NCBI RefSeq assembly: GCF_000153105.1
Contig: NZ_CH672377.1
Coordinates: 346,985-406,723 of the forward strand
Length of the DNA: 59,739 nucleotides
Reading direction: 5' to 3'
Source of the DNA: Blastopirellula marina DSM 3645
GTDB lineage: Bacteria; Planctomycetota; Planctomycetia; Pirellulales; Pirellulaceae
Shown here: one piece after another, positions 1 through 59,739 of the stretch
How the letters are laid out: every line of letters begins with the position of its first letter
Position numbering within the stretch: the first letter of the stretch is position 1
Translations under genes and position numbers: made by a program
Notes under the pieces: generated by a model
Database searches by the model: none
The model's input: the letters and a program-made list of their open reading frames with translations, nothing else
Told to the model about the DNA's origin: nothing

Positions 1-15
1 GCAAGTAGAAGTCCT

Positions 16-705
16 ATGCCGAAGCGCTTGTTCACTCTCGTAATTTTGTGGCTGGCGCTGGTGAGCTTTCCGGCGAACGCGCGTCTGCGGACCTGTCGAT
101 CGCCATTGGAAAGTCATTTCCGGCGATCGATACGCTGGCCCGACATTGAAGAACACGACGCGGACGCTCGGGCATGCCTACACGGACTTTGCTGGCCTCG
201 GACCGAATTCTCCGCCGAGGTCGAAACGCCGCTCCAAGGACGCGGCGATGCGCTGGTGCGTTTTCCCTCTCCGGTGACGACCGGCAGCGACAAGAACGAC
301 CGCGTCGCCATGCAGTGGTACGCCGCACGAGACGAACAAGGACACGCGACCAAAGCGCCGGCCATCATCGTAGTGCATGAGTCCGGCAGCGGCATGACGG
401 TCGGCCAGTTGATGGCCAAAGGGTTACGAAACCAAGGGTTTCATACCTTCATGATTCAGTTGCCCGGCTATGGTCTGCGCAAAGAAGGGAGTCGCAAGAC
501 CGATGGAGATCTCTTCCTGCTGCGTATCAAGCAATCAATCGCCGACGTGCGCCGCGCACGGGATGCGGTCGCCGCTTTGCCGTTGGTCGACGCCGATCAC
601 ATCGCCGTCCAAGGGACCAGCTCCTCCGCTCATTTTAGAGTTCCACTTCGAGACCGGGGAGTTCTTTTTTCAACTCGGCGACGCCGCGGCTGTCGATCTG
701 CGTGA
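16..705 (+). pseudogene. Decayed secreted alpha/beta hydrolase (dienelactone-hydrolase-like), 3'-truncated
   Basis: The reading frame starts with a signal peptide (MPKRLFTLVILWLALVSFPANA) and carries a hydrolase-like core: the IIVVHESGSG strand-turn (oxyanion-hole region) and VQGTS, the start of a GxSxG nucleophile elbow. Right after GTS, near base 622, homology stops; the last ~25 residues are simply the antisense of the 3' end of the convergent leucine-rich-repeat gene. The catalytic elbow is incomplete and the Asp and His of the triad are absent. Between about bases 86 and 146 another frame gives a more protein-like reading (ADLSIAIGKSFPAIDTLAR) ending at a TGA at 147, which suggests two compensating frameshifts. 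I infer a non-functional remnant. An assembly join at about 622 is the alternative. Confidence 0.6.
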
Positions 706-1918
706 AGGTGATCGAAATCTTTTTCAGACCCTTCAGTTGCTTCAGATACTTGATCGACTCGTTGGTGATCATGTCGTTATCTTTGAGCGACAACGTCTGC
801 AGCTTTTGCATGCCGACCAGGTTTTCCAGCGAATCGTCGGTGATCCCCTGATAGTCGAGAATCAACGTCTTCATGTTGGTCAGGTCTTTAATGTGCGGCA
901 AACCATCCGGCGTCACTTTGGTGAACCACAGGTTCAGCTTTTCCAGATTCTTGAACTTGCCAACATGAATCAGGCCATCGTCGCCAAACGGCGTTTCGCT
1001 GACGTCCAGCGACTTGAGCGTGTCGATGCCGATCAGGTTTTCCATCCCGGCTCCGGCGACGCGCGTCTGTCGCAACATGAGGTTCTGGAGTTGCTTCATC
1101 TCTTTCAAGTGCACAAAACCGTCATCTTTGACTTGGGCGCGCATCAGTTCCAAGGTTTTGACCTTGGTCAGCGGCGCCAGATATTCCATTCCTTCGGTCG
1201 TCAACGCGGTGCCGTTGGTCTCTAGCGTCTCGAGATTGGTCAAATTCGCGATCGACTTAAAGCCGGCGTCGGTCACATTGGTGCCGCGAACGTTCAGGAA
1301 CTTCAGCTTGGAGAGCCCGGTCAGGTGAGCCAGTCCCTCGTCGCCGACGATCGCGCCTTCCAGACGCAAGACTTCCATATTCGGCATCTTGGCGACGATC
1401 TCCATCCCGGCGTCGGTGATGTCGTCATAGCGCAGATCGAGATAGCGCAGCTTGGGCAACTGCAGCATGGACTCCAACGACTTGTTGCTGATGTTGGTGC
1501 GGCGCAATTGCAGCACCGAGAGATCTTTGAGCGCCGACAGCTTTTCGATACCGGCGTCGGAGATCGTCGTGTTCGCAGCGCTAAAGTCGCGTAGGTCTTT
1601 CATCTGCAGAAGATTGTCGATCGTCTTGTCGGTGACGTCGGCGCCGTACACCTTCAAGATTTTGACATGCTTTAATTTCGACAACGGCTCTAACTGTTCA
1701 TCGCTGAACGAAGCGACCGACATGTCGGCGACGGTGACGACTCCCCGTTCATCCTTCGTCAGACGCCCCCCCAACTCTTCCAGGGCGGCGACGGCAGCGG
1801 CGTCATCCGGTTCGACCTTCTCAGGCTCGACTTTGGCAGGAGTCTGCGGAGTCGACTTCGGACATCCGGTGGTAAATACCAACAGCAGAACGGCGAGCCA
1901 GGCGGGCAAAAATCGCAT
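635..1918 (-). CDS. Leucine-rich-repeat lipoprotein
   Basis: 427 aa. The N-terminus MRFLPAWLAVLLLVFTTGC is a lipoprotein signal with a lipobox ending at Cys19, so the protein is probably anchored to a membrane facing the periplasm. The rest, from about residue 60 to 425, is a run of about 14 leucine-rich repeats of the planctomycete type, with a recurring pattern such as LxxLxxLxLxxTxVTDxGL. These form a curved solenoid for protein binding; no enzymatic domain is seen. It is divergent from the beta-propeller gene at 2195, with 276 bp between them. Its stop lies at the break point of the hydrolase remnant. The binding partner is unknown. Confidence 0.85.
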   Translation of the reverse strand: MRFLPAWLAVLLLVFTTGCPKSTPQTPAKVEPEKVEPDDAAAVAALEELGGRLTKDERGVVTVADMSVASFSDEQLEPLSKLKHVKILKVYGADVTDKTIDNLLQMKDLRDFSAANTTISDAGIEKLSALKDLSVLQLRRTNISNKSLESMLQLPKLRYLDLRYDDITDAGMEIVAKMPNMEVLRLEGAIVGDEGLAHLTGLSKLKFLNVRGTNVTDAGFKSIANLTNLETLETNGTALTTEGMEYLAPLTKVKTLELMRAQVKDDGFVHLKEMKQLQNLMLRQTRVAGAGMENLIGIDTLKSLDVSETPFGDDGLIHVGKFKNLEKLNLWFTKVTPDGLPHIKDLTNMKTLILDYQGITDDSLENLVGMQKLQTLSLKDNDMITNESIKYLKQLKGLKKISITFTQIDSRGVAELKKELPGLEVEL

Positions 1919-2194
1919 TAGGCGAACATCCTCTGATCAGGTGTGGGGGAACGAACCGCGTCAAAACGGCTTATTTTACGGCCAATAGCGCGGATTCGCA
2001 ACGAGCGTATCACTAGACGTCATTCACGGAAAAACTGACTTCGCCCCACAAAATTACGTAACAGGTCGAATCTCCCCACGTATTTCTCAAAGTTCATGTG
2101 ACGTAGCGATCGTTAGCGACATCGAAACCAGAAATGCGCCGCGAAGCGGCGCAGTCCGTTTCCGAACTGCCCCCCAAGCTGCAGGAATTTGCTC

Positions 2195-3514
2195 ATGATT
2201 CGGTCCGCTTCGTTGATGCTGTTGGCCCTGACGGTTTCTCCCCTCTCGGCAGCCGATTGGCCCCAATGGCTTGGTCCGCAGCGAGACAGTATTTGGCGCG
2301 AAAGCGGCGTCGTCACCCAATTTCCTGACACTGGCGCCAAGATCAAATGGCGCGTCCCGGTCAGCTACGGCTATTCGGGACCGGCGGTTGCGGATGGCCG
2401 CGTCTTCCTGACGGACTATGTGAAGAAATCAGGCGACATCACCAACAACGCCGGCGGACCGGACGTTCTGACCGGCGTCGAACGAGTGCTTTGCTTGGAT
2501 GCCGAAAGCGGAAAAGAAGTTTGGAAATATGAGTATCCTCGCGACTACAGCATCAGCTATGGCGCCGGACCGCGGGCAACGCCGACCGTCGACGGCGATA
2601 AGGTTTATACGTTGGGCGCCGAGGGAGACCTGATCTGCTTCCAGACCCAAGATGGTTCCGTCGTCTGGAAGAAAGAACTGCGCAACGAATACAAGTGCGA
2701 TGCGCCGTTTTGGGGTTATTCGGCCGCTCCGCTCGTCGACGGGGATACGCTCTATTGTTTGGTGGGGGGCGAGGGCTCCATCGCGGTCGCCTTTGACAAG
2801 AACAGCGGCAAAGAATTGTGGCGCGCCCTTTCTTCCACGTCGCAAGGCTATTGCCCGCCGACGCTAATCGAGTTTGGCGGCAAACAGCAACTCCTGATTT
2901 GGCATCCTCTTTCCCTGAACAGCTTGAACCCGGCGACCGGCGAAGTTTATTGGACGGTTTCGTTGGAGCCCTCGTATGCGATGTCGATTTCGCCGCCCCG
3001 TCTGGTGGGTGACATGCTCTTCGCCGGCGGATATTCGGACACCAGCGTGATGTTGAAACTGACCGAAGCACCCGGCGCCGAAGTCCTGTGGCGAGGAACC
3101 GGAAAATCTTCGATCGCGACCGCCAACGCTCCGCCGTTTATGACCGCAGAGACGATCTACGGCGTGGATGGAATCAGCGGCGCGCTGATGGCCGCGAAAG
3201 TCGAAGACGGAGAGCGGCTCTGGGAAACGCAAAAGCCGACTTCGCCTGAGCGTCGCCCCAAACATGCGACCGCTTTTTTGGTGAAGCTGGGCGAGACCGG
3301 CGATCGTTTCATTCTGGCGAGCGAAACCGGCGACTTGATCTTCGCCGACCTGACGCCTGAGGGTTATACCGAGATCAACCGCGCTCATATCTTGGAGCCG
3401 ACCAATAATGCTTTCGGCCGCGATGTTGTTTGGAGCCATCCAGCGTACGCGAACCAATCGGCCTATCTCCGCAATGACAAAGAGCTTGTCTGCGTCGATC
3501 TGGCGGCCGAATAG
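2195..3514 (+). CDS. Secreted PQQ-like beta-propeller protein
   Basis: 439 aa. Residues 1-19 (MIRSASLMLLALTVSPLSA) are a signal peptide followed by ADWPQWLGPQRDSIW, the usual opening of planctomycete outer-membrane-assembly/PQQ-like propellers. Several blades with the motif LDAESGKEVWKYEY or LNPATGEVYW are visible, as in BamB and quinoprotein dehydrogenase folds, but I see no cytochrome domain and cannot assign a cofactor or substrate. The ATG at 2195 is preferred over a TTG two codons upstream because AGGA (2183-2186) sits 8 bases before it. A strong terminator follows at 3555-3600. Confidence 0.85.
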   Translation: MIRSASLMLLALTVSPLSAADWPQWLGPQRDSIWRESGVVTQFPDTGAKIKWRVPVSYGYSGPAVADGRVFLTDYVKKSGDITNNAGGPDVLTGVERVLCLDAESGKEVWKYEYPRDYSISYGAGPRATPTVDGDKVYTLGAEGDLICFQTQDGSVVWKKELRNEYKCDAPFWGYSAAPLVDGDTLYCLVGGEGSIAVAFDKNSGKELWRALSSTSQGYCPPTLIEFGGKQQLLIWHPLSLNSLNPATGEVYWTVSLEPSYAMSISPPRLVGDMLFAGGYSDTSVMLKLTEAPGAEVLWRGTGKSSIATANAPPFMTAETIYGVDGISGALMAAKVEDGERLWETQKPTSPERRPKHATAFLVKLGETGDRFILASETGDLIFADLTPEGYTEINRAHILEPTNNAFGRDVVWSHPAYANQSAYLRNDKELVCVDLAAE

Positions 3515-3554
3515 TCGCTACAGCTGCGCGAACCGCGTTACCGAAGTCACCCTC

Positions 3555-3600
3555 GAATGCCCCTGGCGGAACTCCTTTCCGGCGGGGGCATTCCATTTTT
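3555..3600 (+). terminator. Intrinsic terminator after the beta-propeller gene
   Basis: The arms GAATGCCCC (3555-3563) and GGGGCATTC (3585-3593) pair perfectly, enclosing a partly paired 21-base loop, and are followed by CATTTTT. It separates the propeller gene from ileS. Confidence 0.8.
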
Positions 3601-3687
3601 GGCGCTTCTAGGGGAAAATCGCCTGTTTACTTGGGGCGTTCTATCCCAAGTCGTTCGATCGCTTGACTTTAAACCGAATACTGCGAC

Positions 3688-6600
3688 ATGTTTCCTGAAA
3701 ACCAACAAAACGTACAGTTCCCTCAACTGGAAGCCGAAGTTCTGGATTTTTGGAAGTCGCAGAAGATCTACGAAAAATCGCTCGACGCGCGGCGTGACGG
3801 TCCCAAATTCGTCTTCTACGAAGGACCTCCCACGGCCAACGGCATGCCGCATCCCGGCCATTGCCTGACCCGCGCGATCAAAGACGTCTTCCCTCGCTAT
3901 CGCACGATGAAGGGATACTACTGCGAGCGCAAAGCAGGCTGGGACACGCATGGGCTGCCGGTCGAAGTCGAAGTCTGCAAAGAGATGGGGATCCACTCGA
4001 AGGAAGAGATCGAAAACTTCGGCATCGAACCGTTCATCCACAAGTGCCAGGCCAGCGTTTGGCGCTACATGCAAGAGTGGGAACGTCTGACCGAGCGTCT
4101 CGGCTTTTGGCTGAAACTGGACGAAGCGTACGTCACCTACCATCAAAGCTATGTCGAAAGCGTCTGGTGGGCGCTGAAGAACTTTTATGATCGCGGCCTG
4201 CTTTACCAAGGTCACAAGATCGTCTGGTGGTGGGCGCAAGGAGGAACGGCGCTCTCCGCCGGCGAAGTCGGCCAAGGGTATCGCGAAGTCGCCGACCCCA
4301 GCGTCTATGTCCGCTTCCCGCTGGTCGAAGACCCCAAGACCGCGCTGTTGGTTTGGACGACGACTCCCTGGACGCTGCCGAGCAATCAGTTCGCCGCGGT
4401 CCATCCCGAGCTGGAATACTCGACCGTTGAAGATGAAGAGACCGGCGAACATCTGATCTTGGCCACGGCGCTGGTCGAACCGTTGGCGACCAAAACGAAG
4501 AAGAACTGGAAGACGATCGCGACCTGCCTAGGCGCCGCCTTGTTGGGCAAACGTTATCTGCCGCCGTTTGACTACTACTATAAGACTCTCGGTGATGCGC
4601 AAGGCAGATTGGCCGACAACCCTCAAGCGACGCAGCATCTCGCATGGCGCGTGGTCGCGGCCGACTTTGTGACAACCGACAGCGGAACCGGCGTCGTCCA
4701 TCAAGCGCCTGCGTTTGGCGAGGTCGACTACGACGTTTTGAAAGAAGAGCAAGATCGCTTCGCGCCGGGCGAAGGCCCTGACTTGATCTGCGCGGTCGGT
4801 CCCGACGGCAAGTTCACCGCCGAAGCGCCCGACTACCAAGGTCGCTGGGTCAAAGAGGCCGACAAAGACATCGCCCATGAGCTAAAAACGCGCGGTCGGC
4901 TCTTTTTGCTCGATCAATATCTGCACGACTATCCCTTCTGCTGGCGCGCCGACGAAGATCCGCTGATCCAATATCCGCGGAAGAGCTGGTTCCTTCGCAC
5001 GACGCAGTTTAAAGACGAAATGGTCGCGAACAACCAGCAGATCAACTGGTTGCCGGATCACATCCGTGACGGGCGCTTCGGCAACTTCCTCGAATCCAAC
5101 GTTGACTGGGCGCTGTCGCGCGAACGTTATTGGGGAACGCCGCTGCCGATCTGGGTTTGCGAAGAAACGGGTCAAGCCGAAGCGGTCTGCAGCTACGCCG
5201 AACTCGAAGCGAAGCCGGGCGCGACCGGCTTTGAAGTTTGGGCGGCGGCCAAGAAAAAGAATCCTGAATTGGTCGACGATCTGAAAATCCATAAGCCCTA
5301 CATCGACGCGATCACCTACGATTCGCCGTTCGCCAAAGGGGCGAAGATGCAGCGCGTCACCGAGGTGATCGACTGCTGGTTTGACTCCGGCGCGATGCCG
5401 TTTGCGCAGTGGGGCTATCCGCATCAAAACGCCGACCGGTTTGAAGAGCAATTTCCGGCCGACTTTATCAGCGAAGCGATCGATCAAACGCGTGGTTGGT
5501 TCTATAGCCAATTAGCGATCAGCACGCTGCTGTTCGGCAAAGGGGGCGACGGTCAGACAGTGCGGCACGAGTATCCGCACCCTTTCAAAAACTGTATCGT
5601 GCTTGGCCTGATGCTGGGCGAAGATGGCCAGAAGATGTCAAAGAGCAAGCGAAACTATCGCGAGCCGAACGAGATCTTCGACAAGTATGGCGCCGACGCA
5701 CTTCGCTGGTATCTGTTCGCCAATCAGCCGCCGTGGACGTCGATCCGCTACAACGAACAATCAATCAAAGACAGCATTCCCGAGTTCCTGCTGCGGCTCT
5801 GGAACGTCTACAGTTTCTTCACGATCTACGCCAACATCGACGGCTTCCAGCCCGAGCAAGCGCTGACCGGCCAAGCAGGCCAATTGTCGGGCGCCGACTT
5901 TGCCGGCGCGAAAGGCTATCGTCCCGCCGCCGAGCGCAGCGAGTTGGATCGTTGGGTGCTGAGCGAATTGAATCAGGCGATCGCAACGGTCGTCGAGCGG
6001 ATGGATGCGTATGACAACTACGGTGCGTGCGGAGCGCTGACCAACTTTGTCGACGCGCTCAGTAATTGGTACGTACGCCGCAGTCGAGATCGCTTCTGGA
6101 GCGGCGACAAAGAGTCGCCCGAGAAGCAGGACGCTTACTGGACGCTTTACGAATGCTTGATCACGACCTGCAAGCTGATCGCGCCGTTCACGCCGTTTTT
6201 GGCCGAAGGATTGTGGCGCAGTTTGGCCGGCGTCTTTGGGGATCGCGCGATCGAAAGCGTCCACTTGTGCGACTTCCCTGCTCCCGACGAAACGGCGATC
6301 GACCTGCAGTTGTCGACGCGCATGAACTTGATCCGCGAGATCTCGTCGCTCGGCCGCAAGGCCCGCATGGACGAGAAGCTGAAGGTTCGCCAACCATTAT
6401 CGCTGGTCGAAGTGGTGTTGGCCGACGCGACGCATCAAGACTGGCTCGAATCGCATGGCGGCTTGATCCGCGAAGAGCTGAACGTCAAAGATGTCCAGTT
6501 TACGCAAGAAGGCCAGAAGTACATCGACTATCAGGTGCAGCCCAACTTCAAGCGTCTCGGTCCGAAAATCGGCAAGCTATTGCCGCAAGTCAAAGCCGCG

Positions 6601-7056
6601 TTGGCGAAAGCGGACGGGGGCGAGTTGTTGTCGCAGTTGGAATCCAACGGCCAGATCACGCTTGAAGTTGGCGGCCAAGCGATTGAGTTGGACGGCGAAG
6701 ACATCCAAGTTCGCCTGCAAGCGAAGCCTGGCTGGGCCGCCGCACAAGGAAAAATGTGCGTCGTCGTGCTCAACAAAGAGCTGACGCCGGAACTGCTGCG
6801 TGAAGGATACTGCAAAGACCTGGTGCGTTTGATCCAAGATCAACGCAAAGAAATGGACCTGGCCTACACCGATCGGATCGAGATCGGCGTCACCACTGAC
6901 GCCGACGAACTGACCGCGGCGCTGACCGAAAACGGCGCCTACATCACCGGCGAAACGCTGGGAGAGAGCCTAGTCCTGAATGCCCTGACCGGCGCTACGG
7001 CGATCGAATGTGAGATTGGCGATTTTGCGGCGAAGCTGTTCGTGAAGAAGGTCTAA
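3688..7056 (+). CDS. ileS: Isoleucyl-tRNA synthetase, eukaryotic-like (IleS2) type
   Basis: 1122 aa class I aminoacyl-tRNA synthetase that charges tRNA-Ile in the cytoplasm. The adenylate-binding HIGH element reads HPGH (about residues 55-58), followed by [12 protein letters not shown]; the KMSKS loop is intact (about 649-653) after DGQ. Between them lies the CP1 editing domain with [12 protein letters not shown] and the conserved [13 protein letters not shown] stretch. The C-terminal third is an anticodon-binding helical domain plus a tail of the long type. Length and the HGLPVE and GVVH..PAFGE signatures match the eukaryotic/archaeal-like IleS2 branch, not the ~940-residue E. coli type with a C-terminal zinc site. 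Members of this branch are often insensitive to mupirocin; that is inference here. purN starts 3 bases after its stop. Confidence 0.95.
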
Positions 7057-7059
7057 CGC

Positions 7060-7701
7060 GTGAACGGTTCGACTCATTCCGCTGAAAATCCGCTGCGTGT
7101 CGCCGTGCTGATCTCAGGCGGCGGAACGACGCTGCGCAATCTGATTGAGAAGATCGCCGCCGATCAGCTCTGGATCAAGATTACCATGGTCGTCTCGAGC
7201 ACCGCGAAAGCGAAAGGCCTGCAATACGCGACCGACGCCGATATTCCCTCGACAGTGGTCGACTGGAGTACGTACGACTCGACGGAGTCGTTTAGTACGG
7301 CGGTGTTCGACGCGTGTCGCGCCGCCCAGGCAGACTTGATTGTGATGGGGGGATTTTTGAAGCATGTCTTGATCCCGGACGATTTTGAAAATCGCGTGAT
7401 CAACATCCACCCGTCACTGGTGCCGTCGTTTTGCGGCGCCGGTTTTTACGGCGCCAAAGTTCATCAGGCCGCTCTCGATTACGGCGTCAAAGTGAGCGGC
7501 TGCACCGTTCACCTGGTCGACAATCATTACGACCACGGACCGGTGGTCGCGCAGCAATCGATCCCGGTGTTGCCCGACGATGACGCCGCTGCGCTCGCCG
7601 CGCGGGTGTTCGAGGTCGAATGCGAACTCTACCCACACGTTCTCCAAGCGTTCGCCGCCGGCCGCGTGACGATCGATGGTCGCAAAATCACGATGCGTTA
7701 G
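7060..7701 (+). CDS. purN: Phosphoribosylglycinamide formyltransferase
   Basis: 213 aa, GTG start three bases after the ileS stop, so probably co-transcribed. PurN transfers a formyl group from 10-formyltetrahydrofolate to GAR in purine synthesis. Visible family marks are VLISGGGTTLRNLIE at the N-terminus (phosphate binding), GGFLKHVL, the catalytic NIHPSLVPSF with Asn and His, and the folate-site segment GCTVHLVDNHYDHGPVVAQ with the catalytic Asp. The NIHPSL motif is followed by CGAGFYG, where many bacterial enzymes have PKYKG; this variant occurs in planctomycete-type PurN. Confidence 0.9.
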   Translation: MNGSTHSAENPLRVAVLISGGGTTLRNLIEKIAADQLWIKITMVVSSTAKAKGLQYATDADIPSTVVDWSTYDSTESFSTAVFDACRAAQADLIVMGGFLKHVLIPDDFENRVINIHPSLVPSFCGAGFYGAKVHQAALDYGVKVSGCTVHLVDNHYDHGPVVAQQSIPVLPDDDAAALAARVFEVECELYPHVLQAFAAGRVTIDGRKITMR

Positions 7702-7784
7702 TACGCCGGTGGGTTAAGCAAGCGAGTTACGGCTGTGGTGGGATGGGAAATCTACCGCGCTTGCTGCACCTACCGAAGATTGCC

Positions 7785-8540
7785 CTAATCGCGTTTTTCA
7801 ATCGGGCTGAGCGATTCCTGCGGATTGCGGCATTCTCCGACATAGGTCACGCCGCTGGGCCTAGCCCACATCGCTGCGTTGGCGAGGACCTGCTGGATGT
7901 TGGGATCGTAATAGATCGGATAGGTTTCGTGGCCAGGGCGAAAGTAGAAGATCTTGCCGGCGCCGCGGGTAAACGTGCAACCGCTGCGAAAGACCTCGCC
8001 CCCTTCAAACCAACTGATGAAGATCACGTCGTCCGGCTGCGGAATGTCGAAGTATTCGCCGTACATTTCGGCATGCGGCAACTCGATATATTCGCTCGGC
8101 AGTCCGCTGACAAGCGGATGTCCCGGCGCGGTGATCCAAAGCCGCTCCCGTTCTCCCACTTCGCGCCAGCGCAAACTACACCGCGTGCCGAGCAGTCGCT
8201 TGAAGATTTTGGAGTCGTGCGCCGAGTGCAGCACGACCAGCCCCATCCCTTCCAACACGCGCTGTTGCACGCGATCGACCACTTCGTCGCTGACATCGTT
8301 GTGCGCCGCATGTCCCCACCAGTAGAGCACGTCGGTCGCGGCCAGCTTCTCGGCCGAGAGACCATGCTCGGGCTGATCCTGTGTCGCCGTACTCACCTCG
8401 GCGGCTTCTCCCAACTTCTCCCGCAGCGACGCGGCGATCGCTCCATGAATGCCATCGGGATAGAGCTTGCCGACAACTGGATCTTCCCGTTCGTGGACAA
8501 ACTCGTTCCAGATGGTGATGCGCAGCGGTTGGCTCGTCAT
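7785..8540 (-). CDS. ThuA-like (trehalose-utilisation type) glutamine-amidotransferase-fold protein
   Basis: 251 aa from an ATG at 8540 preceded by GAGGAG 8 bases upstream; an in-frame start 14 codons earlier lacks such a site. It matches the ThuA family: opening [10 protein letters not shown], then [36 protein letters not shown] at the position of the nucleophile elbow, and the closing [14 protein letters not shown]. ThuA proteins have a class I glutamine-amidotransferase fold and take part in sugar (trehalose/sucrose or rare-sugar) use, but the reaction is not settled. The elbow here has Ser where true amidotransferases have Cys. It lies 43 bp downstream of the XylR-like regulator on the same strand. 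Confidence 0.85.
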
Positions 8541-8583
8541 GGGTGATGCTCCTCGGTTGTTCCGGCTATTCAAGAATCGCACA

Positions 8584-9756
8584 TTACCGGAAACGCCGCG
8601 ACGCCCCTTTGACGTTTTGCGTCCGATATTGCCCCGGCGTTTGCCCGAGTTCTCGCTTGAAGACGACGCTCATATATTCGGGATGGTCGTATCCCGCGAG
8701 CGTCGCGATGCGTTCTAGAGGCAAATCGGTTTCACGCAACAGTTGGCGGACTCGCTTCAGTTGGACGGCGCGAATCTCGGACTGCGGCGAACGGCCGATG
8801 TACTTGCGGAAGCGGCGCTCCAAAATGCTGCGGGAAACAGGGACCTGTTTCAAGACTTCCTCGACCGAGATCCCATCGCACGCGTGCTGCCGAATATATT
8901 TGACCGCCGACGCGACCAATGGATCATCGATCGCCAATACGTCAGTCGATTGCCGCGTGACAACGCCGATCGGTTCGATCAGCTTGTTCATTTGCTTCGG
9001 CTTTTCGCCCCGCATCAGCGCATCCAACATCGACGCCGCTTCATAGCCGATCCGCTGCGGATTAGGCATAATGCTCGACAACGGCGGATCGCAGAGATCG
9101 CAAACCAATTCGTCATTGTCGACGCCGATCACCGCGATTTCTTCCGGCACGGCGACTCCGATGCGTCGACACGCGTCCAAGACGTGCTGTCCCCGCATGT
9201 CGTTACAAGCCATGATGCCGGCCGGTCGCGGCAGCGACTCCAACCAACGGACGATCTGGCTTTGTTGCTCATCCCAGGTCAGCGCGGTCGTCGTATCCCA
9301 GGGAGATTGGTATTGGTGAAAGTCGAAACCGGCTTTGGTCACGACCGTCTTGAACCCCTCCTGACGACGTGACGACCAGTTGTGTCCGGTAAATCCGCAA
9401 AAAGCAAAATGACGAAACCCCCTCTCCAGAAGGTGCTGCGCCCCCATTTTGCCAACGGCTTCGTGATTCGTGCCGATCTGCGGTAAACCCTGACTGCCGT
9501 AGATGTCGGTCAGGTCGACCGTCGGAATCTTCAACGCGCGAAGTTTCTCAGCAAGACTGGGCGTCGTGGACCGCGTGATGATGCCGTCTCCCTCCCATTT
9601 CTCCAACCAAGCGGGGGGCCTGACCACCAACTCACGTAGGTCGACATAGATCGACCAAGGCTCATTCGCCACGACGTATCGATTAATTCCCCGTAAAACC
9701 TCGCGCCCGTAGACCAGCGACGTTTCAACAATCAACATAACGCGACGACGTTGCAT
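8584..9756 (-). CDS. XylR-like AraC-family transcriptional regulator with LacI-type sensor
   Basis: 390 aa. Residues about 1-270 are a periplasmic-binding-protein (LacI/GalR) sensor fold: [22 protein letters not shown] at the start, [32 protein letters not shown] and [18 protein letters not shown]. Residues about 285-385 are an AraC-type double helix-turn-helix with [20 protein letters not shown] and [19 protein letters not shown]. This is the layout of XylR, the xylose-responsive activator, so a sugar effector is likely, though xylose itself is not shown. The downstream ThuA gene is the obvious target. The gene is divergent from the DUF1549/DUF1553 gene at 10092. Confidence 0.88.
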
Positions 9757-10091
9757 GGAGCGTAACAGTTCTCAAGAGTGAACGAGGGCGGCTTTCCCAA
9801 TTTACCAATTATGACCCAGGTCCGAGGGCATACGCAATGCAATAACGGCAGTGTGAACGTGTTTTTGGGGTGGATTTTGCCGTTTTTTCCAGTTTTCTGT
9901 TCCACTCGGCTGGCCAAGCCTGCAAAACTTCTCAATTCGCTGCACCGAAAACTCATTGAATCCAACGCCGTAAAGAGGAAGAATTAGGCGATATGAAATC
10001 GTTCATTTCCCCTTTCTGATGATTTCGTTCCTGCCGCCAGACAACCATCCTGCCTTGAATGCGTCCCGTCCGACGATCGTGGAGTCTCGAA
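9757..10091. promoter_or_regulatory. Divergent intergenic region between the AraC regulator and the PSD1 gene
   Basis: 335 bases that should hold both promoters. I see no RNA gene and no convincing -35/-10 pair. A short possible frame at 9778-9987 has no homology I recognise, no ribosome-binding site and poor codon use, so I read the region as non-coding. An A/T-rich homopolymer tract lies at about 9855-9900. Confidence 0.4.
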
Positions 10092-12500
10092 TTGAGTCGT
10101 TTTATTACCCAACTTGCCTTCCCCTTGGCCTGCTTGCTGGCGTTCTGCACCGCTAGCTACGCCCAGGAAGAAGTCGACTATGCACGCGACGTTCAGCCGC
10201 TGTTAGCCAAACGATGTTACTCGTGTCATGGCCCCGGCGACGTTGAATCGGGACTACATATCGATACGCGCGAAGGCGCACTGGCCGAAGCCGATTCCGG
10301 CATGGCCGCGATCGTGCCGGGCGAGCCCGACGAAAGCGAGATGCTGCGCCGCGTGCTGTCGACCGATGATTTCGAGCGGATGCCTCCAGAAGGGAAGCCG
10401 CTGAAGTCAGAAGAGGTCGCGCTGCTGCGCCAATGGATTAGCGAAGGCGCGAAATGGAAAAAGCATTGGGCGTTTGAAAAGCCAGAACCGCAGACTCCCC
10501 CCGAAGTGCAGCACCCAGAACTAGTCGCTAACCCAATCGACAACTTTGTCCTGAAGCGATTGGAAACCAACGGTCTGCAGCCGAATCCGCGCGCCGATCG
10601 CCGGACGTTGATCCGCCGCGCCTATTACGACCTGACCGGCTTGCCGCCGACCTACGACGAGATCGAAGCGTTCGCCGCCGACGATTCGCCGCAAGCTTAT
10701 GAGAACCTGGTCGACCGTTTACTCGCTTCGCCGCAGTACGGCGAACGCTGGGGACGACACTGGCTCGATCTGGTCCGCTTCGCCGAAACGAACAGCTTCG
10801 AACGCGACGGCGACAAGCCGGACGCTTGGAAGTACCGCGATTATGTGATTCGTTCGTTCAACGATGACAAACCGTACGATCAATTTCTGATCGAGCAATT
10901 GGCGGGAGACGAAATTCCGAACCCGACGCCTGAGTCGATTATCGCGACTGGTTACTACCGGTTAGGCGTTTGGGACGACGAACCAGCCGATCCGCTGCAG
11001 CACGAGTTCGACCATTACGATGACCTGGTCAACACGACCGGCAAAGCGATGCTTGGTCTGACGATCAATTGCGCTCGCTGTCATGACCACAAGATCGACC
11101 CGATCCCGCAGACCGACTATTACGAAATGGTCGCATTTATGCGCGATGTGGCGCCGTATGGAACGCGCGGCGATATCTCGAACAGTCGGCGAGAAATCAC
11201 CTCCCCAGAGGTTCGCAAACGTCATGATGAAGCGGATGAAAAAATCGGCCGCCTGCAAGGAGAGCTCGACGAGATCTATCGTCAGGTCGTCGACAAGCTG
11301 CCGGAAGGAGAGCGAAATGAAGCCCGCAATCCGAAAAAGCGCCGTGAACTTGAGAAGCGAATCGGCGAATTTCTGCCGGAGCAGAGCAAGCTTTACGAAG
11401 AGCTGCGACAGGAACTGCGAACGGCTCGCACCGAGCAGGAAAAGCTGCCTCAGCGCCAGTTTGCGATGGCCATTAACAAAGCGTTAAACCCGCCGCCAGA
11501 GACGCGATTGATGATGCGCGGCAACCCGCACGTCCCTGGGGATGAAGTGAAGCTGGGCTTCCCTGATATTTTTGAAGCTCCCGAGCCGGTGATTATTCCG
11601 CCTGCCGGTGGAAAAACGTCAGGGCGTCGCTTGGCGCTGGCCAAGTGGATCGCGTCGGACGACAACATGCTGACGTCGCGCGTCATGGCCAACCGCTTGT
11701 GGCAGCATCACTTTGGCCGCGGCATCGTCGCTTCGACCGACAACTTTGGCCAGCTCGGCTCACAGCCGACCCATCCCAAGCTGTTGGATTGGCTGGCCGA
11801 GCAGTTTGTGGCCAGCGGTTGGAGCATGAAACAGCTGCACAAACTGATCATGATGTCCAACACGTATCAAATGTCGTCGGCCGGTTCCGAACCGGCTTTG
11901 GCGAAAGACCCGGCGAACAATCTGTTATGGCGTCACGACATGCGTCGTCTGTCGGCCGAAGAGATTTACGATTCGCTGCTGGTCGCCAACGGCTCGCTGA
12001 ACGACAAGATGTTTGGCCCTAGCTACTACCCGAAGGTTTCGGACGAAGTGAAAGCAGGACAGTCGCAACCCGGCGCCGGTTGGCATGATTCGTCGGAAGA
12101 AGAACGAAACCGTCGCGCGATTTACATCTTCGTCAAACGCTCGCTCATTCCGCCGATGCTGGCGAACTACGATTTCCCCGAAACCGATGCGCTTTGCCCG
12201 GAACGTTTCGCGACGACGCAGCCGGCCCAAGCGCTCGGCATGCTCAACGGCGACTTCTTGAATGAGCAGGCCAAAGAGTTTGGCGACTTACTCCGCAAAG
12301 AAGCGCCCGGCGACTTGCGTCAACAGATCGTCTTATCGCTTGAGAAAGGCTTAGGACGCGACGCGACCGAAGCCGACATCCAAGCGGGCGAAGACCTGAT
12401 CGCCAAGCTGAAGGAGAATCACACGCTGAGCGATGATCGTGCCCTCGATCTGTATTGCTTGATGGTGCTGAACTTGAACGAATTCATTTTTATTGACTAA
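10092..12500 (+). CDS. Planctomycete cytochrome-type protein (PSCyt1-DUF1549-DUF1553)
   Basis: About 802 aa from TTG at 10092, chosen because GGAG (10081-10084) lies 7 bases before it and the result is a clean signal peptide (SRFITQLAFPLACLLAFCTASYAQ). An ATG at 10059 in frame is the alternative. Residues about 30-120 are a cytochrome-c-like domain with the haem motif CYSCH; DUF1549 follows (FAETNSFERDGDKPDAWKYR), with a second CARCH haem motif before DHKIDPI; DUF1553 closes (ALAKWIASDDNMLTSRVMANRLWQHHFG in the middle, LNLNEFIFID at the end). A charged coiled coil sits at about 385-450. The family is exported and abundant in planctomycetes; its role is unproven, often linked to polysaccharide breakdown. 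The DUF1501 partner follows. Confidence 0.9.
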   Translation: MSRFITQLAFPLACLLAFCTASYAQEEVDYARDVQPLLAKRCYSCHGPGDVESGLHIDTREGALAEADSGMAAIVPGEPDESEMLRRVLSTDDFERMPPEGKPLKSEEVALLRQWISEGAKWKKHWAFEKPEPQTPPEVQHPELVANPIDNFVLKRLETNGLQPNPRADRRTLIRRAYYDLTGLPPTYDEIEAFAADDSPQAYENLVDRLLASPQYGERWGRHWLDLVRFAETNSFERDGDKPDAWKYRDYVIRSFNDDKPYDQFLIEQLAGDEIPNPTPESIIATGYYRLGVWDDEPADPLQHEFDHYDDLVNTTGKAMLGLTINCARCHDHKIDPIPQTDYYEMVAFMRDVAPYGTRGDISNSRREITSPEVRKRHDEADEKIGRLQGELDEIYRQVVDKLPEGERNEARNPKKRRELEKRIGEFLPEQSKLYEELRQELRTARTEQEKLPQRQFAMAINKALNPPPETRLMMRGNPHVPGDEVKLGFPDIFEAPEPVIIPPAGGKTSGRRLALAKWIASDDNMLTSRVMANRLWQHHFGRGIVASTDNFGQLGSQPTHPKLLDWLAEQFVASGWSMKQLHKLIMMSNTYQMSSAGSEPALAKDPANNLLWRHDMRRLSAEEIYDSLLVANGSLNDKMFGPSYYPKVSDEVKAGQSQPGAGWHDSSEEERNRRAIYIFVKRSLIPPMLANYDFPETDALCPERFATTQPAQALGMLNGDFLNEQAKEFGDLLRKEAPGDLRQQIVLSLEKGLGRDATEADIQAGEDLIAKLKENHTLSDDRALDLYCLMVLNLNEFIFID

Positions 12501-12569
12501 CCAAACTGCAATTGCGGCGGCGATCATTTGGATCGCCGGTTCCACGTTGCAGAAATGGAGAGAAATACG

Positions 12570-14042
12570 ATGGCCCACAACAACCCTCCGCACGGCGACT
12601 TTTGCGGACGAACTCGACGCGAATTCCTTTGGGAAACCGGGGGCAAGTTCACCGGGCTCGCGCTGACGGCGATGCTGGCGAAAGATGGCTTTATGGCCAA
12701 TCAGGCCCAAGCGTCGGAAGGCGAAAAAACCTTCCAGAATCCGCTGGCGGCGAAGGCTCCCCACTTTCCGGCCAAAGCGAAGAACGTCATTTTTCTCTTC
12801 ATGTACGGCGGTCCCAGTCATGTCGATACGTTCGACTACAAGCCGGATCTCTATCCGCTTGACGGGAAGACGATTCCGGTAAAGACCAAAGGACGCGGCG
12901 GCGCGAAAAGCGAAGGGCGCGTTGTGGGGCCAAAATGGAAATTCAAGCCCTACGGCGAGTCGGGTCAGATGGTTTCGGACCTGTTCCCGCACCTGGGAAG
13001 CTGCGTGGATGACATCGCCTTTTTGAAATCGATGACGGCCGAATCGCCGATCCACGGCTCGGCGATGCTAAACATGAACTCCGGTCGCATTTTGAGCGGC
13101 TTCCCTTGCATGGGTTCGTGGGTCAACTACGGACTCGGCAGCGTCAACGAAAACTTGCCGGGGCACGTCGTCATGCTCGATCCGACCGGCGGTCCGATCA
13201 GCGGCGCCAAAAACTGGTCGAGCGGTTTCATGCCGGCGACCTACCAAGGTTCGATCTTCCGCTCCAAAGGAGCGCCGATCATCGACCTGAAGCCGCCGCA
13301 AGGAATCACGCGTGAAATGCAGCGCGACATTCTTGATACGTTGAAGGATTCGAACGATCGCCACTTGGCGTCGCGCGTCGATAACTCGGACTTAGCGGCG
13401 CGGATCGCCAGCTATGAGTTGGCCTACAAGATGCAAGAGTCGGCGCCGGAAGCGGTTGACTTCGCCGACGAAACCGAAGATACGATCAAGCTGTACGGCA
13501 TGGACGATCCGCAGACCGAAGAGTTCGGCCGACGCTGCTTGATGGCGCGCCGCTTGGTGCAACGCGGCGTCCGCTTCGTGCAACTTTACTCCGGCGGTCA
13601 CCACAACGACGCCAACTGGGACGCTCACGGCGATCTGGTGAAAAATCACACCTATCATGCCGGTCGTACCGACAAGCCGATCGCCGGGTTGCTGAAAGAC
13701 CTGAAGCGGACCGGTTTGTTGGACGACACGCTGGTAATCTGGGGAGGCGAGTTTGGTCGTCAGCCGACGGCCGAATATGCCGAAGGAACCGGCCGCGATC
13801 ACAACTCGTACGGCTTCACCATGTGGATGGCCGGCGGCGGGATCAAAGGGGGAACGACCGTTGGCGCGACCGACGAACTGGGCGCCGAAGCGGTCGAACG
13901 TCCCCTGAAGGTGAAAGACATGCACGCGACGGTGCTGCATCAACTGGGACTCGATCCCAATCATCTCAGCTACTTCTACAGCGGACTGGATCAAAAACTG
14001 ACCGGCGTCGAACACGTCGAACCGATTCACGAGATCATCTAG
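12570..14042 (+). CDS. Tat-exported DUF1501 protein
   Basis: 490 aa. ATG at 12570 is supported by GGAG (12557-12560). RTRREFLWETGGKFTGLALT near the N-terminus is a twin-arginine export signal. The mature part is DUF1501, an alkaline-phosphatase/sulfatase-like fold: VIFLFMYGGPSHVDTFDYKP, GSAMLNMNSGRI, RFVQLYSGGHHNDANWDAHG, LVIWGGEFGRQPTAE and GRDHNSYGFTMWMAGGGIKGG, with His and Asp residues at the expected metal-site positions. It follows the PSD1 gene by 69 bp, the standard planctomycete pairing, so the two products probably act together in the periplasm. Substrate unknown. Confidence 0.9.
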   Translation: MAHNNPPHGDFCGRTRREFLWETGGKFTGLALTAMLAKDGFMANQAQASEGEKTFQNPLAAKAPHFPAKAKNVIFLFMYGGPSHVDTFDYKPDLYPLDGKTIPVKTKGRGGAKSEGRVVGPKWKFKPYGESGQMVSDLFPHLGSCVDDIAFLKSMTAESPIHGSAMLNMNSGRILSGFPCMGSWVNYGLGSVNENLPGHVVMLDPTGGPISGAKNWSSGFMPATYQGSIFRSKGAPIIDLKPPQGITREMQRDILDTLKDSNDRHLASRVDNSDLAARIASYELAYKMQESAPEAVDFADETEDTIKLYGMDDPQTEEFGRRCLMARRLVQRGVRFVQLYSGGHHNDANWDAHGDLVKNHTYHAGRTDKPIAGLLKDLKRTGLLDDTLVIWGGEFGRQPTAEYAEGTGRDHNSYGFTMWMAGGGIKGGTTVGATDELGAEAVERPLKVKDMHATVLHQLGLDPNHLSYFYSGLDQKLTGVEHVEPIHEII

Positions 14043-14073
14043 AATCGCGGTTCGCGAAGAATACGAAATGCGC

Positions 14074-14103
14074 AGAGCTGGCTCCCAAGCCAGCTCTTTT
14101 TTT
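14074..14103 (+). terminator. Intrinsic terminator after the DUF1501 gene
   Basis: Perfect 10-bp stem AGAGCTGGCT/AGCCAGCTCT with a CCCA loop, running into seven T residues. Confidence 0.93.
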
Positions 14104-14222
14104 GCATTCGCCGCTCGTAACGGCAAGTCGCTCACCGACTCCTCTCCCTGCATGGGTGGCAGGAATGCTAGAATCGAGATCGCAACTTGGGTGGCACGAC
14201 TTTCGATTCAGGAGGCAGAACG

Positions 14223-15809
<1,587 letters not shown>

Positions 15810-15839
15810 TCGCGCCGCGAGTCGCAATCACCAAGAACA

Positions 15840-15867
15840 GGCCGCCGCTTTGTGCTGGCGGCTTTTT
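15840..15867 (+). terminator. Intrinsic terminator after pckA
   Basis: GCCGCC (15841-15846) pairs with GGCGGC (15857-15862) around a 10-base loop and is followed by five T residues. Confidence 0.85.
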
Positions 15868-15936
15868 CATGCGCCCTCCTAAAATTTTCCACAAGAGTTC
15901 ATCAAACGGCATGGATATTGCGATTCATCGATAGTC

Positions 15937-16398
15937 ATGAATACAACCGAATCACCCGACATCGCGGAAATCGAAAAAATTGTCCAACGCGTCGTTGAGC
16001 GTCAGCAAGCTGATTCCAGCGCGAAAGAGCGTAATCTGCGCCGACAGCGTAAAGCGAATCAACGACGCAAGCAGCGTCGCAAAATGGGACGTTCGGTGGA
16101 GGTCGTAAAATGGTGCATGATCTTTAGCGTGTTCCTTGCTTTGATCAGCATGATCGGCGTCGTCTGGACGGCCTATCAAGTCGACCGGACGGTGAATATG
16201 GTCGAGAGAGAAATCGCGCAATTCCACAAAACCATTTACAATCCGGTCGAAAATGCCGCCGCTGCATTGGGGCGACAAGTGGACGAAAGAATCGAGGATT
16301 ACTTCCAAGCAAAACCGGAAACCAAAGTGGAGAATAAAACCGACGATGGAGAGCTGAAAACAGCGGAGGAAGATCGAGTAATCGAAGACGCCGAATAA
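15937..16398 (+). CDS. Small membrane protein with basic coiled-coil N-terminus, unknown function
   Basis: 153 aa. Residues about 1-50 are a highly charged helix (EKIVQRVVERQQADSSAKER then RRQRKANQRRKQRRK). One membrane segment follows (about 56-78, WCMIFSVFLALISMIGVVWT). The rest is a second helix with heptad-like spacing (VDRTVNMVEREIAQFHKTIY) and an acidic tail. The positive N-terminal side should be cytoplasmic. I recognise no family. It stands alone after the pckA terminator; no ribosome-binding site is obvious. Confidence 0.65.
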   Translation: MNTTESPDIAEIEKIVQRVVERQQADSSAKERNLRRQRKANQRRKQRRKMGRSVEVVKWCMIFSVFLALISMIGVVWTAYQVDRTVNMVEREIAQFHKTIYNPVENAAAALGRQVDERIEDYFQAKPETKVENKTDDGELKTAEEDRVIEDAE

Positions 16399-16756
16399 GC
16401 CCGAGATCGTCAAGCCATCAGCGGATTGGTTGATTAGCATCCGCGCTGGTTAGTAGGCGTTCATCGTCGGGCTGCCAACACCGATTCAAGACGCGACATA
16501 TAAATGGTCTTGCGTTTTCAAACGTTCGCTTTTCTTCGGGCAAAACGCAATTTCGTAAAAAGCCCAACAGATAGTCGGAATCTGGCACAGCAGGTGCTAT
16601 CTAGTCGCGTGAAAGAGAACGCCGGAAACTAGTTCTTAAATCGGTCAGACTTCGGCCCCCCACCATTCGTTGCCGGACAGCCTGACAGAGCCTGCATACG
16701 TCTGCGGCTCAAACACCTGTCGTTCCCCCCAAGGTTGTTCGCTTCTGGAGATTGTC
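16399..16756. other. Intergenic region, 358 bases
   Basis: No open frame with protein-like composition, RNA gene or repeat is visible. It presumably holds the promoter of the BON-like gene; AT-richer stretches lie around 16495-16565. GCCCGA at 16399 and TCGGGC at about 16468 could pair but have no T-run. Confidence 0.4.
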
Positions 16757-17020
16757 ATGCCTGCGATGCCATTAATGTCGGCTGCGGATCGTTGTCTTGA
16801 ATTGGCGAACCGCGTTCGTCATGCGTTAGAGCTGCTTGGATATCCTGATCTCAACCACATCTCGTGCGAAGCCTCTTCTACGGACGAGATCACGTTACGA
16901 GGCTCGACGAATTCGCTTTATCTGCGTCAAGCGGCGCACGCCGTGGCGCAGCATGTACCCGGGGTCCAGAAGGTGCGCAATCGCATCGTCGTCCTCGATT
17001 CCGCACAACCGGCAGTCTGA
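16757..17020 (+). CDS. Small BON-like domain protein
   Basis: 87 aa from ATG 16757, with GGAG (16747-16750) 6 bases upstream; a longer in-frame reading from 16670 is not supported. The body, ANRVRHALELLGYPDLNHIS then ITLRGSTNSLYLRQAAHAVA and VPGVQKVRNRIVV, has the alpha-beta-beta-alpha-beta pattern and the closing PGVxxVxNxIxV of BON domains, which bind membranes or small ligands. There is no signal peptide, so it is probably cytoplasmic. The family call is by pattern only. A strong terminator follows directly. Confidence 0.7.
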   Translation: MPAMPLMSAADRCLELANRVRHALELLGYPDLNHISCEASSTDEITLRGSTNSLYLRQAAHAVAQHVPGVQKVRNRIVVLDSAQPAV

Positions 17021-17046
17021 TAAGTCGCCCCATTGGGCTGCCGCGT

Positions 17047-17090
17047 TAGGCTGGATGCATACCTGCAAATGCATCCAGCCTATTTTTATT
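17047..17090 (+). terminator. Intrinsic terminator after the BON-like gene
   Basis: Perfect 14-bp stem TAGGCTGGATGCAT/ATGCATCCAGCCTA (17047-17060 and 17069-17082) with an 8-base loop, followed by TTTTTATT. Confidence 0.92.
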
Positions 17091-17155
17091 TCTTGGGGAT
17101 TTTGGTCGCGCGTTGGACGCTATGAAGTCCAAGTTCTCTGTCTCGCTCCGTTGAA

Positions 17156-17851
17156 TTACCAGATCCACCAATGCGGATAGTGGGGCTGCAATCCCATCGC
17201 CATTCGTAGCACGACGGTGACCAACAAGTAGGTCGCATAGATCATGAACCCCAGGATGAAATCGACTTCAAAGCATCCCATCGCCGCACACGATCCGGCC
17301 GCCAAGCAGATAGAGACCCACATTAAGAGGACGGGAAACTCATCCGGCGAAATTCGGGCGAACGGAATCACCAACGCGTACAGTCCCCAGATCGCGGCGA
17401 ATGCGACCGCACATAACGAAACGCGAATCCAAAGCTCGCTGCCGTAAAACGCTTCAAGTTCGTCATTGCGAGTAAACCAATAGGCGCCGTACACCACAGG
17501 AAACGCAAGCACCAGCGACCCGATTACGAGGATCGGCGTTTTCGTCGCGTCCTCCATCCCCCGCACCAGAAATGCGATCCCTAGCACCAGGATCGCCGAA
17601 ACCAGCACGATCGCCAATGCGACCGGAGAAAATTTCGCATCCTCACGTTTGATCGGCTCAAAAACGAGCCGTCCCGCCGTATCTTTCACGCCGCCGAACT
17701 GCTCTTTCTCATGCACGACGACTTGCTCATCGAGCGTGGGGACGCGGATCGTCTTTTTGCAGTTCGGACAGGGGCCCTCTTTGCCAGCAAATTTGTCACT
17801 GACGTCATACCGTTTTAAGCAATGGGGGCAAGTAACGCGTATTTTGTTCAT
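17156..17851 (-). CDS. Zinc-ribbon membrane protein, unknown function
   Basis: 231 aa from ATG at 17851. The first 33 residues form a zinc ribbon, CPHCLKRYDVSDKFAGKEGP then CPNC, of the kind common in planctomycete proteins. After a linker come about five or six membrane segments, for example SPVALAIVLVSAILVLGIAF and TPILVIGSLVLAFPVVYGAY, ending with HYPHWWIW. The ribbon should face the cytoplasm. An earlier in-frame start at 17929 would add 26 residues without family features. It is divergent from the other zinc-ribbon gene at 18091. Function unknown. Confidence 0.75.
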   Translation of the reverse strand: MNKIRVTCPHCLKRYDVSDKFAGKEGPCPNCKKTIRVPTLDEQVVVHEKEQFGGVKDTAGRLVFEPIKREDAKFSPVALAIVLVSAILVLGIAFLVRGMEDATKTPILVIGSLVLAFPVVYGAYWFTRNDELEAFYGSELWIRVSLCAVAFAAIWGLYALVIPFARISPDEFPVLLMWVSICLAAGSCAAMGCFEVDFILGFMIYATYLLVTVVLRMAMGLQPHYPHWWIW

Positions 17852-18090
17852 GAGGGAAGATATTCCGGTCGAGAAAAGCAGGAGATTCGCTGCGTCTAGT
17901 TTGGCGAAGTCGGCAGGCTCGTCAAGCAATGCGGCGGTAAAGAATTTCAGCCGCCGCCCAAAAGCGAAGACGAGGTAAAGTCATGCCGGATCTTCCTTAA
18001 TTTGCGTTACTTACGTTTGCTACTAAACTAGAATAAGCGGCTTCCAGTTGATCGTGATGCGCTGGCGACGTTGTTAACGATGAGGTCTTC

Positions 18091-18696
18091 GTGTCGGCTT
18101 CTAAAGAAAAAGATCTGGTCTTTCTTTGCCCGAATGGGCACAAGCTGCATGCGCCGCGGCGATTGCAGGGACAAGCGGGACAATGCCCTCATTGTAACGT
18201 GAAATTCCGCGTTCCGGTGATGGACGTCGATGACGATATTCACCCCGCTGGGCACGATGCGTCGCCGCTCGACTCTTCGGTCGATATTTCTGCGTCGGCC
18301 CACAAATTGATTGGTCCCAGTCACAGCGGCGTCTTTGAGCCCGGCGCTGGGGATGGAGGCCTAAAGGACGAAGGAGGATTATCCAACGTCTTAGGACCGA
18401 GCGCATCGCGCGGTTCTTCTCCCAGCATCGCTTTCAGCGGGTATGGCCGTCTTTTTCAAGAGTTTCTCCGCCTTTGGAGCCTTCGCCGCCCTGGCGCGAC
18501 CGTCGAACTTCACCTGCCGGAAGGCGAGATCTTCGTGCCGGAGTACTTCTCTCCCTCCCGTTCGACCGCCGAATTCGGCTTTTTCGCACGGAGCCCCAAG
18601 TCGGGCGAATACACGATTCAAATCGTCCCTTGGCAGTCCGTCTGCCGGATCGTGGTCACCGGCATCAAAGAGCTGCCAACCGATTTATCCAGCTGA
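18091..18696 (+). CDS. Zinc-ribbon protein, unknown function
   Basis: 201 aa, GTG start with GAGG 5 bases upstream. The N-terminus has CPNGHKLHAPRRLQGQAGQ followed by CPHC, a zinc ribbon in which the second cysteine of the first pair is replaced by histidine spacing (CxxGH, as in other planctomycete copies). A Ser/Gly/Asp-rich linker (about 45-115) is followed by a compact domain of about 80 residues (YGRLFQEFLRLWSLRRPGAT to the end). No membrane segment. It may be a regulatory or scaffold protein; I cannot name a function. Confidence 0.75.
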   Translation: MSASKEKDLVFLCPNGHKLHAPRRLQGQAGQCPHCNVKFRVPVMDVDDDIHPAGHDASPLDSSVDISASAHKLIGPSHSGVFEPGAGDGGLKDEGGLSNVLGPSASRGSSPSIAFSGYGRLFQEFLRLWSLRRPGATVELHLPEGEIFVPEYFSPSRSTAEFGFFARSPKSGEYTIQIVPWQSVCRIVVTGIKELPTDLSS

Positions 18697-18868
18697 GCCG
18701 CGGTTAATCGGCGGTGACGAGTGCGGTTAACCCCTTAACAGGGTGTATGTTGCGTCGCCCTTGACGCCTGGGCGAATCTCGCCGGCCACAGTAAAATAGC
18801 AGCCGTTGGCTGGGAAAAACGGACGCGACCACTGCAACGCCACCATTTGGGACAGGCACAGAGAACAG

Positions 18869-19681
18869 ATGCAGGCAGATTCGACAATCCGCGTCGGCGC
18901 GGTTTCTTATTTGAACACCAAGCCGCTGGTCCATGGTCTGGCCGCCGCTCAGTCCGATATCGAGCTCGTCTTTGATCTGCCGAGTCGTTTGGCCGATCAG
19001 TTGGCCGCCGGCGACTTGGATGTGGCCCTGATTCCCTCGGTCGAGTTTTTCCAAGATCCAAGCTACGCGATCGTGTCAGACGCTTGCATCGCTTGCCGCG
19101 GCCCGGTCTGGAGCGTGAAGCTTTTTTTCCGCAAACCGCCGGCGCAAGTCGAAACGCTCGCTCTGGACGAGGGCTCGCGAACCAGCGCCGCGCTGTCGAA
19201 GATCCTGCTGTCGGAACGCTACGGCCTGAAACCGCAGACGATGCCGCTGCCGATCGACAGTTCGTTGGACTCGGTCGACGCCGACGCGGTGCTGATCATC
19301 GGCGATCGAGCGATTCACGCGCCGGACGAGCAGTTCGTCGAAGTTTGGGACCTGGGACAAGAGTGGCGCGCCTGGTCAGGCAAGCCGTTCGTCTTCGCCG
19401 CTTGGGTGGCGCGGCCCGGCTTCGACACTCCCCAAATCGCCGCGGCGTTGTCGTCCGCGCGGGACGCCGGGCTAGAGCACTTGGAAGAAATCGCCGCCGC
19501 CGAAGCTCCCCAGCATCGCCTGACCACGCAGCAGTGCTTAACATACTTGCGAGACAACCTACACTTTATCTTAGGGCCCGACGAAGAGAACGGTCTGGCC
19601 CTGTTTCACGCACACGCGGTGCAGCGAGGGCTGGCGCCGCCGAACGATCGATGGACGCGACATGATTGCGAAACTACTTGA
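18869..19681 (+). CDS. mqnA: Chorismate dehydratase, futalosine pathway
   Basis: 270 aa. MqnA dehydrates chorismate to 3-enolpyruvylbenzoate (3-[(1-carboxyvinyl)oxy]benzoate), the entry step of the futalosine route to menaquinone. The start is characteristic: IRVGAVSYLNTKPLVHGL, followed by LPSRLADQLAAGDLDVALIP, SVEFF, and later ALDEGSRTSAAL and KPFVFAAWVAR, all of the periplasmic-binding-protein-like MqnA/MqnD fold. ATG 18869 gives the usual length. mqnC begins 20 bp before its stop, so the two are translationally coupled. Confidence 0.93.
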   Translation: MQADSTIRVGAVSYLNTKPLVHGLAAAQSDIELVFDLPSRLADQLAAGDLDVALIPSVEFFQDPSYAIVSDACIACRGPVWSVKLFFRKPPAQVETLALDEGSRTSAALSKILLSERYGLKPQTMPLPIDSSLDSVDADAVLIIGDRAIHAPDEQFVEVWDLGQEWRAWSGKPFVFAAWVARPGFDTPQIAAALSSARDAGLEHLEEIAAAEAPQHRLTTQQCLTYLRDNLHFILGPDEENGLALFHAHAVQRGLAPPNDRWTRHDCETT

Positions 19682-20789
19682 GAAAGCGGTCGCCGGAGAG
19701 CGTCTGACCCCGGCCGAAGGTTTGCAGTTGCTCGAGTCGCACGACCTGGTCGCGCTGGGCCGCGCCGCTGACGCCGTGACGCGCCGTCTGCATCCCGAGA
19801 ACTACCGCACCTACAACATCGATCGCAACATCAACTACACCAACGTCTGCACGGCGGTCTGCGATTTCTGCGCCTTCTATCGCGGCCCGAAAAGCGACGA
19901 AGGATACGTGCTCTCACAAGAACAATTGATCGCCAAAGTGCAGGAGACGGTTGAGCTGGGCGGCGAGCAAATCTTGCTGCAAGGGGGACTTCATCCGAAG
20001 TTCACCCTCGAGTGGTACGAAGAAATGCTGTCTGACCTGAAGCGCCGCTTCCCGACGGTCAACATGCACGCGTTCAGCCCGCCCGAGATCTATCACTTCA
20101 CCAAGGTCAACAATCTTTCGCTGCACGAGGTCCTCTCGCGTCTGAAAGCGGCCGGTCTCGGCAGCTTGCCCGGCGGCGGCGCCGAGATTCTGGTTGATCG
20201 CGTCCGCAACGAGATCACCCGCGGCAAAGTGATGACCGACGATTGGCTCGACGTGATGCGCGTCTGGCATCAACTAGGCGGACACAGTTCGGCGACCATG
20301 ATGTTCGGCCATGTCGAAACATTGGCCGAGCGAATCGAGCATCTCGATCGTCTCCGTCAACTGCAGGATGAAACCGGCGGTTTCACCGCATTCATCTGCT
20401 GGACTTTCCAGCCGGACCATACCGACATGTCCGACGTGGCGCCGGCCGGTTCGTTTGAGTACCTCAAAACCCAAGCCGTCGCGCGGCTCTATCTCGACAA
20501 CATCCCGAACATCCAATCGAGTTGGGTCACCCAAGGCCTGAAGATGGGCCAACTGGCGTTGCTCTACGGCGCCAACGACATGGGCAGCTTGATGATCGAA
20601 GAAAACGTCGTCGCCGAAGCCGGCACCGTCCACTATCTGACGCTCGACCAAATTCGAGATTCGATCAGCGAGCTTGGCTATACTCCCCGCCAACGCAATG
20701 TTCACTACGACTTGATCCCGGTCGAACACGAGCTGAAAGCAGTCAATGCAAATCGCCTGCGCGATCAACAATTGCTGCAGTTGGTGTAG
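19662..20789 (+). CDS. mqnC: Cyclic dehypoxanthinyl futalosine synthase (radical SAM)
   Basis: 375 aa. Radical-SAM enzyme that cyclises dehypoxanthine futalosine in menaquinone synthesis. The 4Fe-4S motif CTAVCDFC is at residues 63-70 (Cys63, 67, 70), preceded by NIDRNINYTN. Other marks are ILLQGGLHPKFTLEWYEE, HAFSPPEIYH and SLPGGGAEILVDRVRN, which set MqnC apart from MqnE. It overlaps mqnA by 20 bp, which supports the pathway assignment. The remaining steps (MqnB, MqnD, MqnE) are not in the window. Confidence 0.95.
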   Translation: MIAKLLEKAVAGERLTPAEGLQLLESHDLVALGRAADAVTRRLHPENYRTYNIDRNINYTNVCTAVCDFCAFYRGPKSDEGYVLSQEQLIAKVQETVELGGEQILLQGGLHPKFTLEWYEEMLSDLKRRFPTVNMHAFSPPEIYHFTKVNNLSLHEVLSRLKAAGLGSLPGGGAEILVDRVRNEITRGKVMTDDWLDVMRVWHQLGGHSSATMMFGHVETLAERIEHLDRLRQLQDETGGFTAFICWTFQPDHTDMSDVAPAGSFEYLKTQAVARLYLDNIPNIQSSWVTQGLKMGQLALLYGANDMGSLMIEENVVAEAGTVHYLTLDQIRDSISELGYTPRQRNVHYDLIPVEHELKAVNANRLRDQQLLQLV

Positions 20790-20864
20790 AACGGCGAACC
20801 TTTATTTTCGCTTGGCCTCCTTCCGCTGTGAGTTGAAAATCTAACCGGAACGCGTGGAGCGACC

Positions 20865-21497
20865 ATGACCAACGAGTGGACCAAGCCAGAGCATTCGCGC
20901 GCCTACTTGCGGCGAGCCAAACGTCAGACGCAGCGTCAAATGGGAGACGAGACGCTGCTGGCCGAGTTGCCGCCCGATTGTCGCCGCGTGCTGGATCTTG
21001 GCTGCGGCGCCGGCCATCTGTTAGGGCTGGTGCTCGAGCGATTTCCAGAAGCCAGCGGCGTGGGGATGGACTTTTCCGCGACCATGCTGGAGCAAGCCCA
21101 GCTTCGCTTCGGGGATGATCCCCGCGTCGAACTGATCGAGCGCAGTCTCGATGATCCGTTGCCGCTGTTGGGACCGTTCGACGCGATCGTTTCCAGCTTC
21201 GCGATTCACCACTGCAGCGACGCGCGGAAACAGGCGATTTACGAAGAAGCGTTTGCGCAACTCCGCCCCGGCGGCGTCTTCGGCAATCTCGAGCATGTCG
21301 CATCGCCGACCGTCGCGATGCACGAGCGATTCTTACGCGAACTGCATATTCCGCTCGCCGAAGATGACCCTTCGAACCAATTGCTCGCTGCCGGCACACA
21401 GCTGCAATGGCTGTGCGAAATCGGCTATGAAGAAGTCGACTGCTACTGGAAATGGCGCGAAATGGCGCTGTTGATCGGCAAAAAGCCCACTCTCTAA
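20865..21497 (+). CDS. Class I SAM-dependent methyltransferase
   Basis: 210 aa. Motif I VLDLGCGAGHLLGLVLE (about 43-59), motif II acidic GVGMDFSATMLEQA, and post-motif FDAIVSSFAIHHCSDARK and LRPGGVFGNLEHV show a Rossmann-like methyltransferase of the type-11/25 group. The substrate is unclear. It lies 75 bp after mqnC; a menaquinone methylase (MenG/UbiE) is conceivable by context but the protein is shorter than and unlike UbiE, so I leave it unassigned. GGAG precedes the ATG. Confidence 0.82.
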   Translation: MTNEWTKPEHSRAYLRRAKRQTQRQMGDETLLAELPPDCRRVLDLGCGAGHLLGLVLERFPEASGVGMDFSATMLEQAQLRFGDDPRVELIERSLDDPLPLLGPFDAIVSSFAIHHCSDARKQAIYEEAFAQLRPGGVFGNLEHVASPTVAMHERFLRELHIPLAEDDPSNQLLAAGTQLQWLCEIGYEEVDCYWKWREMALLIGKKPTL

Positions 21498-21674
21498 CCC
21501 CGCAGACTGGTCTCGGGCGATTCCAAAATTACGGAATCCGGAATTTCAGTTGCAATCGGCGGCCAGATCCCCGATAAAGAAGTCCCGCCAGGATATCACG
21601 AGACATCGCCCTCTGCCTCGTGATGCCTGCGTCCGCTCGATCGCCTGCCTAATTTCTCTGTCGGGAGAACCTTG

Positions 21675-23093
21675 ATGAAGTCGCCGCTTCGCCTTCTTTT
21701 GCTCATCGTTATCGGCTGTTGCTCCGTTTCGAAAGTGTCCGCGGAGGAACTTCGCCTGGCGACATTCGAGGTCGACGCTTCTCCTCGAATCGGAGCGCCG
21801 TTGGCCTATGACCCAACGAAAGAAGTGACTTGGCCGCTGAGCTGTCGCGGCGTTGTTTTGCTGGGCGCCGACAAACCGATCGTCCTGTGCACCGTCGACT
21901 GGATCGGAGTTGCGAATGATTCCAATCGCTTGTTCCGGCAAAAGCTGGCCGCGGCCGTCGGCACGACCAGCGACCGTGTCGCCGTCCATACGCTGCATCA
22001 GCATGATGCGCCGCGCTGCGATTTGGGCGCCGCCGCGCTGTTGGCCAAATACGATGCGGAAAAGCAACATTACGATGTCCCGTTTCTGCGGGACGTGATC
22101 GACCGGGCGGCCAACGCAGCCGCCGAGTCGATCAAGCAGACGAACCCTGTTTCTAGCATTTCGATCGCCGCCGCCGAAGTTCACGATGTCGCTTCCAATC
22201 GCCGCATGTTGAATGAAGAGGGCAAAGTCGTCATCACCCGCTATACGGCCTGCGCCGATCCGAAGATCCGCAGCTTGCCGGTCGGCGTCATCGATCCAAT
22301 GTTGCGTCTGGTCGCTTTCTACGATGGCGAAAAGCCGCTCGCGGTGATCACCACCTACGCGACGCATCCGCAAAGCTACTACCGCACCGGCGGCGCCAAT
22401 CCAGACTTTCCCGGAATGGCCCGCGATCAGCGCCAAAAGGAAACCGGCGTCTTTCATCTGCACTTCAACGGCGCCGGCGGTAATATCGGCGCCGGCAAAT
22501 TTAACGACGGATCCCACGCAAATCGTCAAGTGCTGGCCGATCGGGTTGCCGACAGCATGCGACGCGCCTGGGAGTCGCCAACGAAGCAGCCGATCAGCGC
22601 CAGCGATGTGGCCTGGAAGAGCGTCGGCGTTCAATTGCCGGCGGCGGCGCACTTGGACGGCGAGGCGCTGGCCGCGACGGTCGCTGACGACAAGACGCCG
22701 GCTGCGCTGCGCGTTCATGCGGCCGACAAGCTCTCTTATTTCAACAGCTTGCAAGCAGGCGAAAAGCTGAACATCGGCTGCTTGAGCATCGCGGATACGC
22801 GAATTCTGTTCCTGCCGGGAGAGTTGTTTGTCGAATACCAATTGGCGGCGCAGCATATGCGGCCCGATAAAAATGTCTTGATGGCCGCTTATGGGGATTA
22901 TGGGCCGTTTTATATCGGCACCCGCGTCGCCTATTGGCAAGGAGGCTACGAGACCAGCGAGCGAGCGACGAATGTCTCGCTCGACGTCGAGCAAGTGCTC
23001 ACCACCGCGATGGCGACGCTATTGGATGTTCCGAACACCAAAGTACGTCCCAACGACTTTACCGATACCAGTGGTCCCGGTCTGCCGAAATAG
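21675..23093 (+). CDS. Secreted neutral/alkaline-ceramidase-like protein
   Basis: 472 aa with an N-terminal signal peptide (MKSPLRLLLLIVIGCCSVSKVSA), ATG at 21675 after GGAG. The body opens RLATFEVDASPRIGAPLAYD and has HTLHQHDAPRCD, YATHPQSYYRTG and HFNGAGGNIGAG, the pattern of the neutral ceramidase N-terminal domain family seen in many planctomycete exported proteins; the histidines at these places are zinc ligands in true ceramidases. Lipid amide hydrolysis is possible, but the substrate in planctomycetes is not known. The C-terminal immunoglobulin-like domain of classical ceramidases is missing. Confidence 0.78.
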   Translation: MKSPLRLLLLIVIGCCSVSKVSAEELRLATFEVDASPRIGAPLAYDPTKEVTWPLSCRGVVLLGADKPIVLCTVDWIGVANDSNRLFRQKLAAAVGTTSDRVAVHTLHQHDAPRCDLGAAALLAKYDAEKQHYDVPFLRDVIDRAANAAAESIKQTNPVSSISIAAAEVHDVASNRRMLNEEGKVVITRYTACADPKIRSLPVGVIDPMLRLVAFYDGEKPLAVITTYATHPQSYYRTGGANPDFPGMARDQRQKETGVFHLHFNGAGGNIGAGKFNDGSHANRQVLADRVADSMRRAWESPTKQPISASDVAWKSVGVQLPAAAHLDGEALAATVADDKTPAALRVHAADKLSYFNSLQAGEKLNIGCLSIADTRILFLPGELFVEYQLAAQHMRPDKNVLMAAYGDYGPFYIGTRVAYWQGGYETSERATNVSLDVEQVLTTAMATLLDVPNTKVRPNDFTDTSGPGLPK

Positions 23094-23239
23094 TTTCACC
23101 GCAGTTGCGGTGATCAAGGAAGCGAGACGGCCGCGCGGCAAATTGCCAGAGTCGGCCTTTCTTTTTAGATCGGCCGCCAGTTTTGCTCGTAGGCCTACTT
23201 TCCCGCTCTAATCGTCTCGGCCAACTCGCTTCTTATGTG

Positions 23240-24173
23240 GCGCCAAGCACCATGTTGGTAATCGCCCCTCCGGCGATGATTTGAAGAACGCTCTGAACTT
23301 GCCGGATACCGGGACAGGCAATCGACCGAATCTCTGTGACCGTCCGAACGTCGGCGACCGCGTGAATGTGGGTGACAAAACCGATATCGGTGATCGTACG
23401 AGATCGGCGGCGGCGATCGCATCAATACCGGCGACATCAACATCAACGCCGGCAACAAGATTGGGATCAACAACCGTCAGACCAACATCAACTCGATGCG
23501 CAACAAGTGGACGAAGGTTGAAAATCGTCCTTTCAATAACAATTACTGGAATAACAATCGCTTCCACAATAACCCCGCCTGGCGCTGGCAAGCGGGTTGG
23601 AATCGTTATCCCGGCAACTGGTGTTGGCGTCCCTACGTTTGGACCACGATGGGAACCTGGTTCGCTTGGTCTTGGCCGCAACCTTACCCGTATGACGATG
23701 GAACGAACGTCGTTTATCGTGACAACTACGTCTATGTCAACGATCAGCAATATGCGTCCGCCGATCAGTACTATCAACAAGCCGATACGATCGCGGAAAG
23801 CATCCCGCAGGATGCTGATCCCCCAAAGATCGAATGGATGCCGCTGGGCGTTTTCGCCATCTGCGAACAGAACGCGGCCGACACCGGCCTGTTGATCCAA
23901 TTGGCCGTGAGCATAAACGGGATCATCGCGGGTACGTTCTACAACGACATCGCCGACTCAGGACGTCCCCTGCAAGGAATGGTCGATCAAAAGACGCAGC
24001 GTGCGGCCTGGAAGTTCGCCGACGATAAGAATACCGATGTGGTGATGAAAACCGGAATCTACAACTTCACGAAAGAGGAATCGACGGCCCTCGTTCACTA
24101 TGGTGAAGAGAAAACCGAAACTTGGCTGATCGTTCGCATGCCTGCTCCAGACGCCGAGACCACGACGAAGTAA
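23240..24173 (+). pseudogene. Frameshifted Asn/Trp/Tyr-rich secreted-protein gene
   Basis: The 3' part (23496-24173) is one frame encoding a Trp/Asn/Tyr-rich stretch (NNNYWNNNRFHNNPAWRWQA) and a C-terminal domain of about 110 residues. The 5' part reads in a different frame: NRPNLCDRPNVGDRVNVGDK, then at about 23396-23405 the repeat-like NxGD pattern continues in the +1-shifted frame as IGGGDRINTGDININAGNK and runs into the 3' part. A single-base indel therefore splits the gene. A further shift near 23250 is possible and no signal peptide or start is clear upstream. Intact relatives in planctomycetes are exported proteins of unknown role. Real decay or sequence error cannot be told apart here. 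Confidence 0.6.
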
Positions 24174-24200
24174 CTGTGATACACAGTTGATTCAAGCCGG

Positions 24201-24237
24201 ATCTGGCGACGCTTTGCAGTGTCGCCAGATTTTTTTG
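24201..24237 (+). terminator. Intrinsic terminator after the Asn/Trp-rich gene
   Basis: Perfect 10-bp stem ATCTGGCGAC/GTCGCCAGAT with a 10-base loop followed by six or seven T residues. Confidence 0.92.
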
Positions 24238-24426
24238 TGCGCGGCCAGGCGCGAATCTCACCAGAGAGGCTCGCAACTTCGATCAAAATAGCGATGTCTT
24301 GGCGGCCGCACAAAAGCGAACTAGAATCCTTTCCACCACACCTTAGATTGCTATACCTGCCCTCGCCCCATGAACTCTCGACAACACATGGATCGCGTTG
24401 GGGCGATTGATTGGAGAACGCCAAGC

Positions 24427-27036
24427 GTGCAGATATCGTTTTTCTCGAATTCGCGTCGTTTCTGTTGTCTCGTTCTCGCCAGCATCTTCTTGTCGACTTG
24501 GGCGATCCCTTCGGTCGAAGCTCGCGATTGGCTCAAGTGGCAAGAGCTGCCGCCGCTGCCTAACGACCTGGGTGTCGCGGGACCTTTCGCCGGCGTCGAC
24601 AACGACGCGCTGATCGTCGCCGGCGGCGCTAATTTTCCGCGCCCCGTCTGGGAGAACGACAAGCAGTGGGTCGATCAGATTCATGTGCTGGTCAAACAGC
24701 AAGCGGAATACGTCTGGCGTGACGGTGGACGATTGCCGAGACCGATCGCCTATGGCGCCGCCGTTTCGACGCCGAGCGGCCTGTTATGTATCGGCGGCAA
24801 CGACGCCGAGCAAGTTTATAGCGACGTCTTTCTCTTGCGTTGGGATGGAACGAAAGTCACGACAATCCCCTGCCCTGCACTGCCGGCGCCTTGCTGCTAT
24901 TGCCAAGCGGCGGTGATCGGCACAACGGCTTACGTCGCCTGCGGTCAACAAGACCTGGGGCTGGAGAGCGCGACGAACACCCTCTGGGCGCTGGATCTCA
25001 CCAAGTTGTCCGAAACGGTCCCCCAACCATGGAAGTCGCTTCCGCCGCTTCCGGGACCAACGCGCGCCTTTGCGTTGGTAGCGGCGCAACATGACGGATT
25101 TCGCGATTCGCTGTATGTGATCGGCGGGCGTCGTTTGGAAGCAGGCGCTGCTCAATTCTTACGCGACGTCTGGCGCTATGAACCGATGGCCAACGAGTGG
25201 AAGCGTCGCCGCGATGCGCCGCGCAATATCATGGCCGGCGAAGCGATTGGAATGGGACAAAGCCATATCTTGATCTTGGGGGGAGCCGACGAAAGCAACT
25301 TTGACAATTCGGACGAACTCAAAGATCAGCACCCCGGTTTTCCTCGCGAAGCGTTGAGCTATCACACAATTACCGACTCTTGGTCATCGGCCGGCGCGAT
25401 TCCAGAAAACGTGGTGACGACCACGGCGGTTCGCTGGGATGGAGCGATCATCTTGCCGAGCGGTGAAATCCGGCCTCGCGTTCGCACTCCGCATATCTGG
25501 CGCATTACGCCGATTGCTTCCGATAAAAGCTTCGGCACGCTCAACTATCTCGTCCTCTTCGCTTATCTCTTGGCGATGGTCGGCGTCGGCGTTTATTTCG
25601 CGCGGTTGAATAAAAACACCGACGACTTCTTTCGCGGCGGGATGCGCATTCCGTGGTGGGCGGCAGGCTGCAGCATCTTCGCCACCATGTTAAGTTCGCT
25701 GACCTTTACCGGGATCCCCTCCAAAGCGTACGCCCAGGATTGGGTCTACGCGATTGGCAACTTGACGATTCCACTGGTTGCGATTGTCGCCGTCTACGTC
25801 GCACTACCTTTCTATCGCCGAATCGACGCAACTAGCGCCTATGAATATTTGGAAATGCGTTTTGGCCGACCGGTTCGCGTTTTCGCCAGCGCCAGTTTCG
25901 CTCTGTTCCATATCTTTCGGATGGCGGTCGTCATGTCGTTGACCGGTTTGGCTCTCGCGGTGGCGACTCCCCTTTCGCCGGCGCAGTCGGTCTTGCTGAT
26001 GGGCGTACTGAGCATTCTCTATTGCACCATGGGTGGGATCGAAGCGGTGATTTGGACCGATACGATTCAAACCGTCGTGCTGCTCGGAGGAGCGATGCTG
26101 GCGATCGGCTTGCTCATTTCGGGAGTCGACGGCGGCGTCAGCGGCTTTCTTTCGATCGCCGCGAGCGACAGCAAGTTCAACCTGACGAACCTGCACTGGG
26201 ATGCAACCGATGCGCAAACGGCGTTTTGGGTGATCGTCGTCGGCTCGATCGCGCAAAACCTCTCGTCGTACACCGCGGACCAGGCAGTCGTACAGCGCTA
26301 CATGACAACCCCCAACGAGACGCTCGCCGCTCGATCGATTTGGACCAACGCCGTCCTCGCGGTTCCGGCGACGCTCCTCTTCTTTGGCATCGGCACGGCG
26401 CTGCATGCGTTCTATCAATCGAATCCCGAGAAGTTGGATCCCACGATTACGACCGATCAAATATTCCCCCTGTTCATTGCCCGCGAAATCCCCGCCGGGC
26501 TCGCCGGCCTGATTGTAGCCGGTATCTTTGCGGCGGCTCAGTCGACCGTTTCGACCAGCATGAACTCGACGGCGACGACGATTGTGACCGACTTTCTCAA
26601 ACCGCTAAATTGCTGTCGAACCGAGCATGGCTATTTGAACGCCGCGCGACTTTGTACGCTGCTGATTGGGATCGCCGGCACAAGTCTAGGACTCGTCTTC
26701 GCTAATCCTGAGATTCGCTCGTTATTTGACGCGTTCATCATGGTGATCGGTCTCTTCATGGGCGTACTGGGAGGTCTGTTTCTGTTGGGTGCGCTCACTC
26801 GGCGAGCCAATCAGTTTGGCGCGATGACTGGGGCTCTGGTGGGCGCCGGCGTCATGTTCGTCCTGTGGAAATACTCCCCGCTCAACGGTTATCTCTACAC
26901 CGCGTGCGGAATCACGGTTTGTTTTGTCGTCGGCTATGTCGCTAGTTTGGCTACGCCGAAATCGAGTCGCGATCTCGCAGGCCTGACGATCTTTGACGAG
27001 CGCAATACGGCGGCGGACGTCTCAACGGATGAATAA
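24427..27036 (+). CDS. Kelch (NanM-like mutarotase) fused to sodium:solute symporter
   Basis: About 869 aa. A signal-like N-terminus ([20 protein letters not shown]) is followed by a six-bladed Kelch propeller (about 35-365) of the cyclically permuted mutarotase/NanM type: [58 protein letters not shown]. From about 375 to the end is a sodium:solute symporter domain with about 13 membrane helices, including [20 protein letters not shown] and [14 protein letters not shown]. The propeller would be periplasmic and could epimerise a sugar, perhaps sialic acid, for the attached transporter. GTG 24427 is chosen for GGAG upstream and the signal; ATGs at 24370 and 24388 are alternatives. Confidence 0.85.
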
Positions 27037-27091
27037 GGAGCGTCGTGCGATGAATTCAACGTTTTATTCCGCGTCGACCTTCGCTAGCAGA

Positions 27092-27121
27092 TTCGCCGCG
27101 TCTCGATCAGGTGGGTACAAT
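27092..27121 (+). promoter_or_regulatory. Possible promoter of the DUF1338 gene
   Basis: TACAAT at 27116-27121 is a good -10; the -35 partner TTCGCC at 27092-27097 (18-base spacer) is weak. Confidence 0.3.
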
Positions 27122-27171
27122 TAGGCAGGAACATTATCTGCTCTTTCGGCCACGCATCGCGCAGAGATCAC

Positions 27172-27978
27172 ATGTCGATTCCCGTCTCTGAATTGATCCA
27201 GCAGCTTTGGGACACGTTTCGCCAGATGAATCCCCAAGCGGGTCAGATTGTCGACCTGTTGGCGCAGCGCGGCGATCCTTTGCAAAACGATCACATCGCG
27301 TTTCGCACCTTCAATGATCCGCGCATCGGCGTTGCTCGCTTGGCCGAGCCATTTCTCGCCGACGGATATGTCGTCGGCGACGAGTATCACTTTGCTGAAA
27401 AGAAACTTTACGCCCAACATTTCGAGCATGCGGACCCCAGTCATCCAAAGATCTTTATCAGCGAGTTGCTGCTTGAGAAGTTTGATCTGCCGCTGCGGCA
27501 AACGGTCGATAAACTGATCGAACAAATCGATCTAACGGCGATCGACGCCGATCATCCGCTGTGCATCGCCGGCCGACCTTGGCACGTTTCGTACGAAGTC
27601 TGGAAATCGCTCCGTGATCAAAGTGAGTACGCCGCGTGGATGGCTGCGCATGGATATTGCGCCAACCACTTCACGGTCTTCGTTAACGCGTTAAAGTCAG
27701 TCTCGTCGTTGAAGGAACTGAATGCGTTGCTCGTTGCGCAAGGATTTCAGCTCAACCGCGAAGGAGGCGAGATCAAAGGTTCTCCCAGCGTCTTTCTCGA
27801 ACAATCGTCGACCACCGCGCCGGAGATCGAAGTCGAGTTCACCGATGGCGTCCATGCGGCGCCGGGCTGCTACTTTGAGTTCGCTCAGCGTTACCCGCTG
27901 CCTAACGGTAAACTCTTCTCTGGTTTCGTCGCCAAAAGCGCCGACAAAATCTTTCAAAGCACCGACAGTCGCAGCTAG
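27172..27978 (+). CDS. DUF1338 protein, 2-oxoadipate dioxygenase/decarboxylase-like
   Basis: 268 aa. DUF1338 is a VOC-like fold; characterised members (HglS/YdcJ) are Fe(II) enzymes that turn 2-oxoadipate into D-2-hydroxyglutarate in lysine breakdown. Seen here are NDHIAFRTFNDPRIG (metal-binding His about residue 41), YHFAEKKLYAQHFEH, HGYCANHFTVFVN with a second His, and PGCYFEFAQRYPLPNGKLFSGF near the C-terminus with the Glu ligand. It is shorter than HglS (about 450 aa), so it belongs to the compact branch and substrate is uncertain. It converges with astB, and the two genes share the palindrome CTAG (27975-27978) as overlapping stops. Confidence 0.8.
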   Translation: MSIPVSELIQQLWDTFRQMNPQAGQIVDLLAQRGDPLQNDHIAFRTFNDPRIGVARLAEPFLADGYVVGDEYHFAEKKLYAQHFEHADPSHPKIFISELLLEKFDLPLRQTVDKLIEQIDLTAIDADHPLCIAGRPWHVSYEVWKSLRDQSEYAAWMAAHGYCANHFTVFVNALKSVSSLKELNALLVAQGFQLNREGGEIKGSPSVFLEQSSTTAPEIEVEFTDGVHAAPGCYFEFAQRYPLPNGKLFSGFVAKSADKIFQSTDSRS

Positions 27979-29300
27979 GGCAACAAGCGTTCGTTTCCCA
28001 AGATCTGCCCTAGATCGTCAAATGCGCGCTCGACTTCGTTCACAAGATCGGGGTCGGCCAAATCGGCGATCGACAGTTCATCGCGGTAGTGCTTCTCGAT
28101 CCAGACTTGCAGCCGTTGGTGCAACTGCGGGGTCCAAATAATCGAACGCGGCAAAGCGGCGAACTCGTCTCGCGTCATCACCACGCGCAGCCGTAGACAA
28201 GCGGGGCCGCCGCCGTTGTGCATGCTCTGCCGAACATCGACAAACTCGCACTGGCTGATTGGATTCTCTTCCCTTAACAACCGCTCGATCACTTGCTGCG
28301 CCGCTCGAGAACGCTCGCACTCCGCCGGGCAAATCAGCGTCATCGATCCGCCGGTTGTCGTCAGCAATTGACTATTGAAAAAGTATGTCCGCACCGCTTC
28401 TGCCAGCGGCAGCTCTTGGTCACAAATCACGAGCGTCGTCAAATCGCCGCCGAACGGATGCTGCAATCGGCTCAACACGGCCGCTTGATCGACAAACGCA
28501 TGCTCGTGCACCAAAAGAACCGAAGCATTACCAACCGCAATCACGTCGTTATGAAACACGCCGGCGTCAATCGCTCGGCGACTCTGCTGAGCAAAAACGG
28601 TTACCTCCGGCGATAGTCCATGCTGCTTGGCGATTTGTTCCGACGCTTGTTTGGCTTGTCGCGCCGGAAATCGAGTTTCTGGATCGGTCTTCTCAGCGCC
28701 GCTGCGACCATAGACAAACAGCTCCACTCCACGCTGCTCGTATCGCCGGCAAAACCGCGTATGATTGGCCGCGCCTTCATCGCTGTACTCGATCCGGCCG
28801 GCCAGCGGATCGTGCACCACAAAAAATCGTTCGTCGGCAAAAATCTCTCGCAACAGCTTCGTCGTTTGCTCTACTTCCAGCTTCCGATGCGGCATACTGA
28901 TCAGATTGGCCGGCGTCAAATGGATGCGTCCGTCCAAAGTATCGGCGCTTGGTGACACGGTGGCTGCGTTCGCGGCCCACATCGCCGAAGCGCTATAGGC
29001 GACGCTCAACAGATCTGGCCGCTCTCTCGCAACCGCAGCAATCACGTGGCGCGCATCGCCGCTGAATCCATGTTCGCGTAAAAAACCAAAATGGGGTCGC
29101 CGCTGCGGCGGGAAGAACGCTTGCGGTACGCCGAGCTCCGCGACAAGCTTCATCTTCGCAAGTCCCTCCAGCGCCGCGCGCCGCGGTGACGAGCTTTGAT
29201 GCCGGTGGGAAAGGGAGGCCAAATTGCCGGCCGATAGCCCGCCAAAGTGATGCGTGGGACCGAGCAAACCGTCAAAGTTGACTTCCATCGCTCCGTTCAC
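27975..29300 (-). CDS. astB: N-succinylarginine dihydrolase
   Basis: 441 aa. AstB converts N2-succinylarginine to N2-succinylornithine, CO2 and two NH3. Family signatures: VNFDGLLGPTHHFGGLSAGN at the start, ASAMWAANAATVSPSADT, HVHLTPANL-like RIHLTPANLISMPHR, GVFHNDVIAVGN with the catalytic His, and MHNGGGPACLRLRV with the catalytic Cys. The GTG start at 29300 overlaps the TGA of astD (GTGA), with GAGG at good distance, so the genes are translationally coupled. It is the last gene of the AST operon. Confidence 0.95.
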   Translation of the reverse strand: MNGAMEVNFDGLLGPTHHFGGLSAGNLASLSHRHQSSSPRRAALEGLAKMKLVAELGVPQAFFPPQRRPHFGFLREHGFSGDARHVIAAVARERPDLLSVAYSASAMWAANAATVSPSADTLDGRIHLTPANLISMPHRKLEVEQTTKLLREIFADERFFVVHDPLAGRIEYSDEGAANHTRFCRRYEQRGVELFVYGRSGAEKTDPETRFPARQAKQASEQIAKQHGLSPEVTVFAQQSRRAIDAGVFHNDVIAVGNASVLLVHEHAFVDQAAVLSRLQHPFGGDLTTLVICDQELPLAEAVRTYFFNSQLLTTTGGSMTLICPAECERSRAAQQVIERLLREENPISQCEFVDVRQSMHNGGGPACLRLRVVMTRDEFAALPRSIIWTPQLHQRLQVWIEKHYRDELSIADLADPDLVNEVERAFDDLGQILGNERLLP

Positions 29301-30730
29301 CGATCATTCCTCTCCGGCGGCGTCGCCGGTTCGAGTCCAGCAACCGGAATGTTGCAGAAATCGGTCGCGAAATAGCCCGCCGGTCGATAGTTGCCGCTCT
29401 GTCCCATTCCGCCGAACGGCAGTCTGCCGCTAGCGCCGGTGGTCGGCAGATTCCAATTCACCAGTCCGGCGTTCACCTGACGACGGAAGCGCTGAAAGTC
29501 ATCGTGACCCCCCCCCAGAAGTCCGGCGACCAAACCAAAACGCGTCTGATTCGCTTCGCGGATCGCCGCGCTAAAATCGTCGACGCGAATCACCTGCAAC
29601 AGCGGTCCAAACATTTCTTCATCCGATCGCGATCCGCACGTCGTTACATCGATCAAGCCTGGCGAAAGAAACGCCGGGCCGCTCGGCATCCGTCGACTTT
29701 CCAAGATCGGAACTGCGCCGCCTGCGACCAACCGCTGCTGCTGGCTCAAGATTCGCTCGGCGGCGGCCGCGTGAATCAGTGGTCCCATAAACGGCTCTGG
29801 ATTCGCATCGGCTGCGCCCACGGCAATTTGGGAGGTCTTCTCCTGCAACTGCTGTAGAAAAGCGGCGCTCTCGCCTACCAAGATCAACCGGCGAACGCAC
29901 GTGCAACGTTGGCCCGATGTCAAAAACGCCGATTGAATCACCTGATTGAGCATCGACAGGTTTTGGTCAGGCTCCAGCACGACCAACGGATTATTCCCCC
30001 CCAACTCGAGCGCTAGCAGCACTTCGGGCCGATGGACCAGCGTCTCACGCAGCTTCAACCCGGTCGTCAGACTTCCGGTAAAGAAGAGTCCGCGTAAGTC
30101 GGCATGTTCGGCAATCAAGCGTCCTGTCGCAGCGCCTCCTTGCAGTAGGTTGAACACGCCCGGCGGCAGTCCCGCTTCGTTCCACAGTTTGGTCGTTAGC
30201 TCGGCTACTTGCGGCGTCAGTTCGCTAGGCTTGAACAGGACGCTGTTGCCGGCAAGCAGCGCCGGAACGATTTGCCCGTTGGCGATATGGGCCGGAAAAT
30301 TAAAGGGGCCATAGACCGCGACGACCCCCAACGGACGATACCAGGTCCGTCCGATCCGCCCGTTTAGATCCAACGTCTCTTCTGGGCGGCGGCGCTGCTG
30401 GGCATTTATCGTGACTTCGATTTTTGCTGCAACCGCGTCCACTTCGGTCGCCGCGTCCCAGAGCGGCTTTCCTACTTCGGCGGAGATTGCTTGCGTCATC
30501 GCATCGCGATTCGCGCGAACCGCGCCCGCAAAAGCACGCAGCGAAGTCGCGCGCTCTTCCCAAGGGAGCGCACTCCAGGGAATCTGCGCCTCGACCGCGG
30601 CGAGAAAAGCGTCATCCACATCCGCGCTGTTGGCGGCGTTTCCTTTCCACACAACCTGCTCGGTCGCCGGATTGAGCGAAGTAAACGGCTCGCCGCTTCC
30701 TTCGCGCCATTGTCCATCGATTTGTAACAT
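29297..30730 (-). CDS. astD: N-succinylglutamate 5-semialdehyde dehydrogenase
   Basis: 477 aa. NAD-linked oxidation of succinylglutamate semialdehyde to succinylglutamate. Aldehyde-dehydrogenase marks: WYRPLGVVAVYGPFNFPAHI, GNSVLFKPSELTP, FFTGSLTTGLKLRE, ALELGGNNPLVVLEPD with the general-base Glu, SGQRCTCVRRL with the catalytic Cys, and EMFGPLLQVIRVD. ATG 30730 is chosen because it lies two bases after the astA stop (TAGCGATG) and gives the normal AstD start MLQIDGQW; the longer frame upstream is antisense-like sequence inside astA. Confidence 0.94.
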   Translation of the reverse strand: MLQIDGQWREGSGEPFTSLNPATEQVVWKGNAANSADVDDAFLAAVEAQIPWSALPWEERATSLRAFAGAVRANRDAMTQAISAEVGKPLWDAATEVDAVAAKIEVTINAQQRRRPEETLDLNGRIGRTWYRPLGVVAVYGPFNFPAHIANGQIVPALLAGNSVLFKPSELTPQVAELTTKLWNEAGLPPGVFNLLQGGAATGRLIAEHADLRGLFFTGSLTTGLKLRETLVHRPEVLLALELGGNNPLVVLEPDQNLSMLNQVIQSAFLTSGQRCTCVRRLILVGESAAFLQQLQEKTSQIAVGAADANPEPFMGPLIHAAAAERILSQQQRLVAGGAVPILESRRMPSGPAFLSPGLIDVTTCGSRSDEEMFGPLLQVIRVDDFSAAIREANQTRFGLVAGLLGGGHDDFQRFRRQVNAGLVNWNLPTTGASGRLPFGGMGQSGNYRPAGYFATDFCNIPVAGLEPATPPERNDR

Positions 30731-30732
30731 CG

Positions 30733-31782
30733 CTAGATCTCCGCTCTCAGATCGACATAGCGCACCGAGTCCCCGATCTGCACTTCCAAGGCGTCGGCCA
30801 ACGCTCGTTCTACCACCACCCCATCCTCTCGCTGCAAAAGCAAACCGCCAGCCGCGCGAAACGTGGTCCCCACCGTTGTGGCGATACATTTCCGAAACGC
30901 CCCCAACACGGCAGGCGTCTCCAGAATCTCGACAATCACGCCGACACGGCTATCGCGAATCGCGCGAATCTCTGCTCGTTTGCACTGCAAAATCGGCCCC
31001 GCTTCAAAGATATCGACCAGATCCCGCAGGCGCAAGCCTTCACTTTCTAACAAGCGTCGCGCGGGTGCGGTGAGTTCATGAACGGCGCCGATCGACGCCT
31101 GAGCTGCGGCCGGAAGCAGCGCCACATAAATCGGGTGTCGCGGCATCAGCTTTTCGATGAACTCTTTGTTGTACAAACTCAACATATCGGCATTGGGAAA
31201 ATCAATCCCAAAGAAGTGATGCCCAAGCGCTTCCCAAAAGGGACTGTTCCCCTGCGCGTCGATAACTCCTCGCATCTCCGCAATCACTTCGGATTCAAAC
31301 AATTCGGGATAATTCGCCATGAAGAGAAATCGGCACAGCGAAAGGACGCGTCCCACTCCTCCACCCCGATAATCGCTCCGCAGAAACAAACTGCCGATCT
31401 CGGTCGGCCCGTCATGTTCTCTCAGCAGATAGAGGACCTGATGCTCGTAGTGCAACTGCAGCGTTTCCGACTTATGGATGTCGGTTCGGATTTGATAGGC
31501 GTAAAACGGCTTGAATCCTCCCACCTTCGGCACAATCCCGCAGGTGCCGACGATTTGCTTGGACTGTTTCTCCTCCATCACGAACAAAAACAGTTCGTGC
31601 TGCACCGAGTCATCATCCATCTGGGAAAACGAGCGCACGCTTTGCCGCACCCGTTTTTCCATGAGCGCCGCATCACGGGGAAGCGTCGTCAGCCCCGTCG
31701 CGGTAAGTTGAGCCAATTCGTTCAACTGCGTCAGATCATCGATCTGCACCGGGCGAACGACCAGTTGCGCTGCTTGGCTCAT
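30733..31782 (-). CDS. astA: Arginine N-succinyltransferase
   Basis: 349 aa. AstA transfers succinyl from succinyl-CoA to the alpha-amino group of arginine, the first step of the AST pathway. It has a GNAT-like fold: VRPVQIDDLTQLNELAQLTA at the start, VGTCGIVPKVGGFKPFYAYQ, EIGSLFLRSDYRGGGVGRVL (acyl-CoA loop), PFWEALGHHFFGIDFPNADM and ILQCKRAEIRAIRDS. It starts 12 bases after the upstream transaminase stop, within one operon. Confidence 0.95.
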   Translation of the reverse strand: MSQAAQLVVRPVQIDDLTQLNELAQLTATGLTTLPRDAALMEKRVRQSVRSFSQMDDDSVQHELFLFVMEEKQSKQIVGTCGIVPKVGGFKPFYAYQIRTDIHKSETLQLHYEHQVLYLLREHDGPTEIGSLFLRSDYRGGGVGRVLSLCRFLFMANYPELFESEVIAEMRGVIDAQGNSPFWEALGHHFFGIDFPNADMLSLYNKEFIEKLMPRHPIYVALLPAAAQASIGAVHELTAPARRLLESEGLRLRDLVDIFEAGPILQCKRAEIRAIRDSRVGVIVEILETPAVLGAFRKCIATTVGTTFRAAGGLLLQREDGVVVERALADALEVQIGDSVRYVDLRAEI

Positions 31783-31793
31783 ACGGAACTCTC

Positions 31794-33191
31794 CTATTGC
31801 TCATGATGAAGACGCAGCAGCGTTTGCTCCAGAATATCGCAGACCGCATCGATCTCGTCATCCGTGACCGCCAACAGCGACGGCAAAAAGCGAATCCGCG
31901 TCGGCTCGGAGCCGGCCGCAAATGCGATCACCCCTGCCGAGAAGAGTTCAAACAGCACCTTCTTCGCCATGCCGCTCGATCCGTCCAAAGCGGTCAGCGC
32001 AACCATCCCGCCGACGCCCCACGGCCCGCTGATGACATCCGGGTGTTGTCGCCGCAGCTTTTCAAACCGCTCGCAAAACCGCCGCTGAATCTGGGCGTTG
32101 CGTCCGTCAGCGCCATAGAAACCGCCGGTCTCCAGTTGAGTGAGAATAAACCGCGCGGCCAACAGCGCGCTGGTCGACGCGGTGAATGTTTGGCTCAACA
32201 ACCCCGGCTGGGGATTCATCGCATCGCCAAACAGGGTCGCACAGACCTGCGTCATTTTGCCAACGGTCACGATGTCGGCGTATTCGTCCAACTGCAACAT
32301 TTGATAGGCGAAGGGAGCCAGCGTGCGACCGAAGGTTTGAATTTCATCAAAGTAGATCGGCACGCTCGCTTGTCGCAGTTCCTGGCAGAGGACTTCAAAG
32401 AATGCTCGCGGCGCCGTGCGATAGCCTCCTTCTCCTTGCACGAGTTCCATCATGAAACCGCAATGCGCAGCAGGATAGCGCGCCAGATGCGACCGGAGCG
32501 CCGTTAGCGCCGCTTGCTGACTCTCTTCTTTTCGGTCGGCGTCGTAGAACGGCACAAAGTCGACCGGAACCGTCGCCGGAAGGCCGGCGCGATACTGCGG
32601 GCGATCGGTCACTTGAGAAAGCACTAGCGATCTGCCTGCAAATGCGTGATCGAACGCTAAGATCCGCTGCGAGCCGGCGCGATATTGAAACAAGATCTTC
32701 AGCGCGTTCTCATTCGCCATCGCTCCGCTTGAAGTTAGAAAGCAATGGTCGAGCTTGGCGCCTTGTCGATTGGCGAGCGTCACCAGTTGGCGACAAACTT
32801 CCAGCGATTCGCTGTTTTGCTGCAAGTTTCCCTGCATCACCGTATCTTCCAGCGCGGCGTCGATCAGAATGTCGAGCAACTGCGGATGACTATGACCGCA
32901 GACATGAACGCCGATTCCCGAAATCATATCGTACTTAACGCCGCCATCGGCCAGTTCGACCAGACTGCCGCGACCGATGCCGCTGCCGAGAAAAGGATAG
33001 TAGAGCGCATTGCCGCGTAGAGCGGCGAACTGATCGAGCGCTGCTTTATAGTCCGTTTGCAACTCGGCTTGCGCGTCGCAGCGAGCAAGTTGTCCCGCAT
33101 GATCGGCCAGCGCCTCGCGAAGCAACAGCTTGGCCTGGGCGACTCGCGGGTCCGCTCGCAAACTCTCCGCATTCAACTTCGGCTGATCCAT
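31794..33191 (-). CDS. Class III aminotransferase, probable succinylornithine transaminase
   Basis: 465 aa. PLP-dependent class III aminotransferase: MISGIGVHVCGHSHPQLLDI, FLTSSGAMANENALKI, HAFAGRSLVLSQVT, ELVQGEGGYRTAP, IYFDEIQTFGRT (cofactor Asp) and DIVTVGKMTQVCATLF with the Schiff-base Lys. By position it should perform the AstC step, succinylornithine to succinylglutamate semialdehyde. It is longer than and not closely like the ~406-residue AstC/ArgD proteins (it resembles the lysine/ornithine-type group), so I withhold the symbol. ATG 33191 has GGAG 8 to 9 bases upstream. Confidence 0.85.
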   Translation of the reverse strand: MDQPKLNAESLRADPRVAQAKLLLREALADHAGQLARCDAQAELQTDYKAALDQFAALRGNALYYPFLGSGIGRGSLVELADGGVKYDMISGIGVHVCGHSHPQLLDILIDAALEDTVMQGNLQQNSESLEVCRQLVTLANRQGAKLDHCFLTSSGAMANENALKILFQYRAGSQRILAFDHAFAGRSLVLSQVTDRPQYRAGLPATVPVDFVPFYDADRKEESQQAALTALRSHLARYPAAHCGFMMELVQGEGGYRTAPRAFFEVLCQELRQASVPIYFDEIQTFGRTLAPFAYQMLQLDEYADIVTVGKMTQVCATLFGDAMNPQPGLLSQTFTASTSALLAARFILTQLETGGFYGADGRNAQIQRRFCERFEKLRRQHPDVISGPWGVGGMVALTALDGSSGMAKKVLFELFSAGVIAFAAGSEPTRIRFLPSLLAVTDDEIDAVCDILEQTLLRLHHEQ

Positions 33192-33276
33192 ACCTATATC
33201 TCCGTTGCGCTGCCTACTCTTCAATTATACGCCATCGCTGAAAAAAGAAGTGGGACGGTCGGCGGTCGAAGTTCGC

Positions 33277-34473
33277 TTAAATCTCTGCGCGACTCTTGGT
33301 AATGAGCAAACTTGCCGACAATTTCGCGCGCTCGGCCAGACTGTCGCGCCACATGAATTCGGCCGTCGAATGAATGTTGCCGCCGCGAACTCCCAGCGTG
33401 TCCACGTTGGGCACGCCGAGCGCCGTCAAGCGATTTCCATCGCAAACGCCGCCGGAAGTTTCCCATTGCAAGTGGAGCCCCAACTGCTGACCGCAGTCGC
33501 AAATCTGCGTCAGCAGTTCTTTGTGCCGCGCGTCGAGCAATTTCGGAGGCGCGGAGAATCGACCATGCTGCGTCAGGGAGATTCCCTCCGTCGTTCGCGC
33601 TACGATCTGGTTGATCGCCGCCGCGATCTCTCTTTCCAAGTCAGGCGCCGGATAGCGAATGTTAAAACGGACAACCGCCGCGTCAGGCACCACATTGTAC
33701 GGCGCGCCTCCTTCGATCCGCGCTACATTGATCGTCACGCCGGGCCAACGACCATTGAGATTGTGCAGATCCGCGGCCACCGTAGCGGCGGCGACAACGG
33801 CGTTTCGCCCTAGAGCGAACTCGCGCCCGGCATGGGCCGATTTGCCGTGCGCAACGATCGAAAAATTTCCAGAGCCGCCGCGTTGTCCAACCAGATTGCC
33901 ATTGGGCAAGCTCGGCTCATAGAGCAGCCCAAAGTCGGCGCCCGGCGCGTACTTGGCGAATACGTCGGCCGAGGAAGGAGAACCGATCTCTTCGTCGGTA
34001 TTCAAGATCACCCGCCAACCCAGTTGCTGATCGCCGGACTCGGCGACATAACGCTCCAGCGCATGGAGTGCGTACAGTAGAACGACCAAACCTCCCTTGG
34101 CGTCGGCGACGCCGGGTCCTGCGATCTCGGCTGTTGAGCAATGGACTGTTTGAAAGGAAGAATCGGCAGGATAGACCGTATCCAGATGGATCGATAAAAC
34201 GGCCTGTAGCGGCGCTTCACGGCGACGCGTCATCACCAGCGCGTCTGCTAGCGGCATGGCCACCGACTCGCCGCGTGAGTCCACTTCGCTGTGACTCGCT
34301 AAGGGGACGCGGCAAATCTCATCGGCAAGCGGCTCGAAGTGGCTGACGACCTCTTCCGTAAGGCGTTTTACGCCAGCGAGATGATACGTCCCCGAGTTAA
34401 TCGACGCCCAGTCGATCAGCAGATCTTCCATCGCGATTTGCTGCGAGTCGATCCATCGGAGTACCGCATCCAT
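33277..34473 (-). CDS. M20-family metallohydrolase, candidate succinylglutamate desuccinylase
   Basis: 398 aa. M20 peptidase/deacylase fold (ArgE, DapE, carboxypeptidase G2 relatives). Zinc-site marks: LSIHLDTVY (His, and Asp two residues on), GPGVADAKGGLVVLLYALH (bridging Asp), NTDEEIGSPSS (general-base Glu and Glu ligand), YEPSLPNGN, and the C-terminal GNIHSTAEFM with the last His. The dimerisation insert contains GKSAHAGREFALGRNAV. It is the first gene of the AST operon, and no AstE (M14-like) gene is present, so I infer it cleaves succinylglutamate to glutamate plus succinate. 85 bp separate it from the transaminase. Confidence 0.85.
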   Translation of the reverse strand: MDAVLRWIDSQQIAMEDLLIDWASINSGTYHLAGVKRLTEEVVSHFEPLADEICRVPLASHSEVDSRGESVAMPLADALVMTRRREAPLQAVLSIHLDTVYPADSSFQTVHCSTAEIAGPGVADAKGGLVVLLYALHALERYVAESGDQQLGWRVILNTDEEIGSPSSADVFAKYAPGADFGLLYEPSLPNGNLVGQRGGSGNFSIVAHGKSAHAGREFALGRNAVVAAATVAADLHNLNGRWPGVTINVARIEGGAPYNVVPDAAVVRFNIRYPAPDLEREIAAAINQIVARTTEGISLTQHGRFSAPPKLLDARHKELLTQICDCGQQLGLHLQWETSGGVCDGNRLTALGVPNVDTLGVRGGNIHSTAEFMWRDSLAERAKLSASLLITKSRAEI

Positions 34474-34507
34474 ACTTCGTTTCCTGTGCGTTGCTCGCCC
34501 GATTTTA

Positions 34508-34537
34508 AGTATAGCACGTCGGAAACGACGGTCTTAA
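34508..34537 (-). promoter_or_regulatory. Promoter of the AST operon with internal dyad
   Basis: On the minus strand TTAAGA (34537-34532) and TATACT (34513-34508) are spaced by 18 bases, and TGC just before the -10 makes it an extended -10 box. The spacer contains the inverted repeat CGTCG-TTTC-CGACG (34517-34530), placed where a repressor would block polymerase. The predicted leader is about 28 bases, with AGGA 8 bases before the ATG at 34473. Confidence 0.55.
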
Positions 34538-34664
34538 GCACAACGACGCTGCGATTTCTAGACGTTCAAAGATCAGAACAAAATTCTTGACGCGACTCCT
34601 CCCAACGGACTATAAACAAACTTCTCGCCATCATCGCTTCCCGCCTCCAATCCCACGATTCCTC

Positions 34665-37106
34665 ATGCCGCGACTGTCGTCTCAGTTCGTTCTTGCGCTG
34701 ATGCTGTGCATCTTGTTCGATGCCGGCAGAACGCAAGCAGAAACGCCATCCCACGCAGCTTTCTCCGACGCGATCGGTCCGTACGTCCAGCAGAACTGCA
34801 TTCGCTGCCATGGCCCCGATCTGCAGGAAGGAGATTTTCGTATCGATACGCTTTCTACCGATGTCGGCGGAGGCCCTTCGGTCAATCGCTGGCGGGAAGT
34901 AATCGAAAAAATCAACAACGGCGAGATGCCCCCCGAGGACGAACCCAATCTTCCTTCGGCCGAACGGAACGCCGAAATCGTGGAATGGCTTGCGACGCGC
35001 ATCGAAGAAGGAAAAGCGGCGCGGCTCGCGAAAAAAGAACCGGTCTCGTTCCATCGACTGACCCGCGATGAGTATGCGAATACCGTCGCCGATTTGCTCG
35101 GCGTTCGCTTTGGCGTCGCCGATCCGAGCGGGCTGAACGAAGACGCCCAATGGCACGGCTTCGAGCGAATCGGCTCAGTCCTCTCCCTATCGGCGTCGCA
35201 TATCGAAAAATACTATAGCGCCGCCGAGCGAATCCTAGACGAAGCGTATCCGACGCGCCCGATCGAATCGAAGGTCGTTCGCAAGCGCGCCCTCGATTTG
35301 CGCGGCGGGCCGTCCGGCCAACAAATCAAAGAGTTAGAAGAACAAGGGCTCGCTGACAAAGTTCGCGTCGATATGTGGCCCGGCCATGAAATCCGCGGGG
35401 GTCGACCTGGCCCCGATAGCGCCATGCTGAAAAACGGCGGAATTTTCAAAGTCCGTATCCAGGTCAGCGGGTTAAAACCGGTCGGTGGTCGCGCGCCGCA
35501 CCTGACCTTCTATGCCGACAAAATCGATCGCTTGCTGTTTGAGCAAGACATTCTGGCTCCAGAAGACGAGCCGACAATTGTCGAGTTCACCGTCGATCTG
35601 CCGGCCGGCGGGCACTCGTTTCAACTGACGAACGATGTGCCGGGTCCTTCGAACTTGCCTCGTTCCGGCCGGAGTGGTCAGAAACCTTTTTTCAGTCTTC
35701 AAGATGGGCGCATCCCCTGGCAGATTAAATTGACGGACGAAGAAGGGGTTCCCCTTTATCCCTTTCTGATCGTTGACTGGATCGAATGGGAAGGTCCCCT
35801 TCAACCCAGCGACGTCACCGAGAAGCGGGCTCGCTATATGCCAGCCGAGAGCGGCGACATGGATCAGGCTCGTACTTGCTTGGCGCGACTGTGCGAAGCG
35901 GCGTTCCGCCGACCGGTCGAGACCGACGAGGTCGACCAATACTTCCAAATCGTCGAAAGCGAAATCGCCGCCGGATCTGACTTTCGCCAAGCGATGAAGA
36001 CCGGCATGTTGGCGATTCTTTGCTCGAAAAATTTTCTGTTTGTGATCGAAGGAGACCTTGAGCATCCCCAGGCGAATCTGAATGACTTTGAACTAGCGGC
36101 GCGGCTCTCCTACCTGTTGTGGAGCACGATGCCGGATGACGAACTATTTGCCCTGGCGCGAGACGACAAGCTGCATGAACCAGACATTCTCCAGCAGCAG
36201 TTCGATCGCATGTTGGCCGACGAGCGAGCCGAAAAGTTTTGCCATGATTTTCCTCGCCAATGGCTGCAGATGCACAAGCTGGGAATGTTTCCGCCGAACA
36301 AAGATCTGTATCCCGACTACGATCCCCACCTCGAACGGAGCATGAGCGGCGAGACGTTCGCCTTCTTCCAAGAAGTGCTCCAGAAAAACTTGAGTCTGCG
36401 CGAATTCATTGACTCGGATTGGACGATGGTGAATCCGCGTCTCGCGATCCATTACGGGATTGATGGAATCGAGCAGGATCAATTCCAGCGCGTGGCGCTC
36501 GCGCCGGATGATCAGCGGGGAGGTCTGCTGACGCAAGCGGCCGTATTATCCCTGACTTCCGACGGAACGCGACATCGTCCTGTACACCGCGGCGTCTGGG
36601 TCTTGCAATCGGTCTTCGGCAAAACGCCTCCCCCGCCGCCGGCCAACGTGGATGCGATCGAACCGAATCCGGTCGATTCGCCCAAGGCGACGATTCGGAT
36701 GAAGTTGGAGGCGCACAAGCATGATCCCAACTGCGCTGCGTGTCATCGCAAAATCGATCCATTGGGGCTAGCGTTCGACAACTTTGACGCGATCGGTCGT
36801 TGGCGAGAAGAAGAAGTCGTGGCGCAAGGAGTCGGCGCCAATCCGCCGGTCGATCCCAGCGGCGTACTGCCGGACGGTCGCAAGTTCGCTACACCTCACG
36901 AATTCAAACAATTGCTGCTGGCCGATCTCGATCCGTTCAACCAGACCTTTATCGAAAAATTAGCGACCTACTCGCTCCGCCGCACGATGACCGTCGACGA
37001 CCGAGAGGATTTAGCGGCGATTGCAAAACGTAGCAAGGATGCCGATTACCGCGTGCGTGATCTGGTGAAAGCGCTGGTACTTTCCGACCTGTTTCAGAAA
37101 CGGTGA
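34665..37106 (+). CDS. Exported DUF1587/1592/1588/1585 cytochrome-type protein
   Basis: 813 aa. Signal peptide PRLSSQFVLALMLCILFDAG, then a cytochrome-c-like segment with the haem motif CIRCH (about residue 45). Further along come the planctomycete domain series: DUF1587 (FHRLTRDEYANTVADLLGVR), a carbohydrate-binding-like beta region (about 205-370), DUF1595/DUF1592 (LSYLLWSTMPDDELFALARD), DUF1588 (GGLLTQAAVLSLTSDGTRHR, then PVHRGVWV and CAACH as a second haem motif) and DUF1585 at the end. The ATG at 34665 starts the signal peptide. It forms the classical pair with the DUF1552 gene 3 bases downstream. Biochemical role unproven. Confidence 0.9.
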   Translation: MPRLSSQFVLALMLCILFDAGRTQAETPSHAAFSDAIGPYVQQNCIRCHGPDLQEGDFRIDTLSTDVGGGPSVNRWREVIEKINNGEMPPEDEPNLPSAERNAEIVEWLATRIEEGKAARLAKKEPVSFHRLTRDEYANTVADLLGVRFGVADPSGLNEDAQWHGFERIGSVLSLSASHIEKYYSAAERILDEAYPTRPIESKVVRKRALDLRGGPSGQQIKELEEQGLADKVRVDMWPGHEIRGGRPGPDSAMLKNGGIFKVRIQVSGLKPVGGRAPHLTFYADKIDRLLFEQDILAPEDEPTIVEFTVDLPAGGHSFQLTNDVPGPSNLPRSGRSGQKPFFSLQDGRIPWQIKLTDEEGVPLYPFLIVDWIEWEGPLQPSDVTEKRARYMPAESGDMDQARTCLARLCEAAFRRPVETDEVDQYFQIVESEIAAGSDFRQAMKTGMLAILCSKNFLFVIEGDLEHPQANLNDFELAARLSYLLWSTMPDDELFALARDDKLHEPDILQQQFDRMLADERAEKFCHDFPRQWLQMHKLGMFPPNKDLYPDYDPHLERSMSGETFAFFQEVLQKNLSLREFIDSDWTMVNPRLAIHYGIDGIEQDQFQRVALAPDDQRGGLLTQAAVLSLTSDGTRHRPVHRGVWVLQSVFGKTPPPPPANVDAIEPNPVDSPKATIRMKLEAHKHDPNCAACHRKIDPLGLAFDNFDAIGRWREEEVVAQGVGANPPVDPSGVLPDGRKFATPHEFKQLLLADLDPFNQTFIEKLATYSLRRTMTVDDREDLAAIAKRSKDADYRVRDLVKALVLSDLFQKR

Positions 37107-37109
37107 TAG

Positions 37110-38510
37110 ATGAGCCATTTCAATTTCAATCGTTGGAGAATCAACCGACGTCACGCACTGCGCGGACTGGGCGCTACGCTGGGCTTGCCGCTGCTCAACT
37201 GCATGGACTCCGGCCAAAAAGCGGTCGCTAAAGAACAAGAGAACCCCGGCGCAGCGGCCGGCAAACCGAAACGATCGGTCTTTGTTTACATCCCTAACGG
37301 CGTCAACACGCTCACCTGGCAAATCGAGAAAGCAGGCGCCGACTATGAGCTGAGCGCTCCGCTGAAATCGCTCGAAGCGCATCGCCAACAAATCACGCCG
37401 ATCAGCGGTCTGCACCATCCCAACGGACTTGGCCAAGCCCACGAGTGTGACAAGATCTGGCTGACTGCGGCGAAGATCAGTCAAGAAGGAGGCGCGTTTC
37501 GCAATAGCGTCTCGGCCGACCAAATGATGGCCGAAGTCACGTCGCCGCATACGCGGTTCTCGTCCCTGGAACTCGCGATCACCGGCGGTTCGCTCGCCTG
37601 GTCGCGCGACGGGATTCCGTTGCCATCCGAGCGCCGTCCCAAACAGATCTTTGATCGCTTGTTCGGCGTCGAGCCCGGCGGCGCCGAAACCGCAAAACGC
37701 AATCTCAATCGTCGCGGCAGCGTGTTAGATACGCTGCTGGAAGACGCCGACAGCTTCCGCAAACAAATCGGCGCCGAGGATCGCAACAAGCTGGACGAAT
37801 ATCTCCACGCCGTTCGCGACGTAGAAAAGCGTACCCAGCGCAGCTACGAATGGCTCGACATTCCGAAGCCGTCGGTCGCCGCCGAAACCAAAACGAAACT
37901 GACGCGCGACATTCCGCAAACCGACGCCGGCGACTACTACCGCACTATCTACGACTTGATGGTGCTGGCGCTGCGGACCGATATGACCCGCGTGATCACC
38001 TGCATGAGCGGAAGCGAAAGCAACGGCCTGGCGATCCCAGAAATCGGCGTCATGCAGACGCGTCATGAGCTCTCGCATCACAACGGCGACCCCGAGCAAC
38101 TGCGCCGTCTGACGCAAACCGACACCTTTTTGGCGGAGCAGTTGTCCTACTTCCTTAGCCAATTGAAGTCGTACCAGGAAGAAGATGACGAGACCCTCTT
38201 GGATCGAACCATGGTCTTGTTCGGCAGCGGCATGGCGTACGGCCACAGTCACGGCAACGCCAACTTGCCGATGGTCTTGGCCGGCGGCGCTTCGCTCGGC
38301 CTGAAGCATGGTCAGCACATCGACTTTAATCTGCCGAAAATAGAAACCTACAATTTGGACGACGCCAGATCTCACTACGGCGTCTGCTCGCGTCCCGTCG
38401 ACAGCGACGCTCATCTCAGCAATCTGCTGCTGACGATGGTTCAAAAAATGGATGTTCCCGTCGATTCCTTCGGCGATAGCAACGGCGTCATAAAAGAAAT
38501 TCTAGGATAA
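37110..38510 (+). CDS. DUF1552 protein, probably exported
   Basis: 466 aa. The N-terminus has [20 protein letters not shown], a Tat-like signal. The mature part matches DUF1552: [27 protein letters not shown]-type [37 protein letters not shown], and [20 protein letters not shown] with ELSHHNGD, which recall the DUF1501/alkaline-phosphatase-like fold. It starts 3 bases after the DUF1592 gene and is followed 5 bases later by a secreted unknown, so the three form an operon. Function is unknown. Confidence 0.9.
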
Positions 38511-38515
38511 CTCGC

Positions 38516-39661
38516 GTGCGAAATTTAATCTGTTTGTCGCTACTGCTATCTGGAATCTGTTTTGCGGGACAGCTTCCGGCGGAAGAGCCGTTTCGGACCG
38601 ATGAGAACGGCGACGAGAAACTTGCCTGGTATCAAGTCGAACCGCACAAATTTCCCCCAGCTGGATCGGCCCACTATTTTACCGGTGAACTGATCGAGAT
38701 GGATCATGTCCACCGAGCCGGCATGCTGCGCGTCTCTCGCACCGACAAGCAGCGCCGCCACAACTGGGATACGCCGATCAACTTCCGCATGTTGCCGTAC
38801 GGGTCGCTGACGTATCACGGAGCGCCGGCCGCACTGCGCGATATTCCGATCGGCACGCATCTGCACGGCTGGTTCTACGTGAAAGATAAGGACGAAGAGA
38901 TTCCCAAGGTCTACTTCAACCGTCAAAGCATCGAAAAGGACTTTTCCCAGGCCTACCGCCTAGTCGACGATTTCAGCTACTACGACGAGCAGAAACGACT
39001 ATTTCAAGTCGAGTCGGTCGATCTGATGACCATGAAGTTAACGCTGCGCGGCGTCGAAACCGAAACGGACAAACGGGATGACGCGACGATCGAAATTGAT
39101 CTAACGCCGGCTACCCGCGTCTATCTAGGAAAGCAATTCGGCGCGCTCGAAGATATCCAACCCGGCCAAAAAGTCTTGTTCAATCTCACCTGGGCGACGC
39201 TCTACGGCGTGGGTCGCTGCACCGACCTCTGGCTGGATGACGAGAGTCGCGAGCTGGCCCGCCAACAACAGTTAGCGCAACATCGCTTGCATCTGAAATA
39301 CCGCGGCATACCAGGCTGGATCGATGAAGTCGACAATCAAAAGCGGATCGTCACCGTCACCCTGTTTGGCGGCGTAGACCCCCATCTTTTGGAAGACTTC
39401 CGTCCCAATACTTCCGTCACCGGCGTCGTCGCCGAACCAACGCTCCAAACCTATGACCAGGTCAACGACCGCAAGAGCGGCCCCTTACTTAGCATCCAAG
39501 AGATCGAGTTGGCGCCCGGCAGCAGCGGACGGCAAGTCCGCTTTCAGCCGCAACTGTTACTAGAAGGCTATCGCCCAGGCCGCATCATCCGCCTCTTCCC
39601 CGGCGGTTGGCCCGTCATCACCATCCCCCAAGACGAAACCCTCTGGCCCGAACGCGGCTAG
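38516..39661 (+). CDS. Secreted protein of unknown function, third gene of the DUF1592/DUF1552 operon
   Basis: 381 aa, GTG start 5 bases after the DUF1552 stop. Signal peptide MRNLICLSLLLSGICFAGQ with cleavage near LPAEE. The mature part is mainly beta, with repeated small-barrel-like segments (GELIEMDHVHRAGMLRVSRT, IGTHLHGWFYVKDKDEEIPK, GQKVLFNLTWATLYGVGRC) that look OB-like. I recognise no family and see no catalytic motif. The context suggests an accessory to the exported pair. Confidence 0.78.
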   Translation: MRNLICLSLLLSGICFAGQLPAEEPFRTDENGDEKLAWYQVEPHKFPPAGSAHYFTGELIEMDHVHRAGMLRVSRTDKQRRHNWDTPINFRMLPYGSLTYHGAPAALRDIPIGTHLHGWFYVKDKDEEIPKVYFNRQSIEKDFSQAYRLVDDFSYYDEQKRLFQVESVDLMTMKLTLRGVETETDKRDDATIEIDLTPATRVYLGKQFGALEDIQPGQKVLFNLTWATLYGVGRCTDLWLDDESRELARQQQLAQHRLHLKYRGIPGWIDEVDNQKRIVTVTLFGGVDPHLLEDFRPNTSVTGVVAEPTLQTYDQVNDRKSGPLLSIQEIELAPGSSGRQVRFQPQLLLEGYRPGRIIRLFPGGWPVITIPQDETLWPERG

Positions 39662-39708
39662 CGCCCCAATCCCAAAACGCACAATCCGCCCCATCAACCG
39701 CGATTGCA

Positions 39709-39745
39709 TAAAAAAAGCCGACTTGCGATCAAACACAAGCCGGCT
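39709..39745 (-). terminator. Intrinsic terminator of tRNA-Ser
   Basis: On the minus strand AGCCGGCTTG pairs with CAAGTCGGCT (one G-U) and is followed by seven T residues, 7 bases after the tRNA end. Confidence 0.88.
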
Positions 39746-39751
39746 CCCAAG

Positions 39752-39831
39752 CGGAGGCGGAGGGATTCGAACCCCCAACGGTTGCCCGCGACGGTTTTCA
39801 AGACCGCTCCCTAACCATTCGGCTCGCCTCC
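39752..39831 (-). tRNA. tRNA-Ser (UGA anticodon)
   Basis: Acceptor arms GGAGGCG/CGCCTCC pair fully with discriminator G. The anticodon arm is GCGGT-CTTGAAA-ACCGT, giving anticodon TGA, which reads UCA and other UCN codons. The T arm has GGGGG-TTCGAAT-CCCTC. The variable arm is short for a class II tRNA (14 bases, CGG-GCAA-CCG stem-loop), making an 80-base tRNA. CCA is not encoded. It has its own promoter (39877-39905) and terminator. Confidence 0.95.
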
Positions 39832-39876
39832 TGATTTGTCCCGATTGCGACACGGCGGTCGCTGGGGAAGGGATTT

Positions 39877-39905
39877 AATGTATCGACGGGGCGAAAGATT
39901 GTCAA
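39877..39905 (-). promoter_or_regulatory. Sigma-70-type promoter of tRNA-Ser
   Basis: Minus-strand TTGACA (39905-39900) and TACATT (39882-39877) are separated by exactly 17 bases, about 45 bases before the tRNA 5' end. Confidence 0.75.
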
Positions 39906-40016
39906 CGCAACCCTTCGCTCTGTAATAGGTTACAGCGGATGCCGGCTTTTTTTCTGGGGATGCTTCCTTAGGACCCATTTTATGGATCGCGGTTCACCGG
40001 CGCCAGCGACTGGTCA

Positions 40017-40045
40017 TTGACGTAAATGCCGGGAATCGCTATCTT
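40017..40045 (+). promoter_or_regulatory. Sigma-70-type promoter of the small basic protein gene
   Basis: TTGACG (40017-40022) and TATCTT (40040-40045) with a 17-base spacer, about 55 bases before the GTG start. Confidence 0.65.
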
Positions 40046-40100
40046 TATCCGTTTACTACGACATCAACTACCACAATATACAGTGTTTTAGGAGAATCAC

Positions 40101-40289
40101 GTGCCGGTTATTAGCGAGCGTGGGAAAGAGCTGAAACGTCGTCGTCATCGTGCGAAATCGTACACGAAGTTCAAAGCGATTCTGGCGAAGAATCCGTCTG
40201 GCGAGATGAAGGCCCGCATTGCTGAGAAGCTGCGCCGTATGACTCCTTCGGCCGAACAGCTGATCAAAGAGTGGAAACTCATTGGTTAA
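40101..40289 (+). CDS. Small basic protein, planctomycete-conserved (DUF6800-like)
   Basis: 62 aa, GTG start with GGAG 6 bases upstream. The sequence is Lys/Arg-rich: ERGKELKRRRHRAKSYTKFK followed by a helix ending EKLRRMTPSAEQLIKEWKLI. Similar short basic proteins with KELxRRRHR occur widely in planctomycetes; I think this is the DUF6800 family but cannot verify it. The charge suggests RNA, ribosome or DNA binding. It is a solo gene with a good promoter and a strong terminator, which implies high expression. Confidence 0.75.
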   Translation: MPVISERGKELKRRRHRAKSYTKFKAILAKNPSGEMKARIAEKLRRMTPSAEQLIKEWKLIG

Positions 40290-40352
40290 TGCTGGCCTGC
40301 TTGGATTAGGTTCTTCCTCCTAGTCGCGGCGGCTGACTGAATGCAAATCAAA

Positions 40353-40389
40353 AGAGGCTCGGCGAAACCGCCGAGCCTCTTTTTTTTTC
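40353..40389 (+). terminator. Strong terminator, usable in both directions
   Basis: Perfect 12-bp stem AGAGGCTCGGCG/CGCCGAGCCTCT with an AAAC loop, then nine T residues on the plus strand. On the minus strand the stem is followed by TTTTG, so it can also end clpB transcripts. Confidence 0.93.
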
Positions 40390-40403
40390 CGCCCCTGGCA
40401 ATC

Positions 40404-43067
<2,664 letters not shown>

Positions 43068-43088
43068 CGTCCAAGCCTCCTTTGAAAA

Positions 43089-43111
43089 ATCTGCGCACAA
43101 CTTCAGCGCAG
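43089..43111 (-). other. Hairpin in the clpB leader
   Basis: CTGCGC (43091-43096) and GCGCAG (43106-43111) are inverted repeats 9 bases apart, about 24 bases before the clpB start codon and just upstream of its ribosome-binding site. It could be an operator or an RNA element; no known heat-shock consensus is met. Confidence 0.3.
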
Positions 43112-43230
43112 TTGTTTTTACCTGAATAGCGGCCAAAAATCGCCGAAAAAAGAGAATGCCCGAAAAGTCCAAGAGCGGGCTTCGCGCCGGCGTCGAGAGA
43201 AACTGAAGCCGGCTGTTGGCAAGCGAGATC

Positions 43231-43258
43231 CGCTGGGGACGATCGTCCGTCCCCAGCG
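43231..43258 (-). other. GC-rich hairpin downstream of dnaK
   Basis: CGCTGGGGACG and CGTCCCCAGCG pair perfectly (11 bp) around a 6-base loop, 19 bases after the dnaK stop. No T-run follows on the minus strand, so it is more likely an mRNA-stabilising or attenuating hairpin between dnaK and clpB than a classic terminator. Confidence 0.55.
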
Positions 43259-43277
43259 TTCTCAAGCAACTTGCAGC

Positions 43278-45218
43278 TTAGTCTTTCTTCACTTCAAACT
43301 CAGCGTCGATCGCATCGTCGTCGCCGGAGGATCCGGCTGCTTCGGCTCCCGGGGCTTCTGCTCCGGCAGCTCCGCCAGCAGCGGCGGCTCCTTCGTACAA
43401 CACTTTGCTCACCGCGTGGGAAGCTGCTTCCAGTTCGCTAATCGCCGACTTGATCGCATCGACGTCTTCGCCCTTGGCCGCTTCACGGGTTTTCTCGATC
43501 GATTGTTCCAACGGCTGTTTGTCGCTGTCGGAAAGTTTTTCACCGTTCTCTTTGATCAACTTCTCAAGCTGGAAGCACATCGATTCGGCTTGGTTGCGCA
43601 GATCGGCGAGTTCACGCTTTCGCTTATCTTCCGAAGCGTGCTCTTCGGCGTCCTTTTGCATCCGCTGAATCTCGGCTTCCGACAAGCCGGAAGACTGCTC
43701 GATTTTGACGTGCTGCTCTTTGCCGGTGCCGACATCTTTGGCCGACACGTTCAAGATGCCGTTTTGATCGAGATCAAACTTCACTTCAATTTGCGGCATG
43801 CCGCGCGGAGCCGGCGGAATTCCGTCGAGGTTGAACTGACCGAGCAAGCGGTTGTCTTCCGCCATCGGACGTTCCCCTTGGAACACGCGAATCGTCACCG
43901 CCGACTGACTGTCTTCCGCTGTCGAGAAGGTTTGCTTCTTTTCGGTCGGAATCGTCGTATTGCGCTCGACCAGCTTGGTGAAGACGCCGTTCAGCGTCTC
44001 AATACCGAGCGAAAGCGGAGTCACGTCCAACAGCAGCACGTCTTTGCGATCGCCTGACAACACGCTTCCTTGAATCGCGGCGCCAGCGGCGACCACTTCA
44101 TCAGGATTCACCCCTTTGTGCGGATCTTTGCCAAAGATCTTTTTGACCATCTCCGCGACTTTGGGGATGCGCGTCGAACCACCGACCAACACGACTTCGT
44201 CGATGTCGCTCGGCTTTAGGTTGGCGTCGGCCAACGCTTTTTCGACCGGCACGCGGCAGCGCTGAATCAAGCTGTCGGTCAGCTCTTCAAACTTCGAGCG
44301 GCTGATCGACATTTGCAAGTGCTTCGGACCCGACGCGTCGGCCGTAATAAACGGCAGATTGATGTCGGTCTGCGCCTGCGAGCTCAGCTCTTTCTTCGCT
44401 TTTTCGCACGCTTCCTGCAAACGCTGCAAAGCCATCGTGTCGTTGCGAAGATCGACGCCGTGCTCTTTCTTGAACTCGTCCGCGACGTAGTGAATCAGTT
44501 CTTCGTCAAAGTCATCGCCCCCCAAGTGCGTATCGCCGTTGGTGCTGATGACTTCAAAAACGGTCCGTTCCCCTTCTTCTTCTCCTTCGGGAGGAGAAAC
44601 TTCGAGGATCGAAATATCAAACGTACCGCCGCCCAAGTCGAAGACCGCGATCTTCTCGCTCTTCTGCTTGCCCAGACCATAGGCTAGCGCCGCCGCCGTC
44701 GGCTCGTTGATGATTCGCGCAACTTCCAAACCGGCGATCTGACCGGCGTCTTTGGTCGCTTGGCGTTGGGCGTCATTAAAGTAGGCCGGTACGGTGATGA
44801 CCGCCTTGTTGACCTTGTGCCCCAAGTAGGACTCCGCCGCCGCTTTCAATTTTTGCAGAACCTTGGCCGAGATCTCTTGCGGAGTATACTCGGCGTCGCC
44901 AATTTTCACTTTGACGTACTCATCCGCGCCGCCTACGACTTCGTAGGGGATCATCTTCTCTTCCGAGTCGACTTCGTTGTGACGACGACCCATGAAGCGT
45001 TTGATCGAGTAGACCGTCTTCTTGGGATTGGTCACCGCCTGACGACGCGCCGGTTCGCCGACCAGGACATCCCCTTTGTCGGTGAACGCCACGACGCTCG
45101 ACGTAAGCCGGTTGCCTTCCGCGTTCGGAATAATTTTGACTTCGGAACCTTCCATAATGGCGACAACCGAGTTGGTCGTCCCCAGGTCAATTCCAATGAT
45201 CGTTTCGCCTTGTGCCAT
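43278..45218 (-). CDS. dnaK: DnaK (Hsp70) chaperone
   Basis: 646 aa. ATP-driven folding chaperone. N-terminal phosphate loop [20 protein letters not shown], second phosphate loop [16 protein letters not shown], adenosine motif [17 protein letters not shown], linker region [19 protein letters not shown], then the substrate-binding beta-sandwich and helical lid. The tail is Ala/Gly-rich and ends [13 protein letters not shown], the bacterial type. AGGAGG precedes ATG 45218. grpE and dnaJ are not adjacent, and I see no CIRCE element upstream. Confidence 0.98.
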
Positions 45219-45528
45219 AATGTAGATTCCTCCTCTTATGATTCGAGGTTCCCCTCGGTTTGCGTCTTGTTTTTCGGACGGTCCATGTAGAAAGCAAGCG
45301 ACATGCCAATGGGAAAAAAATCACGCAACATGAACCTAAGTCGCTATGTCAAAGTCACTTAGAAACATACCTGCCATGCCGAATTTTCCGGCCGATGCCA
45401 AATTGGCAGCAGATCTGGGCGGCGCGGCAGATGGGGGTTCGCGACGGGAGGCCGTCGATTACGATAGATGCGAACTCGTTTGACGATCGCCAGTTCGGGC
45501 GAATCGGCCCCGGCGGAGAACGGACGAA
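45219..45528. promoter_or_regulatory. Divergent dnaK/pheA regulatory region
   Basis: 310 bases. A small hairpin (CGAGG-TTCC-CCTCG, 45244-45257) lies in the dnaK leader. TTGACA occurs on the minus strand at 45352-45347, but no good -10 is at 16 to 18 bases. No CIRCE inverted repeat or HrcA site is visible. Confidence 0.4.
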
Positions 45529-46623
45529 ATGTCGAAAAAAAAGAGCGTGAAGCGCCCCACCCCCACCGCGCTCCAGCGCGAAGTGGACCAGCTTGACCGC
45601 GAACTGGCGGCCCTCATTCAGCAACGCGCCGACCTGATCCAGGTCGCGACCGAGTTGAAAGCGGCCGGAAATACGGTCGACGGCCTGATCGACGACGACC
45701 AACGGATCGAATCGCTCGCCCAGAAAAGCCGCGGCGCATTGCCTCCGCAGGAGATCCGGTCGATCTTTCGCGAAATCTTCAGCGGCTGCCGAAACGTCGC
45801 AGCCCGATTGAAAGTCGCGTTTCTCGGTCCCGAATACAGTTACAGCCATCAAGCGGCGATCGAAAGGTTCGGACAAAGCGCCGAGTTGGTTCCGGTCGCG
45901 ACGATCGCCGCCGTGTTCGAGGAAATCAGCCGCGGAACTTGTCAGTTTGGCTTGGTCCCGGTCGAAAATTCAAGCGACGGACGCGTCACCGACACGCTCG
46001 ACATGTTCGCCAAGCAGCCGCTCAAAATCTGCGGCGAAGTCCAACTGCGGATTCATCATTGCCTGCTGGCCAAATGCGATCGCGCGGCGATTCGCGAAGT
46101 CTACAGCAAGCCGCAAGCTCTCTCCCAGTGCCGCAACTGGTTGGCGAAGCATCTGCCGCAGGCCCGCGTCTGCGAAATCACCAGCACCGCCGCCGCTGCG
46201 CAATTAGCGACTCAGCAAGCAGGGGTCGCCGCGATCGCCAGCCGCGCCGCTGGAGTCAACTATGGCCTGAATTTCGCCGCAGAGAACATTGAAGACAACC
46301 CCCGCAACGTGACCCGCTTCGCCGTGATCGGCAACGAGTCTGGCAAGAAGACCGGTGACGACAAAACGGCGATGATGTTTCAGACCGAACATAAGCCGGG
46401 CGCGTTGGCCGATGCGATGAACATCTTCAAACGGAACCGGCTCAATCTGACCTGGATCGAGTCGTTTCCGGTCTCCGGCGGCGACCAGGAATATCTCTTC
46501 TTCGTCGAGATGGAAGGGCACGAAAGCGAGTTGAAAATCCGTCGCACGATCGCGGCGCTAGAAAAGAAAACGATCCGCTTTGAAGTGCTCGGCTCGTTCC
46601 GCAAAATGACCCCGACCGATTAG
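45529..46623 (+). CDS. pheA: P-protein: chorismate mutase/prephenate dehydratase
   Basis: 364 aa. Three parts: an AroQ-type chorismate mutase helix bundle (about 15-90, LQREVDQLDRELAALIQQRA), a prephenate dehydratase domain (about 95-275: VAFLGPEYSYSHQAAIERFG, FGLVPVENSSDGRVTDTLD, and NVTRFAVIGNES holding the catalytic TRF), and a C-terminal ACT domain (about 285-360, KPGALADAMNIFKRNRLNLT then WIESFPV), which normally gives feedback control by phenylalanine. It makes phenylpyruvate from chorismate for phenylalanine synthesis. GGAG is 10 bases before the ATG. It is a single gene, ended by a bidirectional terminator. Confidence 0.95.
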   Translation: MSKKKSVKRPTPTALQREVDQLDRELAALIQQRADLIQVATELKAAGNTVDGLIDDDQRIESLAQKSRGALPPQEIRSIFREIFSGCRNVAARLKVAFLGPEYSYSHQAAIERFGQSAELVPVATIAAVFEEISRGTCQFGLVPVENSSDGRVTDTLDMFAKQPLKICGEVQLRIHHCLLAKCDRAAIREVYSKPQALSQCRNWLAKHLPQARVCEITSTAAAAQLATQQAGVAAIASRAAGVNYGLNFAAENIEDNPRNVTRFAVIGNESGKKTGDDKTAMMFQTEHKPGALADAMNIFKRNRLNLTWIESFPVSGGDQEYLFFVEMEGHESELKIRRTIAALEKKTIRFEVLGSFRKMTPTD

Positions 46624-46741
46624 CGCGCCCCATTTTCGCGTAGAGCGGTTGCCAACCAGGTCAAGCGAATCGTTTGGCGGAGATCGCGCGATCAGCGATT
46701 TTGTCGCGATGGCTTCGCGGCGGATCTCGCCAAGAAAAAAT

Positions 46742-46788
46742 AAACGGAGCGTATGCTGGATCACGCCTAGCACACACTCCGTTTTTTT
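46742..46788. terminator. Bidirectional terminator between pheA and the VYW-tail gene
   Basis: AACGGAG (46743-46749) pairs with CTCCGTT, enclosing further partly paired GT/TGCT and TAGCA/AC segments. T-runs flank it on both strands (TTTTTTT after the plus-strand stem, TTTATTTTTT on the minus strand). It fits its place between convergent genes. Confidence 0.8.
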
Positions 46789-46864
46789 CGGACATTCGCT
46801 ACGATACGGTCGCGCGACGTTCAATTAGAGAGTCGCGCGATCATATCGCTAGGAACAAAATTTC

Positions 46865-47185
46865 TTACCAATAGACGCCGATCCGCGGGGTCACAACAGC
46901 GCCACCGTACGGGCGGCCATAGTATCCACGGTTATAACGGGGGCCGTAGCCATAGCCGCGGTATCCACGATAGTAAGGCGTTCGATATGCACGTCGGTAG
47001 ACCCGGCGACCGCGCCAAGCGACGTCTTGAACCTCATGCGTCGCAGTTGCATGCGGCGCTAACGTCGACTCTGAATTGCTGAAGCTTGGTCCGGCGTACG
47101 CGACGGTAAGTGCGACGGCGGCGAGACTGAGAATCGCCCACCGTCCGACGGTCTGAAATTGCTGGCGTAATTGCGAAATACCCAT
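46865..47185 (-). CDS. Small secreted Tyr/Gly/Arg-rich protein with VYW tail (copy A)
   Basis: 106 aa. Signal peptide from MGISQLRQQFQTVGRWAILS through the hydrophobic AAVALTVAYA. The mature part has AWRGRRVYRRAYRTPYYRGY, then Gly/Tyr/Arg repeats (YGYGPRYNRGYYGRPYGG) and ends AVVTPRIGVYW. It shares its N-terminal pattern (QFQxxGR), the AWRGRxVYRRAY motif and the C-terminal GGAVV-P-GVYW ending with the copy at 48034-48375. Low complexity suggests a structural or surface protein. A good site (AGGAGA) precedes the ATG. No known family. Confidence 0.75.
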   Translation of the reverse strand: MGISQLRQQFQTVGRWAILSLAAVALTVAYAGPSFSNSESTLAPHATATHEVQDVAWRGRRVYRRAYRTPYYRGYRGYGYGPRYNRGYYGRPYGGAVVTPRIGVYW

Positions 47186-47390
47186 TTTCTCTTCTCCTTA
47201 TCTTGGATGGGGTAATTGAAAACCATGGCCAGCTAAGTCGCAAAGTACATGCCAGGGATGAGCCCTGTACGATCCCAACCAGACTCGTCCCCCCCGAACT
47301 GCCGAAGTCCGACTTAATCGGTTGCGGGGGTTAAGGGCGAGCCAGAGCAGGAGGCAAAAGCGAAAGATTTTCGCTCCTAGAAAGATAGAC

Positions 47391-47413
47391 ACTCCACCGC
47401 CTGCGTGGTGGAG
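47391..47413 (-). other. Hairpin between VYW-tail genes
   Basis: CTCCACC (47392-47398) and GGTGGAG (47407-47413) pair around an 8-base loop downstream of copy B. No clear T-run follows, so terminator function is uncertain. Confidence 0.4.
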
Positions 47414-47446
47414 CGTTACAAAAACAGCCCGCATTGCCAATTGGGA

Positions 47447-47776
47447 TTACCAATAAACACGCGCATTCGGTATGACCACGACGCCGCCGCCGTTATGAAG
47501 AGGGCGATAGAACGGACGCGTGTTGTAGCCTGGTCCGTAAATGGGGCCGTAACCGCGATTGTAGCCAGAGTGGTTGTAAATAGGGCGTCCATAGATCGGC
47601 CCCATGTAGGTCTGCGCAAAGCCAGGGCCATTCCAGGCAACCGTTGACTTCCGCGGGGTAGACATCGCGGCCGAGTCCGATCCGGCAACAACGATGGTCC
47701 AAGCAACGGCGACTACCCCCAGTGAGATCCAGTGGCCAAACCGCCGGAAATGGATTCGCACGTGAGTCAAACTCAT
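47447..47776 (-). CDS. Small secreted Tyr/Gly/Pro-rich protein with VYW tail (copy B)
   Basis: 109 aa from ATG 47776, chosen because GAGGAG lies just upstream; a longer frame from 47857 lacks this. Signal peptide VRIHFRRFGHWISLGVVAVA then a hydrophobic run ending near VVAGS. The mature part repeats Tyr-Gly-Pro units (YMGPIYGRPIYNHSGYNRGY then GPIYGPGYNTRPFY) and closes GGGVVVIPNARVYW, the same ending pattern as copies A and C. It lacks the AWRGRVYRRAY motif. Function unknown. Confidence 0.72.
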   Translation of the reverse strand: MSLTHVRIHFRRFGHWISLGVVAVAWTIVVAGSDSAAMSTPRKSTVAWNGPGFAQTYMGPIYGRPIYNHSGYNRGYGPIYGPGYNTRPFYRPLHNGGGVVVIPNARVYW

Positions 47777-48033
47777 TGTCTCTTCTCCTCTCAAGGTTTT
47801 GGATTCATGGAAATCCAAGAAGGACCAATAACCGACGCAAACGCCGTTGCTCAGCAACCGCCAACAGAACGCGAAATGAGTTCACGCTCTGAGGTGGACC
47901 CGCTTCGTCAGGACCGAGCGCCTTCATCATGGCTGACGACGCTCTGCTAGCGAGACTTCGTCATGCATCTCGTCTTCTTTGATCGGCTATTCTTCCCCGA
48001 AGAATCGAAGAATCCCCCCTGACGCCGGTCACA

Positions 48034-48375
48034 TTACCAATAGACGCCGCCATACGGAGAGACGACGGCTCCGCCGTAAGGACTGCCGTAGTAGGTCGGT
48101 CCATAGACCGGTGCGTAGTAAGGTCGAAGCAGCGGCGCTCGATAGACAGGAGCCACCGGCGCCACGGGGATGACTGGGACGACGGGGACGACGGGACCGT
48201 AATAGGCGCGACGATAGACTCTGCCGCGCCAAGCGACATCGGTTGACGTTGATTCCGCCGCAGATCCCAACATGCTGGGCGCTGCAAACGCGAAAGTCAG
48301 CGCGAGGACCGAAACGCCGAGCACGAGCCTACGACCGATCTTTTGAAACTGACTACGAAATTGGGTCGAGACCAT
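48034..48375 (-). CDS. Small secreted Pro/Tyr-rich protein with VYW tail (copy C)
   Basis: 113 aa from ATG 48375. Signal peptide VSTQFRSQFQKIGRRLVLGV and hydrophobic SVLALTFAFA. The mature protein has AWRGRVYRRAYYGPVVP, a Pro/Val run (VVPVIPVAPVAPVYR), Tyr-rich repeats and the ending GGAVVSPYGGVYW. Clear paralogue of copy A. The ribosome-binding site is weak (AAAGAAAG). Function unknown; probably cell-surface or matrix associated. Confidence 0.75.
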   Translation of the reverse strand: MVSTQFRSQFQKIGRRLVLGVSVLALTFAFAAPSMLGSAAESTSTDVAWRGRVYRRAYYGPVVPVVPVIPVAPVAPVYRAPLLRPYYAPVYGPTYYGSPYGGAVVSPYGGVYW

Positions 48376-48540
48376 GGTTGGTGATTCTTTCTTTGGATGT
48401 GCGACTAGGAAAAGACGGCAGACCAATCGGAACGCAGAGTTCATTAGGCCCCCAAAATGGACCAAGAAGCAACACTTTCCCCCCATCCGGCCTGCATCCA
48501 ACCTTACTATCACAATGGGCTAGTCGCTAGCAACAAGCCC

Positions 48541-48597
48541 AATAAATGGGGTCAGGTCCCAATATTGTTGCAAAATTAGGACCTGACCCCATTTATT
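48541..48597. repeat. REP/REPIN-like inverted repeat (GGGGTCAGGTCC core)
   Basis: Two perfect 19-base arms, AATAAATGGGGTCAGGTCC (48541-48559) and its reverse complement (48579-48597), flank a 19-base AT-rich centre. The GGGGTCAGGTCC core resembles the REP sequences spread by REP-associated tyrosine transposases (RAYT/TnpA-REP) in many bacteria. No transposase gene is in the window. It could fold as a long hairpin in RNA or single-stranded DNA. Confidence 0.75.
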
Positions 48598-48634
48598 CCT
48601 ATTGATTTGGCGCATTTCTGCAGCGATCTCCCTC

Positions 48635-48664
48635 TCGACGGCGGGTCGCTCAGCGTGATATATT
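48635..48664 (+). promoter_or_regulatory. Possible promoter of the tpiA operon
   Basis: TATATT (48659-48664) with a weak -35 TCGACG (48635-48640), 18 bases apart. Confidence 0.35.
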
Positions 48665-48743
48665 GATCGATTCGTTCTTGGCGGCCCGGCTGTCATTCAC
48701 TCGATATCACTCGTTGTTCCCAGCCATCCAGAGGACTGCTCCT

Positions 48744-49496
48744 GTGAGACGACCTTTTATCGCCGGCAATTGGAAAATGAACTCCACTCGGGCGGAAGGG
48801 ATCGCCCTGGTCGAAGGGATCGCCAAAGGTCTTGCGGCTGATTGCTCGGTCGAAGTCGCGGTTTGCCCGCCGGCTTTGTACCTTGACGCGATCGTCGCCG
48901 CCGCCGGCGACAGCCCGATCGGCGTTGGCGCACAAAACATCTACTTCGAGGCGTCTGGCGCGTTTACCGGCGAGATTTCGGCCGCAATGCTCAAAGACAT
49001 CGGTTGCCAGTACGTGATCCTCGGCCATAGCGAACGTCGCCATGTATTTGGCGAATCGAGCTCCCTGATCAACAAGAAGGTCCATGCGGCCCTCGCGGCC
49101 GGCTTGGTTCCGATTGTCTGCGTGGGCGAACTGCTGGAAGAACGAGAAACCGGCAAAACGGCCGATGTGGTCGCCGAGCAGTTCTATGGTTCGCTGGCCG
49201 GCGTTTCTGCCGAGCAAATGGAATCCATCGTTTTGGCCTATGAGCCGGTTTGGGCGATCGGCACCGGCAAAGTCGCGACGCCTGAGCAAGCCGAAGCGGT
49301 CCACGCCGATCTTCGCAAGGTGATCGAGGCCCGATACAATTCGGCCGTCGCCGAAAAAGTCCGCATTCAATATGGCGGCAGCGTGAAGCCCGACAATGCG
49401 GCCGAGTTGCTCTCGCAGCCCAACATCGACGGCGCTTTGGTCGGCGGAGCCGCGCTGAAAGCTGATAGCTTCCTGGGAATCATCGCAGGCGCGTAG
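48744..49496 (+). CDS. tpiA: Triosephosphate isomerase
   Basis: 250 aa, GTG at 48744 with GAGGA 8 bases upstream; it gives the standard start [12 protein letters not shown]. Interconverts dihydroxyacetone phosphate and glyceraldehyde 3-phosphate. Catalytic residues are visible: Lys in NWKMN, His in [14 protein letters not shown], Glu in [12 protein letters not shown] (the flexible loop follows), and the phosphate-binding YGGSVKPDN and GALVGGAAL. It lies 46 bp before secG, a common bacterial order. Confidence 0.97.
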
Positions 49497-49542
49497 CAGC
49501 GCAAGCGTTCGCCCTAAATCGCAACTACTCACGGATCGATCG

Positions 49543-50052
49543 ATGCAATACTTATTCGGAATTGTGCTGAGCCTTCTCTCGCTCTTCCTGATCCTGCTGG
49601 TTCTCGTGCAGCGCGGACGCGGCGGCGGTTTGACCGGCGCGCTGGGCGGCGCCGGCGGCGGCAGCGCGTTTGGCGCCAAAGCCGGCGACACGTTCACCCG
49701 AGTCACGTCCGTCGTGACCCTTGTCTGGATTTTGCTTTGCAGCGTCGCCCTGGCGATGTTGCAAACTTCCGGCGACTCGAAACTGCAAGGGGGCACGACT
49801 GCTCCGCCGATCACCGGCGCCGTTGGCGCTCCGGCGGCCGAAGGCGAGACTCCCGCAGCGACGCGCTTCAATCCCGGCGACGACGCAGCGCCGGCCGCGA
49901 CCACGCCTGACCTGGATCAACCGGCGACGGAAGCTCCGAAAGCGGAAACTCCCGCCGCGCCGGCAGCCGAAGCGCCGCAGACGGAAGCTCCCGCCGCGGA
50001 AGCTCCCGCAGCGGAAGCTCCCAAGTCCGAAGAAAAGCCTGCCGCCGAGTAG
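49543..50052 (+). CDS. secG: SecG preprotein translocase subunit with Ala/Pro/Glu-rich tail
   Basis: 169 aa. Two membrane helices (about 3-21, LFGIVLSLLSLFLILLVLV, and 53-72, TSVVTLVWILLCSVALAMLQ) flank the SecG loop QRGRGGGLTGALGGAGGGSA FGAKAGD-type segment, rich in Gly and conserved in SecG. SecG assists SecYE in protein export. After about residue 75 comes an unusual tail of about 95 residues, rich in Ala, Pro and Glu, with EAPxAEAP repeats; typical SecG is 75-115 aa. The tail would lie on one side of the membrane and looks disordered. Confidence 0.9.
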   Translation: MQYLFGIVLSLLSLFLILLVLVQRGRGGGLTGALGGAGGGSAFGAKAGDTFTRVTSVVTLVWILLCSVALAMLQTSGDSKLQGGTTAPPITGAVGAPAAEGETPAATRFNPGDDAAPAATTPDLDQPATEAPKAETPAAPAAEAPQTEAPAAEAPAAEAPKSEEKPAAE

Positions 50053-50126
50053 GCTTGGCTCTCCCTTGTTTCGGCCGTCGAACTTCACCGACGGTCTTGC
50101 CGTCCCGGTTTGAAAGCGTTCCGCTC

Positions 50127-51011
50127 GTGCTGCTAAGTATGACAGGCTTTGGCGAATCGCATGCCCAGCTCAACGGCTTGGCGGTGACCGTCGAAGTCCG
50201 CGCGGTGAACAACCGTTATTTCAAGCTGAACATCCGCGGCGCCGAGGGTTACGCTTGCTTTGAACCGCAGATCGAAGCGATCGTGCGGAAGCATGCAAAG
50301 CGCGGAACGATCAACGTCAACTATCGCGTTCATCGCCAGGCCAGCGCCGACGACTACCGCTTGAACGCCGCCGTACTGAAGAGTTATCTACAGCAGTTGC
50401 GTGGGGTTAGCAGCGACCTGGGGTTGGCCGAGACGCCGCACTGGGACAGCTTGTTGCAGTTGCCAGGCGTGATCGAAGAACGCAATTCCGAGGCGATTGA
50501 CGTCGACGCCGATTGGCCGCTGCTTGAGAAAGTATTGAACGAAGCGCTCACCCGGTTCACGCAAATGCGGGGCGAAGAAGGTCGCGCGACGAGCATCGAC
50601 CTGACCAACAATTGCCAAGAGATCGCCGTGCAGTTGGCCGAGGTCGAGAAATTGGCCCCGCAGGTGGTTGAGAATTATCGAACGCGCATCACCGAGCGAC
50701 TGAACAAGCTGCTGGAAGATTTTGACGTGACGGCCGACCCGGCCTCCGTCATTCGCGAAGTGGGAGTATTCGCCGACCGAACCGACATCTCGGAAGAAGT
50801 CGTGCGTCTGAAAAGCCACCTCGATCAATACGCGACGATCATGGAGAAAGAGGATTCGGCAGGGCGCAAGCTAGAGTTTCTGACGCAAGAGATGTTTCGT
50901 GAGACCAACACGATCGGCTCGAAAGCGAATGACTCCGAGATCGCACGCCGCGTCGTCGAAATGAAGACTTGCATCGAACGGATCCGCGAGCAGATACAAA
51001 ACGTCGAATGA
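50127..51011 (+). CDS. YicC/YloC-family endoribonuclease
   Basis: 294 aa from GTG 50127, giving the family's typical start (L-L-SMTGFGES). YicC proteins are endoribonucleases that affect stress responses and sRNA turnover. Visible features: LSMTGFGESHAQLNGLAVTV then EVRAVNNRYFKLNIR at the N-terminus, and the conserved C-terminal DUF1732 region DITEEVVRLKSH-like (DISEEVVRLKSHLDQY), GRKLEFLTQEMFRETNTIGS and a closing [17 protein letters not shown]. The ATGA at its end overlaps the start of gmk. Confidence 0.9.
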   Translation: MLLSMTGFGESHAQLNGLAVTVEVRAVNNRYFKLNIRGAEGYACFEPQIEAIVRKHAKRGTINVNYRVHRQASADDYRLNAAVLKSYLQQLRGVSSDLGLAETPHWDSLLQLPGVIEERNSEAIDVDADWPLLEKVLNEALTRFTQMRGEEGRATSIDLTNNCQEIAVQLAEVEKLAPQVVENYRTRITERLNKLLEDFDVTADPASVIREVGVFADRTDISEEVVRLKSHLDQYATIMEKEDSAGRKLEFLTQEMFRETNTIGSKANDSEIARRVVEMKTCIERIREQIQNVE

Positions 51012-51649
51012 GTTTCGTTACGGCTAACACGACTTTACCGCGACGACACGATATGCCTTCTTCTCGAACCGGCAAATTGGTGATCCTTTCAGGCCCGTCG
51101 GGGTCTGGAAAGACGACCGTTGTGCGGAAATTGCTCGCCCTGGCCGAGCCGAGATTGAAGCTAAGCGTTTCGGCCACGACGCGTCCGCCGCGTGCCGGCG
51201 AAGTTGACGGCCAGGACTATCACTTCCTGTCGACCGAAGAATTTCAACGTCGCAAAGCGGCCGGAGAGTTCCTGGAGACATTTGAAGTATTTGGCAACGG
51301 TTATTGGTACGGCACGCCGCGCAGCGAAGTCGAAGACCGCTTGCCGCAAGGGATTTCGGTCTTGCTCGAGATCGATGTCGACGGAGCGATGGAAATCGTG
51401 AAGCAGTATCCTGCCGCGGTGACCATCTTCCTGAGTCCGGGATCGCACGAAGAACTGGAACGTCGGCTCCGCGGACGCGGGACCGAACCGGAAGAAACGA
51501 TTCAACGTCGCCTGGCCGCCGCAAAACGCGAGCTGGCCGCGATGCACCAATACAAGTATCAGATTGTGAACGACGCCGGCGCCGTGAACGAGACCGTTCA
51601 AAGACTGGCGGACGTGATTCAAAACGATTCGGGAGACGATGCGCTATGA
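51008..51649 (+). CDS. gmk: Guanylate kinase
   Basis: 213 aa from ATG 51008 (ATGA overlap with yicC); ATG 51053 would give 198 aa and is also possible since neither has a good ribosome-binding site. Phosphorylates GMP to GDP. P-loop GPSGSGKTT (29-37), GMP-binding [40 protein letters not shown] and LLEIDVDGA are all present, as is the lid [13 protein letters not shown]. rpoZ begins within its stop codon, as in the standard gmk-rpoZ order. Confidence 0.95.
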
Positions 51650-51906
51650 TGGAAGAACTGAAAGAAGAATACATCATCAACAAGGTCGGTGGTCGCTTTA
51701 AGCTTTCGACGCTGATCCAAAAACGACTTGTCGCGCTCAACGCCGGCAGCCGACCGTTGGTGACCATCGCCAGCGAGAACAAGATGGAAATCGTTCTGGA
51801 AGAAATCAAACAGGACAAGATTCATCTCGACATGTCGAACGAAGTTCGCATCACCGGCGAAGGCGAAGGCGGTCAATTCTTTGATGACTTCGGCGGCGAT
51901 CTATGA
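51646..51906 (+). CDS. rpoZ: RNA polymerase omega subunit
   Basis: 86 aa. Starts at the ATGA overlapping the gmk stop and overlaps the next gene by ATGA (51903-51906). [20 protein letters not shown] and [20 protein letters not shown] correspond to the omega core, which wraps the beta-prime C-terminus and helps assembly; RFKL/ALN spacing and position directly after gmk fit. The tail is acidic and Gly-rich ([16 protein letters not shown]). Confidence 0.88.
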
Positions 51907-52448
51907 GTCGACGTCGCGTCGCGATCGGAGTTACCGGAGGCGTCGCCGCCTACAAAACGGCGATGCTGGTCAGCCGCCTTGTGCAGTCTGACTTCGACGT
52001 AACGACCGTTCTGACTGCGGCCGCGAGCAAGTTCATCGGCGCGGCGACCTTCGCCGCGCTGACGGGCAAGCCGCCGGCGATCGACGCGTTTGACCCTCAC
52101 TATCCGCTTGGCCCGCATATCGAAATCGCCAAGTCGGTCGATCTCCTCTGCATTGCGCCCGCTTCGGCCGACTTCCTGGCCAAAACCGCTCACGGCGCGG
52201 CCGATGATTTGCTCAGCACGATCTATCTCGCGTTCACGGGCCCCGTACTGATGGCGCCGGCCATGAATCGGGAAATGTGGGCCAAGCCCTCCGTGCAGCG
52301 CAACGTGCAGCAGCTCGTCGACGACGGCGTCGAAATGATCGGCCCCGGCGCTGGCTGGCTCAGTTGCCGCGATCAAGGCGCTGGTCGCATGTCCGAACCC
52401 GACGAAATCTTGGCCGCTATTCAAACTCGCTTGGCGCCCCTTTCCTGA
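51903..52448 (+). CDS. coaC: Phosphopantothenoylcysteine decarboxylase (stand-alone CoaC)
   Basis: 181 aa flavoprotein of the HFCD family. Decarboxylates 4'-phosphopantothenoylcysteine in coenzyme A synthesis. Seen: [20 protein letters not shown] (FMN phosphate loop), [40 protein letters not shown] with the catalytic His, and [20 protein letters not shown] (PxMNxxMW motif). It is only the decarboxylase half of the usual CoaBC fusion; the ligase half follows as a separate gene after 10 bases. Confidence 0.93.
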
Positions 52449-52458
52449 GAGGGCAATC

Positions 52459-53094
52459 TTGGCCCACATCCTGATCACTTCTGGTCCGACGCGGCAATAC
52501 ATCGATCCGGTTCGTTACATGACGAACGGCTCAAGCGGCCGCATGGGATCGACGCTGGCCGCCGCCGCGATCGCCGCCGGTCATGACGTCACCATCATCT
52601 CGGGCCCCGTTCAGGTCGACTATCCTATCGAGGCCCGCGCCATCTCGGTGATCACCACCGAAGAAATGCTGGCCGCCTGCGAAGCCGAGTTCCCCCGTTG
52701 CGACGGCCTGATCGGCGTCGCCGCGCCTTGCGATTATCGGCCCGAGCGAGTCGAAGGTCACAAGATCGCCAAAACGGGAGAACCGCTCACGCTGCATCTG
52801 ATCGAAACGCCGGACGTGGTCGCGACGATGGGCGCCAAGAAGCAAGCCGCCCAGTGGGTCGTCGGCTTCGCTCTGGAGACCGAAGACGCGCGCTTCCGCG
52901 CACTGGTCAAGCTCGAGAAGAAGAACTGCGATCTGATTGTTCTCAACGGACCCGAAGCGATGAACGCCGCCGAAAATCGCGTCGAGATCCTCGACCGGGC
53001 CGGCGAGGTCGTCGCAATGCTCTCAGGCCCCAAAGAAGATGTCGCCGCCGGCATCATGCAGGCCATCCAGATCAAGCTGATGAAGTCCGAGTAA
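52459..53094 (+). CDS. coaB: Phosphopantothenate-cysteine ligase (stand-alone CoaB)
   Basis: 211 aa, TTG start with GAGAGGG just upstream. Couples cysteine to 4'-phosphopantothenate. Marks: ILITSGPTRQYIDPVRYMTN and GSSGRMGSTLAAAAIAAGHD (nucleotide-binding part), VAAPCDYRPERVEGHKIAK, and GFALETED, which match the CoaB half of CoaBC (GTxExIDPVRxxTNxSSG and AAVADYxP equivalents, the latter with Cys-Asp-Tyr here). Together with coaC it forms a split enzyme. Confidence 0.92.
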   Translation: MAHILITSGPTRQYIDPVRYMTNGSSGRMGSTLAAAAIAAGHDVTIISGPVQVDYPIEARAISVITTEEMLAACEAEFPRCDGLIGVAAPCDYRPERVEGHKIAKTGEPLTLHLIETPDVVATMGAKKQAAQWVVGFALETEDARFRALVKLEKKNCDLIVLNGPEAMNAAENRVEILDRAGEVVAMLSGPKEDVAAGIMQAIQIKLMKSE

Positions 53095-53137
53095 CAGTCG
53101 ATGCAGCACTAACCCGCAGCGCCAGCGAGCGAGAGAA

Positions 53138-53581
53138 ATGCGGTCTCCATTGAATGACACCATCGCCATCATCCTGGGAAACGAAATAAACATCGCTTTG
53201 CCAGAGATTACAAACGTGACGCGGCGCTGCTTTTCGTCTGCAGACGAAGCCGAGACGCTCTTATTTTATGACTGGCTCGAAGACCCACAGGGAGCTGTCT
53301 GCGGCCTCACGATTCATGTCGATGCCGCTTCGCCGTTCGCAGCAAATCTGACATCACGTCCTTACGTCACCTTCGATCCGTTCTTGAAGCTGTGGTTTAC
53401 CAACCAGCAAAATGGAATGGAGAGAGGCTTAGAGGCGTTTGGAGACATCGAACTGTTAGCGATGGAGAACAACGAGTATGCCGTGTTCGTCTCCACGTTT
53501 TGGCTCAAGGATGGCGACCGAGAATACTTGCAACAAGCTTTTCGTCCCCCTGCAACTCCAGTTGCGCCCCCGAGAGAATGA
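53138..53581 (+). CDS. Conserved-looking protein of unknown function
   Basis: 147 aa. No signal peptide, no membrane segment, mixed alpha/beta composition (DEAETLLFYDWLEDPQGAVC, YVTFDPFLKLWFTNQQNGME). I recognise no family and no catalytic motif. It starts 44 bases after coaB and may be co-transcribed, but no clear ribosome-binding site is visible. It ends 16 bases before the convergent thioesterase gene. Confidence 0.6.
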   Translation: MRSPLNDTIAIILGNEINIALPEITNVTRRCFSSADEAETLLFYDWLEDPQGAVCGLTIHVDAASPFAANLTSRPYVTFDPFLKLWFTNQQNGMERGLEAFGDIELLAMENNEYAVFVSTFWLKDGDREYLQQAFRPPATPVAPPRE

Positions 53582-53597
53582 GAGCCTGCATCAACGA

Positions 53598-53993
53598 TTA
53601 CGACGGCAAACGCAAATTCTTCGGTATCGGTCGCGGCTTGCCAGACTTGTCGACGCAGGCCAGTAGCGTCCGTCCGGTCGCGATCACCTCGTCGTCGCGG
53701 CGCACTTCGTAGTGATTCTCGATTCGCACCCCTTTGGCTTTAACGGTCTCGATCGAAATGCAGAGCAGGTCGTCAAAAACGGCCGGCGCGCGGTATTTGC
53801 ACTCGGCCTCGGCGACCACCAAAAAGAGCCCGGACGCTTCCATGTCGCGGTAACTAAAGCCGGCCTCGCGCAGCATTTCGGTCCGAACGACTTCAAAATA
53901 CGTGATATAGTTCGCGTGATGAACGCGTGCTTGAGCGTCCGTTTCCTGGTAACGAACGCGAATATGCATCTCGAACTTCGTGATCACGACCAC
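53598..53993 (-). CDS. YbgC/4-hydroxybenzoyl-CoA-type acyl-CoA thioesterase
   Basis: 131 aa hot-dog-fold enzyme. IRVRYQETDAQARVHHANYI then TYFEVVRTEMLREAGFSYRD contains the family motif with the catalytic Asp and the HHANY stretch, where hot-dog thioesterases of the YbgC group hydrolyse acyl-CoA. The rest (VVAEAECKYRAPAVFDDLLC) fits. Starts at 53993, 53987 and 53969 are all possible; only the last gives the typical short N-terminus. It converges with the unknown at 53138. Confidence 0.85.
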   Translation of the reverse strand: MVVITKFEMHIRVRYQETDAQARVHHANYITYFEVVRTEMLREAGFSYRDMEASGLFLVVAEAECKYRAPAVFDDLLCISIETVKAKGVRIENHYEVRRDDEVIATGRTLLACVDKSGKPRPIPKNLRLPS

Positions 53994-54108
53994 TCCGTTG
54001 GGCTACGTACAAGTTGACCGAAGATTAAGCGTATTCTATAGTTAGCGAAATCGAAAGACGTCTCTCACCACGCATTCGCGGGGTGAATTTGTCGACGAAA
54101 GGATTTCC

Positions 54109-54603
54109 ATGAGCTCTGACGGCGGATCTGGTACCGATTATTTAACGATGCGTGGGCGCGACTACCCCTCGCTGCGACAATTCACGGTGTTTCTCGAAAA
54201 TCGGGTCGGGCAACTCTTAGAAATTGTGCGCCGTTTCGAAGGCTCGAACGTCCGCATCGTCGCTTTGTCGATCAACGACGCCACGGAATGCGCCTTTGTG
54301 CGGTTCCTGCTGAGCGAACCAGAACAAGGCCGAGAGATCTTGGAACGCGCCGGCCTGGCCCTGATCGAAAGCGATCTGATCGGGATCGAACTGCCGCGCG
54401 GTCCGCAACCGCTGCTGCAGGTTTGCACGGCGCTGCTGCAAGCCGAAGTCAACATCGTCCAGGCCTATCCCCTGCTCAACACGCCCAACGATCGTCCGGC
54501 CGTCGCGCTGATGACCGACAACATCGAAATGGCGATGGAAACGTTGGCCAGAAAAAACTTCCGCATTTTGACCGAACAAGATCTGAAGTTCGACGACGAC
54601 TAA
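54109..54603 (+). CDS. Protein with two ACT domains
   Basis: 164 aa. Two tandem ACT-like units: residues about 22-95 (LRQFTVFLENRVGQLLEIVR, with the typical NxxGxL turn) and about 100-160 (PQPLLQVCTALLQAEVNIVQ). ACT domains bind amino acids and regulate enzymes. No enzymatic domain is attached, so it is probably a free-standing regulator, as planctomycete relatives annotated as acetolactate-synthase-like are. AGGA precedes the ATG. Its partner is unknown. Confidence 0.75.
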   Translation: MSSDGGSGTDYLTMRGRDYPSLRQFTVFLENRVGQLLEIVRRFEGSNVRIVALSINDATECAFVRFLLSEPEQGREILERAGLALIESDLIGIELPRGPQPLLQVCTALLQAEVNIVQAYPLLNTPNDRPAVALMTDNIEMAMETLARKNFRILTEQDLKFDDD

Positions 54604-54796
54604 TTTGGCTCATTCGCGCTAATCCGCACGATCCGTTCGATCGGCGACAAAGCCGAACTCTCTTCGCTGACGAGCGTCTGACAGGCCGAGTCGGGCACTC
54701 GCATCATTTAGAATTAACTGCACAATAAAGGATATCGCCCATCCTTGGCTCGCCGCGCGTGCAAGCCGCAGACGCTCCCCTTTCGTCTGGTCGTTC

Positions 54797-55567
54797 ATGA
54801 TTCACGTTCGCGAACTTGTCAAAGCTTACGACGATCTCCGCCGCGGCCAATTCGTCGCGGTCGATCGCGTCAGCCTGTTCGCGATGCCGGGTCAGATCTA
54901 CGGGCTGTTAGGTCCCAACGGCGCCGGCAAGACGACCGTGCTGCGAATCTTAAGCACGGTCCTTCGTCCTACCAGCGGTTCGGTTCAGGTCAACGGCTAC
55001 GATGTGGTGACCGAACCGGCGATGGTCCGCCGCCAGATCGGCTTCGTCTCGACCAACACGGCCGTCTACGAGCGAATGACTGCGTGGGAAACGGTCGAAT
55101 ACTTCGGCCGCTTATACGGCTTAGAAGAAGGCCTGCTGCAAGACCGCATGCGGATGATCTTTCAACGCCTGCGCATGGAAGAGATGCGTGACGTGCTGGG
55201 GTCGAAGATGTCGACCGGGATGAAGCAAAAAGTGTCGATCGCGCGCGCGATTGTCCACGATCCCCCGGTCCTGGTCTTTGACGAACCAACGCTGGGGCTC
55301 GACGTCTTTGTTGGCCGCGCCTTGCTGCAAATCATCGCCGAGCTGCGCGAGCAAGGGAAATGCATCATCTTTTCGTCGCACATCATGCGCGAAGTTGAAA
55401 AGCTGTGCGATCAGGTCGCGATCATGCACAAAGGAAAAATCCTCGCCGAGGGAACGCAGGCCGAACTACGCGATCGCTACTCCCAGCCCGATCTAGAAGA
55501 AATCTTCTTTCACTTGATCGGCGAACCTGAAGACATGGCCGACCATGCCGGAGCCGAGCAAAGCTAA
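54797..55567 (+). CDS. ABC transporter ATP-binding protein, NatA-like
   Basis: 256 aa. ATPase of an ABC exporter: Walker [10 protein letters not shown] (39-47), Q-loop near [20 protein letters not shown], signature [20 protein letters not shown] in place of the canonical LSGGQ, Walker [14 protein letters not shown], and H-loop [20 protein letters not shown]. The MSTGMKQK variant is usual for NatA-type sodium exporters. It lies 5 bases before the permease and forms the transporter with it. Confidence 0.9.
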
Positions 55568-55572
55568 AACGC

Positions 55573-57321
55573 ATGAGTTGGTACAACATCAAGCTGATCC
55601 TGTTCCGCGAATTGCGCGATCAAATGCGCGATCGCCGCACGCTCTTTTCGATCGTCATCTTGCCGGTCCTGCTCTACCCGCTGATGGGTCTGCTGGTGAT
55701 GCAGGTGATGCAGTTTCGGCAGCAGAACCCGGCGCGATTGCAAATTGTCGGCGCCGCCGAGTTGCCCGATTCGCCGCCGCTCTTGGATGGTGAAAACTTC
55801 TCTAGCGACGTCATGCTCAAAGACTGGTCGCCCGAGATGTTCGAGATCGAAATTCTCGAAGCGACGATGGATCCCGAAATCATTCGCCAAACGGCGCAAG
55901 ACGCGATCGCCGCCGGCCAATTTGACGCATTGGTTTACTTTCCGCCGGGTTTCGCCGAACGGGTCGAACAGTTTCGGGATCACGTCAACGGCGACGGCCC
56001 CGCCACAACCGGCGACGCTCCGGCCGAGTTTCCCCAGCCGCAAATTTTCGTCAATTCGGCGCGAGAAAAGTCGATCGTCGCCCACCAACGCTTTTCCACA
56101 ATCTTGACGCGTTGGCGCGACAAAGTGATCGAACGCAATCTGGCGGCGCATGACGTGCCTCCAGAGGTGACCAATCCATTTACGGTCGCCGAAATCGATC
56201 TCTCCGAAGATCCGGAGCGTCGCACATTTATCTGGTCCAAGATTTTTCCGTTTATCGTCGTCGTCTGGGCGCTGACCGGCGCGTTCTATCCGGCGATTGA
56301 CTTGTGTGCCGGCGAAAAAGAACGCGGCACGCTCGAAACGTTGCTCTCAAGCCCAGCTCTACGCTCCGAAATCGTCGGCGGCAAACTGCTGGCGATCATG
56401 ACGTTTAGTATTGCGACCTCCTTATTAAATCTCGCCAGCATGGGGCTGACCGCGACGCTGGTGATGGGGCAACTCTCGGCGGCCGGCGCCGGAAGTCGCT
56501 TGAATTTTGGCGCTCCGCCCCTCTGGTCGGTCGGTTGGCTGTTGCTGGCGCTGATTCCGATGGCGGCGTTGTTCAGCGCGCTCGCTTTGGCGGTCGCCGC
56601 GCTGGCCCGCAGCAGCAAAGAAGGCCAATACTATTTGCTCCCGCTGCTGATGGTCAATCTGCCGCTGGTGATCCTGCCGATCCTCCCCTCGGTCGAAATC
56701 GGCTTGGCGAACAGTTTGATCCCGGTGACCGGCGTCTTGCTGCTGATGAAAACGTTGATGGAAGGGAACTACCATGACGCGCTGCTCTACGCTCCCGGCG
56801 TGGTGTTGGTGACGACGGTCTGCATTTGGCTCTCGATCAAGTGGGCGATTGATCAGTTCAATAACGAGTCCGTGCTGTTCAGCGAAAGCGAACGCTTTGA
56901 TGTGAAGGCCTGGGCGATTCATCTCTATCGCGATCGACTCGCAACGCCCAAGTCAGGCGCAGCAATCATGGCCGGTCTGTTGATCTTGATGATCCGCTAT
57001 TTCGCCGGCCCCCTCTTCACCCTGCCGACCACAGGCGGCGGCTTCGTCGCTTACATCTTGTCGATCCAGTTTCTCACCATCCTGCTGCCGGTCTTGCTAT
57101 TAGCGGCGCTGCTGGCCCGCAGTTGGCGCGAAACGTTTCTGCTGAAGCTTCCTTACGTGATGACAGTGCCGGCGGCGATCTTGTTGGCGATAGCGGTCCA
57201 CCCGTTTTCGATCATGCTGGGGTCGTTGGTCCGCAATCAATTTCCCGTCGACGCCCAAACGACCAAGCAGTTAGAAGACTGCTCGGCCCGGCGCTCGAAG
57301 GCTTGCCGTTTGTCGTGGTGA
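55573..57321 (+). CDS. NatB-like ABC permease, N-terminal part of a frameshifted permease-CPBP fusion
   Basis: 582 aa as read. It opens KLILFRELRDQMRDRRTLFS, has a large soluble loop (about 55-215) between membrane helix 1 and the helix at WSKIFPFIVVVWALTGAFYP, then AGEKERGTLETLLSSPALRS, the NatB signature, and more membrane helices. At about 57281 the frame breaks: the out-of-frame continuation LLGPALEGLPFVVVILLMAA runs into the CPBP motif EEFAFRG in another frame. One lost C in GAC(C)TGCTC would restore it. Function: ABC exporter permease, maybe sodium efflux. Confidence 0.85.
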   Translation: MSWYNIKLILFRELRDQMRDRRTLFSIVILPVLLYPLMGLLVMQVMQFRQQNPARLQIVGAAELPDSPPLLDGENFSSDVMLKDWSPEMFEIEILEATMDPEIIRQTAQDAIAAGQFDALVYFPPGFAERVEQFRDHVNGDGPATTGDAPAEFPQPQIFVNSAREKSIVAHQRFSTILTRWRDKVIERNLAAHDVPPEVTNPFTVAEIDLSEDPERRTFIWSKIFPFIVVVWALTGAFYPAIDLCAGEKERGTLETLLSSPALRSEIVGGKLLAIMTFSIATSLLNLASMGLTATLVMGQLSAAGAGSRLNFGAPPLWSVGWLLLALIPMAALFSALALAVAALARSSKEGQYYLLPLLMVNLPLVILPILPSVEIGLANSLIPVTGVLLLMKTLMEGNYHDALLYAPGVVLVTTVCIWLSIKWAIDQFNNESVLFSESERFDVKAWAIHLYRDRLATPKSGAAIMAGLLILMIRYFAGPLFTLPTTGGGFVAYILSIQFLTILLPVLLLAALLARSWRETFLLKLPYVMTVPAAILLAIAVHPFSIMLGSLVRNQFPVDAQTTKQLEDCSARRSKACRLSW

Positions 57322-57883
57322 TTCTGCTGATGGCGGCGCTCCCCGCGATTTGCGAAGAGTTCGCCTTCCGTGGTTTCATCCTCTCCGGTTGCGGCACATG
57401 GGGCACAAATGGGGCGCGATCGTGATCACGGCCCTCTTCTTTGGCGCGACGCACGGTATGCTGCAGCAGTCGATCACCGCGACCGTGGTCGGCATCCTGG
57501 TCGGATATCTCGCGGTGCAATCGCGTAGTCTCTACGCTTGCATGGCCTATCACGTCACCCACAACAGCCTGGCGATCGGCTTAACGGCGCTGCGCGCCGA
57601 GGGAATCCAAGCGTCCGATTGGCTGGCCTACCTCTTCAAACCGAGTCCAGCCGAGTCCGAGCTGGATCTTACGGCGATCGTCGATCAAGCATTTCCGTAT
57701 CAGCCGGTGTTGGTGGGGATTTGCGCCGTCGCGTTTGTCCTGTTGATCTATTACTTCGCCACGCTCCCGGCAACCTACTCGGACGAAGAACGTCTGCAAA
57801 AGGCGCTGACGCGTCAACCTTCGGAATCGGGCGCCGCAGCTCGCAATTCGGCGAAAGAATCGGCCGCCCGCGAACAAGCGTAG
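57281..57883 (+). pseudogene. CPBP intramembrane protease domain, C-terminal part of the frameshifted fusion
   Basis: Between about 57281 and 57390 one frame encodes LEGLPFVVVILLMAALPAIC then EEFAFRGFILSG (motif EExxxR); from about 57390 on another frame continues RHMGHKWGAIVITALFFGAT then HGMLQQ (FxxxH) and YACMAYHVTHNSLAIGL (HxxxN), plus a C-terminal membrane helix and charged tail ending at 57883. All three metal/catalytic motifs of CPBP proteases are thus kept but split by a second single-base loss (one T in GGTT(T)GCGG). With both shifts repaired the gene would be one fused protein of about 770 aa from 55573, a layout known in planctomycetes. A free ORF from 57350 exists but has no proper start. 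Confidence 0.75.
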
Positions 57884-58413
57884 AGCACGCTGGGCCATTG
57901 CTCCACTCATCATAGCCCGAGTGCGCAAGCCAAGGGAATGCGACGGACGCTATTTCCCGTGCCGTCCGTGTTAACCGAAAGTCCCGCTTTCCTTCTTGCT
58001 GCACGGCAATCGATCCCGCGTCCGTGCTCTCGGTCAACCGACAGACGTTGCTCGCGATTACTACCAGACTTAGGCTCTAAGCGCCCGTTTTAAACTAGCC
58101 CAGGGCGCTCGTCTCGAGAGTGACGAAGGCCTGGGTCAGCATACTACGACGAAAAGCTGACGATTGACGAAGCGCTGCCAACCCAATTGGAATCCAACAA
58201 CGCGCGGCAACGCAATCTCGTCGCGTGGTAGCGCTACCACGCGAATCCGGTGGTTGCTGACGGGGCAAGTTCGTGTCGCCTAATCTCGCGACCGACACTA
58301 GGGACATGTCATTCCAATTGGTGGACGAAACCCCCTCTGGAGGATATATTGATATCCCTTCAACCAAGCCTGCTGAAATCCAGGTGCTCCCAAGACACGA
58401 CTAGGAATTGTTA
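57884..58413. other. Long intergenic region, 530 bases
   Basis: No gene is convincing. It contains a perfect 22-bp palindrome (58222-58243) and a 16-base dyad GGATAT-ATTG-ATATCC (58342-58357), 57 bases before the next start, which may be an operator. Inverted CCCAGG/CCTGGG repeats lie at about 58099 and 58132. Remaining sequence shows nothing recognisable. Confidence 0.5.
58222..58243. repeat. Perfect 22-bp palindrome
   Basis: CGCGTGGTAGC followed directly by its reverse complement GCTACCACGCG, with no spacer. It may be a protein-binding site or part of a dispersed repeat; no other copy is seen in the window. Confidence 0.6.
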
Positions 58414-59739
58414 ATGGCAATTCATGAAAACCGCCCCGTCAGTGCACAGCCGATAGGCGTGCTTTGTTCTTGCGGTAAACGGCTGTCGGCGCCTTCGCAC
58501 TATGCTGGCAAACGCGTCAAGTGCCCGAATTGCGGCCATGCCGTGATGGTGCCAATATCAGAGGTCGCCACTGCCGAACCGATGCGGACGGATGACGAAC
58601 GAGAAGGACTTAGCCCCCAGACGTTGCTCGCACTATGGGGATTTGCTGGCGTCTTCGTTCTTGGGTGCGTCCTGTTTTTGATCTGGTATTCTCGTGCTTC
58701 GCATCAAGCGGAGATCGCAGACGCCAACGACCGCATTTCTCAGGCGGTCGTCGCAGCAAAGCAATGGATCGACGGAGACACATCGCAAAACGGAGAATCG
58801 GTAGAGCGGAGGCTCGTTGACGTTCTTAATGATCAGATCGCCACAGAAAGGGATGAGGGCGAATCCGTATTAATCGAAGTTCGACGCCACCAATCGCAAG
58901 TCGCTCGCGAAAGACTGCAGAGACAGGCGACTGCGATTTGGAACGAAGCGAAGCAGCAAATAAAAGTCAAACGTGTCGCCAACGCGATTCCTCTATTAAA
59001 AAAATATGTAGCCGATCCCTATGCCATTGATAAGAGCAAAGCAGAGCAGCTACTAGTCGAAGCCGAAACTGCGGTTTCCGACTCACTTGCTCTTGAGTGC
59101 CTTCTCGGTTTGTCAGAAGAAGAATTTGACACGGCAATGACTTCGGGCGAGATCGAGGATGGCAAAGTAAAGGATCCAGTTCTGGTCGCCGTTCGTAAAG
59201 AGACGATACTTCGCAATCTCGAAGCGTCCGTTCAGACGCGAGCCGAACGCAAGCGACAAGAGGACACGCGAAAAATAGCTGTCGAGCAAACGCGAATGGC
59301 GGAAGATCGCCGTCGCAATCTCGAAATGAAGACGAAGCTCGCAAATTTGCGCAATCCGGAAACTGTCAGCTTCAAAGATTTGACCAATTTCCCGGAAGAT
59401 TACCTGGGAAAACATGTCCGAATTAACTCGGTTTGGTTCCATGGCGATCTAGAGAGAGAAAGGAAAATCGGAGTATTTACTGTTGGCGTAAGCAGCCGCG
59501 ATGGAAAGCGAGTCTCCAATGTATTGCTGCGAGGAGAACTAAAATTCGTTGTTTCGGAAGACTTCGGACGGACACTCGACCTCCTCTTTGAGGCAGACAA
59601 GATGGTCGGTACGAACCTGTGCTGCGAAATCGCACAAATGGGAGAGTATCTGGTTGGTCGAGTTTATCGAATTGAAACGCTAAACCTGAATGGGGACGTC
59701 CTCAATGCTTATGATGACAAGCGGATCATCGGAGGAGGC
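58414..59739 (+). CDS. Zinc-ribbon, single-membrane-helix, coiled-coil protein (3' end outside the window)
   Basis: Open from ATG 58414 to the last base (442 codons, no stop), with AGGA 7 bases upstream. Residues about 15-48 are a zinc ribbon (CSCGKRLSAPSHYAGKRVKC then PNC), about 73-95 a membrane helix (LLALWGFAGVFVLGCVLFLI), and about 100-320 long charged helices with coiled-coil character (ARERLQRQATAIWNEAKQQI, QTRAERKRQEDTRKIAVEQT). The last ~115 residues are more globular (LTNFPEDYLGKHVRINSVWF). Same ribbon family as the genes at 17156 and 18091, in a larger architecture. I cannot name a function. Confidence 0.75.
   Translation, partial: MAIHENRPVSAQPIGVLCSCGKRLSAPSHYAGKRVKCPNCGHAVMVPISEVATAEPMRTDDEREGLSPQTLLALWGFAGVFVLGCVLFLIWYSRASHQAEIADANDRISQAVVAAKQWIDGDTSQNGESVERRLVDVLNDQIATERDEGESVLIEVRRHQSQVARERLQRQATAIWNEAKQQIKVKRVANAIPLLKKYVADPYAIDKSKAEQLLVEAETAVSDSLALECLLGLSEEEFDTAMTSGEIEDGKVKDPVLVAVRKETILRNLEASVQTRAERKRQEDTRKIAVEQTRMAEDRRRNLEMKTKLANLRNPETVSFKDLTNFPEDYLGKHVRINSVWFHGDLERERKIGVFTVGVSSRDGKRVSNVLLRGELKFVVSEDFGRTLDLLFEADKMVGTNLCCEIAQMGEYLVGRVYRIETLNLNGDVLNAYDDKRIIGGG

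What the first reader, a model, noticed from the sequence alone, without database searches (positions are those of the whole stretch)
27975..34473. Complete arginine succinyltransferase operon in which an M20 hydrolase replaces AstE and an unusual class III transaminase replaces AstC
Sequence shows five tightly packed minus-strand genes: M20 hydrolase, class III aminotransferase, astA, astD, astB, with a GTGA overlap (astD/astB) and a two-base gap (astA/astD). AstA, AstB and AstD are clear. The classical AstE (an M14-like zinc enzyme) is absent and the transaminase is 465 aa and not ArgD/AstC-like. Inference: the M20 enzyme (ArgE/DapE fold) removes succinate from succinylglutamate, a non-orthologous replacement, and the pathway is complete in a planctomycete, outside the gammaproteobacterial setting where AST is best known.
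Basis: partly seen in the sequence, partly recalled or inferred. Interest (0 to 1): 0.7.

Follow-up and report, generated by a model that had tools for sequence, protein, structure and literature searches.

The report
Arginine-degradation operon with replacement last enzyme
A planctomycete carries a complete set of genes for breaking down arginine in which two of the textbook enzymes appear to be replaced by unrelated or very distant ones, and the likely replacement for the last step sits in the same gene clusters in other bacteria, including Caulobacter, where its family is still named only "hydrolase".

Summary
The five-gene minus-strand cluster (M20 hydrolase, class III aminotransferase, astA, astD, astB; 27975-34473) is real and open. 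No AstE was found in the genome. The M20 belongs to NCBIfam NF005602/PRK07338, named only "hydrolase". In 60 genomes (own and relatives) the 13 with this M20 over its cut-off all lie among the 14 with AstB, though the genes are often unlinked. Of the best 80 M20 loci from a scan of species genomes, 64 have AstA within the flank and 11 of the other 16 have it elsewhere; E. coli AstE matches none of the 80 flanks. Four gammaproteobacterial clusters hold an AstC/ArgD-type transaminase, astA, astD, astB and this M20, with no AstE in the cluster. I conclude that the M20 is a non-orthologous succinylglutamate desuccinylase (about 0.87) and the aminotransferase a separate clade standing in for AstC (about 0.8). 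Against it: in a 294-genome phylum sample 14 of 27 AstB genomes lack the M20, 12 of them one family, so another solution must exist there. No activity was tested.

The parts
33277..34473 (-). M20-family metallohydrolase (NF005602/PRK07338), proposed non-orthologous succinylglutamate desuccinylase (AstE step)
   Evidence: 487 bits to NF005602, cut-off 357; Pfam Peptidase_M20 + M20_dimer; closest solved structures carboxypeptidase G2; H96, D98, D124, E161, E162, E186, H368 kept in 93 of 93 members aligned
31794..33191 (-). Class III PLP aminotransferase of a separate clade, proposed succinylornithine transaminase (AstC step)
   Evidence: Aminotran_3 165 bits; below the cut-offs of the 25 best NCBIfam models shown (argD 129 of 410, astC 95 of 610); one clade of 31 rows apart from AstC/ArgD, SH-aLRT 100
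30733..31782 (-). astA, arginine N-succinyltransferase
   Evidence: PF04958 396 bits; TIGR03243 362 of 284 bits
29297..30730 (-). astD, succinylglutamate-semialdehyde dehydrogenase
   Evidence: PRK09457 597 of 514 bits; TIGR03240 565 of 579; ATG at 30730, 2 nt after the astA stop
27975..29300 (-). astB, N-succinylarginine dihydrolase
   Evidence: TIGR03241 558 of 538 bits, PRK13281 609 of 452; GTG start inside the astD stop, GTGA
27172..27978 (+). Convergent short DUF1338 (HGLS, PF07063) protein, an AST-linked accessory gene of unknown role
   Evidence: PF07063 99 bits; 272 bits to 3LHO 'putative hydrolase', 114 bits to 6W1K hydroxyglutarate synthase; beside astB in the genus and in AST clusters of other phyla

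Best explanation
The cluster encodes a complete arginine succinyltransferase (AST) pathway. AstA succinylates arginine. AstB hydrolyses succinylarginine to succinylornithine, CO2 and two NH3. The class III aminotransferase moves the side-chain amino group of succinylornithine to 2-oxoglutarate, as AstC does in E. coli. AstD oxidises succinylglutamate semialdehyde. The M20 metallohydrolase, related to carboxypeptidase G2, cleaves N-succinylglutamate to glutamate and succinate, replacing the M14-type AstE. Shown here: gene content, order, co-occurrence, no detectable AstE, conserved catalytic residues. Inferred: the substrates of the M20 and the aminotransferase, and the metal (two zinc ions by analogy). 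Reaction chemistry of AstA-AstE is recalled.
For: (1) No AstE found in the genome. (2) In 60 genomes, own included, AstB is in 14 and NF005602 M20 over the cut-off in 13, all inside the 14; Fisher p = 2.7e-12, not corrected for relatedness. The exception, G020, has a partial AstB at the end of a 7.5 kb contig. The genes are often far apart, e.g. about 4.3 Mb in the single-contig genome G009 and 2 Mb in G030, so the association is not just adjacency. (3) The best 80 of 542 M20 relatives: AstA in the flank of 64, AstD 55, AstB 40, AstE 0; of the other 16, 11 have AstA elsewhere. (4) L126, L130, L133 and L142 (Gammaproteobacteria) hold an AstC/ArgD-type transaminase, M20, AstA, AstD and AstB, with no AstE in the cluster. 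(5) The aminotransferase clade (over 170 bits) and AstC/ArgD type (over 250 bits) occur in 18 and 9 of the 80 flanks, never together. (6) PF04952 is in 1 of 36 of these genomes, and that protein (Neptuniibacter) is an aspartoacylase, 338 of 180 bits, AstE 32 of 306. (7) Named controls: E. coli has AstB and AstE and does not ring for NF005602 at 1e-50; Caulobacter vibrioides has AstB, rings for NF005602 and not for AstE; a C. vibrioides locus scores 595 of 357. (8) Plasmids: M20 in 5 records; in the three followed up it lies beside astA/astB (Legionella adelaidensis, Sphingomonas parapaucimobilis; both annotated 'hydrolase') or under 4 kb from AstB (Novosphingobium humi). (9) Catalytic residues kept in 93 of 93.
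Against: No activity was tested. In a phylum-wide sample of 294 genomes only 13 of 27 AstB genomes have the M20 at 300 bits or more (8 of 27 over the curated cut-off; the 300-bit line was drawn after seeing the scores); 12 of the 14 without it belong to family f30. Three genomes (G063, G327, G335) have the M20 without detected AstB. 23 further genomes have weaker matches (about 187-263 bits) and no AstB, and three control genomes (Thermus, Deinobacterium, Thermotoga) ring at 1e-50 without AstB, so relatives just outside the family do other things. G020 has aminotransferase, AstA and AstD but no M20 over the cut-off. For the aminotransferase: G014 and G331 have it without AstB, G033 has AstB and M20 without it, and an ArgD is present in the genome. 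5 of 80 M20 genomes gave no AstA. Flanks are often cut by contig ends. M20 enzymes change acyl specificity readily (recalled).
Confidence: 0.87

Rival explanations
1. The M20 removes succinate from N-succinylornithine (an ArgE-like short cut giving ornithine), and the aminotransferase and AstD serve a side branch.
For: M20 homologues ArgE and DapE act on N-acylated diamino acids (recalled); weaker matches to ArgE/DapE models.
Against: M20 flanks keep AstD in 55 of 80 and one of the two transaminase types in 27 of 80, which a short cut would make pointless and which would leave succinylglutamate without a hydrolase. The best models outside its own family are glutamate carboxypeptidase and carboxypeptidase G2, not ArgE/DapE.
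Confidence: 0.07
2. The AstE step is done by one of the two PF24827 (AstE/AspA-like, M14) proteins elsewhere in the genome, and the M20 is a linked peptidase or aminoacylase of other function.
For: Two PF24827 proteins exist, 122 and 111 bits.
Against: Neither passes an AstE, AspA or DoeB cut-off; one lies beside a RimK gene, the other between symporter and SDR genes; neither has the PF04952 domain. This does not explain why the M20 tracks AstB across genomes. Their own distribution among relatives was not searched.
Confidence: 0.04
3. The cluster is biosynthetic: succinylated arginine synthesis of the kind reported for Bacteroides, run through N-succinyl intermediates.
For: M20 and class III aminotransferases also occur in acylated arginine biosynthesis (recalled).
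Against: AstA and AstB are catabolic and AstB's reaction is irreversible (recalled); a separate ArgD lies beside ornithine carbamoyltransferase elsewhere in the genome.
Confidence: 0.02

Closest known systems
E. coli astCADBE operon (AST pathway)
   Same: AstA, AstD, AstB in the same order; genes overlapping or nearly so; same overall chemistry inferred
   Different: AstE (M14 type) replaced by an M20 enzyme placed first; AstC replaced by a separate class III clade; convergent DUF1338 gene
NCBIfam NF005602 / PRK07338 'hydrolase' (Caulobacter M20-astA-astD-astB clusters)
   Same: Same M20 family over the cut-off; same ast neighbours
   Different: The Caulobacter flanks examined do not hold the aminotransferase clade found here, and the family has no named substrate in NCBIfam
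Carboxypeptidase G2 / glutamate carboxypeptidase (M20)
   Same: Closest solved structure by sequence (78 bits); aligned metal ligands; also cleaves an acyl-glutamate bond (recalled)
   Different: Different subfamily: PRK06133 150 of 349 bits; R198 and R217 invariant in the 93 members aligned
AstC/ArgD transaminases; L-lysine 6-transaminase
   Same: Class III family; lysine 6-transaminase is the best solved match by sequence
   Different: Far below family cut-offs and a separate clade on a long branch

Membership tests
AST pathway (arginine succinyltransferase) | astA, astB and astD present | tested here: met
AST pathway (arginine succinyltransferase) | succinylornithine transaminase activity | not testable with these tools
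   candidate in cluster; clade mostly AST-linked
AST pathway (arginine succinyltransferase) | succinylglutamate desuccinylase activity | not testable with these tools
   M20 candidate by context and co-occurrence
AstE (M14-type, PF04952/TIGR03242) | AstE/AspA hybrid domain PF04952 in the genome | tested here: not met
   0 hits in own genome; control rings in E. coli
AstE (M14-type, PF04952/TIGR03242) | a PF24827 protein passing an AstE cut-off | tested here: not met
   two PF24827 proteins; 21 of 170 bits and no match
AstC (TIGR03246) | score over the curated cut-off | tested here: not met
   aminotransferase 95 of 610 bits; best in genome 369
AstC/ArgD clade | groups with AstC/ArgD in a tree | tested here: not met
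   31 AT rows one side of a branch, SH-aLRT 100, apart from AstC/ArgD (quick method, long branches flagged)
NF005602/PRK07338 M20 hydrolases | score over the curated cut-off | tested here: met
   487 of 357 bits
M20 metallohydrolases | conserved metal ligands and general base | tested here: met
   H96, D98, D124, E161, E162, E186, H368 identical in 93 of 93; aligned with carboxypeptidase G2; residue roles recalled
HGLS/DUF1338 | His-His-Glu metal site and substrate-binding Arg | tested here: inconclusive
   corresponding motifs (HIAFR, NHFT, FEFA) align with 3LHO and 6W1K by eye; substrate untested; residue roles from passages of PMC7286885

The most novel reading that the evidence does not exclude
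AST exists in two parallel enzyme tool-kits: the enterobacterial one (AstC + M14 AstE) and a widely spread one (M20 desuccinylase, in several phyla with its own transaminase clade); and the short DUF1338 protein found in AST clusters of four phyla (Planctomycetota, Omnitrophota, Fibrobacterota, Gammaproteobacteria) is a sixth, unrecognised Fe(II) oxygenase or damage-repair step of arginine breakdown rather than a lysine-pathway 2-oxoadipate enzyme.
Probability: 0.25. Interest if true: 0.65.

Novelty: new variant of a known kind. Interest (0 to 1): 0.52.

Why it matters
It proposes a substrate for an enzyme family still called 'hydrolase' in NCBIfam of June 2026, would fill the missing last step of arginine breakdown in Caulobacter and many other bacteria at once, and means that genome tools which look only for AstE or AstC would call the pathway incomplete where it is not. 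It can be tested at once in a laboratory strain.

Tried and rejected
Rejected: AstE elsewhere in the genome; AstC elsewhere (best is an ArgD next to ornithine carbamoyltransferase); an oddity of one genus; biosynthetic direction (see rivals).

Led nowhere: what replaces the M20 in family f30. AstA-, AstD- and AstB-like genes are present in G156, G231 and G289, but in these MAGs my simple ORF calls did not resolve the neighbours. G099, also f30, has an aspartoacylase (PRK02259, 322 of 180 bits) about 60 kb from its ast genes, which might serve. Literature: ten searches of the open-access library (listings with starts of abstracts; passages seen in PMC9007349, PMC7286885, and PMC2262068) showed no paper that assigns an M20 enzyme to the AstE step; subscription papers, preprints and databases are not covered.

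Full report
WHAT IS THERE. The five reported genes exist on the minus strand of 27975-34473, all open. In transcription order: M20 hydrolase (34473-33277), class III aminotransferase (33191-31794), astA (31782-30733), astD (30730-29297), astB (29300-27975). Spacings are 85, 11, 2 and -4 nt. AstA, AstB and AstD each pass at least one curated NCBIfam cut-off; AstA and AstD fall a little short of the strictest ones (TIGR03244, TIGR03240). The window is part of a 6.66 Mb, 3-contig genome, 99.59% complete. Planctomycete-type cytochrome domains next door and Thalassoglobus as the nearest named row in both trees support a planctomycete.

IS ASTE ABSENT? PF04952 has no match in the genome, while the same search rings in E. 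coli. The broader catalytic domain PF24827 finds two proteins. One follows a RimK gene, the other lies between a sodium:solute symporter and an SDR gene. Neither comes near an AstE cut-off: 21 of 170 bits, and no match. No protein passes the AstC cut-off. The best, at 369 of 610 bits, passes the ArgD model TIGR00707 (441 of 410) and lies next to ornithine carbamoyltransferase (348 of 281, TIGR00658), so it is presumably biosynthetic. An ArgD could in principle also do the AstC reaction (recalled for E. coli).

WHAT IS THE M20? It passes NF005602 (PRK07338, 'hydrolase') at 487 of 357 bits; the next models, glutamate carboxypeptidase and others, are far below their cut-offs. The closest solved structures are carboxypeptidase G2. 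Across 13 members from the own genome and relatives and 80 from a scan of species genomes, the aligned metal ligands and general base are unchanged in 93 of 93, and R198, R217 and D358 are also invariant. R198 is shared by one and R217 by two of the seven other M20 proteins in that alignment; at D358 the others have gaps. The 93 form one side of a branch against those seven (SH-aLRT 94, just under the 95 mark; long branches flagged).

CO-OCCURRENCE. In 60 genomes, own included, AstB is in 14 and NF005602 over the cut-off in 13, all within those 14. Fisher's p is 2.7e-12, not corrected for relatedness. The missing one, G020, has a partial AstB at the end of a 7.5 kb contig. In several genomes the genes have come apart: M20 with the aminotransferase and AstA in one place, AstB in another; in the single-contig genomes G009 and G030 they are about 4.3 and 2 Mb apart. 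So the link is not just an inherited neighbourhood. The aminotransferase is in 14 of 60 at 450 bits or more: 13 of the AstB genomes (not G033) plus G014, which has no AstB.

PHYLUM-WIDE SAMPLE, INCLUDING THE BAD NEWS. In 294 genomes of the phylum AstB is in 27. The M20 is over the cut-off in 9 and over 300 bits in 16 (the 300-bit line was drawn after seeing the scores). The aminotransferase is in 20 at 1e-60, PF04952 in 1. All 16 M20 genomes have the aminotransferase; 13 of the 27 AstB genomes have the M20, three M20 genomes lack AstB, and 14 AstB genomes lack the M20. Twelve of those 14 are family f30, whose AstB scores are lower. Their desuccinylase is unknown. A further 23 genomes have weaker M20 matches (about 187-263 bits) and no AstB, as have three control genomes, Thermus, Deinobacterium and Thermotoga, at 1e-50, so relatives just outside the family must have other substrates. 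The single PF04952 genome, G099, has aminotransferase-AstA-AstD-AstB without the M20, and its PF04952 protein is an aspartoacylase by score.

OTHER PHYLA. A scan of species genomes with the M20 alignment kept the best 80 of 542 relatives. Within up to 10 kb (often less, at contig ends) 64 of 80 have AstA, 55 AstD, 40 AstB, 18 the aminotransferase clade, 9 an AstC/ArgD-type transaminase, 5 the short DUF1338 and 0 AstE; no flank has both transaminase types. Of the 16 without AstA, AstB or AstD nearby, 11 have AstA elsewhere and 5 do not. The loci come from nine phyla as labelled in the tree, among them Caulobacter, Phenylobacterium, Sphingobium, Novosphingobium, Kordiimonas, Thalassospira, Neptuniibacter, Pontibacterium, Sessilibacter, Desulfomonile, Parachlamydiaceae, Omnitrophota, Fibrobacteres, Sumerlaeota, Verrucomicrobia and many planctomycetes. 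The most telling are L126, L130, L133 and L142, gammaproteobacteria with an AstC/ArgD-type transaminase, astA, astD and astB plus the M20 and no AstE in the cluster. Of 36 of the 80 genomes searched for PF04952, 35 have none; the one hit, in Neptuniibacter (L130), is an aspartoacylase, 338 of 180 bits against 32 of 306 for AstE. Among 72,556 plasmid records five carry the M20 at 1e-50. Legionella adelaidensis has hydrolase-astA-astD-astB and Sphingomonas parapaucimobilis hydrolase-astA-astB; in Novosphingobium humi AstB lies under 4 kb away. None of the five is among the 60 listed of 64 AstE-bearing plasmid records (four not listed).

THE AMINOTRANSFERASE. It is class III by Pfam but far below the cut-offs of the NCBIfam models shown, and nearest to lysine 6-transaminase among solved structures. 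Thirty-one members from six named phyla form one side of a very long, fully supported branch, apart from AstC/ArgD and from the genome's other class III enzymes. Its usual link to AstA, and its never sharing a flank with an AstC/ArgD type, argue that it does the AstC step. G014 and G331 carry it without AstB, so a second role cannot be excluded.

THE EXTRA GENE. The convergent DUF1338 gene (27172-27978) overlaps the astB stop and is kept in the four genomes of the genus, own included. The same short type is in AST clusters of Thalassoglobus, an Omnitrophota MAG, a Fibrobacteres MAG, Neptuniibacter and Pontibacterium, beside astD in G138 and G076, and some 5.5 kb from the cluster in G116. Its closest solved structure is 3LHO, from Shewanella frigidimarina (passage of PMC7286885). 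[quoted passage not shown] the arginine-pathway setting makes another role worth testing. Only one paper in the library held both 'DUF1338' and 'arginine', and it is this one.

VERDICT. It is a new variant of a known pathway, with an unnamed enzyme family as its likely last step, spread over many phyla. The remaining uncertainty is biochemical, plus the unexplained family f30.

Noticed in passing
27172-27978 (+): Short DUF1338 (HGLS) protein, convergent with astB and sharing stop-codon bases; the same type sits in AST clusters of several phyla (L069, L084, L111, L130, L142, L151, L155). Function in arginine breakdown unknown.
   Followed up: partly
G014 (L061), G331 (L157): The AST-linked aminotransferase clade occurs without AstB in the genome and without ast genes in the 20 kb viewed, so it may have a second role or be a relic.
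   Followed up: partly
L152, L153, L158 (family f30): Twelve f30 genomes have AstB, three viewed also AstA- and AstD-like genes, but no PRK07338 M20 at 1e-50; their desuccinylase is unknown.
   Followed up: partly
24370-27036 (+): One 888-aa ORF joins an N-terminal kelch/mutarotase (NanM-like) part to a sodium:solute symporter; similar along nearly the whole length in the three other genomes of the genus.
   Followed up: no
L150:6926-7804 (G099): The only PF04952 protein found in 294 genomes of the phylum, an aspartoacylase by score, in a genome whose AST cluster lacks the M20.
   Followed up: partly
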